Shown here: positions 1-64,000 of the stretch, piece after piece
Layout: each line of letters opens with the position of its first letter
Position numbering within the stretch: the first letter of the stretch is position 1
Assembly (NCBI RefSeq): GCF_900177485.1
Contig: NZ_LT840186.1
Location: 744,001 to 808,000 of the forward strand
Direction of reading: 5' to 3'
DNA: 64,000 bases
Source of the DNA: Candidatus Pelagibacter sp. HIMB1321
Lineage (GTDB): Bacteria > Pseudomonadota > Alphaproteobacteria > Pelagibacterales > Pelagibacteraceae
Notes under the pieces: model-generated
The model's database searches: none
What the model was told of the DNA's origin: nothing
Seen by the model: the letters and a program-made list of their open reading frames with translations, nothing else
Program-made: the position numbers and the translations under genes

Positions 1-1506
1 GGGTGTAAATGTACTTAACTCTTCTTCTTTAAAACCAAGTTGTAATAAACTTTCTTTAGTTGCTTTTGGATCATCTACCAGACATGCGGAACAATTTTTT
101 CTAGCTAATCTTTGAGCAACAATCAAACTCAATGCAGAGGCCACCATGAAACTTGGTACTCCCATGTTCACTAATCGAACAACTGTAGAAACTGCATCAT
201 TGGTGTGGAGTGTACTTAGTAATAAGTGACCCGTTAATGCTGCTTTGATTGCAATATCAACAGTTGATTTATCTCTTATCTCTCCAACTAAAATTACTTC
301 TGGGTCTTGTCTTAAAAAAGATTTTAAGATGGCTTCAAATGTTAAACCAATTTCATTGTTAGCTTGAATTTGACCGACACCCTTTAAATAAAATTCAACC
401 GGATCTTCGGCTGTCATTATATTGGTGCCAGGACTATTTATTTTTTTAATACATCCGTAAAGAGTTGTACTCTTACCACTTCCAGTTGGACCGGTTACTA
501 AAACCATCCCTTGCGGAGCAGTAATAGCCGTAACTAAATTATCATAATCTTCCTTGTCTAAACCAATCTGTTCTAATCCTAAATCAGGTCCAGCAGCAAG
601 TAAACGCATAACCACTCGTTCACCTTCTTTAGCTGGGATTACTGAAAACCTAACATCTATATCCACATCATCTTCATTTTTTGGTTGTGGATTTTTAAAT
701 TGAAGTTTGCCGTCTTGAGGTAATCTTTTTTCTGAAATATCACAACCAGACATAATTTTTAATCTTGTAATTACCGCATTGTAATTTTCCATCAAAAACT
801 CTTTGAATTGGAGTTGCTCTTGAAGAACTCCATCTTTCCTAAATCTTACTCGTGCTTCACCTCTTCTAAAAATTTCAATATGAATATCGCTGGTGCCACT
901 AAAAAAAGACTCATTTAAAAGTTTATCAACAAACTCAACAACAGCATTTTCACCTTGAGTAATTTTAACACTTGGGACCTTGACATTCAAATTTGGTTTT
1001 GAAGCTGATGATTTTTGAGCTTGAGTATTTGCTGAGGCCTCTTGTGTTGCTTCTATTACAGATTTAAATTTTAATGCTTGATCTAAATTAGATGGCTTTG
1101 CAACATATAATTCTACATTACAACCTGTCATACTTTTAATTTTACCAGCTAAGGTAGATTTAGTTGGATCAAATAAAGCTATTTTTAAAATCCTACCATT
1201 TAATTCAAAAGGCAGCATTTCATTTTCCATGATAAAATCTTTTGGAAGTTTTTTTACAGCTTCTTTTTTAACAGTTTGCTCAGATAAAATAATTTTTCTT
1301 AAAGCATAATTTCTTGAAACTGCTGCAACAATATCGTCTTCACTAACTAAATCATCGTTGATTAAATATTCTAATATTCCAAGGGGTGCTTTACCATTGC
1401 CGTCATACTTCTTTTTAGCATCATTAAAATTAGCCTCAGATATTTTTCCACTATTTTTGAGTAGGGTTGAAATTTTTACACTAATTTCAGGGTTTATTGA
1501 TGGCAT
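1..1506 (-). CDS. PilB/GspE-family assembly ATPase (3' partial)
   Basis: Powers extension of a type IV pilus or type II secretion pseudopilus from the cytoplasmic face of the inner membrane. The first 502 codons are in the window; the C-terminus lies beyond position 1. An N-terminal MshEN/T2SSE_N-like region is followed by the ATPase core, with Walker A GPTGSGKST at about residues 339-347, an Asp box (TAEDPVEF), Walker B (EVILVGEIRD), a His box (TGHLLLSTLHTND) and the start of a zinc motif (RKNCSAC). The ATG at 1506 is chosen because it follows the secretin stop by 27 bp and no other start fits. It abuts a hairpin and has no visible Shine-Dalgarno sequence. Last gene seen of a minus-strand pilus operon. 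PilB, MshE and GspE cannot be separated from this fragment. Confidence 0.9.
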   Translation of the reverse strand, partial: MPSINPEISVKISTLLKNSGKISEANFNDAKKKYDGNGKAPLGILEYLINDDLVSEDDIVAAVSRNYALRKIILSEQTVKKEAVKKLPKDFIMENEMLPFELNGRILKIALFDPTKSTLAGKIKSMTGCNVELYVAKPSNLDQALKFKSVIEATQEASANTQAQKSSASKPNLNVKVPSVKITQGENAVVEFVDKLLNESFFSGTSDIHIEIFRRGEARVRFRKDGVLQEQLQFKEFLMENYNAVITRLKIMSGCDISEKRLPQDGKLQFKNPQPKNEDDVDIDVRFSVIPAKEGERVVMRLLAAGPDLGLEQIGLDKEDYDNLVTAITAPQGMVLVTGPTGSGKSTTLYGCIKKINSPGTNIMTAEDPVEFYLKGVGQIQANNEIGLTFEAILKSFLRQDPEVILVGEIRDKSTVDIAIKAALTGHLLLSTLHTNDAVSTVVRLVNMGVPSFMVASALSLIVAQRLARKNCSACLVDDPKATKESLLQLGFKEEELSTFTP

Positions 1507-1539
1507 GTATAAAGTTATAATAAAAATTATAACTTATAC
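1507..1539 (-). promoter_or_regulatory. Hairpin filling the secretin-ATPase spacer
   Basis: GTATA-A-AGTTATAAT pairs with ATTATAACT-TATAC across an AAAA loop, giving 14 pairs with one bulged A. The hairpin contains the secretin stop codon (1534-1536) and ends directly beside the ATPase start codon (1504-1506). It could tune translation or mRNA stability between the two cistrons. AT-only stems are easy to form by chance in this genome. Confidence 0.4.
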
Positions 1540-3150
1540 AACATTTGCACTTAAGAATATCAACAGTTGAGTTTTATCGTCTTTATCAGTAGTTTGTCTA
1601 AATAATGCTCCTAGTAGTGGAATTTTTGAGAAGAACGGCACATAAGTTTCACTATTTTCTCTAGTATTTTTGTAAACACCTCCAAGGACAGCCACATCTC
1701 CTGCATTAATTTGAACTACAGAAGTAAGTGATTCCTCGTTGGTTACAACGTCATCACCTGCGTCTTCACCTGGTGCATCATTTGCAAGGGTTAATTCAAT
1801 TTTTACTCTACTTTCTCCTACAATTTCTGGAGTTACCGTGATGCTTAAATTTTGTGGAATTTCTACTGTAGAACCTGCAACATCACCGGAAGCTGGAATT
1901 ACTTTTAACAAAGTCGTACCTTGTGTAAGAGTTGCTGACTCACCATCCATAGCAAATAGTTTTGGATTTGAAACTGTTTCAGTATTAGAGTCTTTTACTG
2001 AGGCTGTAATTACAGCTTTGATCTTTGTCATTCCTATATTTCCTAGCAAAAATGCTCCTCCTGCCAAATTGACTGCGTCTGATAAATCTGTATTGGATAT
2101 AGCCTCGGGACTCGAGTCAGTAACAGGTTCTACTGAAGTAGTGTTGCTAGGGTTTGTATCAATTCCTGCAAAAGTTATTCTATCACTTCCGTTTTTAGTT
2201 GCTGAGGCATTCAATGCATCAATGTTTGCACTAAAGTTTTTGTTAAAGCCATCAGTTGCATTTACAATATAAGCTTCAATCATTACTTGTTTTTTTTCTA
2301 AATCAATTTTATTCAAAATATTCTCTGCTTGATTTAGCTGTGCATAAGTTCCTGTGATTACAATTTGATTATTTTTTTCATCATCAACCATCGTAAAACC
2401 TTCTGCTTCACCCATTATTTCCCCAAGAGATTCTACTAGATCTGTTGAGCTTTGATAGAATACTTTAAATATTTCAGTAATCATGGGCTCACCACTATCA
2501 CCATCATTTGATACTGAGCCACCAATTTCTAGAGAAGCTAAATTATTATTTTGTTCAATTGTATTATCTATTTTAGATTTTTCTAATTCAGCAAAAAACT
2601 CCTTTGTATGAACTCTCAATAATCCAGAATCTTCATCAACTGTCATTATTAAACTATTAATATCTAAAATAGCATAAACAGCAGAACCCCATTTTATATT
2701 TTCAAAATCTATAGTTATTTCACCATTAACTTCGTTACCTATGATTATGTTTCTTTGAACCAACCCAGCAAATAATTTTAAAGCTGATCTTATATTCATA
2801 TTATTAAGCTTTAAACTTACTTCAGTATCTTCTAAATTTTTAATTTTTAAATTTCTATCGATTAGTTTTAACGATTTTTTTTCTTGCGCCTTACCCTCCG
2901 TTAAAGAGATTCTTCTTACTAGTTTTTCCTCTTTTTTATTTTTATTTAAAATTTCATTTGAGTCTTGATTAAATTGCTCTGCAGTTTTTCTAAAATTTTC
3001 TGCACTAGCTTTTACGTTGAAAGACTCAATTTCTTGAACAGCCCCTTTATCCTTTTGGTCATAAGCCATTTTAGGTCTTTTCGAACTGCTACAACTAGCC
3101 AACAGCAAAGAAAGCGATAAGACCAAAAATAATCTAATAAAATTATTCAT
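1534..3150 (-). CDS. Lipoprotein secretin, PilQ/MshL/GspD family
   Basis: Forms the outer-membrane ring through which the pilus or pseudopilus passes. A lipoprotein signal peptide ends in LLLASC (lipid on Cys20). A disordered charged stretch runs to about residue 100. It is followed by an STN-like N0 domain (about 107-180), an N1/NolW domain (about 221-287) and the secretin barrel (about 288-538), which ends in VPFFSKIPLLGALFR and TQLLIFLSANVV, typical secretin C-terminal elements. At 538 aa it is close to MshL-type secretins and shorter than many PilQ proteins; no AMIN domain is seen. Being its own lipoprotein, it may not need a separate pilotin. Its start codon overlaps the end of the upstream LysM-PilP gene. 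Confidence 0.9.
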   Translation of the reverse strand: MNNFIRLFLVLSLSLLLASCSSSKRPKMAYDQKDKGAVQEIESFNVKASAENFRKTAEQFNQDSNEILNKNKKEEKLVRRISLTEGKAQEKKSLKLIDRNLKIKNLEDTEVSLKLNNMNIRSALKLFAGLVQRNIIIGNEVNGEITIDFENIKWGSAVYAILDINSLIMTVDEDSGLLRVHTKEFFAELEKSKIDNTIEQNNNLASLEIGGSVSNDGDSGEPMITEIFKVFYQSSTDLVESLGEIMGEAEGFTMVDDEKNNQIVITGTYAQLNQAENILNKIDLEKKQVMIEAYIVNATDGFNKNFSANIDALNASATKNGSDRITFAGIDTNPSNTTSVEPVTDSSPEAISNTDLSDAVNLAGGAFLLGNIGMTKIKAVITASVKDSNTETVSNPKLFAMDGESATLTQGTTLLKVIPASGDVAGSTVEIPQNLSITVTPEIVGESRVKIELTLANDAPGEDAGDDVVTNEESLTSVVQINAGDVAVLGGVYKNTRENSETYVPFFSKIPLLGALFRQTTDKDDKTQLLIFLSANVV

Positions 3151-4358
3151 TAATTAAATAAATCCTCAACATTAGTTACTGTTTCACTTTCATTATTATT
3201 TTCATTATTGTCTGTTTGATTTTCATTATTTATGTCATCATTGTTTACTTCATCATTAATCAATTCATCAGTATTTGATTGTGGTAAAGATGCAATTGCC
3301 ATTCCTACAATTGGAGTATTAATTAAAAACTCATATTCAATATTGTCCTCTAAAACAATCATTCTATTTTTTTCAATTGAAACTATTACACCGTCTCTGT
3401 TTCCTATTCTGCCTCCCTCTCTAACCATAAATTCACTATTACTTATTGCTATGATTGCAAGGTTCTTTCTATCTATTTGAAAATCATTAATACTTTTCTT
3501 ATCTAAGTTTTCATAAGAAATATTTTGATTAGCATAAATTGGTATCTTCACTAATTGATTTTCATTTAGCACTACTGTGTTTTCTTCGAATATGTTAAAT
3601 TGAATTAATTCATCAATTTCTCTTTCATATCGTCCAGCAATATCTGCAATTGTTTCATTCATGTTTGTTACGTGAATAAAGAAAGGTAACAATAATTTAT
3701 CGCCAATGAACAAAATGCTTTCTTCATCAAGATCATTATAAGATGCTAATTGAGTTACATTTAAATTGTATCTGTCTGCAATAGTGGTTAGGTTTTGACC
3801 TTCTTTAACAATATGAAATCTACTTGGTATTACAATTTTATCTCCCATAACTAATTTTCTAGATCCAGGATAAATTGCATTTGCTAATTCTATTTCTCTT
3901 AAAGAAAAACCATATCTAAATGCAATTTGTTCAACTGTTTCATTTTCTAAAATAGTGTGGGTTGTTGGTGTTTTTGCCCGGTCAAATTTTCTAATTTTAG
4001 CTCTTTGAAATTTATGCTCAGACTCTTTACTTAATGCTACCCCTTTTAATAAATAGTCCTTTAATGAATAAGCAACAATTGGATCAATATTTAAAATAGT
4101 AACTAATTCAGTATCCTGAGGTTCAGCTTCAGCAACTTCAATTGTTTCTTCAGCTTCAATTGGTTGCTCTTCATTAATCTCTTGATCATTATTATCATTT
4201 TCAGCAACTAGCTCTTTTTCAACTTCAATTGTCTCTTCTGGCTTTACTTCAACCACTTCAGGCTGTCTTGTAATTCCTATTTCATTGGTAAATGGATCAC
4301 TATAAGAATTACTTTGAAATAAAGTTATAAGAAATATTAATAATATTCTAAACAGCAT
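3150..4358 (-). CDS. LysM-repeat protein with PilP-like C-terminal domain
   Basis: Likely a periplasmic bridge between the inner-membrane PilMN platform, peptidoglycan and the secretin. A signal peptide (cleaved near residue 20) is followed by an acidic Glu/Val-rich linker (33-82) and three LysM-like repeats (about 133-178, 181-226, 229-275; each has an HxIxxxET/QNL start and a GDKxxxP end). A PilP-like small beta domain follows at about 300-350 (VREGGRIGNRDGVIVSIEKN, then IVLED). The tail is rich in Asn, Asp and Glu. Classical PilP is a short lipoprotein; a LysM array fused to it is unusual. The gene overlaps both neighbours by 1 bp, so the three genes are probably translated together. The PilP assignment rests on the Gly-Asn-x-Asp-Gly-x-Val pattern only. 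Confidence 0.65.
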   Translation of the reverse strand: MLFRILLIFLITLFQSNSYSDPFTNEIGITRQPEVVEVKPEETIEVEKELVAENDNNDQEINEEQPIEAEETIEVAEAEPQDTELVTILNIDPIVAYSLKDYLLKGVALSKESEHKFQRAKIRKFDRAKTPTTHTILENETVEQIAFRYGFSLREIELANAIYPGSRKLVMGDKIVIPSRFHIVKEGQNLTTIADRYNLNVTQLASYNDLDEESILFIGDKLLLPFFIHVTNMNETIADIAGRYEREIDELIQFNIFEENTVVLNENQLVKIPIYANQNISYENLDKKSINDFQIDRKNLAIIAISNSEFMVREGGRIGNRDGVIVSIEKNRMIVLEDNIEYEFLINTPIVGMAIASLPQSNTDELINDEVNNDDINNENQTDNNENNNESETVTNVEDLFN

Positions 4359-6124
4359 TATTTTTTACCTGCCTTTAACAAATTCATAACCATCGCTTCA
4401 TCATCAAAAACCTCATCATCAACAGGTTTTAAAGATAGTCTTGAATTAAATTTTTTAGATATTTTTTCTTTTGGTAAATCTTCTAGTTTTGGAACAGGCT
4501 GACCTTGAACAGTATAAAGCGCTACTCTATCCTCATTAGTAAACTCTACCATTGCTTCAATTTTACTGTCACTGACAACTTCATTATCTGAAAAATTATT
4601 CATCATGTTAACCACTGCTTGGTCATTCTTTGCAACCCCTGAAAATAAAATATTATTTTTTTCTTCAATTCCAAAATTAGTTAATCTTATATCTTTAGGA
4701 ACTATTTGACTTAAACTTGCATAAAGATTTGCAGTTGTTTTTAAATTAGAACCTAGTGATGCTGCAATTCTTGTATCTTCATTTATCTTTTGAATTTTAG
4801 CGTTGTAACCTTGTAACAAACTTTGTTTGCTTTCTAGATCTTCTTTGAGTGTTGCCGCTGCAGTTATTTTTGAAGAATTATTAGAAATTTTTAAAATCTT
4901 AAATGGTAAAACATGAGCAACAAAACCTAAAATAAATAACATTGATATCATCAAACAAAAATTACCTAAGGATTTTGAACGTCTATTAATTTTCACCTGA
5001 TTAAAATTAGATAATAAATTTATAGACATTATCTCATTAGTTTCGATATTAAATGAATTAAGTTTTCTTGATGCAATACCAATTGCTTCAGATGCAAGTG
5101 ATTTATTAGATAGACTATCTACATATTTTTTTGCATCATTTGAAAGTTCAACTGTTTCTTCTGGGTTGTAATGTTTTACAATTACATCGCCTAATTGACG
5201 TTCAATTCCTTTTGAAACATTTTTAATTTTTATCTTATCCGTTAGAATTGTAATAATGCTTATTGGATCAAATTCATATTTTGTTTCATACTCAACTAGA
5301 TATTGTTTAATCTGTGAGCCTAATCTTTCAAAAATTTCATCCCAAAATTCATTTTCTATACTATCTACTTCTTCAACAGTATCTAATAACACTTGGTCAG
5401 CTTCAATAATGTTAAGCTCAGAATATTGAAAACCTTTGCTTGAACAAATGGTAATACTTTTTTCTTCTTTCGTATAATTTAAGATTACGTTAGGGGTTTC
5501 AAAACCTTCTTTGCCAAGAACAATCCCTTGAGCATTAACATGTGCAAACGGCGCTAAATCTATAACGACTGGATTATAACCTGCTAATCTAAAAATATTT
5601 GAATAGGCTTCAACAAATTTTTTTTCCATAGTAACTAAAACAACATCCATAACTCCGAGTTCTTCGTTTGTGTTCACTACTGAGTAACTTGTTTCAAACT
5701 CTTCTAAACTTTCTGGTGTTTCATCAAACTGATCCCAAAAACCACCAAAGGCTGTTGCTTCAGTTAAACTTTCCTGATCCATTATAGGGATTTGTAAATT
5801 ATAAATTTGTGCTTTGGAGGTATCTAGTGAAATTGCAACATCTCTTGTTTTTGTCTTAATAGAATCTAAAGCATTTTTAACTTGATCACTTAAGTATGTG
5901 GTTGCTGATAGAAAATCTTGATCTTCACCAATTCCTGCTATTTGTTGGTTTGTAAAATTATCAACTTTACAAGTATTTTTTTTATATGAAATTTCTGCTG
6001 CTTGAATAAACTTATCTTTAAAAACTACTCCAATAACCTTTTCTTTTTTAGAGTGGTAATTGCCCAACATTTTTATTACTGGTGCAAATGCTTTTGCAAT
6101 TGGTGGGCCAAGTTTATCAATCAT
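4358..6124 (-). CDS. PilM-PilN-like fusion protein, pilus inner-membrane platform
   Basis: Residues 1 to about 330 look like the actin-fold PilM domain: VIGVVFKDKFIQAAEI near the start, then VAISLDTSKAQIYNLQIP, and VVIDLAPFAHVNAQG at the subdomain junction. A short INLLS sequence at 368-372 resembles the INLLP peptide by which PilN binds PilM. One membrane helix (about 388-409) then leads to a periplasmic PilN-like coiled coil and ferredoxin-like domain (about 420-555). PilM and PilN are separate proteins in most type IV pilus systems, while MshI-type proteins combine these roles. First gene of the minus-strand operon, divergent from pilT with 136 bp between the starts. No PilO gene is seen in the window. 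Confidence 0.75.
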   Translation of the reverse strand: MIDKLGPPIAKAFAPVIKMLGNYHSKKEKVIGVVFKDKFIQAAEISYKKNTCKVDNFTNQQIAGIGEDQDFLSATTYLSDQVKNALDSIKTKTRDVAISLDTSKAQIYNLQIPIMDQESLTEATAFGGFWDQFDETPESLEEFETSYSVVNTNEELGVMDVVLVTMEKKFVEAYSNIFRLAGYNPVVIDLAPFAHVNAQGIVLGKEGFETPNVILNYTKEEKSITICSSKGFQYSELNIIEADQVLLDTVEEVDSIENEFWDEIFERLGSQIKQYLVEYETKYEFDPISIITILTDKIKIKNVSKGIERQLGDVIVKHYNPEETVELSNDAKKYVDSLSNKSLASEAIGIASRKLNSFNIETNEIMSINLLSNFNQVKINRRSKSLGNFCLMISMLFILGFVAHVLPFKILKISNNSSKITAAATLKEDLESKQSLLQGYNAKIQKINEDTRIAASLGSNLKTTANLYASLSQIVPKDIRLTNFGIEEKNNILFSGVAKNDQAVVNMMNNFSDNEVVSDSKIEAMVEFTNEDRVALYTVQGQPVPKLEDLPKEKISKKFNSRLSLKPVDDEVFDDEAMVMNLLKAGKK

Positions 6125-6260
6125 AAATTTTTAAAAAGCTTAATAGAATCACAATAATAAATAGCGAATCGGTACACAAGCATTAGTTGTGTTACTTTAT
6201 ATATAGATCAACAGTAAAAAAAACTTGAAAAACTGTTACTTTTAGAGCATCAAAACATTA

Positions 6261-7253
6261 ATGAGTTTACATGATAAATTAAAAACATATCCAAAAAATT
6301 ATGATTTATCTGATATTCACATCAGATCGAATCAACCATTTGCAATCAGAGAAAATGGTGAGATCAAAGTTTTTAGTGATGATATAATATCGAGACAAGA
6401 CATCGAGTCATTTTGGAAACAATCTTTAGATAAAGCTCAATACGATTACTTAATTACAAATGGAGATTTAGACTTTGCAGTCGTTGTCGATGGACAAAGA
6501 TTTAGAGCAAATGGTTATTATTCTTCTTATGGACCTAGTATGGTTCTTAGAAAAATTATTAGTGAAATACCAAACATTGAAAAACTTGGTTTACCCCCTG
6601 CAGCTCATGAAGCAATTACTCATAAAACAGGTTTAGTTCTTGTCACAGGTCAAACAGGTTCAGGAAAATCTACATCTCTTGCAGCAATGATTGATCAAAT
6701 CAATTCACACAGAGCAGAAAATATAATTACTATTGAAGATCCTATTGAATTTGTTCACCCTGCAAAAAAAAGTATTATTTCCCAAAGGGAAGTTGGAAAA
6801 GATACAGGAAGTTTTGCTAAAGCTTTAAAATCTGCATTAAGACAAGATCCAGATGTAATTTTAGTTGGTGAAATGAGAGATCTTGAAACTATTTCATTAG
6901 CATTAACTGCTGCTGAAACAGGTCACTTAGTTTTTGGAACATTGCACGCAAGTAGTGCCTCATCAACTATAACAAGGATCTTAGATGTGTTTCCACCAGC
7001 GCAAAAAGAACAAGCACAAACGATGTTAGCTGGATCAATTCGATTAGTAATGTCTCAACAACTTTTAAAAAAGAAAGGTGGCGGAAGAATTGGTTGTCAT
7101 GAAGTAATGACCGGCACACCTGCAATTAGAAATTTGATTAGAGAAGGTAAAACAGAACAAATCCAATCTACACTTCAAACATCTGCTAAAGATGGAATGT
7201 TTACGATGGAAAAATGTTTGGAAGGTTTAAAATTAAAAAAATTAGTTGAATAA
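6261..7253 (+). CDS. pilT: Twitching-motility retraction ATPase PilT
   Basis: Hexameric ATPase that depolymerises type IV pili, driving retraction and, in competent bacteria, DNA uptake. The 330 residues contain Walker A GQTGSGKST (130-138), the Asp box NIITIEDPIEF, Walker B DVILVGEMRD, the His box TGHLVFGTLHASSA and the PilT C-terminal signature AIRNLIREGKTEQI. These separate PilT from PilB/GspE. It is a little shorter than the usual 344-375 aa. It is transcribed away from the PilMN-LysM-secretin-PilB operon. The stop is 2 bp from the convergent neighbour at 7256. Confidence 0.93.
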   Translation: MSLHDKLKTYPKNYDLSDIHIRSNQPFAIRENGEIKVFSDDIISRQDIESFWKQSLDKAQYDYLITNGDLDFAVVVDGQRFRANGYYSSYGPSMVLRKIISEIPNIEKLGLPPAAHEAITHKTGLVLVTGQTGSGKSTSLAAMIDQINSHRAENIITIEDPIEFVHPAKKSIISQREVGKDTGSFAKALKSALRQDPDVILVGEMRDLETISLALTAAETGHLVFGTLHASSASSTITRILDVFPPAQKEQAQTMLAGSIRLVMSQQLLKKKGGGRIGCHEVMTGTPAIRNLIREGKTEQIQSTLQTSAKDGMFTMEKCLEGLKLKKLVE

Positions 7254-7255
7254 AA

Positions 7256-7564
7256 CTAATTAGGACTTTCAGTAAATCGTTGTTGCGGAATAGTAGCTGA
7301 GAAAGTTCCGGTTCCTACACAGTTATTTTCTGTTTTCTCTCCAAGGCCTCTATTAACATTTGAAGGATTTGGATTATTTGAACCTTTACAGTTTAAATTT
7401 AGATTAACTTTACCGTTCATTTCTACTTCAACATCGATAAATTTAATATTGCTAGCAGTAGACTTCGTTATGATATTATTATAAAAATAATGAGCAGCTA
7501 AAAATGCAAAAAAAGCAATAACAAATAATTTAATGCTATCTAAATTTTTTTTAAACTTAATCAT
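7256..7564 (-). CDS. Hypothetical membrane-anchored protein
   Basis: No family recognised. The 102 residues start with a basic N-terminus (MIKFKKN) and one hydrophobic segment (about 12-28), probably an uncleaved signal anchor. A Ser/Thr/Asn-rich exported part follows with two cysteines (NLNCKGS and NNCVGT) that could form a disulfide. The gene is convergent with pilT (2-bp gap). Its 5' end overlaps the divergent gene at 7533 by 32 bp, so at least one of the two starts may be wrong, though neither has a better in-frame start. Its position suggests, but does not prove, a link to the pilus. Confidence 0.55.
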   Translation of the reverse strand: MIKFKKNLDSIKLFVIAFFAFLAAHYFYNNIITKSTASNIKFIDVEVEMNGKVNLNLNCKGSNNPNPSNVNRGLGEKTENNCVGTGTFSATIPQQRFTESPN

Positions 7565-7898
7565 ATTTACTATAATTATAGCTTTTATTCCTAAAAATTC
7601 TAATGCAAATATTTATGAGTTAAGTTGTAAAAATAATAAAAATACAACTACTTGGGTTTATTCAAATAAAAGACAACAAGTTATTTTAACAAAAATCAAT
7701 AATTCTAAAACAAAAGTAAACTTTAAAATGGATAGACAAACACCGTCATCTTTTTCTTCAAAGGGCAACATTGGTGGCTTTCAAACTAATGTAACATTCA
7801 GCAAAAATTCAAAAGAATTAGCGATGTTGCAAAAATCTCTAAGGGGCTCTAATCAATTTTACAAATGTTCTGAGCCAAAACTTCTAAAAGAAGAGTAA
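7533..7898 (+). CDS. Small secreted hypothetical protein
   Basis: 121 residues with a clear Sec signal peptide (hydrophobic 5-20, likely cleavage after Asn-Ala-Asn-Ala near residue 26). The mature part is basic and beta-prone, with two cysteines (ELSCKN and YKCSEP) placed to close a disulfide across the domain. No family is recognised. The start is fixed by the signal peptide, which puts the first 32 bp inside the coding start of the divergent gene 7256-7564. The stop touches the convergent anti-sigma-like gene with no spacer. Confidence 0.6.
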   Translation: MLSKFFLNLIIFTIIIAFIPKNSNANIYELSCKNNKNTTTWVYSNKRQQVILTKINNSKTKVNFKMDRQTPSSFSSKGNIGGFQTNVTFSKNSKELAMLQKSLRGSNQFYKCSEPKLLKEE

Positions 7899-8285
7899 TT
7901 AAAATACCAAAGTTAATAAAGTTCCAGCTTCATCCTTATGTTCATATGCCATTTCTTTAGAAATACTCTTAATAAAATGCACACCTAAACCACCTGGTTT
8001 AATATCATCTAATGCTCTATGTTTAATTTGATCTATTGGAACCCGTTGACCAAAATCTCTAATCTCTGCTTTAAAACTATCTCCAGATATTTTTTCTAAT
8101 TTTATGGTTATCTTTTTTGTTTTATCAAATTTGTATGCATAGCGAATTATGTTTTGTACCGCTTCATCAATCGCTAATTTGATATTTAAAATATTTACTT
8201 TAATTTGATTTTTTTTACAAAAATCTTCAACTTTTTGTCTAACGTTTTTTAGCTCAGCAGGGTCAGAATTAAATTCTAAAATCAT
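7899..8285 (-). CDS. RsbW-like anti-sigma factor / serine kinase (HATPase_c_2)
   Basis: GHKL-fold ATPase of the anti-sigma-factor type, which binds a sigma factor or phosphorylates an anti-anti-sigma partner in the cytoplasm. The 128 residues match the compact RsbW/SpoIIAB fold: N-box DEAVQNIIRYAY (Asn45), G1 box IRDFGQRV (Asp77) and G2 box PGGLGVHFIKS (about 97-107). No STAS partner or sigma factor lies beside it, so its target is unknown. Stand-alone copies are also used in partner-switching control of motility or stress. The gene is a single-cistron unit divergent from the LysE-family exporter. Confidence 0.82.
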   Translation of the reverse strand: MILEFNSDPAELKNVRQKVEDFCKKNQIKVNILNIKLAIDEAVQNIIRYAYKFDKTKKITIKLEKISGDSFKAEIRDFGQRVPIDQIKHRALDDIKPGGLGVHFIKSISKEMAYEHKDEAGTLLTLVF

Positions 8286-8333
8286 TATTTCTATGATTTA
8301 TCACATTTATAATTAATATTATCATAAAATTTC

Positions 8334-8936
8334 ATGCAAACTTTTATACCTTTCTTACTAGCAACTTTTTTATTACTGGTGGTTCCAGGTCCATCGGTCT
8401 CAATTATTATTGCTAATACTCTAAGATATAATTTTATCTCAGGAATAAAAACCACTTTAGGTACTGTGACAGGATCTGCCTCTATGTTTGTTTTATATGC
8501 TTATGGTTTTGATTTCTTAAATAATCAACTAAATCTTTTTTTAATTATTGTTCAGTGGATTGGTATTTTTTATCTATTTTATATTGGCTTTAGCATGTTT
8601 AAAAATGCAAAAGATTTAAATATCAAACTACCGAATGTTGAGAAAAAAAACTTCTATATCCAGGGTTTTTTAGTTTTATGGTCCAATCCTAAAATGATTG
8701 TATTTATTGGATCATTTATTCCAGTATTTTTAGATATAAACCAAGACCCTTTTAATCAAATAATAACTTTTGGAATTATATTTTGTATCTTAGGTTTTAT
8801 CTCTGATGGATTTTATGCAGTGATTGTAAATTTTATGAAAGAAAATTTCTTTAAAAAAGATTTATCATTAATTGGCAGATTATCAGGTACTTGCTTAATG
8901 ATAGGATCTTTATGGTTATTAAGTTTGAGATTTTAA
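8334..8936 (+). CDS. LysE/RhtB-family amino-acid exporter
   Basis: Inner-membrane efflux protein of the LysE superfamily, expected to export amino acids or similar small compounds. The 200 residues contain six predicted helices, with the family signature around Pro18-Gly19-Pro20 (LLVVPGPSVS) and the helix-turn IKTTLGTVTGSA. A second conserved stretch, GFLVLWSNPKMIVF, lies near the middle. Substrate cannot be read from the sequence. Its stop codon interlocks with the convergent GNAT gene: both stops share TTAA at 8933-8936. Confidence 0.85.
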   Translation: MQTFIPFLLATFLLLVVPGPSVSIIIANTLRYNFISGIKTTLGTVTGSASMFVLYAYGFDFLNNQLNLFLIIVQWIGIFYLFYIGFSMFKNAKDLNIKLPNVEKKNFYIQGFLVLWSNPKMIVFIGSFIPVFLDINQDPFNQIITFGIIFCILGFISDGFYAVIVNFMKENFFKKDLSLIGRLSGTCLMIGSLWLLSLRF

Positions 8937-9589
8937 GTAAATCTTAAACTTCTTTTTTGAATTAAGTTTTTATCTAAGTTTTTGCTTGATAAATATTTTA
9001 AATACCCTTTTTTTAATTTTTTCCATTCTTTATCAATAACTGAAAACCATGCGGTATCTCTATTTCTTCCTTTAATCACTGCTGCTTGTCTAAATACACC
9101 TTCAAATTTAAAACCTAATCTTAAGGCAGCATTTTTGGATTTTGCATTTCCATTATTACATTTCCATTCGTACCTTCTGTATTTAAGTGTCTCAAAAACA
9201 TTCTGCATCATTAAATACATAGTTTCAGTTGCCTCAACTGTTTTTCTTAAAATTGGAGAATAGGTAATATAACCAACTTCTATTGAACCTGCTTTTGGTT
9301 GTATTCTTAGATAAGATGCCAACCCACAATATTTTTTATGCCTTTTTGAGTAAATGGCATAAAAAAAACAATCTGTATTTTTAATATAATGCTTTAATTG
9401 ATTAATATTTTTAAATGGTCCATCAGGCATATATTTCCATAACAAACCTTGTTTATCTAAACTAAACGTTTCAAATAAATCTTTAGTATGCTTTGATGGA
9501 TTAGCTGGCTCTAGAGTAACAAATTTACCTTTTAAAAAATTTTTACCTGGAACTTTAGGAAGTTTGAATTTAATTTTTTTTCCTAACAT
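8933..9589 (-). CDS. GNAT acetyltransferase, RimJ/RimL-like
   Basis: Acetyl-CoA-dependent N-acetyltransferase of the Acetyltransf_3 type (RimJ/RimL/SpeG group). An N-terminal LEPANPSKHTKDLFE resembles the LrpLreeDae start of the family. The core strand is GSIEVGYITYSP, followed by helix TMYLMMQNVFE and the C-terminal CNNGNAKSKNAALRLGFKFEG, which is the usual Cys-x-x-x-N-x-x-S-x-x-x-x-x-x-x-x-G-F signature. Length (218 aa) is normal. Substrate unknown; relatives act on protein N-termini or small amines. It shares a TTAA double stop with the LysE gene. Confidence 0.82.
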   Translation of the reverse strand: MLGKKIKFKLPKVPGKNFLKGKFVTLEPANPSKHTKDLFETFSLDKQGLLWKYMPDGPFKNINQLKHYIKNTDCFFYAIYSKRHKKYCGLASYLRIQPKAGSIEVGYITYSPILRKTVEATETMYLMMQNVFETLKYRRYEWKCNNGNAKSKNAALRLGFKFEGVFRQAAVIKGRNRDTAWFSVIDKEWKKLKKGYLKYLSSKNLDKNLIQKRSLRFT

Positions 9590-9613
9590 TGCTAATTAGT
9601 ATTTGACATAATT

Positions 9614-9817
9614 TTATCCAGCAACTGCTTTTTTACTGTGATGATGATAACAATGAAAACAAATAGGTCTGTCTTCTATTTCAAATTCTGAAAAATATAT
9701 CTTTTTATCTGTTCTAATTTCTTTTTCCTGACCACAAAATCCACATCGCTCAATTCTTTTTTGCTTACTGAATTCTTTAGCAATAGGATCTGTGTTATTT
9801 AAGTTATACCAAGCCAT
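9614..9817 (-). CDS. Small zinc-ribbon-like protein
   Basis: 67 residues with two CxxC knuckles (RCGFCGQ and ICFHCYHHHSKK) about 27 residues apart, the spacing of a treble-clef or zinc-ribbon site. A His-rich patch follows the second knuckle. No family recognised; such small proteins are often nucleic-acid or protein binding. It sits 24 bp downstream of the truncated photolyase-like gene's end region and 24 bp upstream of the GNAT gene, on the same strand, so co-transcription is plausible. Confidence 0.6.
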   Translation of the reverse strand: MAWYNLNNTDPIAKEFSKQKRIERCGFCGQEKEIRTDKKIYFSEFEIEDRPICFHCYHHHSKKAVAG

Positions 9818-9851
9818 TAATTTTGATATTAATTTAAAAGAAATATTTAAT

Positions 9852-10295
9852 CTAAAATAATGTCAGGTTTTCCCAATAATTTCTTTTTCTATTTTCAAGT
9901 TGAATACCAAACTGTTGAAGCTGATGCCACTTAATATCTTTGTCATTAAATAACTGAATACATTTTTGATCTAAATCTAATGTATTTTTATTTCTAAAAA
10001 TTTGATTAGTGAATATGTCTGTAATTTTGAATTCATTAATTAGTTTACTTAAAATTTCAATAGTATTACCGTAAAATATAGATAACTTTATGTTAAATTT
10101 TTTATGAAACTCATTACTAAGCTCATCTAAGCTTTCTTTGGTAAAATTTAAATGAAATGAGCTAGAAGTTTCTAATTTCCAATATTCTTTATCATAAATG
10201 AAGATAGGTAAAACTTCACCACCTATACAAGCTTTATTGAAAGCTTCATTATCTTCAATTCTTAAATCATATCTAAACCAAAGTATTTTCTTCAT
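9852..10295 (-). CDS. Truncated photolyase/cryptochrome N-terminal domain
   Basis: 147 residues match only the Rossmann-like antenna domain of the DNA photolyase/cryptochrome family: the start KKILWFRYDLRIEDNEAF is the classic WFRxDLRxxDN signature, followed by VLPIFIYD. The large FAD-binding catalytic domain (about 300 residues) is absent. The reading frame stops 34 bp before the next gene, so there is no space for it and no frameshifted remnant is visible. It begins directly after the metallophosphoesterase stop (no spacer), implying co-transcription. Either a decayed photolyase or a domain reused, for example to bind a nucleotide or chromophore. It cannot repair DNA on its own. Confidence 0.72.
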   Translation of the reverse strand: MKKILWFRYDLRIEDNEAFNKACIGGEVLPIFIYDKEYWKLETSSSFHLNFTKESLDELSNEFHKKFNIKLSIFYGNTIEILSKLINEFKITDIFTNQIFRNKNTLDLDQKCIQLFNDKDIKWHQLQQFGIQLENRKRNYWENLTLF

Positions 10296-11123
10296 TTATC
10301 TAAATATAAAGCCCTGACGTGGTATTGCTGAATTTAAAATATCTAGATCATACTTTTTAAAAATATCAGTACTAGGCCAATAACCTGATTTTAGTGTTTT
10401 TGTATAATGGACATTAAGATTAATTTTCATCATCTTATTAAAAGTTCTTAAATAATTATAAGAGAAAGATTTGTGTTCAATTAAATCTTTTTCTAGATCT
10501 ATGATTGAATACCATCCTCTATTCGTACCATCATGAGGAGGAAGGCCAATTGCACCACTGTTGTGCCAAAAACTTTTTTTAAAATATCTTGTAAATGGTA
10601 TTCCACTGTGACCAGCAATAATTCCATTAAAATTTTTAATCAAACTCTTTATTAGTGTTTTGCTTGTTGACGGTAAGATAAATTCATTAATTTTTCTAGG
10701 AGAACCGTGACAGACTAAATATTTTTTTGATTTATATTTTAGTATGATTTCATAAGGCAATTTTTTAAGCCATTTTTTATTTTGAATAGATATATTTTTT
10801 TTAGAATATGGATACCACTGAGAGGTTAATAAATCACAAGTACTATCTTTTTTAAATCCACAACCACAATCATCTGAGTTAAATGCAATAGACTCTTCAC
10901 AGTTACCCATAATAGATACGATTTTGTGTTTTTTTACTAATTCAATGGCTTTATTTGGTTCAGAAAAATAAGCGAAAATGTCCCCCGTATTAATAATAGG
11001 AATATTCTTAAATTTTGTTTTTTTAATTAATGTTAAAAATTTCTTGAAAGACTCAATGTTAGAATAAATACCCCCAATAACGATAATTTTATTAGTCTTT
11101 AAATTGATAGAAATTTTTTTCAT
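10296..11123 (-). CDS. Calcineurin-like metallophosphoesterase with degenerate first motif
   Basis: 275 residues with a recognisable metallophosphoesterase order: NTGDIFAYF (GD motif, 47-48), MGNCEES (GN motif, 73-77), VCHGSP (His139), AGHSGIPF (GH motif, 171-172) and a C-terminal NSGAIGLPPHDGTNRGWYSI. The first motif, normally DxH, reads GGIYSN (17-22), so the usual Asp and His metal ligands are replaced by Gly and Tyr. An acidic-cysteine insert (DDCGCGFKKDSTC) lies after the GN motif. Activity is therefore doubtful or uses an altered metal site. It is the upstream partner of the truncated photolyase-like gene, with no spacer. Confidence 0.72.
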   Translation of the reverse strand: MKKISINLKTNKIIVIGGIYSNIESFKKFLTLIKKTKFKNIPIINTGDIFAYFSEPNKAIELVKKHKIVSIMGNCEESIAFNSDDCGCGFKKDSTCDLLTSQWYPYSKKNISIQNKKWLKKLPYEIILKYKSKKYLVCHGSPRKINEFILPSTSKTLIKSLIKNFNGIIAGHSGIPFTRYFKKSFWHNSGAIGLPPHDGTNRGWYSIIDLEKDLIEHKSFSYNYLRTFNKMMKINLNVHYTKTLKSGYWPSTDIFKKYDLDILNSAIPRQGFIFR

Positions 11124-11141
11124 GCTTAAAAAAAATTATAA

Positions 11142-11591
11142 TTATTTTAAAGTTCCCTCTAAAACATATTTTAAAATTCTAACAACTTGCATTTGATCTG
11201 TAGCAACAGCTGAAGCTGCTGCATCAACTTCTTTTAAAGCATGTTGATGATCATCGCTATGGATTACAATTATTGATTTATTTAATGCTGCTGCATAACC
11301 TGCTTCAAATGCTGCATTCCATTGCTTATATTTTTCACCAAATTTAACAACAACGACATCGCTATCTTTAATAGATTTTTTAGTTCGAATTGAATTGATA
11401 TTTGCACCTTTTCGATCCTTCCAAAAATTTTTCTCTTCAGAGCCTAGAATATCAACTCCACAATCATCAGATGATGGGTGATCCGTTACTGGAGATGAAA
11501 ATTTGATATCTAAATTTTCTTTTTTACAATTTTCAATTATTTCTTCTCGCCAATTCGTATGAATTTCACCAGCTAAATAAACTTTCAACAT
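11142..11591 (-). CDS. ytoQ: YtoQ family protein
   Basis: Small Rossmann-like protein of the YtoQ family, function unknown. The 149 residues start MLKVYLAGEIHTNWREEI and contain SSPVTDHPSSDDCGVDILG, then VVVKFGEKYKQWNAAFEAGYA, a nucleoside-2-deoxyribosyltransferase-like pattern typical of the family. The reading frame is open 48 bp further upstream to 11639, but the ATG at 11591 is preferred: it starts exactly at the family's conserved N-terminus and follows an AAGGAT Shine-Dalgarno-like sequence by about 6 bp. It is 18 bp upstream of the metallophosphoesterase gene on the same strand. Confidence 0.85.
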   Translation of the reverse strand: MLKVYLAGEIHTNWREEIIENCKKENLDIKFSSPVTDHPSSDDCGVDILGSEEKNFWKDRKGANINSIRTKKSIKDSDVVVVKFGEKYKQWNAAFEAGYAAALNKSIIVIHSDDHQHALKEVDAAASAVATDQMQVVRILKYVLEGTLK

Positions 11592-11683
11592 TTTAATCCT
11601 TTTTTTTACCAAAATAACCCGATTGAAGAAATTTAACAAGATTAACGGTTGAATTATACAATGTATGGTCTACCAGTGAGCTG

Positions 11684-12184
11684 ATGAAAATTTTAAGATT
11701 TCTAATCATTTTTATAACTTTTTTTGCTCCGATAAACTTACTAGCAGAAGAAAAAAATTCAAAATTATATGAAGGAGAATGGATCAGTAATTGTTCTGCA
11801 GATGATAAAAAACAATGTGTCCTTGAAAGAAGTGTGTTTGTAGATAAAGAAATGAAACAAAAGATAGTTACTATTGCAATGCAAACAAGATCAGGTTCTG
11901 ATGATGTAAGATTTGTTTTAATTAGTCCTCTTGGAACATCAATACCTCAAGGAGTTAAAATTGGCTTTGATGGAAAATTTATTAGTGAAAAACCGTATGG
12001 TTTTAATATTTGTAGACAAAATGGATGCATCACAAGCATGAGGGTTAAGGATGAAACGTTAAGTAAATTTCAAAAAGGTAATGAAATGAATTTAGAGTAC
12101 GTTGCACCTAATGGCCAAAAAATAAATATCAATCTTGGTTTAAGCGGATTTAGTAAAGAATTTAAGAAAATTGCTTCTAATTAA
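11684..12184 (+). CDS. IalB-family exported protein
   Basis: Periplasmic protein of the invasion-associated locus B family, widespread in alphaproteobacteria including free-living ones, so the name does not imply virulence. A signal peptide (cleaved after LLA near residue 21) precedes the family core: WISNCSADDKKQCVLER with its paired cysteines, and a second Cys pair in FNICRQNGCITS. Length 166 aa is typical. Molecular role unknown; stress and envelope functions have been proposed for relatives. Its stop interlocks (TTAA, 12181-12184) with the convergent rhodanese gene. Confidence 0.82.
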   Translation: MKILRFLIIFITFFAPINLLAEEKNSKLYEGEWISNCSADDKKQCVLERSVFVDKEMKQKIVTIAMQTRSGSDDVRFVLISPLGTSIPQGVKIGFDGKFISEKPYGFNICRQNGCITSMRVKDETLSKFQKGNEMNLEYVAPNGQKININLGLSGFSKEFKKIASN

Positions 12185-12564
12185 ACAATCTTAAAATTGC
12201 TTTGCTTAATTGCACCAAAGCCACCTTCAACATGAGATACTTTTTCAAATCCCATATCCTGTAATGCTTTAGCGGCTAACGCAGATCTTGCACCTGCAGC
12301 ACAAAATAAAACCATTTCTTTATCAAGGTCTAATTTTCCTTCTTTAAAATATTGACTATTTGGATCTATCCAAAACTCTAACATGCCTCTAGGAATATGA
12401 ATTGAGTTTTCAACTCTTCCCTCTTTTTCTAATTCTCTAACGTCTCTAATATCAATTAGGTTACATTTGTTCTCTTTAACTAGTGTTAATGCCTCATCAG
12501 TATTGATTGTTTTAACCTCAGTATAAGCTTCTTGGACTAACTGTTGTGCTGATTTGATTGTCAT
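12181..12564 (-). CDS. Single-domain rhodanese-like sulfurtransferase
   Basis: One rhodanese domain of 127 aa carrying sulfane sulfur on a cysteine persulfide. The CH2A-like motif is NLIDIRDVRELEKEGRV, the middle motif IHIPRGMLEFW, and the active-site loop FCAAGARSA holds Cys88. An uncharged loop with Arg fits a small thiosulfate or thiol-persulfide sulfurtransferase. Cytoplasmic; no partner gene beside it gives a pathway. It is separated by 111 bp from the divergent RNA helicase. Confidence 0.87.
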   Translation of the reverse strand: MTIKSAQQLVQEAYTEVKTINTDEALTLVKENKCNLIDIRDVRELEKEGRVENSIHIPRGMLEFWIDPNSQYFKEGKLDLDKEMVLFCAAGARSALAAKALQDMGFEKVSHVEGGFGAIKQSNFKIV

Positions 12565-12675
12565 AGGTATTATTTATATCAAAAAATTTTATAATCAATT
12601 TCTTATATTGCACTATCTATTATTAAAGATATAAGCGCATTAAAAATACATATATTTATACCTTTCCCACCATCA

Positions 12676-14145
12676 ATGAACTTCTCAGATTTACAAATAG
12701 AAAATAAGCTAAAAAAATCAATTGAGCTTGCAGAGTTTAAAACTCCAACTCCTATTCAAAGTCAATCAATTCCAATTAGTTTAACGGGAAGAGATATTTT
12801 AGGAACTGCCCAAACAGGAACAGGTAAAACGCTAGCCTTTACAATTCCAATGATTAACAAACTTTTAAAAGATAAAAATGCAATGGCATTAATAGTTTGC
12901 CCAACTCGTGAACTTGCAACGCAAGTGATGGCAACTGTTTTAAAATTAAATGTAAGAGAAATTGGGATTGGCAATGCTTTATTAATTGGTGGTGAGAGCA
13001 TGCAAAAACAACTTAGAAAACTTGGCAAACGTGCAAGAATTATAGTTGGAACTCCTGGAAGAATTAATGATCATTTAAAGAGAAAAAGTTTAAATTTATC
13101 TAAAGTAAATTATTTAGTACTCGATGAAACAGATCGAATGCTCGATATGGGATTTACTCCCCAAATAGAAGAAATTTTAAACTATGTTCCAAAAGATCAT
13201 CAAACATTATTATTTTCAGCAACTCTACCTGATAATATATTAAGTATTTCTCAAAAATATCTAAATAATCCTGAAAGAATTTCAGTTGGTTCATTATCAA
13301 CTCCAATTGAAAAAATTAAACAAGAAACTTTTGAAATTACACAGGATAAAAAATATCACGAACTAATAAATCAATTAGTAGAGCGATCAGGATCAATTTT
13401 AGTATTTGTTAAAACAAAACATGGGGCAGATAAAATTGTAAAACGATTAAAATTTGATGGTCATAAAGCAGATGCTATTCATGGAAATTTAAGACAGAGT
13501 AAAAGAGATCGAGTAATTAATGGATTTAGAAATGGTAATAGTCGAATTTTGGTTGCAACTGATGTTGCTGCACGTGGATTAGATATTCCTGTTATCAAAC
13601 ATGTTATTAATTACGATCTACCACAAGTACCAGAAGATTATGTACATAGAATTGGACGAACTGGTAGAGCAGGTAAAGAAGGATCTGCTTTAACCTTTTT
13701 AACTCCAAGTGATCGTTCAATGTGGAATTCAATTAGTAAATTAATTGATCCAAACTACAAACCCCCACAAAGAGACAGGGAACAAAAAAGAAGTTTTAGA
13801 GGTAGAAAAAAAGGTAAAGGTTCTTTTAATAGAAACAAAAGATTTAGAGATAATAAAAAGTCAAACTTTAAAGAGAAAAAGAAGCTCTTTAAAAAAGATG
13901 ATGATAGAAAGACCAGTTTTAATGGAAAGAAAAATTTTAAAAAGAAAAATGATAATAGAAAGAAAAACTTTAAAGATAAGAAAAAACCTTTTGGATATAC
14001 TAATAATCCTCAATATTTTGGTAAAAAAGATGATGAAAACCCAAGATCAAATGATGATCGAAAATCCTCTTTTAAAAACAAAAAAAAGTTTAAAAATAGA
14101 AAAAGACCTAAAAGTTTTAAATTTAAAAAATTTAAAAAAAGGTAA
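12676..14145 (+). CDS. rhlE: DEAD-box-family RNA helicase, RhlE-like, with DETD motif II
   Basis: ATP-dependent RNA helicase for ribosome assembly or RNA turnover, often important in the cold. Motifs in order: Q motif (about 22-31), I AQTGTGKT (45-52), Ia PTRELA (76-81), TPGR (126-129), II DETD (150-153), III SAT (181-183), V ATDVAARGLDIP and VI HRIGRTGR (324-331). Motif II has Thr in place of the usual Ala (codon ACA at the third position). The C-terminal about 120 residues are a Lys/Arg/Asn/Phe-rich repeat-like tail, typical of RhlE/CsdA-type helicases and likely RNA-binding. The +2 frame of this tail is open but is a by-product of its composition. RhlE is a best guess within the family. 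Confidence 0.88.
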   Translation: MNFSDLQIENKLKKSIELAEFKTPTPIQSQSIPISLTGRDILGTAQTGTGKTLAFTIPMINKLLKDKNAMALIVCPTRELATQVMATVLKLNVREIGIGNALLIGGESMQKQLRKLGKRARIIVGTPGRINDHLKRKSLNLSKVNYLVLDETDRMLDMGFTPQIEEILNYVPKDHQTLLFSATLPDNILSISQKYLNNPERISVGSLSTPIEKIKQETFEITQDKKYHELINQLVERSGSILVFVKTKHGADKIVKRLKFDGHKADAIHGNLRQSKRDRVINGFRNGNSRILVATDVAARGLDIPVIKHVINYDLPQVPEDYVHRIGRTGRAGKEGSALTFLTPSDRSMWNSISKLIDPNYKPPQRDREQKRSFRGRKKGKGSFNRNKRFRDNKKSNFKEKKKLFKKDDDRKTSFNGKKNFKKKNDNRKKNFKDKKKPFGYTNNPQYFGKKDDENPRSNDDRKSSFKNKKKFKNRKRPKSFKFKKFKKR

Positions 14146-14467
14146 TTAAATATTTGTGGATGAAATATCCACCAACAAGCAGAAATATTCCACTTAGATA
14201 AATAAGCCAGAAATTCATATTTAATAAATTTGCGAAAAAGAATGGTATAAAAAATAAATAACTGACAGGCACTGCTATCAGTATGCTCTTTGTAAAGGTT
14301 ATAGTTTTTTCAACATCTTGATGCTCATAATATGAAAAGATAATTGCAATTAATGAAGCAATAGGAAGAGCTATTATAAATCCTGCTAACTTTGGATATT
14401 GACCTGAAAGCCAGCTTGCAAATGAAATTATACTTGCGGCTATTAATATCTTTATAAAAAAAATCAT
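14132..14467 (-). CDS. Small integral membrane protein, DUF3147-like
   Basis: 111 residues with four predicted membrane helices and short loops. The pattern FASWLSGQYPKLAGFIIALPIASLIAI recalls the DUF3147 family, whose function is unknown (match made from memory of the ARxxPxxGALIASLP pattern). It starts 2 bp after the SRAP gene's end on the same strand, so the two are probably co-transcribed. Its last 14 bp overlap the end of the convergent helicase gene. Confidence 0.6.
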   Translation of the reverse strand: MIFFIKILIAASIISFASWLSGQYPKLAGFIIALPIASLIAIIFSYYEHQDVEKTITFTKSILIAVPVSYLFFIPFFFANLLNMNFWLIYLSGIFLLVGGYFIHKYLITFF

Positions 14468-14468
14468 T

Positions 14469-15095
14469 TTAATTAGTTAAGGGTTGAACTAAAGAAGCGG
14501 TATTATTTGTTGGTTTATTTACATCTTTTGATACTTCATGAAAAATTAAGTTTGGTTTTTTAGCCTCTTTTAAAAAATTTGAACCAGATAACTCTAAGTT
14601 TAAATATCGATTAACATCTGTTTGATTTAATATCACTGGCTGACGGTGATGAATTTCTTTTATATTATCTGACGCTTCCTCTGTAATTAAACAAAACTGA
14701 TCACTTTCATAAATACCAGCAAAGAAAATAGGTTTTTTATCCTCTCTTACAAAATAATGAGGAGTTTTTTCTTTTTCCTCCCTTTTCCACTCATAAAATC
14801 CATCGGCAACTGCAACACATCTAAAATCTTTAATCAATTTTTTAAAAGAAACTTTTTCATCAATTGTCTCTAATCTTGCATTAATTAATGCTTTAAAATC
14901 TTTGTCTTTTGCCCAACTAGGTACTAATCCCCATTTTAAGTTTTCTAAAGTATTACCATTTTTATATTTTTTAATAACTGGAAGCTTTTGATATGGGTGA
15001 GCATTATAATTTTCATTATCTTCAATCTGGATTGCAGATTTTATTAATTTATCAGTTTTTGAAACAGGGCTTGTAATCACATAACGTCCACACAT
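14469..15095 (-). CDS. yedK: SRAP-domain DNA-protein crosslink protein (YedK/HMCES)
   Basis: Recognises abasic sites in single-stranded DNA and covalently shields them through its N-terminal cysteine. The start MCGRY puts Cys2 in the required place after Met removal. Other expected residues are visible: NARLE (Asn72, Glu76 region), CVAVADGFYEWKR (Glu102) and HHRQPVIL (His149 by alignment with the E. coli YedK HxRMP motif). 208 aa is normal. It is followed at 2 bp by a small membrane protein. No SOS box was evident by eye upstream. Confidence 0.9.
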   Translation of the reverse strand: MCGRYVITSPVSKTDKLIKSAIQIEDNENYNAHPYQKLPVIKKYKNGNTLENLKWGLVPSWAKDKDFKALINARLETIDEKVSFKKLIKDFRCVAVADGFYEWKREEKEKTPHYFVREDKKPIFFAGIYESDQFCLITEEASDNIKEIHHRQPVILNQTDVNRYLNLELSGSNFLKEAKKPNLIFHEVSKDVNKPTNNTASLVQPLTN

Positions 15096-15156
15096 AATAA
15101 AATATAATACTAGTAAATTTGAAGATTCACAAAGAAATCGTTCGATAATTTTATGA

Positions 15157-15942
15157 TTAACTTGCTTTTAGATTATCAAGCCAATTTCTAACTTCATGAG
15201 TTCTATTATCAAAATCTAAATCTTGTTCTTTTATATAGTTAACATGTTTTTCAAACTCATCTTCATTTTTAAAAATATTGTTATTTAGTAACCTGTCTTT
15301 TCTTGCATTAGATAAATTAACCATTTGCCAATACTCGTAATCAGGATGATATTGTAATCCCCAAATCTCTGATTGACCCGATTTAAAATAAATTGCCATT
15401 ACTCTATTAATACTATCACTAGATAATAATTTGGCACCTTCTGGTAATTCTATTACTTCATCAAAATTAAATGCAGGAGTTGTAAAAATGTGTCTTTTAT
15501 TTTTGTATATTAAATTTTTTTTACCTTCATCATTGATCTTAACGTCAGTTGCTATACCTATGTGGGCACCATTTTTTGCGGGTGCAACATTTCCTCCTGC
15601 TGCAGTGGAACATACTTGTAAACCCCAACATATAGCTAAAATTTTTTTTCCGTGTTTAAAACAATTAGATGCAAAATTGATATGCTTTTTAATTTCATCT
15701 GTCATATCATTAATTCTCATGGCTCCACCTGTGAATATAATTCCTTTATATTGATTTAAATTTTCTAAAGCTTCTTTTGTTTCATTATCTCTGGAAGGGT
15801 TAATGATTTTTATTTCAGCTAATGGCTCTATTTTTTGCACTAGATTTTTTAAATTTTCAGAACAACTTGCTTTTGCAGCTTCAATAAAAACACTAGAATC
15901 TTCTGGGTTATTACCTTCAACTATTAAAATATTTAAACTCAT
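15157..15942 (-). CDS. Class I glutamine amidotransferase-like protein (paralogue 1)
   Basis: 261 aa, a stand-alone class I amidotransferase fold. Nucleophile Cys105 sits in ILAICWGLQV, the normal GxCxG-like elbow with Trp replacing the first Gly. The His-Glu part of the triad is LQYHPDYEYW, with His199 but Asp201 in the usual Glu position and Glu203 two residues on. The nearby TTPAFNFDEV (155-164) is shared with the paralogue at 61931-62695. No synthetase domain or ammonia-accepting partner lies beside it. The role may be hydrolysis of a gamma-glutamyl compound rather than ammonia transfer; that is inference. Confidence 0.75.
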   Translation of the reverse strand: MSLNILIVEGNNPEDSSVFIEAAKASCSENLKNLVQKIEPLAEIKIINPSRDNETKEALENLNQYKGIIFTGGAMRINDMTDEIKKHINFASNCFKHGKKILAICWGLQVCSTAAGGNVAPAKNGAHIGIATDVKINDEGKKNLIYKNKRHIFTTPAFNFDEVIELPEGAKLLSSDSINRVMAIYFKSGQSEIWGLQYHPDYEYWQMVNLSNARKDRLLNNNIFKNEDEFEKHVNYIKEQDLDFDNRTHEVRNWLDNLKAS

Positions 15943-15956
15943 TCTTTGTTAATACA

Positions 15957-16505
15957 CTAAATTAACTGTTGTTTTATTAATTCTTTTATTTGCTCAATCA
16001 TAACTTTTGGAGACTGCATAGCAGGATAAATCTCTTGAGCTCTTTCATAACTTTCAATTGCTATTTCATAATTTTCTAATTTAATATTAACCAAACCTTG
16101 TCCAGCTAAAGCTCCAAAATGTCTATTTTCTAACTCCAAAACTTTATTAATATCTTTTTGAGATCCTTCGTAATCACCAATTAAATATAAAGCATTTGCT
16201 CTTTTGTTCCATGCTTCGGCCCAATTTGGATCTAGTTCAATAAGATCTGAGAATATCTCAATTGCTTTTGATAAAGTATTTCCCTGCATAAGATTTGTAC
16301 CCTTCGATAATTTTAATGTAAGTTTTTCGTCAGTTGGGTGGGTGCTCCAAATTTTCCAAATTTTTTGTTCAGTTCCATAAACTAAAGCTGCATTATTAAT
16401 TTTTAGTTCATTGAATAAACGGTTTAACTGAATGTCTCTATCATTCGCTTTTGAACTGATAGTTAAAAATAATAAACTAATAAATAATGTAATTATTTTT
16501 TTCAC
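15957..16505 (-). CDS. Exported TPR-repeat protein
   Basis: 182 residues with a signal peptide (hydrophobic 5-18, cleavage near SKA-ND) followed by about three tetratricopeptide repeats (roughly 65-170), e.g. AWNKRANALYLIGDYEGSQ and YEIAIESYERAQEIYP. TPR arrays mediate protein contacts, so this is probably a periplasmic scaffold or assembly helper. Upstream of the amidotransferase gene on the same strand (14-bp gap), downstream of rbsK by 39 bp. Confidence 0.8.
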   Translation of the reverse strand: MKKIITLFISLLFLTISSKANDRDIQLNRLFNELKINNAALVYGTEQKIWKIWSTHPTDEKLTLKLSKGTNLMQGNTLSKAIEIFSDLIELDPNWAEAWNKRANALYLIGDYEGSQKDINKVLELENRHFGALAGQGLVNIKLENYEIAIESYERAQEIYPAMQSPKVMIEQIKELIKQQLI

Positions 16506-16544
16506 TTTTAAAAACTATCAAAAAAAATTAAAAATTTCTTTTAA

Positions 16545-17459
16545 TTATTTGGAATTAATCTGATCTATTGTAGGAATTGAATTTGCAGCACCTAATTTAG
16601 TTGTAGAAATTGCAGCAACTTTATTCGCAAATATTATAGCTTCCTTAACCGATTTATTGTTTGATAAAGCAATCGCAAGAGCACCATTAAAAACATCCCC
16701 CGCACCAGTAGTATCAACAACCTTATCTGTCATTTTATATGCATCTAAAAAATATTCTTCCTTATCATTTTTAAAGAAAGCCCCTTTTTCTCCAAGGGTA
16801 ATAATCACATTTTTAATTCCAAAATTTAACAAATCTTTTGCTGCTTGTTTAATATCTTCTTCATTTTCAATCTTTTTATTAAGATAAAATTCTGCTTCCT
16901 TTTCATTCGGAGTAAAAAAATCAATTAATTTAAAATACCGATTATCTATAATGCGTGCAGGAGCAGGATTTAAAATAGTAATACAATTAAAATCTTTTGC
17001 TTTTTCTAAAGCATACATTGTAATATCAGTTGATATTTCTAATTGAGTTAAAAATATTTTAGAATCTTTTATTGTATCTAGATTATTATCAATATCTTTT
17101 TTGGAAATTTTATTAGCTACACCAGGAATAACATTTATAGAATTATTCCCTTTTTCATCAATGAATATTCCAGCAACGCCTGTTTTTTCATTTTTATCTA
17201 AAAGTACAGAATTTATTTTAACATTATTTGATTTATAAATTTCTAAAGCCATATGACCATATTCATCATCCCCCAGTCTTGAAATAAAGTTTACATCCCC
17301 ATTTAGCTTAGCAACTGTAATTGCTTGGTTGGATCCTTTTCCACCTGGTCCTATTTGAAAATCATTTCCAATTTGAGTTTGTCCAATACTTGGTATTTTT
17401 TTTCCAATAAAACAAAGATCTGCAACAAATATACCTAATACGGTAATAGAATTAGACAT
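16545..17459 (-). CDS. rbsK: Ribokinase
   Basis: PfkB-family sugar kinase, ATP-dependent phosphorylation of ribose to ribose 5-phosphate in the cytoplasm. The N-terminal signature GPGGKGSNQA (37-46) and the C-terminal active-site loop DTTGAGDVFNGALA (catalytic Asp in GAGD) are both intact. Asn/Glu motif NEKEAEFYLN is also present. Length 304 aa is standard. No ribose transporter or pyranase is adjacent; it may serve nucleoside salvage. Together with the HisN-like gene 13 bp upstream it forms a small phosphoryl-transfer pair. Confidence 0.85.
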   Translation of the reverse strand: MSNSITVLGIFVADLCFIGKKIPSIGQTQIGNDFQIGPGGKGSNQAITVAKLNGDVNFISRLGDDEYGHMALEIYKSNNVKINSVLLDKNEKTGVAGIFIDEKGNNSINVIPGVANKISKKDIDNNLDTIKDSKIFLTQLEISTDITMYALEKAKDFNCITILNPAPARIIDNRYFKLIDFFTPNEKEAEFYLNKKIENEEDIKQAAKDLLNFGIKNVIITLGEKGAFFKNDKEEYFLDAYKMTDKVVDTTGAGDVFNGALAIALSNNKSVKEAIIFANKVAAISTTKLGAANSIPTIDQINSK

Positions 17460-17472
17460 AAAAAATTAATTT

Positions 17473-18276
17473 TTAACAAACCGGTTTTAATATTTTTATT
17501 AACTGATTGTGAATATTTTTATTTGCTGAACAAATAATATTACCAGCTTTAACTGCACTCTTGTTACTCCAAGTTGATACTATTCCACCTGCAGCTTCAA
17601 TAATTGGTATCAATGGATGTATATCCCAAATTTTATTAGAACATTGAATAACAACATCTAATTTTCCTTCAGCAAAATGAGAATAACTTAATGCATCTAC
17701 ACATGGAAATTGCATCAATTTTAATATTTTTGGAATTTTTTTTTGTTGATCTAAAGAAATGCCACCATGAAATGCAACTGACATTTTCATATTAGAAAAT
17801 TTTACTTTGTTATTAACTTTAATTTTTCTCTTTTTATTATTTTCAACAACAAAAGAGGATTTATTTGATGAATTAAAATAATATTTTTTCAATACTGGGA
17901 AATTAGCAAGTCCCACAATTGGATTACCTTTGTAATTTAAAGAAATTAAATTACTCCAAGTAGGATTTCCTATTACAAAAGATCTTGTTCCATCAATTGG
18001 ATCAATTACCCATGTGAAGTCACTTTTAGATTTTTGATGACCAAATTCTTCTCCAATAATTTGATGCTTTGGAAATTTTGAATTAATTTCTTTTCTAATA
18101 AACTTTTCAAAAGCTTTATCAGCAGTTGTTACTGGATCGTATCCTTTGCCCTTGATCTTGTTAGAGGTAACAAACTTTTTGTTAAGTTTTAAGTAATAAA
18201 ATTTAGTTAATTTCTTTGCTAAATTTTCAACAAATCTTGAAAATACTTTATAATCTGATGATTTAATATCTGACAC
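17473..18276 (-). CDS. hisN: Inositol-monophosphatase-family phosphatase, HisN-like
   Basis: Mg2+-dependent phosphatase of the IMPase fold. Metal and catalytic motifs are all present: IIGEEFG (74-79), WVIDPIDGTRSF (89-100) and WDIHPLIPIIEAAGG (near 217-231), the last with the Asp that ends the active site. The GTRSFV variant, rather than GTxNF, fits the alphaproteobacterial histidinol-phosphatase HisN, so histidine biosynthesis is likely, but other sugar phosphates cannot be excluded. 267 aa, normal. Probably co-transcribed with rbsK; divergent from the dioxygenase at 18342. Confidence 0.72.
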   Translation of the reverse strand: MSDIKSSDYKVFSRFVENLAKKLTKFYYLKLNKKFVTSNKIKGKGYDPVTTADKAFEKFIRKEINSKFPKHQIIGEEFGHQKSKSDFTWVIDPIDGTRSFVIGNPTWSNLISLNYKGNPIVGLANFPVLKKYYFNSSNKSSFVVENNKKRKIKVNNKVKFSNMKMSVAFHGGISLDQQKKIPKILKLMQFPCVDALSYSHFAEGKLDVVIQCSNKIWDIHPLIPIIEAAGGIVSTWSNKSAVKAGNIICSANKNIHNQLIKILKPVC

Positions 18277-18341
18277 ATCTCTCTAATACTATTTAATTGA
18301 TATTGATTAAAGACAAATTTTAAATAATCATCTTAACTTCT

Positions 18342-19442
18342 ATGAAAATTGAATTATCAGAAAATAAAGTTTTTTTTGAGAAAGATGGCTCAAAGAAAGA
18401 GATTCATCCTTTTTGGTTAAGAGAAAGAGTAAATGGAGATCAATACCTTGATAAAGGAACCCAACAAAGACTATTCGATCCAACAGAGTTAAAAAATGAT
18501 ATCAAAATTAAGAAACTTAATATTATAGATAATTTTTTAGAAGTAACTTTTGATGATGGTGCTTTTACTAAGATAGCTATCCAAAGTATTTTAAAAGAGT
18601 TTGCAAATGATAATGACATTAAATTAATAGAAAAAGTAAAATGGAACTCTTCTTTAAAAGATTTTAATTACTTTAAATATAATGAAAACTTTTTTGAAGA
18701 TAAATTAATGCATGATGCATTAATCAAATTTTATCAATATGGATTTGTGATTTTTAAAGATGTGCCAACAGAAAATAATTTTCTAGTAAAATTTGCAAAT
18801 TCTATAGGTAGTATCAGACGAACTAACTTTGGTGAATATTTTGATGTAAAATCAAAACCAAATCCAAATGATTTAGCGTATACATCATTACCTCTAGCAC
18901 CTCATACAGACAACCCTTACAGAAATCCAGTTCCTTGCATTCAAATGTTACATTGTATTGAAAATGAAGTTTCTGGAGGTTTATCAACATTAGTTGATGG
19001 TTATACTGTGACTGAGGATCTTAGAGAAAAATATAAAGAATATTATGAAGTTTTAACTAAAACAAAGATAAGATTTCAATTCGTAGATGATACTGTGGTT
19101 TTAGATAGTTGGGCTGAAATGATTCAATTAGATGAGCACAAAAAGTTTAAACAAGTAAGATTTAGTCCACGATTAGATTTTGTTCCTTTAATGGAAAAAA
19201 ATAAATTAGAACTTTATTATTCAGCAAGAAATAAAATATCTGAACTTTATAATTCTGATCAATATCGAATTGAATTTAGATTATCACCTGGAGATTTGTT
19301 GATGATGGATAATCATCGCTTATTACATGGCAGAACTACTTATAATGCTAATGAAGGAAAAAGGTTTTTACAAGGCTGTTATATTGATTATGACAGTACT
19401 GAAGGCAAGTTAAAACATCTTCAAAGAAAATTTAATAATTAA
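18342..19442 (+). CDS. 2-oxoglutarate/Fe(II) dioxygenase, gamma-butyrobetaine hydroxylase-like
   Basis: TauD/TfdA-fold oxygenase with an N-terminal DUF971-like domain, the architecture of gamma-butyrobetaine and trimethyllysine hydroxylases. The iron site is H188-x-D190 (LAPHTDNPYRNP) with the distal His329 (NHRLLHGRT), and the VDG motif of GGLSTLVDGY is present. The N-terminal domain (1 to about 85) keeps FWLRER and QRLFDP but lacks the cysteines that bind zinc in carnitine-type enzymes. Quaternary-amine or aminophosphonate substrates are plausible, given betaine catabolism elsewhere in the window. Its stop interlocks with the convergent dehydrogenase gene (TTAA, 19439-19442). Confidence 0.8.
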   Translation: MKIELSENKVFFEKDGSKKEIHPFWLRERVNGDQYLDKGTQQRLFDPTELKNDIKIKKLNIIDNFLEVTFDDGAFTKIAIQSILKEFANDNDIKLIEKVKWNSSLKDFNYFKYNENFFEDKLMHDALIKFYQYGFVIFKDVPTENNFLVKFANSIGSIRRTNFGEYFDVKSKPNPNDLAYTSLPLAPHTDNPYRNPVPCIQMLHCIENEVSGGLSTLVDGYTVTEDLREKYKEYYEVLTKTKIRFQFVDDTVVLDSWAEMIQLDEHKKFKQVRFSPRLDFVPLMEKNKLELYYSARNKISELYNSDQYRIEFRLSPGDLLMMDNHRLLHGRTTYNANEGKRFLQGCYIDYDSTEGKLKHLQRKFNN

Positions 19443-20305
19443 TTTTTATTCCTTCTTTCAATTTCTTTATAAAGTGCACTGTGGTCATCATTATCATTTC
19501 CATTTTCAACTAAAGATTTGAACATATCCTTAATTAAATTTGATATGGGTAATTGAGTGTTGAGATCTCCTGCACACTCTAAAATATTATTCATGTCTTT
19601 TAAATGAGTAGATACTTTGCCTTTTGGAGAAAAATCTTTATCAATCATTCTCTTACCGTGATTTTGCAAAATTTTACCATCAGCAAACCCACCTGCTAAA
19701 GCTTTAATAAATTTATTACCATCAACTCCTGCTTTTTCACATAAAGTAATTGCTTCGGCAACAGCACCAATGGTTATCCCTACAATTATTTGATTGGCTA
19801 ATTTTGATACTTGCCCACTTCCAATAGGACCTACTAATGTTGGATTTCCCATAACTTTTAAAACATCTTTAATCTGATCAAAAACTTTTTGATCTCCTCC
19901 AACCATTATTGCTAAGGTTGCCTGTTCAGCGCCAATGGTTCCTCCTGAAACTGGTGCATCTAAAAAATTGATACCTTGATCTTTTAAAAGTTTTCCATAT
20001 TTAATTGCAATTTTTGGTTTGATCGATGACATATCAACTATAGTTGATCCTTTTTTTAAATTTTCTTGAAAGTCTTGGTCACTTAAAACTTTTTCAACAG
20101 CATCATCATCCGTTAGCATTGTAATAACCACATCAACACCTTTCACGGCTTCACTCAACGAATTTGATATTTTTGCGGCAAATTTCTCTAGAGGTTTAGC
20201 TTTTTCAATTGTTCTACTAAACACATTCAATTCTAAATTTTTTTCAAGAAGATTTTTGGCCATTGGATAGCCCATAAGGCCAGTGCCAATAAATGCAATT
20301 TTCAT
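19439..20305 (-). CDS. Beta-hydroxyacid dehydrogenase, 3-hydroxyisobutyrate dehydrogenase family
   Basis: NAD(P)-dependent dehydrogenase of the 6PGDH/HIBADH superfamily (288 aa). N-terminal dinucleotide motif IAFIGTGLMGYPMA, substrate loop DAPVSGGTIGAEQATL, and the catalytic lysine in GQVSKLANQI are intact. The SGG-x-x-GA loop fits tartronate-semialdehyde reductase or 3-hydroxyisobutyrate dehydrogenase. The neighbours do not decide between them. A paralogue is encoded on the other strand at 20539. Transcribed minus, downstream of a 59-aa membrane ORF by 9 bp. Confidence 0.83.
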   Translation of the reverse strand: MKIAFIGTGLMGYPMAKNLLEKNLELNVFSRTIEKAKPLEKFAAKISNSLSEAVKGVDVVITMLTDDDAVEKVLSDQDFQENLKKGSTIVDMSSIKPKIAIKYGKLLKDQGINFLDAPVSGGTIGAEQATLAIMVGGDQKVFDQIKDVLKVMGNPTLVGPIGSGQVSKLANQIIVGITIGAVAEAITLCEKAGVDGNKFIKALAGGFADGKILQNHGKRMIDKDFSPKGKVSTHLKDMNNILECAGDLNTQLPISNLIKDMFKSLVENGNDNDDHSALYKEIERRNKN

Positions 20306-20314
20306 TTGAAAGAT

Positions 20315-20494
20315 TTATCTCTTCAAACAATTATTAACTAATATCGCCATTAAGATCCAAACTATAAAGGCTTCACCATTAGTGAATGTATAATCTGCAC
20401 CTGCAAACCCAGCAACAATATTTAATCCATAAATTATTACTGTAGATGCAACAAGGCTAATTAATAAATCTTTTAATGCACATAAGTACTTCAT
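20315..20494 (-). CDS. Short two-helix membrane protein (59 aa)
   Basis: Begins MKYLCALKDLLISLVAST at an ATG at 20494 and runs 59 codons to a TAA at 20315-20317. Two hydrophobic segments (about 8-32 and 42-54) joined by a short GADYTFTNGE loop predict a helical hairpin in the inner membrane. It ends in basic residues (CLKR), consistent with a positive-inside rule. It lies 9 bp upstream of the HIBADH-family gene on the same strand. No family recognised. Short length is the main reason for caution; the unbroken frame with a coherent membrane pattern is the evidence. Confidence 0.6.
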   Translation of the reverse strand: MKYLCALKDLLISLVASTVIIYGLNIVAGFAGADYTFTNGEAFIVWILMAILVNNCLKR

Positions 20495-20538
20495 GAATAA
20501 ACTTTATACATATTCATTAATCATGTAAACTTGATAAT

Positions 20539-21396
20539 ATGAAAAATATTGGCTTCATTGGTGTTGGCTACATGGGTTATGGAATAGCCAAAAACATTTT
20601 AAAAGCAGGTCATAAATTATTTGTTGTTGCAAATAAAAACCGAGAACCAATTGAAAAAATAGCTAGTGAAGGTGCAATTGAAGTTAAAAATTTTGATGAA
20701 TTTAAAGATAAAAATTTAGATGTACTATTTAAATGTGTAACAAATACACCAATCGCAAAAGAAATTGCTGAAAAATTATCCTCAATACTAAGTAATAATT
20801 GTTTAGTTATAGATATTACAACTCATAATAAAACTGGATCTATTGAAACAGAGGAAATCTATAAACATAAGAATATTAGATATATAGAGTGTCCTGTAAT
20901 GGGTGGTCCTGTCCAAGCTGAAGAGGGTGTTTTAGGAGGTATTGTTGGTGCTTCTGATGAAAACTTTAAAATTGCAGAGCCATATTTAAAAAATTTCTGT
21001 AAAAATTACTTTCATTTTGGTCCGGTTGGAATGGGAGCTAAATCAAAATTATTAAATAATTTTTTAACTTTAGGAAATGCTGCTCTAATCAATCATTTAG
21101 CAAAAACGGGAAAAGAATTTGGTCTCGATATGAAAAAATTATTTGAAGTTGCTAAACTAGGGTCAGGCAATTCAGCAGCTTTAAATCGAGTTTTTGATAA
21201 TTTACTTGAAGGAGATTTTACTGGTTTTAAATTTACTACAAAAAACTCAGTCAAAGATTTAACTTATATACAAGATTTATTAAAAAATTTCCCTGAAGCA
21301 GAAAAAGTTGCAGAAACAAATAAAAACTATTTTCAAAAAGCTGTTGATGATGGTTATGGTGAAAATTTTATTAGTGAATTAATAAATAAAAAATAA
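20539..21396 (+). CDS. Beta-hydroxyacid dehydrogenase paralogue
   Basis: 285 aa, same 6PGDH/HIBADH fold as the gene at 19439. N-terminal motif IGFIGVGYMGYGIAK, catalytic Lys in GAKSKLLNNF. The substrate loop reads ECPVMGGPVQAEEG, with MGGP in place of the more usual SGG, so its substrate probably differs from the paralogue. NADP preference is possible because VVANKNREP follows the second strand. It is divergent from the 59-aa membrane ORF and is the last plus-strand gene before the 313-bp RNA-bearing gap. Confidence 0.8.
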   Translation: MKNIGFIGVGYMGYGIAKNILKAGHKLFVVANKNREPIEKIASEGAIEVKNFDEFKDKNLDVLFKCVTNTPIAKEIAEKLSSILSNNCLVIDITTHNKTGSIETEEIYKHKNIRYIECPVMGGPVQAEEGVLGGIVGASDENFKIAEPYLKNFCKNYFHFGPVGMGAKSKLLNNFLTLGNAALINHLAKTGKEFGLDMKKLFEVAKLGSGNSAALNRVFDNLLEGDFTGFKFTTKNSVKDLTYIQDLLKNFPEAEKVAETNKNYFQKAVDDGYGENFISELINKK

Positions 21397-21543
21397 TTTT
21401 TAAAAAAACTTTTTGTATTCTCGTTTAAAGGGAAGTAAATTCTGATATCGGGAACCTACTAAAGCATCAGGTTGTATTCAAGAAATATATTTGCATAAAA
21501 TTAAAATAAATTAATTGATAAAAGTTTTAATTATAATTAACTT
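21397..21543. other. Non-coding spacer before the candidate small RNA
   Basis: First half of the longest gene-poor stretch in the window. A weak hairpin (AACCT ... AGGTT, about 21450-21475) follows the dehydrogenase stop and could be its transcript end. A good -10 box, TATAAT at 21532-21537, sits about 14 bp before a perfect Shine-Dalgarno sequence. A TTGATA hexamer at 21515-21520 is too close to be a standard -35. No ORF of note on either strand. Confidence 0.5.
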
Positions 21544-21704
21544 AATAAATAAGGAGGTTATTATGATTAAACTTACACCACCTGACACATAACTGAAGAT
21601 CTTCAAATACGAAAAAACGAAAACAAAAATCCAATCGGATTTAAATGCCAAAGAGGCAACATAGAGGAGCTCTTTTGGTGAAGAGACTGAAAGAGCGAAC
21701 CTCT
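21544..21704 (+). ncRNA. Candidate structured small RNA with embedded mini-ORF
   Basis: A self-contained element of about 160 nt on the plus strand. Downstream of the mini-ORF four helices can be drawn: TGAAGATCTTCA (21594-21605, palindrome), AATCC/GGATT (21628-21641), TGCC/GGCA (21646-21658), and a larger stem of AGAGG plus GCTCTTT (21663-21675) pairing with AAAGAGC plus CCTCT (21690-21704) around a 1x3 internal loop. No plus-strand gene follows, so it is not a leader; the next gene (21709) is convergent. No U-tract ends it, so the 3' end is uncertain. It does not match tmRNA, 6S, RNase P or SRP RNA as I know them. Confidence 0.5.
21563..21592 (+). CDS. Nine-codon ORF (MIKLTPPDT) under a perfect Shine-Dalgarno
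   Basis: ATG at 21563, stop TAA at 21590. AAGGAGGT at 21551-21558 is a full match to the 16S anti-Shine-Dalgarno sequence with a 4-nt spacer to the ATG, the strongest ribosome site I noticed in the window. Codons 6-8 spell Pro-Pro-Asp, a motif known to stall ribosomes without EF-P, placed one codon before the stop. The codons ACCACCT (21577-21583) can pair with the Shine-Dalgarno AGGAGGT in six of seven positions, so translation and structure may compete. This looks like a regulatory or sensing peptide, not a product gene. Translation is inferred. Confidence 0.5.
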   Translation: MIKLTPPDT

Positions 21705-21708
21705 CAAA

Positions 21709-22242
21709 TTAATTAAAAGACTTCAAAATTTCTAAAGGTAAAGGTGCTTCAGGATATTTTTTAGTACAAAGCACTTCATATTTTTTACAAAACCTAATTA
21801 TAGTTTCATAAACCTCATCAGTTTTATTTGAATTATTCTCAAGATCTAATTGTTTAATCATTTGATCTCTTTCATTCTCAAGTTCTTTAACTTGTTTACC
21901 TGATAAATATTCACCTGTTTCAATTTCCCAATATGTGTCTTTTAATTCGTCTTCGCTTAAATTATTCAACTTTGACTGTAATTCTTTAATCACCTCATCT
22001 TCAGTTTCTTTATCTCTCATGGGTGAATTGATTAATTTAACAAGACATTTATCCTTCAGACCATCAATAAAATGATCATAAGGTCTGCCGTCAGATAAAT
22101 CCTTAAAATGATTTGAGCTAAAATATTTATTAATTGCTGATTTAGTTGTACCTTTTTCTTTACCTTTAATGACGGCTATTTGAACATACACTTCTTGACA
22201 AATATACTCTTCAAGATGCTCTCTTACTGTTTCGGGTATCAT
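21709..22242 (-). CDS. Conserved hypothetical protein (paralogue of 53334-53771)
   Basis: 177 residues, soluble, charged and helical. No family recognised. It shares a pattern with the 145-aa protein at 53334: NHFKDL...HFIDGL against DHYEKL...EWLNLI, then ENERDQMIKQL against LEIQRDAMMKEL, then FCKKYEVLCTKKYPE against MCESYELWCRETKQE. The conserved Cys-x6-Cys near the C-terminus may be functional. It follows the membrane ORF at 22284 by 41 bp on the same strand, and its stop is 5 bp from the end of the candidate small RNA. Confidence 0.7.
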   Translation of the reverse strand: MIPETVREHLEEYICQEVYVQIAVIKGKEKGTTKSAINKYFSSNHFKDLSDGRPYDHFIDGLKDKCLVKLINSPMRDKETEDEVIKELQSKLNNLSEDELKDTYWEIETGEYLSGKQVKELENERDQMIKQLDLENNSNKTDEVYETIIRFCKKYEVLCTKKYPEAPLPLEILKSFN

Positions 22243-22283
22243 AAATAATTTATTTATTATATTAAATAATACTCGATTTTAAT

Positions 22284-22493
22284 CTAATTGTTTTCTGAGC
22301 TTTCTTCATCTCCAGCAGTTGTTTTTTTTGTAACAACTTCTGGAAATATCCAAATTCCAATTATCATTAAAGGAGCTAATGCTGCAATAGATAGAATTAA
22401 TGATTTATCTCCAAGGAAATTTTCAAAAAGTATTACACCTATTGCAACAATAATCACATAAGAAGTTAAAAATATCTTAATCTTTATTGGCAT
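22284..22493 (-). CDS. Small two-helix membrane protein
   Basis: 69 residues with two hydrophobic helices (about 7-25 and 31-50) and an acidic C-terminal tail (TTAGDEESSENN). No family recognised. It starts 6 bp after the fatty acid hydroxylase stop, so it is probably the second cistron of that transcript and may be a helper subunit of the membrane hydroxylase. The role is inference from position only. Confidence 0.6.
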   Translation of the reverse strand: MPIKIKIFLTSYVIIVAIGVILFENFLGDKSLILSIAALAPLMIIGIWIFPEVVTKKTTAGDEESSENN

Positions 22494-22499
22494 TAAGTA

Positions 22500-23276
22500 T
22501 TAATTTTGATTTTGTTTATCAGCCAATACTTCCTCTTTAATATATTTTTTATTGTATCCGTTAAAAAATGTACCAATCAATCCTCTATCTAAGTCTGATG
22601 TTCCAAAAAGCCAGTCAGCAAAAGGAAATGTTAGGTTCATGTTTAAACCCATCATTATTCCTTTATTATGGTGTGCCGCATGATGTCTTCTTATTGTATT
22701 GATAAATGGACAATGTCTAACAAACCAATTTTCCTCAACATGGCAACAAAAATGCATAAATTCATAAAGAAGATAAAATGAAGTAGTTGAACATATAAAT
22801 AACCATCCAACATTAGGTGAAACAATATATGATAACACAAGTACACCTGGTGCAGATAATAATGTGATAAATATTGCTAACGCATATGGAGGAAATACAG
22901 TTACTCTCCAGTCATGAGGCCCTGCAAATCTCATTTCTTCTTCAGTAAAAAACTGATGGTGTTGTAAAGTATGCCTTGAATAAATTGCTCTAGCACCTGG
23001 AAAATTTTGTGGTTTATGCATAACAAATTTATGTATCCACCATTCAAAAATGTTTGCACCAATCAATGTTACCGGCACAATCAACCATTCCCACCATTGA
23101 ATATTGTTTAAGTGCGATGTGAAATAATAAAGTGCTACTGCGCCAATTGCATAAACTAATAATACATGCACATATCCATTATAAAAACCTTTTAAATTTG
23201 ATCTATAAACATCCCTAAATTCTTTTTGCCCTTTTGTAAAATTAGCATTTTTTAGCTCTAAATTTTCTGCACTCAT
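22500..23276 (-). CDS. Membrane fatty acid hydroxylase / sterol desaturase family
   Basis: Integral-membrane di-iron oxygenase (258 aa). The eight-histidine pattern is complete: HKFVMH (82-87), RHTLQHH (101-107), HFCCH (175-179) and RRHHAAHH (197-203). About four helices flank these clusters. It would hydroxylate or desaturate an acyl chain, carotenoid or similar lipid; substrate not determinable. Close homologues in marine bacteria include carotenoid hydroxylases, but the first box HX4H also fits lipid hydroxylases. It has its own spacer with an operator-like palindrome 22 bp upstream (23298-23317), shared with the TRAP and PanB-like genes, so it probably belongs to the same GntR regulon. 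Confidence 0.82.
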   Translation of the reverse strand: MSAENLELKNANFTKGQKEFRDVYRSNLKGFYNGYVHVLLVYAIGAVALYYFTSHLNNIQWWEWLIVPVTLIGANIFEWWIHKFVMHKPQNFPGARAIYSRHTLQHHQFFTEEEMRFAGPHDWRVTVFPPYALAIFITLLSAPGVLVLSYIVSPNVGWLFICSTTSFYLLYEFMHFCCHVEENWFVRHCPFINTIRRHHAAHHNKGIMMGLNMNLTFPFADWLFGTSDLDRGLIGTFFNGYNKKYIKEEVLADKQNQN

Positions 23277-23297
23277 TTTAACCTCTTTTTTTTATTA

Positions 23298-23317
23298 ATA
23301 TATCAGTAATATATCAC
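23298..23317 (-). promoter_or_regulatory. Operator-like palindrome upstream of the hydroxylase
   Basis: Minus strand reads GTGATATATTACTGATATAT. It matches the element upstream of dctP (27247-27266) at 17 of 20 positions and begins with the same GTGATATAT as the element at 28149. Likely a binding site for the GntR-family regulator encoded at 28215; by location it could repress the hydroxylase operon. Confidence 0.55.
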
Positions 23318-23333
23318 AAATAATCAATATTTG

Positions 23334-24221
23334 TCAATTAGGTGTTTCTTTCTGTTGAATTGCGAAAATTGAAGAGTAACCGTTTGACCAATTAGGTGGA
23401 ATAATAAATTCTCCAGAATCACATCTGATCTTATTATCATATTTTCCCCTAACGATTGCTTGTTCATATTTTGATTTTAGGGGTTGGGGTGTAAATGGCA
23501 CAGAATCACCTGAGCTCAAAACATATAGCATTAGAGGCCTTGGCAACTCTGAGTTGTTGGGTTTTGACCCATGTACAGTTCTGTAATTATGAATTGTTAT
23601 TGATCCCGCATTTCCTTTTAGAATTTTTTTATCATCTAAATTAATTTTAATTAAATTTTTTTCTGAAATATTCCCTAACCACTTACCATTATCATAATGA
23701 TCAATTACATCTTTTTGATGAGATGTTTTAATGATTTCTAATGGTCCTTGTTCATCTGTGCAATTTTCAAGATAAACACCAATTGTGATGACTGAGTCAT
23801 TGGTATGTGGAAAATAAGGTTTGTCTTGATGCCATTTTACTTCCGTCCCTCCTTTGGGATTTTTAAAATTTAGCTTTGATTGATAAAATCTTACTACTGG
23901 ACCTAGAATGTCTTCTGCAACATCTCCTATAGGTCCTTCAGTTAATAATCTCCATAAATCATCATTATAATCACAAGGACTAGATACTCTTCTTAGTTTA
24001 GGATTTTCTTTTGTATGGTCGGGTTGAATATCGTAGATTGAATTAGATTTTTTTAAGTTTCTACTTTCATTTATAAAATTATTTATTGCTTTTTGACATT
24101 TTTGTAGCCATTCAGGACTTAAAATATTTTCAACTTTAATTCCACCATCTTCAAAAAATTCTAATCTTTTTTCTTCAGATATTATTTTAGGTTTAAATTT
24201 TAAAATATCTTCTTTTTTCAT
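23334..24221 (-). CDS. Phytanoyl-CoA dioxygenase (PhyH)-family oxygenase
   Basis: Fe(II)/2-oxoglutarate oxygenase of 295 aa. The iron site is H131-x-D133 (KWHQDKPYF) with distal His217 (IHNYRTVHGSKPN); the Arg two turns later (RPLMLYVLSS) is where 2-oxoglutarate usually binds. Bacterial relatives hydroxylate many small molecules, including ectoine and betaine-like compounds, so phytanoyl-CoA is not implied. It starts 22 bp after the dctM stop and is the last gene of the dctPQM transcript, which suggests it modifies the imported compound or a product of it. Confidence 0.82.
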   Translation of the reverse strand: MKKEDILKFKPKIISEEKRLEFFEDGGIKVENILSPEWLQKCQKAINNFINESRNLKKSNSIYDIQPDHTKENPKLRRVSSPCDYNDDLWRLLTEGPIGDVAEDILGPVVRFYQSKLNFKNPKGGTEVKWHQDKPYFPHTNDSVITIGVYLENCTDEQGPLEIIKTSHQKDVIDHYDNGKWLGNISEKNLIKINLDDKKILKGNAGSITIHNYRTVHGSKPNNSELPRPLMLYVLSSGDSVPFTPQPLKSKYEQAIVRGKYDNKIRCDSGEFIIPPNWSNGYSSIFAIQQKETPN

Positions 24222-24243
24222 TTAAACTATTTTATTCATTAAT

Positions 24244-25569
24244 TTACTGATTTTCAAATCCTAATAGTTTTTCGGGTAACCAGGTAACTAAATCTGGAAA
24301 AATCATTACGATCGCTAAAGCAACAACTTGAATTCCAACAAATGGTATCACACCTTTGTACATAGTATTAAGTTTCATCTCAGGCGGAGAAACACCTCTT
24401 AAGTAAAAAATTGCTGGTGCCATTGGAGGTGTTAAATAACTTGTTTGTATCATTATCAAAACCAAAATACAGAACCAAACTGGATTAAATCCAATATCAG
24501 TTACTATAGGTGCAAATATTGGAATAAAAATTAAAAGAATTGAAATCCATTCAAGAAAAAAACCTGCAATGAAAATAATACCTAAAAATGCAAACAATAA
24601 TATCCAAGGAGATAATTCTAGTGAATTAACAAACTCTTTCATAATTGACATACCCCCAGAGGCTGCAAAAACACCAGTAAATAAACTCCCTGCCATTAAA
24701 ATAAACATAATCATTGATGTAACAGTAATTGTTTTTACTAAAGCATCTTTAAAAGTTTTCAGAGTAAATTTTTTATAAAATATAGTAAGGATCAAAGATC
24801 CCGCTGCGCCTAAGGCAGCAGCTTCAGTTGGTGCAGCAAATCCGAGCATAATTGAACCTAAAACTGCAAATATCATTAATATTGGGGGCACTAGAGCTTT
24901 AACTGTAATCATAATTTTTTCATTAAAACTTAATCTATCAATCTCATCTTCTTCCGTAATCGTTGGTCCATTTTCAGGTCTTACTATGCAAAGAATTAAA
25001 ATATAGATTATGTAAAGCGCAGCTAAAACTAATCCAGGAAAAATCATTCCTACCATTAAGTCTCCAATAGAAACGTCTGCGATAGGACCTAAAACAACAA
25101 CAACGACAGATGGTGGTATAATTGTACCTAAAGAACCTCCAGCACAAATAGTTCCTGAAATTAATGAATGTGAATATTTGTGTTTTAACATTGCAGGAAT
25201 TGCTAATAAACCAACAACTGTTTCTGTAGCTCCTATCACGCCAGTTGAAGCTGCAAAGATTATGCACATAATTACAGTACCAATTGCAAGACCTCCCGGT
25301 AATTTCTTTGTCCACATGTGTATTGCGCTGAACAATTGTTGAGCAATACCAGACCTTTCTAGCATTGACCCCATGAAAACAAATAAAGGTACAGCTGCTA
25401 AGATAAAATTAGAAGCTATACCTTCAATTTTAGATATGAATTGATAAAAAACTGCATCTCCGAATGTTACTAAACCAAAAGCAAATGCTATACTAATTAA
25501 GGATAAAGCGACTGGAAAACCAAAAAAAATTAAAACAAATAATGCTGGAAACATCCATAATGAAATCAT
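24244..25569 (-). CDS. dctM: TRAP transporter large permease DctM
   Basis: Large membrane subunit of a tripartite ATP-independent periplasmic transporter; Na+-driven uptake of a carboxylate delivered by DctP. 441 aa with about 12 helices and the family patterns GFPVALSLI (near 18), GGSLGTIIPPSVVVVVLGP, and STGVIGATETVVGLL. Overlaps dctQ by 4 bp (25566-25569), the usual coupling of these two subunits. Third of dctP-dctQ-dctM, then the PhyH-like gene. Confidence 0.92.
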   Translation of the reverse strand: MISLWMFPALFVLIFFGFPVALSLISIAFAFGLVTFGDAVFYQFISKIEGIASNFILAAVPLFVFMGSMLERSGIAQQLFSAIHMWTKKLPGGLAIGTVIMCIIFAASTGVIGATETVVGLLAIPAMLKHKYSHSLISGTICAGGSLGTIIPPSVVVVVLGPIADVSIGDLMVGMIFPGLVLAALYIIYILILCIVRPENGPTITEEDEIDRLSFNEKIMITVKALVPPILMIFAVLGSIMLGFAAPTEAAALGAAGSLILTIFYKKFTLKTFKDALVKTITVTSMIMFILMAGSLFTGVFAASGGMSIMKEFVNSLELSPWILLFAFLGIIFIAGFFLEWISILLIFIPIFAPIVTDIGFNPVWFCILVLIMIQTSYLTPPMAPAIFYLRGVSPPEMKLNTMYKGVIPFVGIQVVALAIVMIFPDLVTWLPEKLLGFENQ

Positions 25570-26084
25570 TTATTGTTTTTACCTTTTAAAATTAAAATTG
25601 ATTTAAAACCTTCTGCTAAAGATTGTAAAAATAGAATGAAGAAACTTAAAAACATTATAAAATGCATTGGCCAAATTGGAGGATTCCAAGCTGAATGGCC
25701 GGTACTTTCACCACTTAAAAAAGAGTATTCGGTGTGCTGATATAGTTTTAAAGATAAAACACTCAAGCAAGGAATTATAAAAATAATATAGAAAAATAAA
25801 TCAATAACCGCTTTTTTTTTATTTGATAATCTATTGTAAAAAATATCTATTCTAATGTGCTCTTGTTTTTTTAATGTTAAAGCACCACCCAATAAAAAAT
25901 GAAAACCCATCAACAAATAGCCAAATTCATATGCCCATATTGTAGGGTTATTTAAAACATATCTTGCAAAAACCTCGTAACAAGTTGCAACTATCAGAGG
26001 AATAATGAGACCTGAAGCAATATATCCAGGAAAACAAGTTATAATTTCAGTATATCTTATGAATTTATTCAAAAAAGTTCTCAT
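25566..26084 (-). CDS. dctQ: TRAP transporter small permease DctQ
   Basis: Four-helix small membrane subunit (172 aa) that joins DctM. The family signature YEVFARYVLNNPTIWAYEF sits near residue 37, and KKQEHIRIDIFYNRLS follows the second helix. The only sensible start (26084) directly follows an intercistronic hairpin, with four U residues between. Its Shine-Dalgarno-like GGTGA lies inside the 3' arm of that hairpin, so the hairpin probably keeps DctQ/DctM production well below DctP. Confidence 0.9.
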   Translation of the reverse strand: MRTFLNKFIRYTEIITCFPGYIASGLIIPLIVATCYEVFARYVLNNPTIWAYEFGYLLMGFHFLLGGALTLKKQEHIRIDIFYNRLSNKKKAVIDLFFYIIFIIPCLSVLSLKLYQHTEYSFLSGESTGHSAWNPPIWPMHFIMFLSFFILFLQSLAEGFKSILILKGKNNK

Positions 26085-26088
26085 AAAA

Positions 26089-26116
26089 ATCTCACCCTAA
26101 ATTTTTAGGGTGAGAT
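26089..26116 (-). terminator. Strong dctP-dctQ intercistronic hairpin
   Basis: A near-perfect inverted repeat: ATCTCACCCTAAA and its exact complement separated by 2 nt (13 possible pairs; about 12 with a 4-nt loop). On the minus strand it lies 13 bp after the dctP stop and is followed by TTTT and then the dctQ ATG. It resembles a partial terminator/attenuator that also stabilises the dctP message. The 3' arm contains AGGGTGAG, the only Shine-Dalgarno-like sequence for dctQ, so folding should hide it. Confidence 0.75.
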
Positions 26117-26128
26117 CAATTTTTAATA

Positions 26129-27181
26129 TTATCTTACTTTTACATTTCTGTATTTTCCAGAATCTTTCCATCTAGAAAAGTACTCATTTTGATGATCCAA
26201 AACTTTCTTAAAGTAAGCATTCTCTTTAGCTACCCCTTCAGCCCATTTTAAACCAGCCTCTCGACCAGCATATTGAACTTCTGCATCTAACTCTATAATT
26301 TCATTTCCTTTACCTTTGAAATATTCAAGAGCTTTTGCATCTTCATCTCCAATAGTTAACCAAGAGTCCATTGTGGTAACAAAAGCTGCATCTTTTACCA
26401 ATTGCTTATCAGCAGCAGATAATTTACCCCAAGCCTTTTTGTTTATTACTAATTCAAAAGGCGCTGTAGGCTGATGCACACCTGGAATGATCACGTATTT
26501 AGTAACTTTATCAAAACCTGGTGAAATATTTTCCCAAAGTGTTCCCCACTCTGTTGCATCAATTGTTCCTCTTTCAAGAGCAGTATAAACTTCTCCTCCA
26601 GGCATTGTAACTGGTGAAGCTCCCATGCCTTTAGAAATTTCTAGCCAAGCTCCAGCGGTTCTAAGCTTCAAACCTTGTAAATCATTTAAACTTTTTACTG
26701 GTTTTCTAGAATGAAGAAATACTTCTGCAGTTCTAACAAATAGTGGCATTGAAACTAAACCGAACTTTTGATCTCTAAATTCAGCTTGCATTTCTGCTCC
26801 ACCACCTCTGTATAACCAATGTAGCATTTTTTCTGTATCACTTGATCCTGCATAGCCACCGAATAAAACTGTAGTTTTATCTTTACCCCAGTCATATCCC
26901 ATCCAAGTATGACCCATATCAGCAACACCATTTTTCACAGTTTCTGAAACTTTCAAACCTGGTCCAAGAGTACCAGCTGGAAAAACCTCAATCTGTATTC
27001 TTCCATTTGACATCTTATCTACATTTGCTGCAAATGCTTTAGCACCAATTTCCATTAAAGGACCACCACCCCAACTAGTAGCCATTTTAAACTTATGTTT
27101 ATCAGCTGCAATTGAATGAGAAGTGATTACTAATGAAAAAGTTGCAATTAATAAAAATAATTTTTTTATTTTATTAATCAT
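26129..27181 (-). CDS. dctP: TRAP transporter solute-binding protein DctP
   Basis: Periplasmic ligand-binding subunit (350 aa) with a Sec signal peptide (cleaved near Ala26). The conserved Arg174 (GLKLRTAG), which salt-bridges the ligand carboxylate in this family, is present. The later IDATEWGTLWEN resembles the 2-oxo-acid-binding TakP type, where an Asp/Glu-Trp pair shapes the pocket. A monocarboxylate or 2-oxoacid ligand is therefore likely but not certain. A strong Shine-Dalgarno GGAGGG precedes the start. The operator-like palindrome at 27247-27266 lies 66 bp upstream. An attenuating hairpin follows the gene. Confidence 0.9.
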   Translation of the reverse strand: MINKIKKLFLLIATFSLVITSHSIAADKHKFKMATSWGGGPLMEIGAKAFAANVDKMSNGRIQIEVFPAGTLGPGLKVSETVKNGVADMGHTWMGYDWGKDKTTVLFGGYAGSSDTEKMLHWLYRGGGAEMQAEFRDQKFGLVSMPLFVRTAEVFLHSRKPVKSLNDLQGLKLRTAGAWLEISKGMGASPVTMPGGEVYTALERGTIDATEWGTLWENISPGFDKVTKYVIIPGVHQPTAPFELVINKKAWGKLSAADKQLVKDAAFVTTMDSWLTIGDEDAKALEYFKGKGNEIIELDAEVQYAGREAGLKWAEGVAKENAYFKKVLDHQNEYFSRWKDSGKYRNVKVR

Positions 27182-27246
27182 AATTACCCTCCGATTAGTT
27201 AGTTAATTATTAAAAGTATGCACAATTAACAAATTAAAGTCAATTG

Positions 27247-27266
27247 GTGATATATCTCAGATATAT
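27247..27266 (+). promoter_or_regulatory. Operator-like palindrome upstream of dctP
   Basis: GTGATATATCTCAGATATAT. Its core TATATCT-C-AGATATA is a perfect 15-nt palindrome around a central C. It sits between the panB-like stop and dctP start, where a promoter for dctPQM is expected. Best copy of the shared motif (see 23298 and 28149). Confidence 0.6.
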
Positions 27267-27274
27267 AAGAATGG

Positions 27275-28138
27275 TTAAATTTGTTTTCTCTTTTCTACTA
27301 ATGAGAGAAATGTTTCATATTCTTTATCAGATACTGAATAAGAATGTTCTTCATCAGGGAATGACCCATTTTTAACTTCCTGAACATATTTCTTAAGACC
27401 ATTTACAGCTACTTCGGTTAAATTAGCATACCGTTTAGTAAACTTAGGCTTAAAATCGGTGAAGACACCTAATAAATCATAAGATAAAAGTATTTGACCA
27501 TCAGTTCCATTACCAGCGCCAATACCAATAGTTGGAATATTTAGTTGTTCTGAAATTACTTTAGCTATTTTGGCAGGAACAGCTTCAAATTCTAACATAA
27601 AGCAACCTGCATCTTGGATTGCAAAAGCATCTTCAAGAATTTTCATTGCACCTTCTGCGGTTTTACCTTGAAGTTTAAATCCACCAAACATTGCAATTGT
27701 ATGTGGTGTTAATCCAATATGAGATGCTGTTGGTATTCCAGAGTCTACCAATGACTTTAAAATATGTGCTTGGGATTTACCTCCTTGTGGTTTTACTGCA
27801 TCACAATCAGCTTCTTGCATAAATCTTGTAGCATTTTTTAAAGCATTATTGATAGTGTTGTAACTTTGATATGGCATACAGCCCAAAACAAATGTATTTG
27901 GCGCACCTTTTCTAACTGCTAATGCATGCATAACCATCATATCCATAGTAGCTGGAATTGTACTTTTGTGTCCATGAGCTACCATTGCAAGCGAGTCTCC
28001 TACAACACAGACATCTACACCTGCTGCTTCAGCCCAACTTGCAGAAGTATAATCTGGAACGGAAGAATAAACCATTTTCTCACCTGAATGTTTAGAATCG
28101 ATAATTTCTTGAATTAATCTTTTTTTTTTTTCAGGCAT
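27275..28138 (-). CDS. PanB-like aldolase (ketopantoate hydroxymethyltransferase family)
   Basis: 287 aa, full-length PanB fold. Canonical PanB condenses 2-oxoisovalerate with methylene-THF. The first metal ligand Asp48 (CVVGDSLAM), Lys116 and the catalytic Glu185 (EFEAVPAK) are kept, as is GLTPHTIAMFGGFKLQGKT. However the second metal ligand Asp (DxPF motif) is replaced by Cys87 (LGCMPYQSY), the GYDST loop reads GHKST, and the VKLEGG motif reads VKPQGG (Glu to Gln118). With its place in a GntR-controlled TRAP/oxidoreductase cluster, this suggests a diverged catabolic aldolase instead of the biosynthetic enzyme. No panC or panE is nearby. Operator at 28149 lies 11 bp upstream. Confidence 0.75.
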   Translation of the reverse strand: MPEKKKRLIQEIIDSKHSGEKMVYSSVPDYTSASWAEAAGVDVCVVGDSLAMVAHGHKSTIPATMDMMVMHALAVRKGAPNTFVLGCMPYQSYNTINNALKNATRFMQEADCDAVKPQGGKSQAHILKSLVDSGIPTASHIGLTPHTIAMFGGFKLQGKTAEGAMKILEDAFAIQDAGCFMLEFEAVPAKIAKVISEQLNIPTIGIGAGNGTDGQILLSYDLLGVFTDFKPKFTKRYANLTEVAVNGLKKYVQEVKNGSFPDEEHSYSVSDKEYETFLSLVEKRKQI

Positions 28139-28148
28139 AAATATATTT

Positions 28149-28160
28149 GTGATATATCAT
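28149..28160. promoter_or_regulatory. Operator-like palindrome between panB-like gene and gntR
   Basis: GTGATATATCAT, containing the perfect 10-nt palindrome TGATATATCA (28150-28159). It shares GTGATATATC with the dctP element. Located 11 bp before the panB-like start and 55 bp before the regulator's likely start, where one bound dimer could control both divergent units (autoregulation). Confidence 0.5.
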
Positions 28161-28214
28161 AAGTTAATTTATTTTGATTGCAGTTGTCAATATTTAATAA
28201 TAGCTTGCTTTGGA

Positions 28215-28856
28215 ATGTCTAAAACTTTAGCGGAAAAAACTTATTCTATAATTGAGGAGAAAATAGTTAAACTAGAATATAAACCAGGTTCGTTTATTAC
28301 AGAAAATTTCTTAGAAAAAAATCTAAAATGTGGAAGAACTCCAATTAGAGAAGCTATTCAAAAATTAGCAAGAGAAGGTTTGATTAAAGTTCTACCAAGA
28401 AAAGGTTTGTTAATAACAGAAATAAACATAAATGATCAGCTAAATTTGGTTCAGGTAAGAAGAGAAATTGAACGATTAATGGCAAAATTAGCAGCAAAAA
28501 ATTCAAACACTAATGAAAGAAAAAAATTTAGAGAAATATCTTATGCAATGAAAAAATGTAAAAAAAATAATACTGCTAAATTTATTAAATTGGATAGTCA
28601 AATGAATGATTTATTGTCAGTCACCTGTGATAATGAATTTGTAAGAAGAGCTATTAAATTGGTGGCAAGTTTATCTAGACGTTTTTGGTTTTATAGAAAT
28701 AAAGGTCAATTAGAGGATTTATTAGTAATGGCAAAATTACATTCAGCAGTATGCGATGCAATTGCGCAAGGTAATGAAAATTTAGCACAATCAAAGTCTG
28801 ATAAATTGATGGATTATATAGAAAATTTTACAAAACAATCCATTAATACCATTTAA
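28215..28856 (+). CDS. GntR-family (FadR/FCD-type) transcriptional regulator
   Basis: 213 aa when started at ATG 28215 (MSKTLAEKTYSIIEEKI). A GTG at 28149 also opens the frame, but it lies in the operator and would add 22 residues unlike any GntR protein. Winged helix residues 1-70 include KCGRTPIREAIQKLAREGL, the recognition helix. The FCD-type ligand domain follows (about 75-205) with an Asp near KLDSQMND and His in AKLHSAVCD; one usual metal-binding His seems replaced by Asn/Met. Divergent from the panB-like gene and 2 bp before the FAD oxidoreductase, so co-transcribed with it. Likely local regulator of 22284-30196. Confidence 0.85.
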   Translation: MSKTLAEKTYSIIEEKIVKLEYKPGSFITENFLEKNLKCGRTPIREAIQKLAREGLIKVLPRKGLLITEININDQLNLVQVRREIERLMAKLAAKNSNTNERKKFREISYAMKKCKKNNTAKFIKLDSQMNDLLSVTCDNEFVRRAIKLVASLSRRFWFYRNKGQLEDLLVMAKLHSAVCDAIAQGNENLAQSKSDKLMDYIENFTKQSINTI

Positions 28857-28858
28857 AA

Positions 28859-30196
28859 ATGGAAATCATTGATAAAAGAGTTGTAGATAACATTTCAACA
28901 GATGTTGTTGTTGTAGGCGGTGGTGCAGCAGGTGTAGCCGCTGCTAATACAATTGCAAATCAAAATCTAAAAGTTGTTTTAATAGAAAAATATGGTTTTT
29001 GTGGTGGTGGTGCTGTAGCTGGATTATCAGGCACAATTTGTGGCTTGTATGAAGCTTCAGATAAATTACAAAATAAACCTAAACAAGCTGTATTTGGTTT
29101 TACAGATGAATTTGCAAAAATGTTGGAAAAAAAAGGTGGTTTAACCGAGCCAATAGCTTATGGAAAAACTTTTACAAGAGTGCATGATCCCTTAGTCTGG
29201 AAAGAAACTGCAGATATTTTTCTACAAAACAAAAATATTACAACAATTTATCACGCTGTAGTTATTAAAACGTTAGTGGAAGGAAATGATAAAATTGAAG
29301 GTGTGCAGGTTTGGAGTAAACAAGGCACTTTTAATATTAGAAGCAAAATTACAATTGATGCATCTGGTGATGCAGATGTAATTGCAATGGCAGGATTGCC
29401 TAATTTTATAGGTGATAAAGGTAAAGTGCAAAATCCAACTATGATTTTTAAAATTTCAGGTGTTGATATTGAAACTTTTAAACAAACATACGGATTAAAT
29501 TCAATAATGCCTCAAGAAGTTACTGATTTGATAACTAAAATGAGCAAAGAAAATAAATATAAACTTCCTAGGGCTAAAATTTGGTTATTTTCAACAACAA
29601 AGCCAAATGAGTTATTATGTAACTGCACAAGAATAATTGGAGAGGATGGCAGAGAATTGAATTCTCTTTACTATAAAGATTTTACAGAAGCTGAAACTCA
29701 AGGCAGAAAACAAATTCGTGAATATGCAAAATTTTTTAAAGAAAATTTAAAAGGTTGTGAAAAGTCATTTGTAACTGATACTGGAACACAAGTTGGAATA
29801 AGACAAACAAGACAAGTGGATGGGGTATACAAACTTAAAAATAATGATGTAATCAATGGAAAAAAGTTTAAAGATGGTATTGCAAGATCGCCTTGGCCAA
29901 TAGAACTTCATTCTGGGAATAAACCAAAAGTTGAATGGTTGCTGGATGACGTGTATGAAGTTCCTTTGAATTGTTTTATTCCTAAAAATGGAGAAGGTAT
30001 TATTGCAGCAGGAAGGTGCTTATCTGCTGAACATGAAGCTGTTGCATCAGCAAGAGTAACTGCACAGTGCTTTAGCTATGGTCATGCAGTTGGACATGCA
30101 GCCTCAATTTCAATCAAAGAAAATATGTTATTAAGAGATATAAAAGGTGAAAATGTTAGAAGAATACTCAATAAAGAAGGAGCAAGATTAGATTAA
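28859..30196 (+). CDS. FAD-dependent oxidoreductase (FAD_oxidored family)
   Basis: 445 aa flavoprotein. The N-terminal FAD motif VVVVGGGAAGVAAANT (GGGAAG at 20-25) is followed by the family's IEKYGFCGGGAVAGLSG segment, which in this group lies over the flavin and sometimes binds a metal or cluster. ITIDASGDADVIAMAG and the C-terminal GIIAAGRCLSAEHEAVASARV complete the FAD site. No signal peptide. It starts 2 bp after gntR, implying that it acts in the pathway that GntR controls, probably oxidising a hydroxy acid or amine. Exact substrate unknown. Confidence 0.82.
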   Translation: MEIIDKRVVDNISTDVVVVGGGAAGVAAANTIANQNLKVVLIEKYGFCGGGAVAGLSGTICGLYEASDKLQNKPKQAVFGFTDEFAKMLEKKGGLTEPIAYGKTFTRVHDPLVWKETADIFLQNKNITTIYHAVVIKTLVEGNDKIEGVQVWSKQGTFNIRSKITIDASGDADVIAMAGLPNFIGDKGKVQNPTMIFKISGVDIETFKQTYGLNSIMPQEVTDLITKMSKENKYKLPRAKIWLFSTTKPNELLCNCTRIIGEDGRELNSLYYKDFTEAETQGRKQIREYAKFFKENLKGCEKSFVTDTGTQVGIRQTRQVDGVYKLKNNDVINGKKFKDGIARSPWPIELHSGNKPKVEWLLDDVYEVPLNCFIPKNGEGIIAAGRCLSAEHEAVASARVTAQCFSYGHAVGHAASISIKENMLLRDIKGENVRRILNKEGARLD

Positions 30197-30204
30197 CAAA
30201 AAAA

Positions 30205-32634
30205 TTATGCTTTTAATTTATTATTTTCAGGATCAAAGACAGGTTCTTTAATAATTGTTGCTTTAATTTTGTTGCCTTGAATTTCAATTGTAAATTCATT
30301 ACCAAGTTTAGCGGTTTCAGGTTTAACATAAGCAAAGGCTAAACTTTTCTTAACTCTAAAACCGTATCCACCAGATGTTGTAAGCCCTACTCTTTCATTG
30401 TTAAAATATACAGGTTCATTACCATGGGCATCAGCATTTTTTGCATCAACTTCTAAATAAACTAATTTTGTATCAATGCCTTTTTTTAATCTTTCTTTAA
30501 CTGCATCTGATCCAATAAAATTATCTTTTTTATCTAGATTAAAAAATTTATCTAAACTTGCCTCAACCACACTTATTTCTGGAGTTAATTCTGACCCCCA
30601 ACCTCTATAACCTTTTTCCATTCTCATCGAATTTAGAGTTCTTGAACCAAAATCAATTATATTTTCACTTTGTCCCTCTTTAAATAATAAATCATAAACC
30701 TCACTCATTTTATCCATTGCAATATGAAGCTCCCATCCAAGTTCACCAGCATAATTTACTCTTAGTGCTAAAACTTCAATATCATTAATTTTTATCTGTT
30801 TTGATTTTAACCAAGGAAAATTTTCATTTGATAAATCGGTATTTGTAACTTTTGATAAAACATTTCTTGATTTAGGACCAATTAAACCGAGCACCCCTTT
30901 TTCTAATGAAACATTTTTAATTGCTACTTTTTCAGTATCAAGTTTATTTTGATTAAACCAATCTAAATCTCTTATTTCAGAAACTGCTGCTGATAATGCG
31001 TAGTAATGATTTTCTTTAACTTTTGTGATTGTAAATTCACTCTGAATTCTACCAATATTGTTTAATGTGTGAGTTAATATGATGCTTCCATCTTTTTTTG
31101 GAATTCTATTAACACATAATCGATCTAGAAATTGATAACTATCCTCTCCTGTTATTTCATATTTTGAAAAAGTACTTAAATCTAAAATCCCAACATGATT
31201 ATGAACATGCTCACATTCTTTTTGGATATAAGGAAAAACATTATTTCTATTATAACTTAACTCCTCTTTAATTTTATCGGTATTAAACCAATCTGGTTTT
31301 TCCCAACCATACAAATCATAATATTCTGCACCCTTATCTTTTAATGTTTGATAAACCCCAGATGTTTTCATTGGTCTTCCAGCTTCAACTTTTTCGTGGG
31401 GCATTGGTGTTATATACATTCGTCCGTATTGTTCTTTTGATTTTATAACTGAATATTCTTTATCCACCCAATTTAGATATCTTCTAGGCTCAAACTCCAT
31501 CATATTAATTTCACTGTCACCATGTACAATCCATTGAGCCATAAATTTTCCAGCTCCACCACCATGTGCTATCCCGATACTTGCTGCACAAAACATCCAA
31601 AAGTTTTTTAGTCCTGGTGCAGGACCTGCTAGAAAATTGTCATCAGGTGTATGAGTAATAGGTCCACAAATAATTCTTTTAATTCCAACATCTTTAAATT
31701 GTGGAATTCTATCCATTCCTCTTTCTAAATATTTTTCAATTCTATCTAAATCTGGTTCTAAAAGTTCCATATCAAACTTCCAATCCATTCCTTCTAATGC
31801 CCAAGCAGCAACTTCTTTTTCATAAGGTCCAATTAATAATCCTTTACCCTCTTGTCTTAAGTAAGATGATGAGTCTGGATCTCTAACAACTGGAAGTTCT
31901 TTATCTAATTTTTCAATCTCTGGATGAGCCTCTGTTACTAAATATTGATGAACCATATTGATACTTGGGACATTCTTAATTCCAACCATTTGTGATACTT
32001 CTGGACAAAAACTTCCTGCAGCATTTACAACATGCTCACAGGTTATATTTCCTTTTTCAGTTATAACTTTCCATTCACCACTTGGTAATTGTTCAATATC
32101 AGTTACTCTATTTTTTCTATAGATTTTAGCACCTTTATCTCTTGCACCTTTTGCCATTGCATTAGTTGTTGAAGTTGGATCAGTATAACCATCTTCAGGA
32201 GTGTAAAATGCTCCAAGTATTCCATCTAATTTTATAAATGGATGATATTTGTGAATTTCATCTGTTGAAATAATAGAACAGGGAGATCCAGCTATATCTA
32301 AAATTCCTTTAACATAATGAAACCACTGAAGATCTTCTTTTTTATAAGCTAGTCTTAAGCTTCCTGTTTCATGAAAACCTGTTGGTTGTCCTGTTTCTTT
32401 TTCTAAAGATTTATAAAGATTTGTTGAATGAAGATGAATTTTAGCAAGATTTAAACTACTCAACATATGAGGGCATTGACCAGCTGCATGCCAAGTTGAA
32501 CCAGAAGTTAATTCACTTTTTTCAATTAAAACAACATCGCTCCAACCCTCTTTAGTTAAATGATATAATAAGCTTACACCCATTATACCGCCACCGATGA
32601 TCACAAGTTTTGCATGAGATTGTAGTTCAGACAT
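30205..32634 (-). CDS. Dimethylglycine/sarcosine dehydrogenase-family flavoprotein
   Basis: 809 aa. The N-terminal DAO domain has IIGGGIMGVSLLY (13-25) and SGSTWHAAGQC with His49, the position that carries covalent FAD in dimethylglycine dehydrogenase. A FAO_M linker follows, then glycine-cleavage-T-like folate domains (about 425-800) with ELGWELHIAMDKM and MRMEKGYRGWGSE. It would demethylate dimethylglycine or sarcosine, passing the methyl carbon to THF. Length and domain order match the family. No start overlap; a possible 33-aa ORF lies between it and the cytochrome gene. Substrate (DMG versus sarcosine) is not fixed; a sarcosine oxidase is encoded 23 kb away. Confidence 0.85.
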   Translation of the reverse strand: MSELQSHAKLVIIGGGIMGVSLLYHLTKEGWSDVVLIEKSELTSGSTWHAAGQCPHMLSSLNLAKIHLHSTNLYKSLEKETGQPTGFHETGSLRLAYKKEDLQWFHYVKGILDIAGSPCSIISTDEIHKYHPFIKLDGILGAFYTPEDGYTDPTSTTNAMAKGARDKGAKIYRKNRVTDIEQLPSGEWKVITEKGNITCEHVVNAAGSFCPEVSQMVGIKNVPSINMVHQYLVTEAHPEIEKLDKELPVVRDPDSSSYLRQEGKGLLIGPYEKEVAAWALEGMDWKFDMELLEPDLDRIEKYLERGMDRIPQFKDVGIKRIICGPITHTPDDNFLAGPAPGLKNFWMFCAASIGIAHGGGAGKFMAQWIVHGDSEINMMEFEPRRYLNWVDKEYSVIKSKEQYGRMYITPMPHEKVEAGRPMKTSGVYQTLKDKGAEYYDLYGWEKPDWFNTDKIKEELSYNRNNVFPYIQKECEHVHNHVGILDLSTFSKYEITGEDSYQFLDRLCVNRIPKKDGSIILTHTLNNIGRIQSEFTITKVKENHYYALSAAVSEIRDLDWFNQNKLDTEKVAIKNVSLEKGVLGLIGPKSRNVLSKVTNTDLSNENFPWLKSKQIKINDIEVLALRVNYAGELGWELHIAMDKMSEVYDLLFKEGQSENIIDFGSRTLNSMRMEKGYRGWGSELTPEISVVEASLDKFFNLDKKDNFIGSDAVKERLKKGIDTKLVYLEVDAKNADAHGNEPVYFNNERVGLTTSGGYGFRVKKSLAFAYVKPETAKLGNEFTIEIQGNKIKATIIKEPVFDPENNKLKA

Positions 32635-32652
32635 ATTAATTATGTATTTTGA

Positions 32653-32754
32653 TTAATTAGAAGAAGTAGTTGTAAATTTTAGAAAATACAAATATAAAAA
32701 TAACGCAATAATTATAGGCCTAAACTCTATTTTGAGCTTCTCTTTTATTTTCAC
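32653..32754 (-). CDS. Possible 33-aa single-helix membrane peptide
   Basis: A GTG at 32754 overlaps the last base of the cytochrome c' stop codon and opens a 33-codon frame (MKIKEKLKIEFRPIIIALFL start) ending TAA at 32653. A basic N-terminus, one hydrophobic helix and a short Thr/Ser tail are what a small membrane peptide would look like. It fills most of the otherwise empty 119-bp spacer. No Shine-Dalgarno check is decisive, and AT-rich sequence yields hydrophobic codons easily. Confidence 0.3.
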   Translation of the reverse strand: MKIKEKLKIEFRPIIIALFLYLYFLKFTTTSSN

Positions 32755-33221
32755 TAATGTTCTTCTCTATACTTATTGTGACAAGCTTTACAATTTCCCC
32801 ACATCAATTTTCCTAAAACAAGTTTTACATCATCACTATTCTGAATAATTGAAGCTAACTCAAGCATATCATTTGAGGATTTATCCATCAAAGAGTTAAA
32901 ATTATCTTTCTCCTCCCAAATAATTGGCAATGACTCAGTTTTAAAACCTTGTTTAGTATTTTCAGGAAACATCTCCTTAAGTTTTTTATAATTTTCACTC
33001 ATTTCCATCATTAATTTTTTTGCGTCATCAAAATTTCCACTTGATGAAAGAGCTTGAACTCTTTTTGCGGTATTATAATTTTTACTAAATAATGCTTTCC
33101 TACCTTTAATGATTTCCTCTACAGTTTGATTGGCATTCGCATTAAATCCAACAAAAATAAAAGAAATTATGATTATACCCTTGCATATAAGGTTAATCGT
33201 GTGTTTAATTAAAATGTGCAT
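32754..33221 (-). CDS. Cytochrome c' / class II c-type cytochrome
   Basis: 155 aa periplasmic four-helix-bundle cytochrome. A signal peptide (about 1-31, ending NANA) precedes the mature domain, and the haem-binding CKACH (Cys144, Cys147, His148) is near the C-terminus, as in cytochromes c' and c556. Divergent from the cytochrome b561 gene; the two start codons overlap, and they may form one electron-transfer pair across the inner membrane. Function in SAR11-like cells unknown; NO binding and electron carriage are both known for the family. Confidence 0.82.
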   Translation of the reverse strand: MHILIKHTINLICKGIIIISFIFVGFNANANQTVEEIIKGRKALFSKNYNTAKRVQALSSSGNFDDAKKLMMEMSENYKKLKEMFPENTKQGFKTESLPIIWEEKDNFNSLMDKSSNDMLELASIIQNSDDVKLVLGKLMWGNCKACHNKYREEH

Positions 33222-33743
33222 TTAACAAACACCATAACAGAATATGGATTTATTTCAAAATTCTTTCATTGGTCAACAGCTTTACTTTTAATTATTCAAA
33301 TTCCTTTGGGATTTTACTTAGTTGATTTAGATTTTGGAAAGACAAGGATAGATATAGAAAATATTCATGTAATTATTGGGTTAAGTATATTTTATTTAGT
33401 TATTTTAAGGCTTTTAAATAACTTTTTAAATCCAACGCCAAAAATTATAACAAGTAGTTTTTTTGGTCAAAAATTTATAGCAAAACTAAATCATGTCTTG
33501 CTTTATTTATCTGTATTAACAATTACTATTTCAGGAATTTTGAAAAAACTATTTAATGGTGAAAAATTAAATTTTTTTTTTAAGGATATTCAAATTCAAG
33601 ATAATTTTGATTTGGCAGATCAATTTTATGATATTCATATACTGGCTAATTATACCTTGATAGGTTTAATATCCTTACACATATTAGCAGTGATAGTTCA
33701 CCGTTATATTTTTAAAGAAAATATTTTAAAAAAAATGCTATGA
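33216..33743 (+). CDS. Cytochrome b561-family membrane protein
   Basis: 175 aa with four predicted helices and conserved His ligands: FFHWSTALLLIIQ (helix 1), ENIHVIIGL (helix 2), LNHVLLYLS (helix 3) and YDIHILANYTL plus LHILAVIVHRY (helix 4). This is the bacterial di-haem b561 pattern, moving electrons between quinone and a periplasmic acceptor, here plausibly the divergent cytochrome c'. The start taken is GTG 33216; an ATG at 33214 is out of frame. Starting there leaves a normal short N-terminus before helix 1. The stop touches the DnaQ-like gene with no spacer. Confidence 0.82.
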   Translation: MHLTNTITEYGFISKFFHWSTALLLIIQIPLGFYLVDLDFGKTRIDIENIHVIIGLSIFYLVILRLLNNFLNPTPKIITSSFFGQKFIAKLNHVLLYLSVLTITISGILKKLFNGEKLNFFFKDIQIQDNFDLADQFYDIHILANYTLIGLISLHILAVIVHRYIFKENILKKML

Positions 33744-34439
33744 TTAATGAATGTTTTTTGCGTTCTTTATAATATGATGCAAACTTAAACCTCTTTTACA
33801 AAGCTTCACTAATCCTGCTATATTGTTTACACCTTGGTCTTTGGCTTTATTTAATAAAAATAAAAATAATCTCGCTGTTATTCTACAATCACCTAATGCA
33901 GAATGTCTTATCTGATCATCTGTTTGAATATTAAAATGTTCACATAAATTTGATAATTCATAGCTTTCTAAATCTGGATAAAGTCCTGCAGTTAAAAAAA
34001 TTGTATCAATTGGTTGAATAACCTTCATACGATTTGCTAGATTTGTACCTTTAGCATTATTTTTTATAAAATTTATATCAAAGTCAATATTGTGACCAAC
34101 TAAGACACTTTTTTTTAAAAATTTTAATATTTTATCTTCAATTTCAATTAAGGTTGGCTTATCCCTAACATCTTCATCTTTAATATGATGGATCATTGTC
34201 GACTCTTCTGGGATTTTGATTTGAGGATTTACCAACTCATCTAAGAACAAGTCCTCTTGGATCTTAAAATTATTAATTTTTAAAGAAGCAACAGATATGA
34301 CTTTATCACCCTTTGAAACATTTAATCCTGTTGTTTCAGTATCTAAAATAGAAAAGTTAGATTGTTCTAATGATACTCGATTAAATAATTTTTGTTTTTC
34401 AAAATAATATCTAATTTTATTAAAAATACTCTTCACCAA
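33744..34439 (-). CDS. DnaQ-like 3'-5' exonuclease
   Basis: DEDDh exonuclease domain of 231 aa: Exo I FSILDTETTGLN (Asp33, Glu35), Exo II VGHNIDFDINF, Exo III HSALGDCRITARLF with the catalytic His and Asp. It resembles the epsilon proofreading subunit but lacks the polymerase-binding C-terminus, so it is probably a separate repair or RNA/DNA trimming nuclease. It overlaps the upstream CBS-nucleotidyltransferase gene by 20 bp, indicating translational coupling. The same pair is seen in other alphaproteobacteria. Confidence 0.85.
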   Translation of the reverse strand: MVKSIFNKIRYYFEKQKLFNRVSLEQSNFSILDTETTGLNVSKGDKVISVASLKINNFKIQEDLFLDELVNPQIKIPEESTMIHHIKDEDVRDKPTLIEIEDKILKFLKKSVLVGHNIDFDINFIKNNAKGTNLANRMKVIQPIDTIFLTAGLYPDLESYELSNLCEHFNIQTDDQIRHSALGDCRITARLFLFLLNKAKDQGVNNIAGLVKLCKRGLSLHHIIKNAKNIH

Positions 34440-35883
34440 TATCTACTCTGACCCTTTGCTTTAATTCTCTTATTTTTTTAAGATAAATTTTTAAAACTTT
34501 TTTTTCTCTTTCAAGTAATGATTTTGGGTTAATAAAATTTTTAATAGTTAAACCTTGTTTAGTTCTTTCAACTTGATTTTTAAGTAAAATGCTAGACATA
34601 AAACGATGAGCATTTTTAAAAAAATCAGTTTCATCGTCATTTAAAACTTTAAGTTTATTCAGCTCATCTAATCTCTCAAATGTAGAGGTTTTAGTTACTT
34701 TATGCTTAATTGAATATAATCTGATACTCTCAACTAATGGGAGGGTTCCAGTGTGTTTTAAATTTAGTAAGCCAATATTTTCTTCATCATTTTTTTCAAG
34801 AATAAATTGACCAAAAAAACCAATTGCTGCATCACTTTCTTCTTCACTAAAATATAAAAATTTTAATAATTTTTTTTCATGAAGTTTTTCATTTAAATGA
34901 AATCTTAATTTATCAGCAAGTTCAGATTTTCCATAAACAGATTTAAAGTCATATAGCATATCTATATGTCTCATATCTTGTGGAGTATGATTATCTAAAA
35001 ACTGACTAACTTGGTTTTTCCATTCTGGCAAACTTTTTCTCCATAAAGGATTACTTGCCATGAGATCACCTTTACAAAAAGGAATATCACAATCGTCTAA
35101 TGTTTTAGTGAAATCTTTTGCGAGCTCCTCAAAATATAAATCTAATTTTTTGGGATCTTGATCATTAGTTTCATAAATAATTCCATTATCTTGATCTGGA
35201 TGTAAAAAACTTTCCATTCTTCCGCCTGATCCCATAACAATCACAGAAAAATCAGGAATATCTTTAATGATATTTTTTTCAGCAACTCTTTTTTCAGCAA
35301 GCCTTATTGCTCTTCGATAAATCACATTATTTAAAAAACTCAAAAGATATGAAATATCACCTGGATAAACATTTCTATCCAGCATATTTTCAGCAAGAAC
35401 TACTTGTTGTTGTTTGATTTTTATCAAACCCGATACATCTTGCTCATCATAAGTCATGTTATCTATTTGATTAACAACATCACCTAATTCAGCTTGTAGA
35501 GCTGTATTCATATCTATCATTCCTAATATTTTTAAACCCATGTCAAAAACAGGAAGGTGATTTAAATTTAATTTCCGCATCTTACCTACTGCATGAAATA
35601 ATAGATCATCCTCATAAACAAATTTTACAGGACTTGTCATAACTTCACTTACTTTAGTTAAATCATTAGATGTAAATACAATTCTTTTTAGGATGTCTTT
35701 TTCAGTAATAATTCCAATTACTTTTTTATTGTCTTCTACAATAATGGTTGATTTTTTTTCTGTTCTTAATTTTTCAATTGAGTTTTTAACAGTTTGTTCT
35801 TTATCAACTAAAACATAATCATCAGTCATGTAATCCATGACTTTATTTGTAAACAAATCTACACTGTTGGATCTTTTAAACAT
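34420..35883 (-). CDS. CBS-pair / DUF294 nucleotidyltransferase signalling protein
   Basis: 487 aa. Two CBS motifs (about 15-70 and 78-132) form a nucleotide-sensing pair, followed by a DUF294 nucleotidyltransferase core: SVIVMGSGGRMESF (GSGGR at 218-222) with the catalytic acidic pair in HPDQDNGIIYE (Asp230, Asp232). A DUF294_C helical domain completes the protein. It resembles the GlnD-like uridylyltransferase fold but lacks HD and ACT domains. Likely reads adenylate charge and modifies an unknown target. Overlaps the DnaQ-like gene by 20 bp. Confidence 0.85.
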   Translation of the reverse strand: MFKRSNSVDLFTNKVMDYMTDDYVLVDKEQTVKNSIEKLRTEKKSTIIVEDNKKVIGIITEKDILKRIVFTSNDLTKVSEVMTSPVKFVYEDDLLFHAVGKMRKLNLNHLPVFDMGLKILGMIDMNTALQAELGDVVNQIDNMTYDEQDVSGLIKIKQQQVVLAENMLDRNVYPGDISYLLSFLNNVIYRRAIRLAEKRVAEKNIIKDIPDFSVIVMGSGGRMESFLHPDQDNGIIYETNDQDPKKLDLYFEELAKDFTKTLDDCDIPFCKGDLMASNPLWRKSLPEWKNQVSQFLDNHTPQDMRHIDMLYDFKSVYGKSELADKLRFHLNEKLHEKKLLKFLYFSEEESDAAIGFFGQFILEKNDEENIGLLNLKHTGTLPLVESIRLYSIKHKVTKTSTFERLDELNKLKVLNDDETDFFKNAHRFMSSILLKNQVERTKQGLTIKNFINPKSLLEREKKVLKIYLKKIRELKQRVRVDIGEEYF

Positions 35884-35895
35884 TCTTAAATATAA

Positions 35896-36597
35896 TTAAT
35901 TCAGATCAAATGCACATCTAAAACCTACATAAATTGCATAAAAATCTGATGGTTTGTATTGTGCTCCACTTTTTGAAGTCTTTGATCCTCCGTACCACCA
36001 AGATGCACCAGCAGTTAAAGAATTTTCGCCTCTTTGATCATCTATCCATTCCCAAACATTGCCCCCCATTGCAACCAGACCATTTATTCCAATAGGTAAA
36101 GTGGTTACATCAACATGTTTATTATAATCTAATAGACCTTGTGAATTCATATTTTTAGCTTCATCACCACTTGGATATTTATAAGTTGTCCCTTTTTTAA
36201 ATTTATCTGAGTCAAAGTTTTGCGTATACGCTGCAAAAGACCATTCTTTAAAAGTTGGTAATCGTCCACCTACATATTTACAATATTTATCAGCTTCAAA
36301 ACGACTAATGTGAACAGCGGGTTCTAACTCTGAAACTGGTTTTTTTCCATAAGGGGTTTGATAATTCCAATTATTTCTTTTTTCCCAACCAGCACCCCAT
36401 TCATATCCACCACCTGTTTTTTCTGCCTCAGTAATTATATTATTTGCTACTGCATATTTTTTGAATTCTTTGATTGTAATTTCATATTTATTTAAAGAAA
36501 ATTTTTCAAAATTAATTTTTTCATTAACAAACGCATAAGATATATTTTGATATATAAAAATTAAAAATGTTAGAATTATTTTTTTATAACTACACAT
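35896..36597 (-). CDS. Exported SUMF1/formylglycine-generating-enzyme-like protein
   Basis: 233 aa with a signal peptide (MCSYKKI..., cleavage near SYA). FGE-fold landmarks are present: KYEITIKEFKKYA, EPAVHISRFEADKYCKYVGGRLPTFKEW, MGGNVWEWIDD and the C-terminal VGFRCAF. The two active-site cysteines of true formylglycine-generating enzyme, usually a CxxxxC near the GGSWxxC region, are missing (GASWWYGGSKTSKSG). It is therefore more likely a NirV/ligand-binding FGE relative than a sulfatase activator. Start overlaps the methyltransferase gene by 22 bp. Confidence 0.75.
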   Translation of the reverse strand: MCSYKKIILTFLIFIYQNISYAFVNEKINFEKFSLNKYEITIKEFKKYAVANNIITEAEKTGGGYEWGAGWEKRNNWNYQTPYGKKPVSELEPAVHISRFEADKYCKYVGGRLPTFKEWSFAAYTQNFDSDKFKKGTTYKYPSGDEAKNMNSQGLLDYNKHVDVTTLPIGINGLVAMGGNVWEWIDDQRGENSLTAGASWWYGGSKTSKSGAQYKPSDFYAIYVGFRCAFDLN

Positions 36598-37283
36598 CGT
36601 AATTTATCTCTAAAATTAATTTCATTTTTAAACTTTAGTCTTATTTCTTCACAACCTTTTTCAATATCTTTTAAATTAAAATCAAGTAGTGTTGAAATAT
36701 ATTTATCTTTAACCATTTTCAAATATTTTTGTTTTTTAACCTTAACTTTATAAATAAATTTTTTACTAATACATTTGTTATTCTTGATTATAAAATTTAT
36801 AATTTTTTTATCTTTATTAAGAGAATATTGAAGTTTTTGGTGCATCTTTTTAAATGTTGGTATTTCATTTTTTACAGGATCTAGAGTAAAAATAAATATT
36901 TGTCCTTCAGGTAAAAGATTATTTTTACAAAATTTAATTAGTTTTTTTATTTCACTCATCTTTAACAAGTGAATAGTTTGCTTAATTAGTATTAAATCAA
37001 ATCTTTTGTTATTTGCTTTAAAAAAGTTAATTCCATCAATTTTTTTGAAGAAAATTTTTTTATCTTTATCTTTATGACTTTCTATATCAATACCAATTGG
37101 CCTATTTTTTAATTTTAATTTAGTAGATAAATTTCCTAAGATTTTTCCTCTGCCACAACCAATATCTAAAATTTTTGAACTGGAGTTAAGATTTGAATGT
37201 TTTATTAAAAATTTATTAAAAGAATTAATGTAATCTTTAGATGACAGCCAAGTTTTATTATCCCAATTCTTAATTGATTTCAT
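36576..37283 (-). CDS. SAM-dependent methyltransferase
   Basis: 235 aa, class I fold. Motif I KILDIGCGRGKILGNL (near 39-53) and the acidic loop GIDIESHKDKDKK bind SAM; FDLILIKQTIHLLK and PEGQIFIFTLDP fit motifs II and III. Very lysine-rich, like its neighbours up to 40.8 kb. Substrate unknown. It overlaps the FGE-like gene by 22 bp and is divergent from the ADP-ribosylglycohydrolase-like gene, with a 50-bp spacer. Confidence 0.78.
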   Translation of the reverse strand: MKSIKNWDNKTWLSSKDYINSFNKFLIKHSNLNSSSKILDIGCGRGKILGNLSTKLKLKNRPIGIDIESHKDKDKKIFFKKIDGINFFKANNKRFDLILIKQTIHLLKMSEIKKLIKFCKNNLLPEGQIFIFTLDPVKNEIPTFKKMHQKLQYSLNKDKKIINFIIKNNKCISKKFIYKVKVKKQKYLKMVKDKYISTLLDFNLKDIEKGCEEIRLKFKNEINFRDKLRCVVIKK

Positions 37284-37333
37284 AACTTATTTTAATCATT
37301 TTAAGTTTTTATTAAATAAAGTATTAATTACTA

Positions 37334-38287
37334 ATGAGTCTTGATTATCATATATTTTTAGGTGCAACTGTTGCAGACGCAGCAGCAAGACCTTTGCACT
37401 GGGTTTATGATCCAAAAAAATTGAATTTTTTTATAAAGAATAAAAAAGATATTACTTTTCTAAAAAAAAATAGATGTCCATTTTACAATATCAAAACTGG
37501 TAATGTGTCTGGCTATAACGATGTTGGACAGGTAATGTTCAAGTCTTTAATTGAGGCTAAAAATCAATTTGAAGTTTTAAAAATTTTTAAAAAAAATATA
37601 CTTAAAAATTTCGGGCCTGGCTCAAAATATTGGAAAAATTTAAATCTTAGAAAAAAGTATAAAAAAATCAAATGGACTAAGCCAATGACAGGTCCGTGGA
37701 TCCATCAAAATATAATGGAAACAATAAATAATATTAAATCTAAAAAAAATATCACAGGTGGAAAAAAGGTTAATGAATCTGATGGGTTTTGTGCAGTACT
37801 GCCTTATTTTCTATATGACCAAAAAATCTCAAATATTAAAAAAGTTATTAAAAGTGTAGCAAATACTAAAATCAGTGAACAATATGCTTTAGCTAAATTA
37901 GAAATAATTAAACTTGCTGCAGATGGCACAAAAGATCCAGTAAGATCTTTTGTAAAAAAAAATAACTCTAATAAATATTTCAAAGATGTTGTCTTAAACC
38001 TTAAAAAAATTATTAGAGATGCTAAGAAACCTCATATCCAAACTGTAAAGAAATATGGAAAAGCTTGTAGTTATCCAGGTACATTTTTAGGTTCAATTCA
38101 CGCAATATTAAATTCAAAAAACTATAAATCAGCTATTATAAAATTAATTAAAGCTGGTGGATGTAATTGTTCTAGAGCAAATTTTGTAGGTGCGTATTTT
38201 GTGGCCCTTAACGGATTAAAAGATATTCCAATAAATTGGATAAAAAAAACTATCCCTGCTAGAAAAATATTAAAAGTTATTTCCTAA
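37334..38287 (+). CDS. ADP-ribosylglycohydrolase-superfamily protein, J1-crystallin-like
   Basis: 317 aa of the ADP-ribosylglycohydrolase/crystallin-J1 fold. The N-terminal GATVADAAARPLHWVYD is the family start. In active hydrolases the bi-metal site uses T/S-D-D and GGDTDxxA motifs; here the matching positions read GYNDVGQVMF and AGGCNCSRA, so most acidic ligands are lost, as in J1-crystallin relatives. Hydrolase activity on ADP-ribosyl groups is therefore uncertain. It is the first plus-strand gene of a surface-polysaccharide-like group. Its last 11 bp overlap the convergent gene at 38277. Confidence 0.68.
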   Translation: MSLDYHIFLGATVADAAARPLHWVYDPKKLNFFIKNKKDITFLKKNRCPFYNIKTGNVSGYNDVGQVMFKSLIEAKNQFEVLKIFKKNILKNFGPGSKYWKNLNLRKKYKKIKWTKPMTGPWIHQNIMETINNIKSKKNITGGKKVNESDGFCAVLPYFLYDQKISNIKKVIKSVANTKISEQYALAKLEIIKLAADGTKDPVRSFVKKNNSNKYFKDVVLNLKKIIRDAKKPHIQTVKKYGKACSYPGTFLGSIHAILNSKNYKSAIIKLIKAGGCNCSRANFVGAYFVALNGLKDIPINWIKKTIPARKILKVIS

Positions 38288-39206
38288 ATAACCTAGTTAT
38301 AAATCTAAAATTCCAAAGATTTATTCTAATAAATTTTTCTATTATTAGTCGAAGTTTGTTTGTTTTAATATTTTTGTCTCTATTTTCAAAAACTTCATCA
38401 TGCTTAAATTTACAAACTCCTCTGATGTCAAAATATTCATTATCATTATTAATTTCTTTAAATTTATTAAAATAATTATTTGTAATATGCTCTATAAAGC
38501 ATCTTTCATCAGGCTTATTATTTATTTCAGGTAATACAGTGGCTTTAAAATAATTTATATTAAAAGCATGATAGCCCAATGCTGATCTTTCGGTGATACC
38601 GTAATTATGTCTAAAATTTGTAAGTTTCTTATTAAATTTCCAAAATTTTGAATTAATAAATTTTTTTAAAGTTTTTTGTTCGTAAAGCCAAAAACAACTG
38701 TAATTTTCAAAATCATTTAAAAAATATTTTTTATTATCAATCATAATGAATTTATTCATTTTTTTTGAGACATGTATGCAATATCTATTTTGATCAATTT
38801 GATTTTTTTCATAAATTAAAAAACCCAAATGAAAGCTATTTTCAGTTAACTTATCTTTATGATCTATGTAATATTCAAAATTATTTTGAGTAAACTTAAT
38901 ATCATGCTCAATATACATAAAATATTGATATTCATTTATTTGCTTTTCAATTAAGGGTCTACATAACCAAGTTAAGTAACCTTTATTTAATTTATCTTCT
39001 TCAATGTCATGAATTATAACTTTTGCATCTATTTTTTTATCATCTAGAAATGAATTATGAGTGTGAATAAAAATGTCAGCTTTATGTGAGAGTTTCTTTA
39101 AACTTTCAATATTCTCTCTTAGATAATCATATCTGGTAAGTTGTCTGTAACCTTCTTTTTTTTGAGGTATTGGATTATAAAAAGGGATATGTATTGATAT
39201 AGACAT
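38277..39206 (-). CDS. Probable glycosyltransferase-like protein
   Basis: 309 aa when started at ATG 39206 (MSISIHIPFYNP); the longer frame to 39242 begins with TTG and adds twelve residues with no family sense. Strand order SISIHIPFYN, IFIHTHNSF and AKVIIHDIEED, then QYFMYIEHDIKF, resembles a GT-A fold with a single EHD where DxD normally sits. Lys/Asn-rich C-terminus. No close family recognised; a capsule or lipopolysaccharide glycosyltransferase is a guess supported by neighbours. Divergent from the dehydratase/epimerase gene with a 40-bp spacer. Confidence 0.5.
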   Translation of the reverse strand: MSISIHIPFYNPIPQKKEGYRQLTRYDYLRENIESLKKLSHKADIFIHTHNSFLDDKKIDAKVIIHDIEEDKLNKGYLTWLCRPLIEKQINEYQYFMYIEHDIKFTQNNFEYYIDHKDKLTENSFHLGFLIYEKNQIDQNRYCIHVSKKMNKFIMIDNKKYFLNDFENYSCFWLYEQKTLKKFINSKFWKFNKKLTNFRHNYGITERSALGYHAFNINYFKATVLPEINNKPDERCFIEHITNNYFNKFKEINNDNEYFDIRGVCKFKHDEVFENRDKNIKTNKLRLIIEKFIRINLWNFRFITRLFRK

Positions 39207-39246
39207 TATTATAATAATATTTATAAACAATTTATCAGACAATATA

Positions 39247-40200
39247 ATGAAAAAATTATTAATTACAGGTGGAACTGGATATCTTGGTAGAAACCTTGCT
39301 TTATTTTATAAAAAAAAATACAAAGTTTTTTTAGGCGCGAGAAATAATAAACAAAACTTTCTAATTAAAAAACTTACTGATTGTGAAGTGGTTCCCCTTG
39401 ATGTTTCAAATATTGAATCTGTCAATGACTGTTTAAATTATACTAAACCAGACATCGTAATACATGCAGCTGCCACAAAATTTGTAGATTTATCTGAAAA
39501 ATTCCCATTTGAATGTGTAGATGTGAATATTGTAGGCTCTACCAATGTTGCTAGAGCTTGCTTAAATAAAAGAATTCCTACTGTTATTGGTGTTTCCACT
39601 GATAAAGCATCGCCTCCAATTAAGAATATTTATGGACTTAGTAAATCTTGTATGGAAAGACTTTTTTCATCCATTAAGCCATATGGTAAAACAAAATTTG
39701 TTTGTGTGAGATATGGTAATGTAACATGGTCAACTGGCTCCGTTCTGCCAATTTGGAAAAAAATGATTAAAGAAAATAATACAATACTTACTACTGGACC
39801 AAATATGAGGAGATTTTTCTTTTCTGTTGATGAGGCTGTAAGTTTAATTGATCAAGCCCTTAAAAATAAAAATAAATTAAGTGGAAAAATACTATCTGCT
39901 CAAATGAAATCAGCTAAAATGATTGATTTCATAAAAGTTTGGGTAAAAAAGTTTGGAGTTAAATTTAAAGTCATAAAAGGAAGAAAAGGCGATAGATTGG
40001 ATGAATTTTTAATTGGTGAAGATGAACTAAGATTTGCAGAAGAATTTAAAATAAATAAAAAAAAATATTTTGTTATTGACTTTAATCAACAATCAAAAAA
40101 ACCATTGAAAAAGATTGTATCATCTCAAAACGCTGAAAGATTAAATAATTCAGAAATTGAAAAAATAATTAAATTTGGCCTTAACTCAGATGAGTTATAA
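39247..40200 (+). CDS. Extended SDR, PseB/CapD-like UDP-sugar 4,6-dehydratase
   Basis: 317 aa short-chain dehydrogenase of the extended/UDP-sugar dehydratase type. NAD motif TGGTGYLGRN (7-16), STDKASPPIKNIYGLSKSCME with the Tyr-x3-Lys pair (YGLSK), and RYGNVTWSTGSVLPIW are hallmarks of PseB/FlaA1-like UDP-GlcNAc dehydratases. These make modified sugars for surface glycans or flagellin/pilin glycosylation. It overlaps the nucleotidyltransferase start by 11 bp (stop TAA at 40198-40200, next ATG 40190), implying coupled translation. Confidence 0.82.
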   Translation: MKKLLITGGTGYLGRNLALFYKKKYKVFLGARNNKQNFLIKKLTDCEVVPLDVSNIESVNDCLNYTKPDIVIHAAATKFVDLSEKFPFECVDVNIVGSTNVARACLNKRIPTVIGVSTDKASPPIKNIYGLSKSCMERLFSSIKPYGKTKFVCVRYGNVTWSTGSVLPIWKKMIKENNTILTTGPNMRRFFFSVDEAVSLIDQALKNKNKLSGKILSAQMKSAKMIDFIKVWVKKFGVKFKVIKGRKGDRLDEFLIGEDELRFAEEFKINKKKYFVIDFNQQSKKPLKKIVSSQNAERLNNSEIEKIIKFGLNSDEL

Positions 40201-40864
40201 AAAAATTGATGATGCTTTCATAATGGCTGCTGGTCGAGGCATAAGATTAATGCCTTTAACCAAAAAAATCCCTAAAGGTATGGTTAAATATAAACAATCT
40301 TCTTTAATTGTTAATGGAATAAATAGATTAAGAAAATATATTAAAAATATTCACATATCTGTTGGTTATAAAGGACCAATATTAGCAAAACATCTCATTG
40401 AAAATAAAGTTAACACTATCATTAATACAAATGAAAAAGGGAACGCTTGGTGGATTTTTAACTCAATATTTAGAGAAATAAATAAACCAATATTTGTTTT
40501 AACATGTGATAATGTTACTCAAATTGACTTCAAAAAAATTGAAAAAGACTACAACAAATTAGGGTGTCCAATGTGCATGATTGTTCCTACAAAACCACAG
40601 TTTGGTTTAGATGGTGATTACATTTCTAGAAATAAGAATGTTGTCTATAAATTATCAAGAAAAATTAAAACAGACATTTATTGTACAGGCATACAAGTTT
40701 TAAATCCAAAAGATATAATTAAAAATATAAAATATACTGATGATTTTAATGTTTTATGGAAAAGGCTTATAAAAATTAATCAGCTTTATGTTTCTAATGT
40801 AATGCCAAAAAAATGGTTCACAGTTGACAACTTAGAAAATTATAAAAATCTTCAAAATTTATAA
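40190..40864 (+). CDS. NDP-sugar nucleotidyltransferase
   Basis: 224 aa. The family signature FIMAAGRGIRLMPLTKKIPKGM begins at residue 10 from ATG 40190, so the track from an upstream TTG is unnecessary. DNVTQIDFKKIEKDY gives the D-x-D-like metal site, and WWIFNSIF replaces the usual LGTAGAL loop. It should activate a hexose or amino-sugar with a nucleotide for the dehydratase encoded upstream. Ends 1 bp before a strong terminator. Confidence 0.8.
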   Translation: MSYKKIDDAFIMAAGRGIRLMPLTKKIPKGMVKYKQSSLIVNGINRLRKYIKNIHISVGYKGPILAKHLIENKVNTIINTNEKGNAWWIFNSIFREINKPIFVLTCDNVTQIDFKKIEKDYNKLGCPMCMIVPTKPQFGLDGDYISRNKNVVYKLSRKIKTDIYCTGIQVLNPKDIIKNIKYTDDFNVLWKRLIKINQLYVSNVMPKKWFTVDNLENYKNLQNL

Positions 40865-40902
40865 AAAAACCCCTTTAAGCATTAAAGCTCAAAGGGGTTT
40901 TT
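40863..40902. terminator. Bidirectional intrinsic terminator
   Basis: ACCCCTTT (40869-40876) pairs with AAAGGGGT (40891-40898), extended by AGC/GCT around an ATTAAA loop, flanked by A-runs and T-runs on both sides (aaaaaaa before, ttttt after). It can stop both the plus-strand sugar-nucleotide operon and the minus-strand outer-membrane gene. The clearest rho-independent terminator in the window. Confidence 0.9.
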
Positions 40903-40922
40903 AAATTTAAACTATCTATTAC

Positions 40923-41561
40923 TTAAAATGGTTTCGCAATAGAAATTGTGAATGTAGTCAATTCAGCATCAGCTTTCTTATCTACTGACGCACTTCCGTT
41001 TGAAGTTGTGTTAACCTTCACTTCATCGTATTCAGTGTAAGTCGCTTCTAGTCTAGCAATCAAACCTAACTGAGAAAATTCAGTTGATTGAATACCAATA
41101 CCAGCCATTGGTCCCTCTAAACTATCATCGTGAGAGTTTACAGTTGTGCCATCAAAGTTAGCTTTTACCCCACCAATATCTGCCATAGAGTATCCAAGTT
41201 TTCCATAAACAGAAGCGCCATTGCTTAATTCTTTAGATGCAAGCAAATAAAGAGTAGTGTGATCACTTAATTCTAAGTGTGAGTCTGCAGCGCCATGGTC
41301 AACAGAAACTGTTGCAGTGTATGGAATGTATTCAAGTCCAACTGATACTGGACTTTCTCCAAGATTTACCTCAGCAAAAATAGCTGCATATTCGCTATCC
41401 TCAGAAGCTGATTGTGCTGTGTATGTGTTACTTCCAGCTGTGTAGCTTTTTTTATTTCCTTCAAGTTCACCAACTCCGGCTTTGATACCGATCATTCCAC
41501 CAGCAAAAGCTGACGAAGTTAATAAAAGAAGAGAAAAAAAGCTTGTTAGTATTTTCTTCAT
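40923..41561 (-). CDS. Outer-membrane beta-barrel protein
   Basis: 212 aa with a Sec signal peptide (cleaved after SAFA, residue 20) and a C-terminal KPF, the Phe end used by the BAM machinery. Alternating strands such as YAAIFAEVNLG, VSVGLEYIPYTATVSV, SVYGKLGYSMADIGG, GLIARLEATYTEYDEV and LTTFTISIAKPF fit an eight-to-ten-strand porin-like or OmpW-like barrel. Codon use looks richer in GC than neighbours, as expected for an abundant protein. It has AAGGA before the start and a 140-bp upstream region that probably holds its promoter. Confidence 0.75.
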   Translation of the reverse strand: MKKILTSFFSLLLLTSSAFAGGMIGIKAGVGELEGNKKSYTAGSNTYTAQSASEDSEYAAIFAEVNLGESPVSVGLEYIPYTATVSVDHGAADSHLELSDHTTLYLLASKELSNGASVYGKLGYSMADIGGVKANFDGTTVNSHDDSLEGPMAGIGIQSTEFSQLGLIARLEATYTEYDEVKVNTTSNGSASVDKKADAELTTFTISIAKPF

Positions 41562-41701
41562 AATTTTCCTTAACTATAGTTATTATTTATATTAATGGAT
41601 TATTATTTAAGTCATTGAGTTAAATATTCAAATAGTTAATTACTATAACCCTTGAATAATCTAAAAAAAACTTAGAATGTGGTATTTTTGCAACAATCAA
41701 T

Positions 41702-42469
41702 TTAAGCTTTTATATTATAACCTTTTTTGAGCAAGAACGTGACGATGCCAATGCATGCAATAAGAAATACAACCATTGAGCTAATACTTACCCATATATT
41801 AAAATCTGAAACGCCATAAAAAGCGAATCTTAAACCATTTATTAAATAAACTACGGGATTAAAATAAGTTACTGTTTGCCAAAATGGTGGTAGCATATCC
41901 AAAGAATATAGGCTTCCTCCTAGAAATACCATTGGGGTAATTACTAGTGTGGGGATAATCGACATCTGCTCAAAGTTAGAGCTCATTAATCCAATTAAAA
42001 AACCAAATAATGCAAATGTAAATGCTACAAGTACCAATAAAAATATCATTAATAATGGATGCATTACTTGCACTTCAACAAAGAAGGTTGAAGTCATAAA
42101 AATCACAAGCCCTACAATTAATGTTTTAGTTGCTCCAGCACCTACAAATGCAATTACTATTTCAAATGTAGAAATTGGTGCTGCTAAAATTTCATAAATT
42201 GTTCCATTAAATTTTGGAAAGAATATTCCAAATGACGTATTACTTATTGATTGTGTCAATAGAGTTAACATTAATAAACCAGGTACTATGTAAGAGCCAT
42301 AACTAATACCGTCTATATTTTCGACGTATCCTCCAATAACAGATCCAAATACTATAAAATAAAGTGAAGTCGACAGAACTGGAGAAAACAGTGATTGCAT
42401 CATCGTTCTTCTAAATCTATCCATTTCATGAAGATAGATTGCTTTAAATGCATAGAAATTAAATCTCAT
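41702..42469 (-). CDS. ABC-2 type exporter permease (YadH-like)
   Basis: 255 aa inner-membrane permease with six predicted helices and the ABC-2 signature region [12 protein letters not shown] near the C-terminus. [16 protein letters not shown] resembles the LEXXXXXPI segment of NodJ/YadH/DrrB permeases. Overlaps the ATPase gene by 11 bp, so it is the transmembrane half of that exporter. Substrate unknown (lipid, polysaccharide or drug are all known for the family). Confidence 0.85.
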
Positions 42470-43394
42470 TATTCTCCTTTACTAAGCTTACAAAGATTTT
42501 TTCTAATGTACTTTGTTCAGTTTTTAAATCTTTTAATTTAAGTCCCGCATCTTTTAAATCTTTAAGCAAATTAGTGATGCCAGTTTGCTTTGCTTGAACA
42601 TTATATGTGTAATTTACAGACATTTTATCTTCACCTAACTCTAAATTATACTCTTTTAAACTATTAGGGATCTCAATCAGTTTTTCCTGAAGATCAACTG
42701 TTAATTTTTTATGACCCATCTTTTTTAATAATTCTTTTGTTTGATCAACAATAATAATTTCACCCTGGTTAATAACTCCTACCCTATCTGCTATAGCTTC
42801 TGCTTCCTCTATATAATGTGTTGTTAAAATAATTGTGACACCTGTTTTTCTCAAAGATTCAACTACTTTCCACATATCTTGTCTTAACTCTACATCAACA
42901 CCTGCAGTTGGTTCATCTAAAAATAAAATTGATGGTTCGTGTGATAATGCTTTTGCAATTAAAACTCTTCGTTTCATACCACCTGATAATTGTCTAAGCC
43001 TTTGATCTTTTTTATCCCACAGACTCAACTCTTTTAAAATTTTTTCAATATGAGTTGGGTTGGGTGCTTTTCCATACAAACCTCTAGTGTAAGAAACATT
43101 ATTGAATACTGTTTCAAAACTTTCTAATGTTAGTTCTTGAGGAACAAGTCCTATTCTTGATCTAGTTTCTCTATAATTTTCAATAATATCAAAACTATCA
43201 ACTGTTACCTTTCCGGAAGTTGGGGTAACTATTCCACATATAATACTAATTAAAGATGTTTTGCCGGCACCATTAGGTCCAAGCATTGCAAAAATTTCAC
43301 CTTTTTTTATATTTAGGTTAACTTTTTTAAGAGCACTAAAACCATTATCGTAAGTTTTTGATAGGTTTTCTATTACTATTTGATTTTCAGACAT
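42459..43394 (-). CDS. ABC transporter ATP-binding protein (YadG/NodI-like)
   Basis: 311 aa ATPase partner of the permease at 41702. Walker A GPNGAGKT (39-46), signature LSGGMKRR, Walker [13 protein letters not shown] and His switch [16 protein letters not shown] are intact. A C-terminal extension after residue 220, ending LEKIFVSLV, is typical of exporter ATPases of the NodI/DrrA type. First gene of the pair; ATG at 43394. Confidence 0.92.
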
Positions 43395-43507
43395 AACTGG
43401 AAAGTTTATATAAACTTTATTTAATTTATTACAATCTTAACAAAATTTGAGGAATGAGACATTTGAAGAGTTTCTTTTTATAGATATCTGACTTAAATTG
43501 AATACAG

Positions 43508-44254
43508 ATGATTATTAAATCAATTATAGTTTCTATAGCAATAATTCTAGTTTTATCCTTTGAAATTTTTTTTCCTAAAGAAAAAATTGAATTTAAAGAT
43601 AAATTTACAAGAATATTAAAAAATATTTTTTTTTGGCTGGTAAATATTGGAATTACTCCCATAATAATTTTACCAATTACAATTTATGCAACACAATTTG
43701 AAGTTCATAGTTTATTTAAGTTTGATAACTTGATTATTAGTTTTTTATTTAATCTTGTAATTTTAGATATTTTTTTATACTGGTGGCATAGATTAAATCA
43801 TGAAGTTTCTTTTTTATGGAGATTTCATCATGTTCATCATCTAGATGAAACTTTAGATATCACATCTGGTGTAAGATTTCATTTTGGTGAAGTGATATTA
43901 AGTGCGATTGTAAGATCCTTCATAATTATATTGTTTAATATTTCTCTAATTAATCTCCTTTTAATTGAGGCAATAATATTAACTAGCTCAATATTTCATC
44001 ATTCAAATATTGATCTTCCAAAAAAATTTGAAAAATACCTATCTTATATAATTGTAACTCCCTGTATTCATTGGGTTCATCATCACAAACGCCAGAGTGA
44101 GACTGATGCAAATTACTCAACTATATTTAGTTGGTGGGATAAAATTTTTAATTCAAAATCTAAGTTCATAAGAAAAGTTGGGATGTCAATTGGTGTCGAA
44201 GGAGATAGAGAGCAGAATCTATTAAATTTAATTTTAAGACCAATTAAAAAATAG
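43508..44254 (+). CDS. Sterol desaturase / fatty acid hydroxylase family membrane protein
   Basis: 248 aa di-iron membrane oxygenase, a second copy of the family after 22500. Three His boxes are clear: WWHRLNHE, FHHVHHLDE and WVHHHKRQSETD, with SSIFHHSN adding a fourth. About five helices precede and separate them. Substrate is not readable; bacterial relatives act on acyl lipids, hopanoids or carotenoids. Convergent with the glycosyltransferase fusion (1-bp gap). Confidence 0.82.
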   Translation: MIIKSIIVSIAIILVLSFEIFFPKEKIEFKDKFTRILKNIFFWLVNIGITPIIILPITIYATQFEVHSLFKFDNLIISFLFNLVILDIFLYWWHRLNHEVSFLWRFHHVHHLDETLDITSGVRFHFGEVILSAIVRSFIIILFNISLINLLLIEAIILTSSIFHHSNIDLPKKFEKYLSYIIVTPCIHWVHHHKRQSETDANYSTIFSWWDKIFNSKSKFIRKVGMSIGVEGDREQNLLNLILRPIKK

Positions 44255-44255
44255 A

Positions 44256-45569
44256 CTACTCACTAAATTTTTTCTGATTAGAATAAAGTAAAGTATAAAG
44301 TTTTTTTAAAGTTGGGTTATGAGAATAAACTTTTTTCTTTAAATCTTTATAAACTTTTAAAAGATCTTCTTTAACATCAATATCTTGATAAAATTTATTT
44401 TCTATTAATAACTTTGAAATATTTTTTGTTAGATCAGATAAAACAGTATTAGTTCCATATTTCACTTTATCTAAAATATCTAAAATTTTATCATCCGATG
44501 TTGCAAGTAAACAAAAACCTCCATCAAGTGTAGGATAAAAAACATTTGTAGCTGGTGAAGATTTTAAACTATCAGTAATATCTTTAGCTGATAAAAAAGG
44601 AATATCAGTTCCTACAATCACAACTTTTTTGAAATATTTAAGACTAAACTTAATTACTTCTTTCATCGAAGCTCCAAGTTCATTTTGAGATGTAAAATAT
44701 AAACCATCTGTCATTCTTGAAAATTTATATGCGTAATCTTTATTATCTTTTTCAGAAACTGAAATTTGATAGATAAACTTATTTTTCTTAATTTGTTTTA
44801 CATTCTTTGATAATAATTCAATTAAGTTTTCATTAAGTTCATTAACAAAATCATCAGATAAATCTTTCCTTAGTCGAGTTTTAGATTTTGGAGATTTTGG
44901 ATCTTTTAAAAAATGACAAATTACATATTTCTTCTTTGGCTTGTAAAATTTGAAGATCTGTAAAACTGTATCTTTAACAGTATTTAATGTTTGAAGAATA
45001 GGATCTTCTTTATATTTGATTGCTGAACTTAAAATATAATTAGAAATAATATTAACTTTTACTCCTATAGTTTTTGCTTTCCAAATAAACTCATGATCTT
45101 CACCCTTATCAATAGACTCTGTAAATTCACCAATAAAATTAAACAACTTCTTATTAATGATGAAAGATTGATCTCCAAAAGGAAGATTAAGATATTTGGT
45201 TCTTAAATTTGCTCCAACTGAGTTATATTTTAGTTTTTCATCATCAAATCTTAATAAAAACGTATTAATTTTTTGATCATCTATTTTCTCAAAATCTAAG
45301 TAATCAATTAAGGAAATATTGCTATCAAGATGAAGAAACCACAGTATCTCATTCTTAGCATTTTCAGCACCTACATTTAATGCTTTAGATCTTGTAGAGT
45401 TATGAACAGATAAAAATTGATCTACTTTATCTTCAAGTTTTTTTGCTTCATTGTTTTGATACGAAGCAGCAACAATGATTTCAAAATTTTCAAATTTTTG
45501 TTTGATTTGATCAATTAATGAAAAGTTTTGATCTTTGTGACCAATTGGAATAATTACTGAAACTTTCAT
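44256..45569 (-). CDS. Fused GT2 transferase plus DUF2064 (TIGR04283-TIGR04282-like)
   Basis: 437 aa with two GT-A domains that are usually separate adjacent genes. Residues 1 to about 200 match the rSAM/selenodomain-associated transferase 2 type: MKVSVIIPIGHKD, STRSKALNVGAENAKNEILWFLHLD, and GDQSFIINKKLF. Residues about 205-415 match the DUF2064 type: FLKDPKSPKSKTRL, ELGASMKEVIKFS, VIVGTDIPFLSAKDI and YPTLDGGFCLLA. No radical-SAM partner is next to it. Could build an arsenosugar- or glycolipid-type product, but that is speculative. It starts 2 bp after a 49-aa ORF. Confidence 0.75.
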   Translation of the reverse strand: MKVSVIIPIGHKDQNFSLIDQIKQKFENFEIIVAASYQNNEAKKLEDKVDQFLSVHNSTRSKALNVGAENAKNEILWFLHLDSNISLIDYLDFEKIDDQKINTFLLRFDDEKLKYNSVGANLRTKYLNLPFGDQSFIINKKLFNFIGEFTESIDKGEDHEFIWKAKTIGVKVNIISNYILSSAIKYKEDPILQTLNTVKDTVLQIFKFYKPKKKYVICHFLKDPKSPKSKTRLRKDLSDDFVNELNENLIELLSKNVKQIKKNKFIYQISVSEKDNKDYAYKFSRMTDGLYFTSQNELGASMKEVIKFSLKYFKKVVIVGTDIPFLSAKDITDSLKSSPATNVFYPTLDGGFCLLATSDDKILDILDKVKYGTNTVLSDLTKNISKLLIENKFYQDIDVKEDLLKVYKDLKKKVYSHNPTLKKLYTLLYSNQKKFSE

Positions 45570-45571
45570 TT

Positions 45572-45721
45572 TTACTTAAATAAATCTCTTAAAGTGCCAA
45601 TTACAACAAACCAATAAAATCGAATTTTATTAAAGATACTTTTTTTAGCTAAAGCACGTAGACGATGGTATTCCGTTATACCGCATTCTGTTTTTATGTA
45701 TCTTTCAATCTTATCAGTCAT
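45572..45721 (-). CDS. 49-aa ORF overlapping the DUF3726 stop
   Basis: ATG at 45721 sits inside the DUF3726 stop region (overlap of 8 bp), and the frame runs 49 codons (MTDKIERYIKTECGITEYHR start) to TAA 45572, 2 bp before the next gene. A basic, Arg/Lys-rich first half and a hydrophobic stretch (IRFYWFVVIGTL) near the end suggest a small membrane-associated protein. Removing one copy of the 10-bp tandem repeat at 45711-45730 would fuse it in frame to DUF3726. So it is either a translationally coupled small gene or a frameshifted C-terminus. Confidence 0.55.
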   Translation of the reverse strand: MTDKIERYIKTECGITEYHRLRALAKKSIFNKIRFYWFVVIGTLRDLFK

Positions 45722-45730
45722 TATCAGTCA
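45711..45730. repeat. 10-bp perfect tandem duplication at a stop/start junction
   Basis: TTATCAGTCA occurs twice in a row (45711-45720 and 45721-45730). On the minus strand it creates both the TGA ending the DUF3726 gene and the ATG of the 49-aa ORF. Because 10 is not a multiple of three, gain or loss of one copy switches the reading frame. Confidence 0.9.
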
Positions 45731-46325
45731 AACCAGCACCTGCAGCACCTTCTTTTAAACTGTCTGTTTCTTCAACAAATGTTTCTTCGGATAGTTTGTA
45801 CAAGCTTTTCCATTCTTCATCTGAAAAACTATCTTCATTTTCTAAAATTCTAACTTCGACATTTTCAGCAAGTAAAGGACAATTTTTATTTAATATATTA
45901 GATGAAATATTGACGTTAAGATTTAATAAAAATTCAATATTGTTAAATTTAATAAATACTCTTTTTCCTATTATTTCAGAACTTCTACTCAAAAAAGGTA
46001 TCATCAATAAAGGAAAAGCTACTTTATTAAAAATAATAATTTTAAACTTCTCAATACTTTTAATCTGATCAAGAAAACTAATTCCTAGTATTATTGGACA
46101 ATAGGGATTTTTTTCAGAAGTGTTTTTTTGATTTATTAAACTTAAATTTTCATATTTTTGATTTGGCTTTGTTTGATAATATTGATTTAAAATCTTAACA
46201 CCTTGAAGACCAAATAATTCTAAAAGCCTAATACTTTTTCCTATTTCCTCTGACACACCCCAGGAAAATCCAGCTGCTCTACTCGCACGTTTTGAAGTAG
46301 TATCAATTTCACTTAATGATTTCAT
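45714..46325 (-). CDS. DUF3726-family protein
   Basis: 203 aa when started at ATG 46325, which begins at the family motif MKSLSEIDTTSKRASRAAG; the open frame extends upstream into the preceding gene. FSWGVSEEIGKSIRLLE completes the N-terminal signature. The function of DUF3726 is unknown. The protein ends GAAGAGLTDND just before the 10-bp duplication. Third gene of the operon dipeptidase - 551-aa protein - DUF3726 - 49-aa ORF, spaced 7 bp from its upstream neighbour, so it presumably acts with them. Confidence 0.72.
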   Translation of the reverse strand: MKSLSEIDTTSKRASRAAGFSWGVSEEIGKSIRLLELFGLQGVKILNQYYQTKPNQKYENLSLINQKNTSEKNPYCPIILGISFLDQIKSIEKFKIIIFNKVAFPLLMIPFLSRSSEIIGKRVFIKFNNIEFLLNLNVNISSNILNKNCPLLAENVEVRILENEDSFSDEEWKSLYKLSEETFVEETDSLKEGAAGAGLTDND

Positions 46326-46332
46326 TGAAGTC

Positions 46333-47988
46333 TTAAGAATTATAAACCCATTGCTGATCAAAATTTTTAAGATCAGTTGGGAGCGGTGCACCCTGAAACA
46401 TACATATTCTTAACCATTTGTCAGATCGTGGATCAAATTTAAGAGCACCAAAAAAGGAAAGCTTCAATCTTAGCATGTCAATTGGTATTACTTCTTTCCC
46501 AATAGTATTGTCTTGTATTTCTGAATATGGAAACTTTTCAATTATAAACGCTCGTCTAACGACATGTCGTAAATCAGAATTTTCAATTAAAAATTTATCA
46601 ATTGTTAAACTGTTTTTAGAAATAAGCAATACTTCATGAAGCTTTTTGATGTCTCTTGCGATTGCAAGAGGTTGTTCTAATTCAGACCCATTTTCTTCAA
46701 ATCTATCAGCATATCTTGGCTCCTCTTTATTTTTAGATATAAACCAAAAATTTTTTTGGTTTTCTTGTTTTTCAAAATTTATTTTTAGAATGTCAGGATA
46801 TCTATTTTCAATTATATTTCTTAAATCTTCTACTGTTCGATGAGTAGGAATTGTAAAATACTGATCCTCATCAGAGCTCATTTTGCTAATTAAAGGTTTT
46901 ATAATTCTATCAAATGGTTCAAGCATCATTGAAACTACATACTCAATGCATTCTTCGCATGCATTTTGCTCTAACCATAAATATATTTCATTAAAAGGAT
47001 AATCGATTTCAAAATTAAATTCTTTTTCTATAAAGTTTAAAAATTTTTGAACATTTTTTAAAAGAGAGTTAATTTTTTTTTGTTGGTATTCACTGTCTGT
47101 ATTCCAGCTTGTAATATTTTTTATTGAGCTAATTAAGCTTTCTTTGAAAATTTTAATTTCTTGATTACTGGCTTCTTTGATTTCACGTATTTCTTTTAAA
47201 GCAATTTCCCTACTCATAATCCAATTATTTAAAAGTGTTGGATGATTGACTATAAATGGTGCCATACCAAGTCCTGTAGAATTACCAATTCCTAAATTCT
47301 TGCAAATATTTTTATCAAGTTTCACAGCTGTTTTAGGATTTTTAAATTTTGCAACGTGATTTACTTGATCAAAAGTGAATTGTCTAACAAGGTAAACTAA
47401 CATCATTTCTAGTCTAAAAGGACCATTGATCTCTTCTCTATTTTTTAATCTAATTCTATCTGCAAGACCAAATTTTCCAGAACCGTAAACAGCAGTTGTT
47501 CTATAGAGATATCCAACTTTAGTTAGTAGGTCTAAGTCGGGCTGCTGACCTTTACTTAAACTATCAACTACATGATTAAATACTCGAACTGACTTATTGG
47601 CCCTAGATAAAGTCAATTCTTTATATGATAGTCTTCCAACTTCTTGTTTTGGAACTTCATTTTTTAATCTTTCAATATCTTCTTTAGATGGTATTCCATC
47701 ATGAAGTGTAAAAGCAGCATCCCATTTGGTTGCAATTACTCGATCAGATCTTTCGTTATCACTAATTTTATTAGCAAAACAAACTAATGAATAAACTCTC
47801 TGTTTTTTTTTAAATGAATAAATAGCCGTTCCAAAACCTTCTTCATCTAAATTAAATAGATCATTTTTATATTCCCAATCTTTAAATTCATCTAAAAAAC
47901 TTCTTAAAAAAGATAATCTTGATTGATGAAAAGATCCTAGTCTAGATAATTTCATTATTACATTTGGATCTCTTAATTGAACTAGCAT
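46333..47988 (-). CDS. Unrecognised 551-aa conserved-looking cytoplasmic protein
   Basis: No family recognised. 551 residues with no signal peptide and no membrane helix; mixed alpha/beta N-terminal half (FGTAIYSFKKKQRVYSLVCF, then KWDAAFTLHDG), followed by an Arg-rich section (YKELTLSRANKSVRVFNHVVDSLSKG) and a helical C-terminal half. A Cys-x2-Cys in NACEECIEYVVS may bind metal. The C-terminus ends FQGAPLPTDLKNFDQQW. It begins immediately after the M19-like gene stop and is 7 bp upstream of DUF3726, so it is the largest part of a four-gene unit of unknown chemistry. Confidence 0.75.
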   Translation of the reverse strand: MLVQLRDPNVIMKLSRLGSFHQSRLSFLRSFLDEFKDWEYKNDLFNLDEEGFGTAIYSFKKKQRVYSLVCFANKISDNERSDRVIATKWDAAFTLHDGIPSKEDIERLKNEVPKQEVGRLSYKELTLSRANKSVRVFNHVVDSLSKGQQPDLDLLTKVGYLYRTTAVYGSGKFGLADRIRLKNREEINGPFRLEMMLVYLVRQFTFDQVNHVAKFKNPKTAVKLDKNICKNLGIGNSTGLGMAPFIVNHPTLLNNWIMSREIALKEIREIKEASNQEIKIFKESLISSIKNITSWNTDSEYQQKKINSLLKNVQKFLNFIEKEFNFEIDYPFNEIYLWLEQNACEECIEYVVSMMLEPFDRIIKPLISKMSSDEDQYFTIPTHRTVEDLRNIIENRYPDILKINFEKQENQKNFWFISKNKEEPRYADRFEENGSELEQPLAIARDIKKLHEVLLISKNSLTIDKFLIENSDLRHVVRRAFIIEKFPYSEIQDNTIGKEVIPIDMLRLKLSFFGALKFDPRSDKWLRICMFQGAPLPTDLKNFDQQWVYNS

Positions 47989-48954
47989 TTAAATATTTTT
48001 ATAAAAATTAAACCAATTATTGCCAAGTATACCATCGGTCTCATCCTGTGAAAAACCAACTTTCAATAATCCACTTTCTAAGTTTTCAAAGCCCCTTGCA
48101 TCTTCAAACCAATCTGGTTGTTTTGGGAAGCCAGGTTTGTTCTTTGATCCTTCCCCGTAATTTTTACTTTTAGACCAAGTTCCATTTCTCATCCACTCAA
48201 CAACACTATCTGGTTGATCTAAACAAAGATCAGATCCTATTCCAATATTTTTTGCACCCATCATTTCCGCAGTTTTTGCAGTCATCTCACAAAAGCTCTG
48301 TATCTCACAATTAGTATTATTTTTTAAATGATGCGGATAGAGAGAAAGACCCAACATGCCACCACTCTCTCCTAAAGTCTTAAGCAAATCACTTGATTTA
48401 TTTCTTTTAGCTGGATGCCAAAAAGCTGGATTTGCGTGGGTAATTGCTATGGGTTTTTCACTATTTTCGATTGCATCAAAGGTACTTTTTTCAGCTGAAT
48501 GAGACATGTCCACAACAATTCCAACTCTATTCATTTCTTTAATTGCCTCTCTTCCAAAATTTGTAACACCACTATCAATTTTTTCATAACATCCTGTTGC
48601 TAGCAAAGATTGGTTATTATATGTGAGTTGCATAAATCTACATCCAAGATCGTGAACCTTTTCTATTAATTTGATATCGTCTTCTATTGGTGAACAGTTT
48701 TGAAAACCAAAAAAAATAGCGGTTTTATTTTCATCATGTGCTTTTTCAATATCTTTAAAGCTCTTGCCTAAAAAAATTAAATCTGAATTTTGATTAAATA
48801 ATTCTTCCCATTTTTTTATTTCAATTAGTAATTCATCAAAATCTTCATGATAAACTATTGTTGCATGCACAGCGTCTAGTTTAGCTTCTCTATTAATCTC
48901 AAAAATTCTTCGAGACCAATTGCAATATTGTAGATTATCTATTCTGTAATTCAT
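47989..48954 (-). CDS. Membrane-dipeptidase (M19)-family protein with degenerate metal site
   Basis: 321 aa when started at ATG 48954; a TTG at 48978 extends the frame but is less likely. The fold is that of renal dipeptidase: MNRVGIVVDMSHSAEKS and AITHANPAFWHPAKRN give the two later zinc histidines and the RN motif, and NIGIGSDLCLDQP is the end-strand. The N-terminal HxD zinc motif is replaced (IDNLQYCNW) and the bridging Glu appears as Gln (FFGFQNCSP). The same HxD loss is seen, as I recall, in M19 relatives located in betaine-catabolism clusters of pseudomonads. A plain dipeptidase activity is doubtful. First gene of the four-gene unit. Confidence 0.75.
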   Translation of the reverse strand: MNYRIDNLQYCNWSRRIFEINREAKLDAVHATIVYHEDFDELLIEIKKWEELFNQNSDLIFLGKSFKDIEKAHDENKTAIFFGFQNCSPIEDDIKLIEKVHDLGCRFMQLTYNNQSLLATGCYEKIDSGVTNFGREAIKEMNRVGIVVDMSHSAEKSTFDAIENSEKPIAITHANPAFWHPAKRNKSSDLLKTLGESGGMLGLSLYPHHLKNNTNCEIQSFCEMTAKTAEMMGAKNIGIGSDLCLDQPDSVVEWMRNGTWSKSKNYGEGSKNKPGFPKQPDWFEDARGFENLESGLLKVGFSQDETDGILGNNWFNFYKNI

Positions 48955-49050
48955 GAGTACGTGAATAAACCTTATCAATATGTATTTTCAATTTCTATTA
49001 ATTTTATTGAAATTTTAGACATATTTTGAAATAAAGATTTTTTTTAATTT

Positions 49051-49542
49051 ATGAATAAAAACAAAAATTTAAAAGTCTCAATTGTAATGGGTAGTCAATC
49101 TGATTACAAAATCATGAAATTATGTGAAAAAACTCTTAAAAATTTAGGTGTTTTGTTTGAAACAAAAATTATTTCAGCTCATAGAACACCAAAGAGAATG
49201 TATGAATACGCATCAAATGCAGAGAGGAACAACATAGGTGTTATTATAGCAGGCGCTGGAGGTTCAGCTCATTTACCAGGAATGATTGCAGCTCTAACAT
49301 CTTTGCCAGTTTTAGGTGTGCCTGTTGAAAGTAAAAAATTAAAAGGCCTCGATAGTTTGCTTTCAATTGCTCAAATGCCAAAAGGGATTCCTGTTGGAAC
49401 TCTTGCAATTGGTGAAGATGGTGCAATCAATGCTGCTTTACTCGCTGCATCAATTTTAGCTAACAGTAATAATAAAATAAAAAATAAACTTAAAAGCTGG
49501 AGATTATCTCAAACAAAATCAGTCAAAAAAATTCCTAAATAA
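49051..49542 (+). CDS. purE: N5-carboxyaminoimidazole ribonucleotide mutase PurE
   Basis: Class I PurE (163 aa), which rearranges N5-CAIR to CAIR in de novo purine synthesis. Signatures: [25 protein letters not shown] (catalytic His), [21 protein letters not shown] and GVPV. Stop and purK start share a base (TAATG at 49540-49544), implying coupling. The operon purE-purK-GNAT begins about 97 bp from the divergent M19-like gene. Confidence 0.95.
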
Positions 49543-50588
49543 TGTCAAATATTAAACTTGGGATTATTGGTGGTGGGCAATTAGGTAGCATGCTTTGTCA
49601 GGCAGCAAAAAAATTAAATATTGAAACTGTGATCTATTCTGATGATGCTGAGGCCCCAGCTCAAAATTTTAGTGATGAGTTTATTTGTGCAAAATATAAT
49701 GATAACGAGAAAATTAATGAGTTTGCAAAAAAAGTTAATGTAATTACTTATGAATTTGAAAATATTCCCTACGAAACATTAAATGAACTTAACAAATTAA
49801 AACCTGTATCTCCTAAGCCATCTGTTAATCGTTTAATTCAACATAGATTAGCTGAAAAAGATTTTGTAAATAAATTGAATATAAGAACAACAAGATATGT
49901 TCATGTGGAAAGTAAAGAAGATCTTTTACCTCTAAATGATTTTTTGCCAGGAATATTAAAGACAACAACAATGGGTTATGATGGTAAAGGACAATATCCA
50001 ATAAAAAATATAGATCAAATTGACTCATTAAATATAAATTTTGATAATGAGTATATTTTAGAAAAATTAGTAAAATTAAAAAAAGAAATTTCAGTAATAA
50101 TTACTCGATTTAATAATAACAAATATGAAATTTATGAACCCATCGAGAATACTCATGAAGATCAAATTTTAAGACGATCTAAAATTCCAGCTGAAATTAA
50201 TGAAAAAATTTTTGAACAATCCAAAGAATGGGCAATACTTATTGCTGAAGAACTAAAATATGTAGGAACACTTTGTGTAGAATTTTTTATTGATCGAAAT
50301 GATAATTTATACGTTAATGAAATTGCTCCAAGAGTTCATAACTCTGGCCACTTAACAATTAATGCCTTTAATGTCAGTCAATTCGAAAATCATGTCAGAG
50401 CAGTATGCTCACTTGAACAAATCCCATTAAAAAAAATTTCGAATGCAGAAATGATTAACCTTATTGGAGATCAAATTGCTCCATATCGAAACAATCCAAA
50501 AATTAGCGATAATCAATTTCTTTTTGACTATCTAAAAAAAGATATTAAAGAGAAAAGAAAAATGGGACATTTAACAACCTTAAAATAA
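49542..50588 (+). CDS. purK: N5-carboxyaminoimidazole ribonucleotide synthetase PurK
   Basis: ATP-grasp enzyme (348 aa) that carboxylates AIR with bicarbonate to N5-CAIR for PurE. N-terminal IGIIGGGQLGSMLCQAAKKL, ATP-binding LKTTTMGYDGKGQYPI, and the metal/ATP end EIAPRVHNSGHLTIN are intact. Overlaps purE by 1 bp and is followed immediately by a GNAT gene (50589), so the three are co-transcribed. Confidence 0.95.
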   Translation: MSNIKLGIIGGGQLGSMLCQAAKKLNIETVIYSDDAEAPAQNFSDEFICAKYNDNEKINEFAKKVNVITYEFENIPYETLNELNKLKPVSPKPSVNRLIQHRLAEKDFVNKLNIRTTRYVHVESKEDLLPLNDFLPGILKTTTMGYDGKGQYPIKNIDQIDSLNINFDNEYILEKLVKLKKEISVIITRFNNNKYEIYEPIENTHEDQILRRSKIPAEINEKIFEQSKEWAILIAEELKYVGTLCVEFFIDRNDNLYVNEIAPRVHNSGHLTINAFNVSQFENHVRAVCSLEQIPLKKISNAEMINLIGDQIAPYRNNPKISDNQFLFDYLKKDIKEKRKMGHLTTLK

Positions 50589-51056
50589 ATGCTTAAATCT
50601 ATTGAGGGTAACTTCGATCATCCTGAAGTTAATCAACTTTTAAAAAATCACTTTATTGAATTACGGGGGGCTTCACCAGAGGGAAGTGCCCATGTTTTAG
50701 ATATTCCTGGACTAAAAGTTTCTTCAATAAAATTTTGGAGTTTATGGGAAGAAGATCAATTAATGGGATGTGGAGCTTTAAAATTTTTAGAAAAAGATCA
50801 TGGTGAATTTAAATCAATTAGAGTACATGATAAATTTAGAGGTAAAGGTAATGGAGATAAAGTAATTAAACACCTTATTGATGAAGCAAAAAAACTCAAA
50901 ATTAAAAGATTAAGTATAGAAACTGGAGCAGGAAAATTTTTTGCTCCAGCAAGAAAATTATTTGATAATTTTGGATTTGAACCCTGTCCACCATTCGCTC
51001 ATTACAAAGAAGATGTGAATTCGCTTTATTTAACTAAACTTCTAGATAACAGCTAA
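50589..51056 (+). CDS. GNAT acetyltransferase
   Basis: 155 aa, YsnE/Eis-type small GNAT. The acetyl-CoA loop is RVHDKFRGKGNGDKVIKHL (R/Q-x-x-G-x-G/A motif), with KRLSIETGAGKFFAPARKLFDNFGF following as the usual C-terminal strand and helix. Substrate unknown. It starts with no gap after purK and could share its transcript, though no functional link is evident. Confidence 0.85.
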   Translation: MLKSIEGNFDHPEVNQLLKNHFIELRGASPEGSAHVLDIPGLKVSSIKFWSLWEEDQLMGCGALKFLEKDHGEFKSIRVHDKFRGKGNGDKVIKHLIDEAKKLKIKRLSIETGAGKFFAPARKLFDNFGFEPCPPFAHYKEDVNSLYLTKLLDNS

Positions 51057-51171
51057 GTTTATTAAGAATAGATAATCTATTTTGTTGACAAAACTACTTA
51101 TTTTCTAAACAAAGCGGATATTACTTAATTATAAGTAGTAAATTAATACAACAAAAAGTAAGAAGAAAAAT

Positions 51172-51378
51172 ATGAGTCTACAAGGAAAAGTAAAATGGTT
51201 CAATCCAACCAAAGGTTTTGGTTTTATTGAAAGAGAAGATAAAGAAAAAGATGTGTTCGTACATGTTTCAGCTGTAAGAGATGCTGGTATGAACGGTTTA
51301 GATGAGGGTCAAGCTTTGACTTTCGATGTTGAAGATGGTCCTAAAGGTCCTTCAGCAGTTAACTTAAAAACTGCATAA
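51172..51378 (+). CDS. cspA: Cold-shock protein, CspA family
   Basis: 68-aa single cold-shock domain, a nucleic-acid chaperone. RNP1 KGFGFIE and RNP2 VFVHVSA are both present, and the start [12 protein letters not shown] is normal. Upstream a TTGACA hexamer at 51085-51090 could be the -35 of its promoter; no clear -10 at standard spacing is seen. Codon use is GC-richer than neighbours, as expected for an abundant protein. A large inverted repeat follows the gene (51398-51446). Confidence 0.95.
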
Positions 51379-51397
51379 TTTTCATTATATCATTTAT

Positions 51398-51446
51398 TGG
51401 CTATAATTAATTTAATAAAAATATAATTTTATATTTTTTATAGCCA
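51398..51446. terminator. Inverted repeat downstream of cspA
   Basis: TGGCTATA (51398-51405) and its complement TATAGCCA (51439-51446) flank a segment containing a second self-complementary stretch, AAAATATAATTTTATATTTT. The result is a long AT-rich hairpin between two convergent genes (cspA and the alpha/beta hydrolase), a likely two-way terminator or RNA stabiliser. No T-run as clear as at 40863. Confidence 0.55.
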
Positions 51447-51451
51447 GTAAA

Positions 51452-52207
51452 TTACTTTAAAAAATTTAAAACTAAATTATTAAACTCATCAATCTTTTCA
51501 AGATGAGCGTTGTGTGAACAACATTTTATTATCTCTAATTTACTATTTGGAATATTTTCATTTAAAGTTTTTACCTGTTCATAATTATAGGCTTTATCAA
51601 GATCACCCCAAATAATGAGGGTATCTTGATGAATATTTCTTAAATTATCTATCCCTCTCCAATTTTTCATTGCTACTAATCCACTATCACCAGTTTTTTG
51701 ATTTATATTTTGATAGGCTTCTTCACATAAATAAAAATTTTTTGCTTTATCTCCATCAACAAACCAAGTTTTGGCTATTCTATTTGCTGTTAACTTAACT
51801 CCATCTTTTTTTAATCTTTCTCTGGAAACATCAATAGGCTCAAACCTTCCTGGGATATCTCCAATTGAACCAGTTCCAAATAAAATTAATTTGTTAACAA
51901 TATTAGGGGCTAATTTTATAATCTCTTGAACAATCATGCCTCCCATAGAATGTCCCATCAAATGAAATTTATCAATATTTTGCTTTTTGATAATTTGAAT
52001 GACAGTGTTTGCCATATCTTGAATCTTATCAAATGATTTTAATTTATAGCTTTCGCCATATCCTGGCAAAGATGGAGCAATAACTTTAAATTTTTTGCTA
52101 AAAATTTTTTTTTGATGGCACCACATATTTGATGAACCAAAATAACCATGTACTAAAACTAAGGGATAGCCATCTCCTACAATATCTGTATAAATATTTT
52201 CCAACAC
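51452..52207 (-). CDS. Alpha/beta hydrolase
   Basis: 251 aa hydrolase fold. Oxyanion HG motif LVHGYFGSSNMW, nucleophile elbow GHSMGG (Ser87), acid IIWGDLDKAYN and catalytic His in SHNAHLEK are visible. No signal peptide. Substrate is not determinable; relatives include BioH-, PcaD- and MhpC-like enzymes. Only 14 bp separate its start from the divergent cupin gene, leaving almost no room for two promoters. Confidence 0.82.
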   Translation of the reverse strand: MLENIYTDIVGDGYPLVLVHGYFGSSNMWCHQKKIFSKKFKVIAPSLPGYGESYKLKSFDKIQDMANTVIQIIKKQNIDKFHLMGHSMGGMIVQEIIKLAPNIVNKLILFGTGSIGDIPGRFEPIDVSRERLKKDGVKLTANRIAKTWFVDGDKAKNFYLCEEAYQNINQKTGDSGLVAMKNWRGIDNLRNIHQDTLIIWGDLDKAYNYEQVKTLNENIPNSKLEIIKCCSHNAHLEKIDEFNNLVLNFLK

Positions 52208-52221
52208 ACATTAATTATTAA

Positions 52222-52569
52222 ATGCAAAAAAGAAAAATTACAAAAATTAATAAAATTAAATTTCAACCTTTCAACAATTATAAAGTTAAAATCAAAGGCC
52301 TTAGTTGGTATAAAATAACTTATAATAGAAGTAACGGGGGTTTTGGATCTTATGTGCTAAAAATGGATCCAGGCTCAAAGACTTTACCTCATCTTCATCC
52401 TGGTTTTGAGGAATTTTTAGTAATTAAAGGACAATTGACTGACTCAGATGGCAAAATTTTTAAAAAGGGTGATTTTGTTTCATTTAAACCTGGCAGCAAA
52501 CATTCTTCATTCACAAAAAAAGGTTGTCAGTTATTAGTTTTTATGAGAGGTAAAAATAGACTAATCTAA
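52222..52569 (+). CDS. Cupin-domain protein
   Basis: 115 aa, single cupin barrel. Motif 1 GSKTLPHLHPGFEEFLVIKG holds two His and a Glu for a metal, and motif 2 is GDFVSFKPGSKHSS. Resembles ChrR/anti-sigma-type and small dioxygenase-like cupins; function unknown. Leads a plus-strand run with the racemase (16-bp gap) and the hypothetical at 53334. Confidence 0.75.
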   Translation: MQKRKITKINKIKFQPFNNYKVKIKGLSWYKITYNRSNGGFGSYVLKMDPGSKTLPHLHPGFEEFLVIKGQLTDSDGKIFKKGDFVSFKPGSKHSSFTKKGCQLLVFMRGKNRLI

Positions 52570-52585
52570 TTTAATATTATTCATT

Positions 52586-53353
52586 ATGATCGGAATATTA
52601 GGAGGAATGGGTACTCAGGCTGGTTTAGACTTTTGCAATAAGCTTGCAATTTTAAACAGAGGAAAGATCGACCAAGAATATCCTTTATTCATATTATATA
52701 ATAAATCTAATATACCTGGTAGACCAGAGTCGATAGGTGTTCAAACAAGTAATATATCAAACTCAAAACCAATCAAAAAAAATAAAAAAAAATATCAAGC
52801 AGTTTTAAATAGTTTATTAAAAGGCTGTAAACTTCTTCAAAAGAACAAGTGCAAGTTTATTGTTATACCCTGTAATACGGCTCACTATTGGTATGATGAT
52901 TTAAAGAGAAAAATTAATATACCTATTATCAATATGCCCCAAGAGGTATTTGAGACAACAAAAAGAACCTGCAAAAAAAATTCAAAGATTGGTTTGCTTG
53001 CTACTGAGGGAACTTTAAAAACAGGTGTCTACAACAAAATTTTTGATAAAGACTACAATTTAGAATTTCCAACAGATAATTTGCAAAAAAATTGTGTAAA
53101 TAAAGCCATCAAATTTGTTAAAATGGGAAATGTTAAATTAGCCGAAAAAGCCATAAGACCTGCAATCAATTATCTTGTAAAACAAAAATGTAAAAAAATA
53201 ATTTTAGGTTGTACAGAGTTACCTATAGCAATTTTTGCATTTAAATCATTTAAAAATGTAAAAACTTCAAAAGTATTTTTAGATCCAAATTTAATATTAG
53301 CAGTTTCATCAATGAAAAAATACAAATCAAAAAATGTCAGAACAAATCAATAA
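52586..53353 (+). CDS. Aspartate/glutamate racemase-family protein
   Basis: 255 aa with the two catalytic cysteines of the family: Cys96 in VIPCNTAHYW and Cys209 in ILGCTELPIA. N-terminal MIGILGGMGTQAG also fits. PLP-independent amino-acid racemase; YgeA/RacD-like aspartate or broad-specificity racemase is most likely. Overlaps the next gene by 20 bp, indicating coupled translation. Confidence 0.85.
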   Translation: MIGILGGMGTQAGLDFCNKLAILNRGKIDQEYPLFILYNKSNIPGRPESIGVQTSNISNSKPIKKNKKKYQAVLNSLLKGCKLLQKNKCKFIVIPCNTAHYWYDDLKRKINIPIINMPQEVFETTKRTCKKNSKIGLLATEGTLKTGVYNKIFDKDYNLEFPTDNLQKNCVNKAIKFVKMGNVKLAEKAIRPAINYLVKQKCKKIILGCTELPIAIFAFKSFKNVKTSKVFLDPNLILAVSSMKKYKSKNVRTNQ

Positions 53354-53771
53354 ACCATACGTTCTTAAAGCTGCTGAAAAAATTTACTTTAATGTTTGTA
53401 AAATTAAAGATGAAAATAAATTAGATAATGAAAAAGCGATTGAATCTTTTATTAAAACTGATCATTATGAAAAACTGTGTACAGGTGATTTTCATAACGA
53501 ATGGTTAAACCTGATTAGAGATAATAAGAACATTGACCCAGAAACTAATCAAAAAATTCCAGATGAAACTTTAAAATTACTAGAAATTCAAAGAGATGCT
53601 ATGATGAAAGAATTAATTAAAATTCCTAAGCTTTATGATACAAAAAACAATCAACTAATTGAATTATCAAAAAAAGCTTATAATTTTTTGTGGAGAATGT
53701 GCGAAAGTTATGAGTTGTGGTGTAGAGAAACAAAACAAGAAAATTTGATAACTCTAAAAATTATTGATTAA
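53334..53771 (+). CDS. Conserved hypothetical protein (paralogue of 21709-22242)
   Basis: 145 aa, soluble and helical. Shares a recognisable pattern with the 177-aa protein at 21709 (aligned segments listed there), including an Arg-Asp-x-Met segment and a C-terminal Cys-x-Ser-Tyr-Glu-Leu-x-Cys-like motif. No known family. It overlaps the racemase gene by 20 bp at the start and the convergent gene by 11 bp at the end. Confidence 0.7.
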   Translation: MSEQINKPYVLKAAEKIYFNVCKIKDENKLDNEKAIESFIKTDHYEKLCTGDFHNEWLNLIRDNKNIDPETNQKIPDETLKLLEIQRDAMMKELIKIPKLYDTKNNQLIELSKKAYNFLWRMCESYELWCRETKQENLITLKIID

Positions 53772-54078
53772 ATTTAGTTAAATCTAGCTTGGCTCTAGTC
53801 TCTAAAATTCTTCTTTCAACCAATTTTCTCAATTCTTCATTTATATTATTTTCTTTATTCTTGGTTTGAATTTCACTACTGAAATGTTCCAATGTGCTTT
53901 TACCTGTTTTTTTCTTTAGAGTGTGATCCATCATGTATTGAGCGCCAGCTTTATAAACATTGCCAGAAGAAAAAATTGTCATTCCAGGACCTAATATAGA
54001 AAATATTGGAATAAAACCTGTGGTAAAAATGAATAAAGTAAGAAATGCTAGTATTTTAATGAATTTACTAAACATCAA
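53761..54078 (-). CDS. Hypothetical signal-anchored protein
   Basis: 105 aa. One hydrophobic segment (about 8-27) followed by a Gly/Ser-containing loop and a charged helical tail (IQTKNKENNINEELRKLVERRI). Probably an inner-membrane anchored periplasmic coiled-coil protein. No family recognised. It overlaps the convergent hypothetical gene by 11 bp and is divergent from the EamA transporter. Confidence 0.6.
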   Translation of the reverse strand: MMFSKFIKILAFLTLFIFTTGFIPIFSILGPGMTIFSSGNVYKAGAQYMMDHTLKKKTGKSTLEHFSSEIQTKNKENNINEELRKLVERRILETRAKLDLTKFNQ

Positions 54079-54167
54079 TAGATAATAACTTTTAGAAAAG
54101 TTTGCTCAATTGTTAATTTGTTCAAAATAAGCTTAATTAATTAACAAAACCAAGCTAATAAGTCGCA

Positions 54168-55022
54168 ATGATCAAAATATTTCCTTTCATTTTTATAATT
54201 CTTTGGTCGTCCGCTTTTATTACTACAAAACCATTAATAGATAACAGTGATCCATTTTCAGCATTAGCATTTAGATTTTCAATAGTTGCTGTTGGTTTTT
54301 TTATTTTTTCAATTATTTCAAAAAATAAAATTTTAATTAAAAAAAAGTTTTTTTTTGAGTCATTTTTTAGTGGTGTTTTATTCCATGGACTTTATTTGGG
54401 AGGAGTTTTTTTTGCAGTTTTTCAAGGTATGCCCACTGCAATAGCTGCTTTAATTGTTACACTTCAGCCAATACTTACAAATGCTTTGAGTGGACCAATT
54501 TTAGATGAAAAAGTTTCCTTTAATCAGTGGTTAGGTGTGATACTTGGTTTCATTGGCGCTGCAATGGTTTTAGGAATTGATATTGGTGATGGAATTCCTT
54601 TAACTGGCTTTATTGCAACTGTTATATCTCTAATTGCAATCACGACTTCAACTATTTTGCAAAAAAAATTGAGTAATAATTTACCTTTGTCTGTAAGTAA
54701 CTTTTATCAAGCAGTTGGAGGACTTTCTTTTCATTTATTGGTTATTATTTTTTTTATTGATCCATATATCAATTTTACAAAAACTTTTATCATTGCAATG
54801 AGTCATCAAATTTTTTTAGTATCTTTTGGGGCTTTTACAATATTGATGTATTTAATTAAGAAAAATTCAGCAAGTAAAACAGTTTCTATTTTTTTTCTTA
54901 TACCACCAACTTCAGCTTTAATGGCATGGATCTTTTTAAATGAAAAATTAAACACATTAGATATATTTGGATTTATTGTAGCGTCAGTTGGAGTTTATAT
55001 TGCTACAAGAAATAAAATCTAG
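54168..55022 (+). CDS. DMT-superfamily EamA transporter
   Basis: 284 aa with ten helices formed by two EamA repeats (about 4-135 and 145-280); each repeat ends in the usual helix-Gly pattern (FIGAAMVLG and IVASVGVYIA). An inner-membrane drug/metabolite exporter or importer; substrate unknown. Its stop shares CTAG (55019-55022) with soxG, on opposite strands. Lies outside the sarcosine cluster operon by strand. Confidence 0.85.
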   Translation: MIKIFPFIFIILWSSAFITTKPLIDNSDPFSALAFRFSIVAVGFFIFSIISKNKILIKKKFFFESFFSGVLFHGLYLGGVFFAVFQGMPTAIAALIVTLQPILTNALSGPILDEKVSFNQWLGVILGFIGAAMVLGIDIGDGIPLTGFIATVISLIAITTSTILQKKLSNNLPLSVSNFYQAVGGLSFHLLVIIFFIDPYINFTKTFIIAMSHQIFLVSFGAFTILMYLIKKNSASKTVSIFFLIPPTSALMAWIFLNEKLNTLDIFGFIVASVGVYIATRNKI

Positions 55023-55603
55023 ATAGCTATATAGCCATATTCTAGGCTAGCATCAGTAATGGAATGATAAAATGACTCTCCATAACTTCTTAAGCATATT
55101 AATCTAACTTTTTTTGGATTGTCTGAAATAAAATCTAATGTAAATGAAATTGAATTATAAATTGAATTTGAACAATCATCTTTTTTCATAGCATCGACAT
55201 TTAAAGGACAGCCTTTTTTTAATATTTCATTAGCTAAATTACCCTCTATCTCAATAATCACTTTTGAATTAGAAAGATTAGTTAATGCAAAATTCATTTT
55301 ATCAATTTTTACACTCTCACTATCTAGCAAATCTAGTTTTGATGAAACTATTAACCAATTATTAGGACCCATCCAGAGTATCCTTGTTGCATCATTTGAT
55401 GTTACCTTTAGAGGCTTAGGTAAATTTAAATTATCTATAATCAAATTATTGCTGTCAATTATTGAATTTTTAAATTGTACTATTTGAAAAATAATTAAAT
55501 TATTTATTTCAGAAATCTTTAATAAATTATTTTCATTTATATTTTCATGATTGCCAAATTTCCCTTTTTGATGAATTGAATTTAATACTGATAATTGTGT
55601 CAT
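55019..55603 (-). CDS. soxG: Sarcosine oxidase gamma subunit SoxG
   Basis: 194 aa, gamma subunit of heterotetrameric sarcosine oxidase, folate-binding-fold and needed for assembly. NDATRILWMGPNNWLIVS and KMNFALTNLSNSKVIIEIEGNLANEILKKGCPLNV are the recognised SoxG segments. Overlaps soxA by 4 bp. Last gene of soxB-soxD-soxA-soxG, the standard order. Confidence 0.88.
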   Translation of the reverse strand: MTQLSVLNSIHQKGKFGNHENINENNLLKISEINNLIIFQIVQFKNSIIDSNNLIIDNLNLPKPLKVTSNDATRILWMGPNNWLIVSSKLDLLDSESVKIDKMNFALTNLSNSKVIIEIEGNLANEILKKGCPLNVDAMKKDDCSNSIYNSISFTLDFISDNPKKVRLICLRSYGESFYHSITDASLEYGYIAI

Positions 55604-58599
55604 GATCGAACTCTTACGCCCTCTTTATCTACATAATGTGATGATATAACTTCTACTTGAACTGCAGTATTATTTAATGGTGAAATTGCATAAAGTTGTT
55701 GTCCGACCATTTTTCTTCCATCTTTAATAATTGCCAGAGAAAATGGATTATTATTTTCAACACTCCAGCATGATGATGACACATGTCCTAATTTAGGATT
55801 TGGTAATTTTGCATCTTTATCTTTAACCAAATGAGAGCCCTCTGGAATAGATGTTTTTTTATCCATTGGAACTAAACCAACAATCGTCTGTCTATCGTTA
55901 ATATTAAAAGCTTGTTTTTGAAGAGAACTTTTCCCAATAAAATCTTTTTTCTTAGATATCAATCCTTCCAATGCTAGGTCGTAAGGAATTGTTCGACCAT
56001 CAATTTCTGGCCCTGCCACATGTCCCATTTCAATTCTTAAAGTTGAAAGGGCTTCTGTTCCATATGGTTGAATATTAAATTCTTCTCCGACCTCTAAAAT
56101 TTTCTCCCACATAAATAGCCCACTATCTGAATTGACATTTATTTCATATGCAAGCTCACCTGAGAACGAAATTCTAAATATTCTTACAGGAACTCCAAAT
56201 AAATTGTCTTCAGCATATCCCATGAAAGGTAAATTTTTATTACTAACATCAAGATCTGGAAATAATTTTGACAACACGTCTCTAGATTTTGGTCCTGCAA
56301 GAGATACTCCGGCCCATTGTTCAGTAGTCGACAAAACATTTACATTTAGCTCTGGCCAAACTACTTGAAGATAATATTCTAAGTGAGATAGCACATTAGC
56401 CGCTTGTGCAGTGGTAGTGGTCATATGATAATGATCATCTCCAATCCTGGTAGTTGTTCCATCATCCATAATAATTCCGTCTTCTCTTAACATTATCCCA
56501 TATCTGGATTTACCTATTGGCAATTTGAGCCATGAATTAGTGTAAACTCTATTTAGAAATTCAGCAGAGTCTGGTCCTTTGATGTCAATTTTACCCAAAG
56601 TAGTTACATCACATAAACCAACATTATCTCTGACATTTTTTGCTTCTCGTCTTGACGCCTCAAATAAATTTTCATTTCCCTGTTTGTAATATCTTGGTCT
56701 TTTCCAAGCACCTGCATCTACAAATACTGCATTATTTTTTTCATGCCACTCATGCATTGGTGTTTTTCTTGTTGGCATATACTCTTTTCCAACTTCTCTT
56801 CCAACAATTGTTCCTATTGTTATAGGTGTAAATGGTGGTCTAAAAGTAGTGTGTCCAACTTGTGGGACAATTTTTTTTTCAATATTTGCAACCAATTGAA
56901 GCCCATTTAAATTACTTGTTCTACCTTGGTCAGTTGCCATCCCAAGTGTAGTGTATCTCTTTACGTGCTCAATTGATCTATAGCCCTCTCTTAAAGCAAG
57001 CTCTATATCCGATACAGCTACATCGTTTTGAAAATCTACAAATCTTTTGTAATCTTTATTCTTTGGTAACGGTGAGCACCAAAATTTATCATGTGTGCTT
57101 TGTTTTTTTTCATTAACTTTTGGTATTAAAATACTTTCATTATTTTTAGTTATTAATTTTGAAGTCTCTGATCCTATATCAAAACTTTTTTGTAAAGTTT
57201 CTTTTAGATTGAATACGCCATTTGATGCACCTAGAGATTTTTCATTTTGTTTACTTTTGTCAGGAATAAACGCATCTATTTTTTCATCAAACTTCAATTT
57301 ATTACCAGATTGTGAAGCAAGATGAACTGTTGGTGTCCAAAATCCAGAGACACATATACAGTCACAAGTTAATCTTTCTATATTTTCAAAATTAGTTTTA
57401 TCTTTATTTAATCTACCAAAAGTTACTGATTTTACTTTTGTATAACCATGGGCTGCAATAACGGCATGAGAAAATCTAATTTCAATATTTTGATTTTTTG
57501 CTTCTTCAACAAGCTCTGAATTTTGATCTTTTCTCGTATCTAAAACAATGGGATTGATACCTTGTTTTTTGAATTCTAAAGCTGTTTCATAGGCACTATC
57601 ATTATTAGTAAATATAATTGGTTTTTTTCCAATTAATACTCCATAAACTTTAATATATTCTTTTGCTGCTGCTGATAAAAAAACTCCCGGAGTATCATTA
57701 TTTCCAAAAACAATTGGTCTTTCTATTGAACCTGTTGCTAAAAAAACTTGTTTAGCTCTTATGTACCAAAGTCTTTGACGTGGTGTATATTTATCTTTTT
57801 TTTTTAAATGATCTCCAACTTTTTCTGACATTACAGTCATATTATGATCATAATAACCAAAAACTTGTGATCTATTTTTTACAATCACATTTGGCATTTC
57901 TTTTAATTCAGAAATAATTTTTTCAGCCCAATCCTTTCCAGATAGATTATCTATTGTTACATCATCAATTAATAAAGATCCTCCAAATCTAGGTTTGTCT
58001 TCAGCCAATATAACTTTTGCACCATTCTTAGCAGCAGCATACGCACTTGCTAATCCTGCTGGGCCAGATCCGGCTACTAATAAATCACAATATTCATATT
58101 TATGATCATATCTTTCGTTATCTTTTGATGTAGAAGCAATCCCTAAGCCTGCTGCTTTTCTAATGAATGGTTCATAAATCTTGTACCAAAAGCTTTTAGG
58201 CCACATAAAAGTTTTGTAATAAAATCCAGCTGGAAAAAATTTACTTAAGAAATTATTTATAGCTCCAATATCAAATTTAACAGAAGGCCAACAATTTTGG
58301 CTAGTGGCGGACAACCCTTCCACAAGTTCGATTTCGGTGGCGTTTACATTTGGCTCAGAATATCCATTAATAGTGACCTGTAATTTGGCATTTGGTTCAT
58401 CTACTCCTGCCCCAAAAAAACCTCTTGGTCTATGATACTTAAAACTTCTTCCGACTAAATGAATGCCATTTGCAAGTAGGGCTGAAGCTAAAGTGTCTCC
58501 TTCATAACCAAAAAATTCCGTTCCATTAAAATTGAAGCTAATCTTTTTTTCTCTATTAATTAACCCTTCTCTCTCTAATCTAAATTGCTGAGACATCAA
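55600..58599 (-). CDS. soxA: Sarcosine oxidase alpha subunit SoxA
   Basis: 999 aa. An N-terminal Fer2_4-like domain (about 17-100, EGDTLASALLANGIHLVGRS), a flavin/NAD-binding oxidoreductase domain with LVAGSGPAGLASAYAAAKNGAK (about 173-195), and a C-terminal glycine-cleavage-T-like folate domain (about 600-960). SoxA carries NAD+ and the THF site where the methyl from sarcosine becomes methylene-THF. Length and order agree with known SoxA. Coupled by 4-bp overlap to soxD and soxG. Confidence 0.95.
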   Translation of the reverse strand: MMSQQFRLEREGLINREKKISFNFNGTEFFGYEGDTLASALLANGIHLVGRSFKYHRPRGFFGAGVDEPNAKLQVTINGYSEPNVNATEIELVEGLSATSQNCWPSVKFDIGAINNFLSKFFPAGFYYKTFMWPKSFWYKIYEPFIRKAAGLGIASTSKDNERYDHKYEYCDLLVAGSGPAGLASAYAAAKNGAKVILAEDKPRFGGSLLIDDVTIDNLSGKDWAEKIISELKEMPNVIVKNRSQVFGYYDHNMTVMSEKVGDHLKKKDKYTPRQRLWYIRAKQVFLATGSIERPIVFGNNDTPGVFLSAAAKEYIKVYGVLIGKKPIIFTNNDSAYETALEFKKQGINPIVLDTRKDQNSELVEEAKNQNIEIRFSHAVIAAHGYTKVKSVTFGRLNKDKTNFENIERLTCDCICVSGFWTPTVHLASQSGNKLKFDEKIDAFIPDKSKQNEKSLGASNGVFNLKETLQKSFDIGSETSKLITKNNESILIPKVNEKKQSTHDKFWCSPLPKNKDYKRFVDFQNDVAVSDIELALREGYRSIEHVKRYTTLGMATDQGRTSNLNGLQLVANIEKKIVPQVGHTTFRPPFTPITIGTIVGREVGKEYMPTRKTPMHEWHEKNNAVFVDAGAWKRPRYYKQGNENLFEASRREAKNVRDNVGLCDVTTLGKIDIKGPDSAEFLNRVYTNSWLKLPIGKSRYGIMLREDGIIMDDGTTTRIGDDHYHMTTTTAQAANVLSHLEYYLQVVWPELNVNVLSTTEQWAGVSLAGPKSRDVLSKLFPDLDVSNKNLPFMGYAEDNLFGVPVRIFRISFSGELAYEINVNSDSGLFMWEKILEVGEEFNIQPYGTEALSTLRIEMGHVAGPEIDGRTIPYDLALEGLISKKKDFIGKSSLQKQAFNINDRQTIVGLVPMDKKTSIPEGSHLVKDKDAKLPNPKLGHVSSSCWSVENNNPFSLAIIKDGRKMVGQQLYAISPLNNTAVQVEVISSHYVDKEGVRVRS

Positions 58600-58862
58600 A
58601 TTTCTTCATCTAATTTTACAGTTTTAAAAATTTCATGGGTAACAGTATCCCTTTGTGCTCTAAACCATTGTCTGCATCCTGAAATATGATGCCATAATTC
58701 TACGTGTTTTCCTCTTGGACTTTTTCTTTCATAAACAAATGCATTCCATTCTTGATCAGTTACTGATTTATTTAGTTCAGGTCTTTTAACTGTTCCGTCT
58801 CCACCATAAGCAAATTCTTTTTGAGCTCGATTACCACAATATGGACATTTGATATTTAACAT
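58596..58862 (-). CDS. soxD: Sarcosine oxidase delta subunit SoxD
   Basis: 88 aa zinc-binding subunit. Zinc ligands by homology are Cys6 and Cys9 (CPYCGNR) and His59 and Cys63 (WHHISGCRQWF), all present at the positions seen in solved structures. Overlaps soxA by 4 bp; soxB ends directly upstream. Confidence 0.95.
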   Translation of the reverse strand: MLNIKCPYCGNRAQKEFAYGGDGTVKRPELNKSVTDQEWNAFVYERKSPRGKHVELWHHISGCRQWFRAQRDTVTHEIFKTVKLDEEI

Positions 58863-60119
58863 TTATGAAATCCAAGTTTTTGTTCCAAGACCTTTTTCAT
58901 CTAATAAATATCCTGTTGAAAATCTACTAAGGCTAAATCCTGAATTAAGTTCATGCACTCTATCCTGAGCAATTGTATGGGCAAAAGTCCACCCAGATGA
59001 AGGCACTGATTTAAATCCACCATAACACCAACCACAATTTAAATATAAACCTTCAATATGTGTTTTATCTATAATTGGAGAACCATCCATCGACATGTCC
59101 ATGATACCGCCCCAGGTTCTTAACATTTTTAGCCTGCTTAAAAATGGAAATAACGCTACTCCACTAGCTAATACATGTTGAATACTTGGGAGATTTCCTT
59201 TTTGGGCATAACTATTATATCCATCTAAATCTCCACCCATAACCATTTCACCTTTATCAGATTGACTAATATAAAAATGACCAGCACCAAATGTAACAAC
59301 ACCATCTAATATCGGTTTTACAGTTTCAGAAACACATGCTTGAAGTAAATGTGTTTCAATTGGTAAAGTAATATTTAATTTCTCAGCAAGAACGTTTGTA
59401 CTTCCTGCAACACAAAGACCAATTTTTTTAGTTTTGATATCTCCTCTTGAAGTTCTTAAACCTATAATTTTACCACCACTAACATCAAATCCTGTTACTT
59501 CACAGTTCTGAATAATATCAACACCCATTGAGTCTGCTTGACGTGCGTAACCCCAAGCAACAGCATCATGTCTAGCTGTGCCTGCACTTGGTTGTGCTAA
59601 ACCACCAAAAATTGGATACCTTACATCTTCTGAAAAATCTGCCATTGGTATCATTTTTTTAATCTCATCTCGATTAAGCAACACTGCATCAATACCATTT
59701 AATCTCATTGAATTTCCTCTACGGGCATAAGTATTCATTTGAGCGTCTGAGTGTGCAAGATTAACTATTCCCCTTGGAGAAAACATTACATTGAAATTTA
59801 GTTCTTGAGACATGTTTCTCCATAAGTTCATTCCAAATTCATTGAACTTTGCATTTTCATCATACAAAAAGTTTGATCTTATAATTGTAGTGTTTCGACC
59901 AATATTTCCTCCTCCAATCCAACCCTTTTCAATAATAGCAACATTTGTAATTTGATGTTCTTTTGCTAAATAATAAGCTGTGGCGAGACCATGACCACCT
60001 CCACCAATTATGACTACATCATATTCTTTCTTTGGAGATGGATCTTTCCATGCTAAATCCCAATTTTGGTGACCTGAAAATGCGTTTTTGATAATACTAA
60101 AAATTGAATACTTATTCAC
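58863..60119 (-). CDS. soxB: Sarcosine oxidase beta subunit SoxB
   Basis: 418 aa catalytic flavoprotein. FAD motif DVVIIGGGGHGLATAYYLA (34-52) and His184 in ARHDAVAWGYAR, the site of covalent FMN attachment by homology. SoxB oxidises sarcosine to glycine, and electrons pass to O2 while the methyl goes to THF in SoxA. First gene of the sox operon, divergent from fhs with a 117-bp shared upstream region; no riboswitch pattern was evident there. Confidence 0.95.
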   Translation of the reverse strand: MNKYSIFSIIKNAFSGHQNWDLAWKDPSPKKEYDVVIIGGGGHGLATAYYLAKEHQITNVAIIEKGWIGGGNIGRNTTIIRSNFLYDENAKFNEFGMNLWRNMSQELNFNVMFSPRGIVNLAHSDAQMNTYARRGNSMRLNGIDAVLLNRDEIKKMIPMADFSEDVRYPIFGGLAQPSAGTARHDAVAWGYARQADSMGVDIIQNCEVTGFDVSGGKIIGLRTSRGDIKTKKIGLCVAGSTNVLAEKLNITLPIETHLLQACVSETVKPILDGVVTFGAGHFYISQSDKGEMVMGGDLDGYNSYAQKGNLPSIQHVLASGVALFPFLSRLKMLRTWGGIMDMSMDGSPIIDKTHIEGLYLNCGWCYGGFKSVPSSGWTFAHTIAQDRVHELNSGFSLSRFSTGYLLDEKGLGTKTWIS

Positions 60120-60236
60120 ATCAAAACATTATCTCAAGGAAATGAAATAGTCTTTATCAATTTTATATCTAATTTTTATAAGTTTTACATTTTATAAAAA
60201 AGAGATAAGTGTTGGTAAATTTATAAAGAAATTAAA

Positions 60237-61922
60237 ATGAACGAAGTTAAATCAGATATTCAAATTGCTAGAGAAGCTAAAATGCAACCTATTAAGGAAA
60301 TTCTTGAAAAAGTGAATGTTCCTGATGAAAGTTTTGCATTTAGTCCAATGGGTCGTCATATTGCTAAGATTAATTTAGAGTACATAGAAACTCTAAAAGA
60401 TAAACAAGATGGAAAATTAATTTTAGTTACTGCAATCACTCCCACACCTGCAGGTGAAGGAAAAACAACTACCTCTGTAGGTTTAAATGATGGTTTAAAT
60501 AAAATTGGAAAAAAATCTATAGTTTGTCTTAGAGAGCCAAGTCTTGGTCCATCTTTTGGAATGAAAGGCGGGGCTGCTGGAGGTGGTTATGCCCAAGTTG
60601 TTCCAATGGAACAAATAAATTTGCATTTTACAGGAGACTTTCATGCAATCACATCAGCACATAATTTATTATCAGCTTTAATTGATAATCATATCTATTG
60701 GGGAAATAAATTGGATATAGATGTTAGAAGAATTGTTTGGAAAAGAGTTATTGATATGAATGATAGATCGCTAAGATCTATAAATATCAATTTAGGTGGT
60801 GTTGCTAACGGTTTCCCTAGAGAAGATGGTTTTGATATTACAGTTGCATCAGAAATCATGGCTATTTTTTGCTTAGCAAATAATTTAGAAGATTTAGAAA
60901 ATAGAATTGGAAATATTACAATTGCATACACTAGAGATAAAAAACCAATTTATGCAAAAGATTTAAAAGCACAAGGTCCAATGACTGTGTTGCTTAAGGA
61001 TGCAATCAGACCAAATGTTACTCAAACATTAGAAAATAATCCTGCAATAATTCATGGTGGACCATTTGCAAACATTGCTCATGGTTGTAATTCAGTTATT
61101 GCAACTAAAACTGGATTAAAATTGTCAGATTATGTAGTCACTGAGGCAGGTTTTGGTGCCGATCTTGGTGCAGAAAAATTTTTAGACATAAAATGTAGAA
61201 AATCAAATTTGAAACCAAGTTGTGTTGTTATTGTTGCAACGATCAGAGCTTTAAAAATGCATGGTGGGCTTAGCAAAGAAGAACTTAAAAAAGAAAACGT
61301 AGATGCTTTGAATAAAGGTTTAGTTAATCTTAAAAGGCATATTGAAAATATTAAAAAATATGGATTACCAGTTGCTGTGGCTGTAAATAATTTTATTACG
61401 GACACTGAAAATGAAACAAAAGCTTTGATTGATGCTTGTAATGAGATGAATGTTAAGGCTACTTTATGCACTCATTGGTCGAATGGTGGAGAAGGAACAA
61501 AAGAACTAGCATCTCACGTAGTAGAACTGATTGAAAAAGAAAAGTCTGACTTTAAATTTTTATACGAGAATAAAACGCCATTATTTAAAAAAATTGAGAC
61601 TGTTGCTAAAGAAATTTATCGAGCAAGTGAAGTAGTTGCAGACACAAAAATTAGAGATCAACTTAAAAATTTTGAAGATCAAGGTTACGGGGAATTACCT
61701 ATATGTGTTGCTAAGACTCAATATAGTTTTTCAACTGATCCAAATTTAAAAGGTGCCCCTACAGGACATGTATTGCAAGTGAGAGAAGTTAGATTGTCAT
61801 CAGGAGCTGAATTTATAGTTATTATTTGTGGAGCTATAATGACTATGCCAGGCTTACCAAGGGTACCTGCCGCAGACTCTATTAAACTAAATGATAAAGG
61901 TGATATTGAAGGTTTATTTTAA
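60237..61922 (+). CDS. fhs: Formate-tetrahydrofolate ligase
   Basis: 561 aa ATP-dependent enzyme that charges THF with formate to 10-formyl-THF. The P-loop [10 protein letters not shown] (70-79), [23 protein letters not shown] and [21 protein letters not shown] are classical. SAR11-like cells use it in C1 oxidation and biosynthesis. Its location beside soxBDAG joins sarcosine-derived methylene-THF and formate in one folate pool. Ends 8 bp before the convergent amidotransferase gene. Confidence 0.95.
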
Positions 61923-61935
61923 TAAATTTATTAAA
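61918..61935. terminator. Perfect 18-nt palindrome over two convergent stops
   Basis: TTTAATAAATTTATTAAA contains the fhs stop (61920-61922) and the amidotransferase stop (61931-61933) on opposite strands. It might act as a weak two-way transcription end signal, but an AT-only palindrome of this kind can be chance. Confidence 0.25.
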
Positions 61936-62695
61936 TAAAATTTATCCAATTTTGTAACTCTTTCATTCTAACATTGTCTGAACTTGATTTTTTTTCTTCC
62001 TCTAGAAGTTTAACATGATTGTTAAATTTTAAATCATTATCAAACAGTTCATTTTTTTTTAAAGTAGCTAAATCGATCATCTTATAATAATCAAATTCTG
62101 GGTGATACTGAACTGCCCAAACTTCAGATTTTTCAAACTTGAAACTTATGGATTGAAATTTGTTTATATTGTTAAAAGATAAGCAATTCGTATTATGAGG
62201 TAACTTTGAAACTTCATCAAAATTAAAAGCTGGAGAATTAAAATTATTCTTTTTTTCTTTATACATAGGATGAACTTTACCTTCGTCTGTTAATTCAATT
62301 TGAAGGCTTACTCCTATATTTGGTCCTTTAATTGATTTTCTTACATCTCCTTCTGCTGCTTTAACAGCGACTTGCATGCCCCAACAAATTGCAAATATTT
62401 TATCTACTTTTTTAAAACACGATTTCATAAATTCCACTTGTAATTTAGTTTCATAGTCATTTTCATAGATATGCCCATTACCACCACTCCAAATTAAACC
62501 ATCATATTTATCTAAATCTAATTTATTTAAATTATCTTTTATAGATGGATCAAATTGATCTAATTCTAAATTTGAGTTTAATTTTTTTAAAGAATTGTGA
62601 ATACTTTGTGTATGAGTTTCAATATTATTCGATATTAATTCTAAATTATTTTCTTTTGTATTTCCCTCTACAACAAGAATTTTTTTCACTACCAA
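61931..62695 (-). CDS. Class I glutamine amidotransferase-like protein (paralogue 2)
   Basis: 254 aa. Nucleophile Cys104 in AICWGMQVA, His198 and Glu200 in QYHPEFDYY complete the usual triad. SPAFNFDEVSKLP parallels TTPAFNFDEVIELP of the 15157 paralogue, and both end with helices after YHPxYxYY/W-x-M. No synthetase partner is adjacent. It overlaps gpsA by 7 bp, so the two are co-transcribed. Physiological substrate unknown; an amidohydrolase of a gamma-glutamyl amide is possible but not shown. Confidence 0.75.
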   Translation of the reverse strand: MVVKKILVVEGNTKENNLELISNNIETHTQSIHNSLKKLNSNLELDQFDPSIKDNLNKLDLDKYDGLIWSGGNGHIYENDYETKLQVEFMKSCFKKVDKIFAICWGMQVAVKAAEGDVRKSIKGPNIGVSLQIELTDEGKVHPMYKEKKNNFNSPAFNFDEVSKLPHNTNCLSFNNINKFQSISFKFEKSEVWAVQYHPEFDYYKMIDLATLKKNELFDNDLKFNNHVKLLEEEKKSSSDNVRMKELQNWINFI

Positions 62696-63717
62696 ACAAT
62701 TTTTAATTTCTTATTTTCACAAATACACTCAATCATGCCAATTAGTAATGGAAATTCTTTTTTATCAAATTCTTTTATAATTTTAGGACCAATAGCAAAT
62801 GCTAAATCTGCGCCCTCAACAGTTACTTCTTTCATATAATTCTCTTTAGCATCACTAAATGTGTGACCCTGTCCTAAATAAAAACCCATCTTACTATTAC
62901 GACCTCCAGCAGAACTCACATGAAGATCTCCCAATCCAGCTAAACCATAAGCTGTTTCTGGCTTACCATTAAGTTTTTTTGTCAAATTTTTCATTTCAGA
63001 AACTGCCTTGTAGACTAAGGACGCTGCTGTATTTAAATAATATTTTTTTTTAATATCGTCACTTTGCTCTTCACTACTCAAGCCCTCTGATGCACCAATT
63101 AGCATTGAATAAATATTTTTTGTTGCAGCACACACTTCAACTCCAATTAAATCATCTGAATATTCTGTTGAATAGTATTTTGTTGAGATTATAGATCCTA
63201 TTTTTTTAACAATTTCTATATCTTCATTTGCTAAAACCACACTACTATTAATTCTATTTGCCAAACCATTTGCTAAACATGGTCCTCCAACTGCGGAAAT
63301 TTTTGCTTTTTTTATATTTTTTTCCTTTAAGATTTTATTTAACTTTTCTGCTAAAGTTTCAAAATTATTATTTATTACAGCTAATCCTTTGGTTAATAAA
63401 AGTATGTTGGTTGTTTCTTTATAAAATTTTGATAACTCCTCTCCTATCCACTCTATACCTTTGGAACTTACTCCAACTACTAGCAAATCTATATTTTTTT
63501 TTAATTCATCATTAAACTCTGAAAACTTTATTACTTTAATAGATGATGGAAGTTGAGATTTTAATATTGGATGAAAATTTTTTTTTAAATTAATTTCTTC
63601 AATTACTTTATCTTCTAAAAATGAACCAACTAAATAAACTTCGTTTGAATTATCTGCACACGGTACTGCAAAAGCAGAACCCATAGCACCAGCTCCAATA
63701 ATCACAATTTTGCTCAT
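62689..63717 (-). CDS. gpsA: NAD(P)-dependent glycerol-3-phosphate dehydrogenase
   Basis: 342 aa. NAD motif GAGAMGSAF (8-16), SAVGGPCLANGLANR, catalytic CAATKNIYSMLIGASEG and GLGDLHVSSAGGRNSKMG are the family hallmarks. Converts dihydroxyacetone phosphate to glycerol 3-phosphate for phospholipids, or the reverse. Downstream of a DUF2160-type gene typical of glycerol ABC transporter operons, which favours a role in glycerol or G3P catabolism. Overlaps the amidotransferase gene by 7 bp. Confidence 0.85.
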   Translation of the reverse strand: MSKIVIIGAGAMGSAFAVPCADNSNEVYLVGSFLEDKVIEEINLKKNFHPILKSQLPSSIKVIKFSEFNDELKKNIDLLVVGVSSKGIEWIGEELSKFYKETTNILLLTKGLAVINNNFETLAEKLNKILKEKNIKKAKISAVGGPCLANGLANRINSSVVLANEDIEIVKKIGSIISTKYYSTEYSDDLIGVEVCAATKNIYSMLIGASEGLSSEEQSDDIKKKYYLNTAASLVYKAVSEMKNLTKKLNGKPETAYGLAGLGDLHVSSAGGRNSKMGFYLGQGHTFSDAKENYMKEVTVEGADLAFAIGPKIIKEFDKKEFPLLIGMIECICENKKLKIVW

Positions 63718-63720
63718 AAA

Positions 63721-64000
63721 CTACACATACTTAAACACAAAAATTGCAAACATTGATGACAAAACTGTAGCAATCCATAGATTAAAATCAGTAAGGCCTA
63801 ACCAAGCTAAATGAATAAATGCTGCACTAAGAAGAGAAATAAATAATCTATCTCCTCTTGTAGTATTTAATGTTAATATTCCTTTTCTAGGGTTTCCACC
63901 TGGATCTTTTTTTTCCCAGAAATACATAACTGTAATACATAGAGCTATAAAAATAAAAAAACTAGCTGTAGGCCAAGTCCAAGCCATCCAAGTTATAAAG
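63721..64000 (-). CDS. DUF2160-type small membrane protein (5' partial)
   Basis: At least 93 codons; three predicted helices. An ATG at 63987 is available, but the frame stays open to the window edge (upstream codons read F-I-T-W before MAWTWP), and family members begin a little before WMAWTWP, so the true start is probably beyond 64000. WMAWTWPTASFF, TTRGDRLFISLLSAAFIHLAWLGL are hallmarks of the DUF2160 proteins that accompany glycerol ABC transporters. It ends 3 bp before gpsA. The transporter itself would lie upstream, off the window. Confidence 0.72.
   Translation of the reverse strand, partial: FITWMAWTWPTASFFIFIALCITVMYFWEKKDPGGNPRKGILTLNTTRGDRLFISLLSAAFIHLAWLGLTDFNLWIATVLSSMFAIFVFKYV

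Follow-up and report, generated by a model that had tools for sequence, protein, structure and literature searches.

A stand-alone small RNA gene of Pelagibacteraceae with a conserved PP(D/E)T-stop micro-ORF, possibly working through a pausing ribosome

Results

By comparing homologous loci we could show that a spacer in a SAR11 genome harbors an RNA gene of about 157 nt (about 21550-21707, plus strand) in which a micro-ORF of six to nine codons is kept at the amino-acid level and is followed by three covarying helices. The window, that is, the whole stretch of 64,000 nt that was analysed, has the coordinates G000:C1:744001-808000 and comes from a 1.32-Mb Pelagibacter (SAR11) genome that consists of one contig. 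The spacer that holds the element (21397-21708, 312 nt) has a plus-strand gene on one side and a gene converging from the minus strand on the other. This spacer had been described as the longest gene-poor spacer of the window; it is among the longest, not clearly the longest. The features are:

21453-21481, minus strand: divergent promoter-like element TTGAAT-17-TAGGTT; TTG[AT]AT[AG]CAA on the minus strand in 95/100 loci
21515-21520, plus strand: -35 element TTGATA; TTG nearly invariant across loci
21538-21543, plus strand: -10 element TAACTT, 17 nt from the -35 element; TANNNT is conserved here
21551-21558, plus strand: Shine-Dalgarno sequence AAGGAGGT, where the 5' end of the RNA is predicted; GGAGG nearly invariant
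21563-21592, plus strand: micro-ORF MIKLTPPDT-stop; C-terminal PPDT-stop conserved
21590-21593, plus strand: stop codon with C at +4 (TAAC; TAGC in most relatives), a weak termination context
21593-21626, plus strand: A-rich (56% A) unstructured linker; the distance from stop to helix is 29-53 nt across loci
21627-21642, plus strand: helix 1, AAATCC/GGATTT; double changes in 6/6 pairs among 38 diverse sequences
21647-21657, plus strand: helix 2, GCC/GGC; changes from GCC/GGC to GCG/CGC
21663-21704, plus strand: helix 3, in two parts; double changes in 11/15 pairs

When 221 nt were used as a blastn query, many of 200 further genomes of the genus had homologues, and about 120 loci were collected by blastn or a covariance model and then aligned. 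With a model of 160 positions the element was detected in 76 of 140 near-complete Pelagibacteraceae genomes, one copy each, and the counts from genome searches over 40 genomes are lower bounds as strict filters were applied. It is present in 3 of the 11 genera of the family, and the model search of 190 genomes of the class outside Pelagibacteraceae gave none. When 84,980 species genomes were scanned with a pattern, only SAR11 (Pelagibacteraceae/Pelagibacterales) records were among the 80 matches listed. A permissive rescan of 20 near-complete genomes without a match revealed no convincing copy; thus, the presence of the element is patchy, and as about half of the near-complete genomes lack it, it is not essential. 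The source genome also has one copy. A multi-copy or mobile repeat is ruled out by the single copy per genome, and a phage origin was rejected as there was no match among phage records or viral contigs.

The initial annotation had stated that no gene follows on the same strand and that the element is neither a riboswitch nor a leader. This holds in many contexts: the downstream neighbour is convergent at 229 of 232 loci. It belongs to 20 different families, all convergent, with one apparent exception, seen in two loci in which the nearest called ORF is 498 nt off. The upstream genes occur in both orientations. Since downstream genes of so many families are convergent, the element stands alone.

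The claim that no named RNA family has this build agrees with our search of the Rfam 15 covariance models, in which the window gave no match above the gathering score, nothing was found on the strand and helices of the element even at E<=10, and six divergent relatives were without a match. A tmRNA, with its tRNA-like domain and tag ORF, was not found by ARAGORN or Rfam, and in the literature searched we found no paper describing the element.

Upstream of the GGAGG, at a distance of 7-11 nt, TTG[AT]NN-16/17-TANNNT is found in 86 of 100 non-redundant loci. A TATAAT box had been pointed out before and is indeed present at 21532-21537, but it is not the conserved -10 element; what is conserved is TTGATA-17-TAACTT (21515-21543). 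From this conserved position we suggest that the transcript probably starts near 21550, so that the RNA would begin at its own Shine-Dalgarno site, a point not made before. The divergent promoter-like element is composed of TTGAATACAAC, a 17-nt spacer, TAGGTT and then CCCGATATC; it points away from the RNA, and loci in which the upstream gene runs towards it retain it as well. It is not followed by a conserved ORF (21453-21481, minus strand). That TTGAATACAAC is a general promoter was rejected, as there are just 4 sites in the genome, which is the control level.

In order not to presuppose the ORF, loci were found via the 3' domain alone and the upstream sequence was read without an assumed motif. 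A GGAG-ATG ORF of 6-9 codons is present in 123 of 125 such loci. The two exceptions, L049 (G112) and L051 (G024), are decayed copies with a lost ATG and eroded helices, in which LPDT-stop is still readable; L049 has lost the promoter as well. The perfect ribosome site and the nine-codon ORF MIKLTPPDT reported for the window are both found as described, the latter running from ATG to TAA. The ORF ends with PPDT or PPET in 119 of the 123 intact loci and with LPDT in 4 of them, and P-(D/E)-T-stop is invariant in all, whereas the N-terminal residues vary freely. The proline codons are CCG CCA in L249 and CCA CCA in L103, and in genus g11 the ORF is MSPPET with a TGA stop. The four loci L109, L110, L247, and L248 are otherwise intact and have LPDT in place of PPDT, a natural test of the second proline.

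Changes at codon positions 1, 2, and 3 were counted on a tree of 109 unique sequences, using loci found by blastn or the covariance model and not a pattern-selected set. They amount to 1, 2, 5 for the first proline, 0, 0, 3 for the second proline, 0, 0, 9 for the aspartate, 0, 0, 6 for the threonine, and 0, 1, 6 for the stop codon; from the second proline to the stop codon there are thus 24 third-position changes versus 1 elsewhere. In the last four codons all changes are synonymous, from Asp to Glu, or from stop to stop. As the changes are almost confined to third positions, we conclude that the peptide is under selection at the amino-acid level, and the conservation of the ORF codons, which had been proposed as a check, is thereby established. 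Part of the conservation may be at the RNA level, since the choice of the Asp and stop codons is unusual: GAC is the Asp codon in 62% of the elements versus 13% of the Asp codons in the window genes. The first proline codon is never CCT, though CCT makes up 34% of the proline codons here; CCC/U-C pairs can lead to frameshifting (PMC8129111). A 23-codon ORF starting within helix 2 was rejected, as stops break the frame in relatives, for example, L003 and L012.

A second new point is that the stop of the micro-ORF stands in a rare and weak context. TAG-C is found in 87/100 elements versus 0/54 window genes and C at +4 in 97/100 versus 5/54; three divergent loci have TGA-A instead of the +4 C. 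Inefficient termination with C at +4 has been documented in bacteria (PMC5289835). Readthrough into a longer protein was rejected, as no frame is conserved past the stop (frames 46/27/10, next stop 2 to 60 codons on).

The whole RNA folds better than 200 of 200 shuffles (z -4.0) and the 3' domain alone has a z of -6.1. Double changes are seen in 21 of 31 pairs in the 38 diverse sequences, mainly in helices 1, 2, and 3, helix 3 being composed of an outer AGAGG/CCTCT, an A/GAA internal loop and an inner GCTCTTTTGGT/ACTGAAAGAGC. The 38-sequence alignment was fitted to the model and is hence biased towards structure; it contains 94 double-change cells versus 24 when shuffled, and slid controls are far lower. 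An alignment of 29 sequences by MAFFT only leads to the same conclusion (50 versus 18.8 cells). In the divergent loci L104-L106 helix 1 is rebuilt from different sequence. Four helices had been drawn originally, and the three helices of the feature list are retained with covariation. The fourth, which directly follows the stop (a hairpin at about 21594-21604), is ruled out as a conserved part, since over 76 loci it shows no structure beyond chance (mean z -0.03). Regarding an intrinsic terminator, most loci have no U-run directly 3' of helix 3.

Discussion

The observation of a freestanding structured RNA with a micro-ORF is confirmed by the conserved helices and ORF codons and the always-convergent neighbours, and it is stronger than a first reading from sequence only could show; the interpretation given with it is partly supported overall. 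As what is most conserved is the translation of PP(D/E)T up to a weak stop, we favour ribosome pausing and tentatively suggest that this is a stand-alone RNA gene whose function is a translation event, with the pausing ribosome as its working state, which we regard as quite possible. RNA polymerase would start at about 21550 and the RNA would begin at the Shine-Dalgarno site. The ribosome would translate the 6-9 codons and be slowed at Pro-Pro-(Asp/Glu), where EF-P would be needed, and a second time at the stop, a poor signal, while the peptidyl-tRNA carries PPDT. The start and the stop are so close that a single paused ribosome would keep the next one from initiating, and each RNA would carry at most one ribosome. 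The A-rich linker would separate this ribosome from the three-helix 3' domain, and its presence would decide the fate of the RNA, be it stability, processing or partner binding. The element would thus serve to sense or trap slow elongation or termination. We infer that the element is transcribed, that ribosomes pause on it one at a time and that an output, if any, follows from it. The further proposal, that PP(D/E)T-stop holds one ribosome on a free structured RNA, which then signals in trans that elongation or termination is slow, in a host with almost no other regulators, is conceivable, if on the unlikely side.

Free variation of the N-terminus is expected if only residues near the peptidyl-transferase center matter. 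That Pro-Pro-Asp is an established EF-P-dependent motif, as the initial annotation stated, is borne out by work in E. coli, where PPD is an arrest motif relieved by EF-P (PMC6544042), and the motif is kept in nearly all lineages of the element. The source genome has an EF-P gene (PF08207 match, E 8.1e-23). EF-P and release-factor activity are the likely inputs to a pausing RNA, and EF-P might be sensed by it. This idea is qualified by the LPDT-stop lineages with their single proline and by the strictest conservation, which extends into the Thr and the stop with its weak context and so speaks for termination no less than for the polyproline step. Against pausing stand the four intact LPDT-stop loci without Pro-Pro, the three divergent loci with TGA-A, the unusual Asp and stop codons with their hint of conservation as RNA, and the lack of the element in about half of the near-complete genomes, and no downstream gene or target connects the pause to an output.

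The main rival to ribosome pausing is a functional micropeptide: a released peptide of 6-9 residues with C-terminal PP(D/E)T would be active as a signal or ligand, and the helices would form a protective 3' UTR. Peptide-level selection on the C-terminal residues, the strong ribosome site and the single copy per genome agree with such a gene. But conservation is limited to three to four residues of a peptide whose length varies from 6 to 9, a rare and weak stop context is a poor route to a peptide, and the covariation of the 3' domain exceeds the need of a simple end structure, so that we regard this explanation as rather doubtful. Peptide selection would be left unexplained if the element were a dual-function trans-acting sRNA, whose 3' domain or 5' segment would have mRNAs or a protein as regulatory targets and in which translation of the micro-ORF only modulates stability. 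Its own promoter, its size of about 157 nt, its structure and its position always ahead of a convergent gene would suit such an RNA. However, in the alignments no conserved unpaired stretch of seed length is present outside the ORF, and codon changes break one inside, and the 99.9% complete source genome has no match to Hfq (PF17209; controls positive). Both results argue against a classical pairing RNA and we consider this alternative unlikely.

Two further explanations concern the ORF itself. The proline codons might be kept as RNA, with ACCACCU pairing to the ribosome site AGGAGGU (AGG-A-GGU/ACC-A-CCU) and gating initiation. This pairing is predicted by RNAalifold and in the minimum-energy fold, and 95% of the cells are paired in the 38 sequences. 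Nevertheless, there is one compensatory change only, the hairpin by itself is not more stable than its shuffled versions (z 0.18), the pairing is weakened in the LPDT-stop and CCG-CCA loci, which retain the peptide motif, and it cannot explain D-T-stop. We therefore hold it to be very improbable. A minigene that slows growth because drop-off of very short peptides drains peptidyl-tRNA or ribosomes would have a very short ORF and a very strong ribosome site at the RNA 5' end as seen here; known minigenes are shorter than this ORF. As drop-off needs neither a conserved C-terminal sequence nor a covarying 3' domain, this explanation appears hardly probable at all.

A comparison with known systems is instructive for the pausing explanation. 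TnaC and SpeFL control a gene that lies further along their own transcript. With these termination-arrest leaders the element shares a short ORF, conserved residues beside the stop and an expected slow termination, but its downstream genes are convergent in all 20 families; of the hallmarks of an arrest leader, conserved nascent-peptide residues by the putative stalling codon are found and a same-strand downstream gene is absent. MgtL, a leader preceding mgtA, senses Mg2+ via a Pro/acidic N-terminal motif. Both have an acidic-proline motif very near the start codon; unlike in MgtL, the motif of the element ends the ORF and no gene follows. Natural examples of EF-P arrest sit, to our knowledge, in larger proteins or leaders. 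Shared with EF-P-dependent polyproline motifs (PMC6544042) are PP(D/E) in nearly all copies and the presence of an EF-P gene. Unlike in the known arrest motifs, the motif abuts the stop, and a few intact copies have a single proline. SgrS/SgrT is an example of a dual-function sRNA. With dual-function and peptide-coding sRNAs (survey PMC5521070) the element has in common that a stand-alone small RNA carries an ORF; it differs by an ORF of only 6-9 codons, codon-level selection, no evident pairing seed and no Hfq match.

SAR11 bacteria rank with the Earth's most abundant cells; their regulation is minimal, and very little DNA lies between their genes. An RNA gene of 157 nt outside Rfam, with an ORF under amino-acid selection and present in about half of the near-complete genomes of the family, must earn its place there. 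The element has the look of a device for holding or sensing a ribosome. If the parked ribosome is the working state, we would be dealing with a translation sensor that has no gene downstream, and we know of no other system of such design.

The genome of locus L108 we take to be HTCC1062, and this known copy makes the element testable. It lies at 762688-762860 on the minus strand, between qacH and SAR11_0785 as named in a table of PMC2704228, and the gene borders reproduce the intergenic region 762678-763012 of Table 1 of that paper. A match to the HTCC1062 recA/protease intergenic region, also considered, is wrong. The study of structured RNAs of Cand. Pelagibacter ubique (PMC2704228) thus covers the same lineage; in 2009 it listed this region as GC-enriched with 76 BLAST hits, below its threshold of 200 hits for follow-up, and assigned no RNA to it. 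The convergent neighbour SAR11_0785 (DUF952; 734-1078 in L108) is listed with a 1.52-fold change under iron limitation (PMC2864753).
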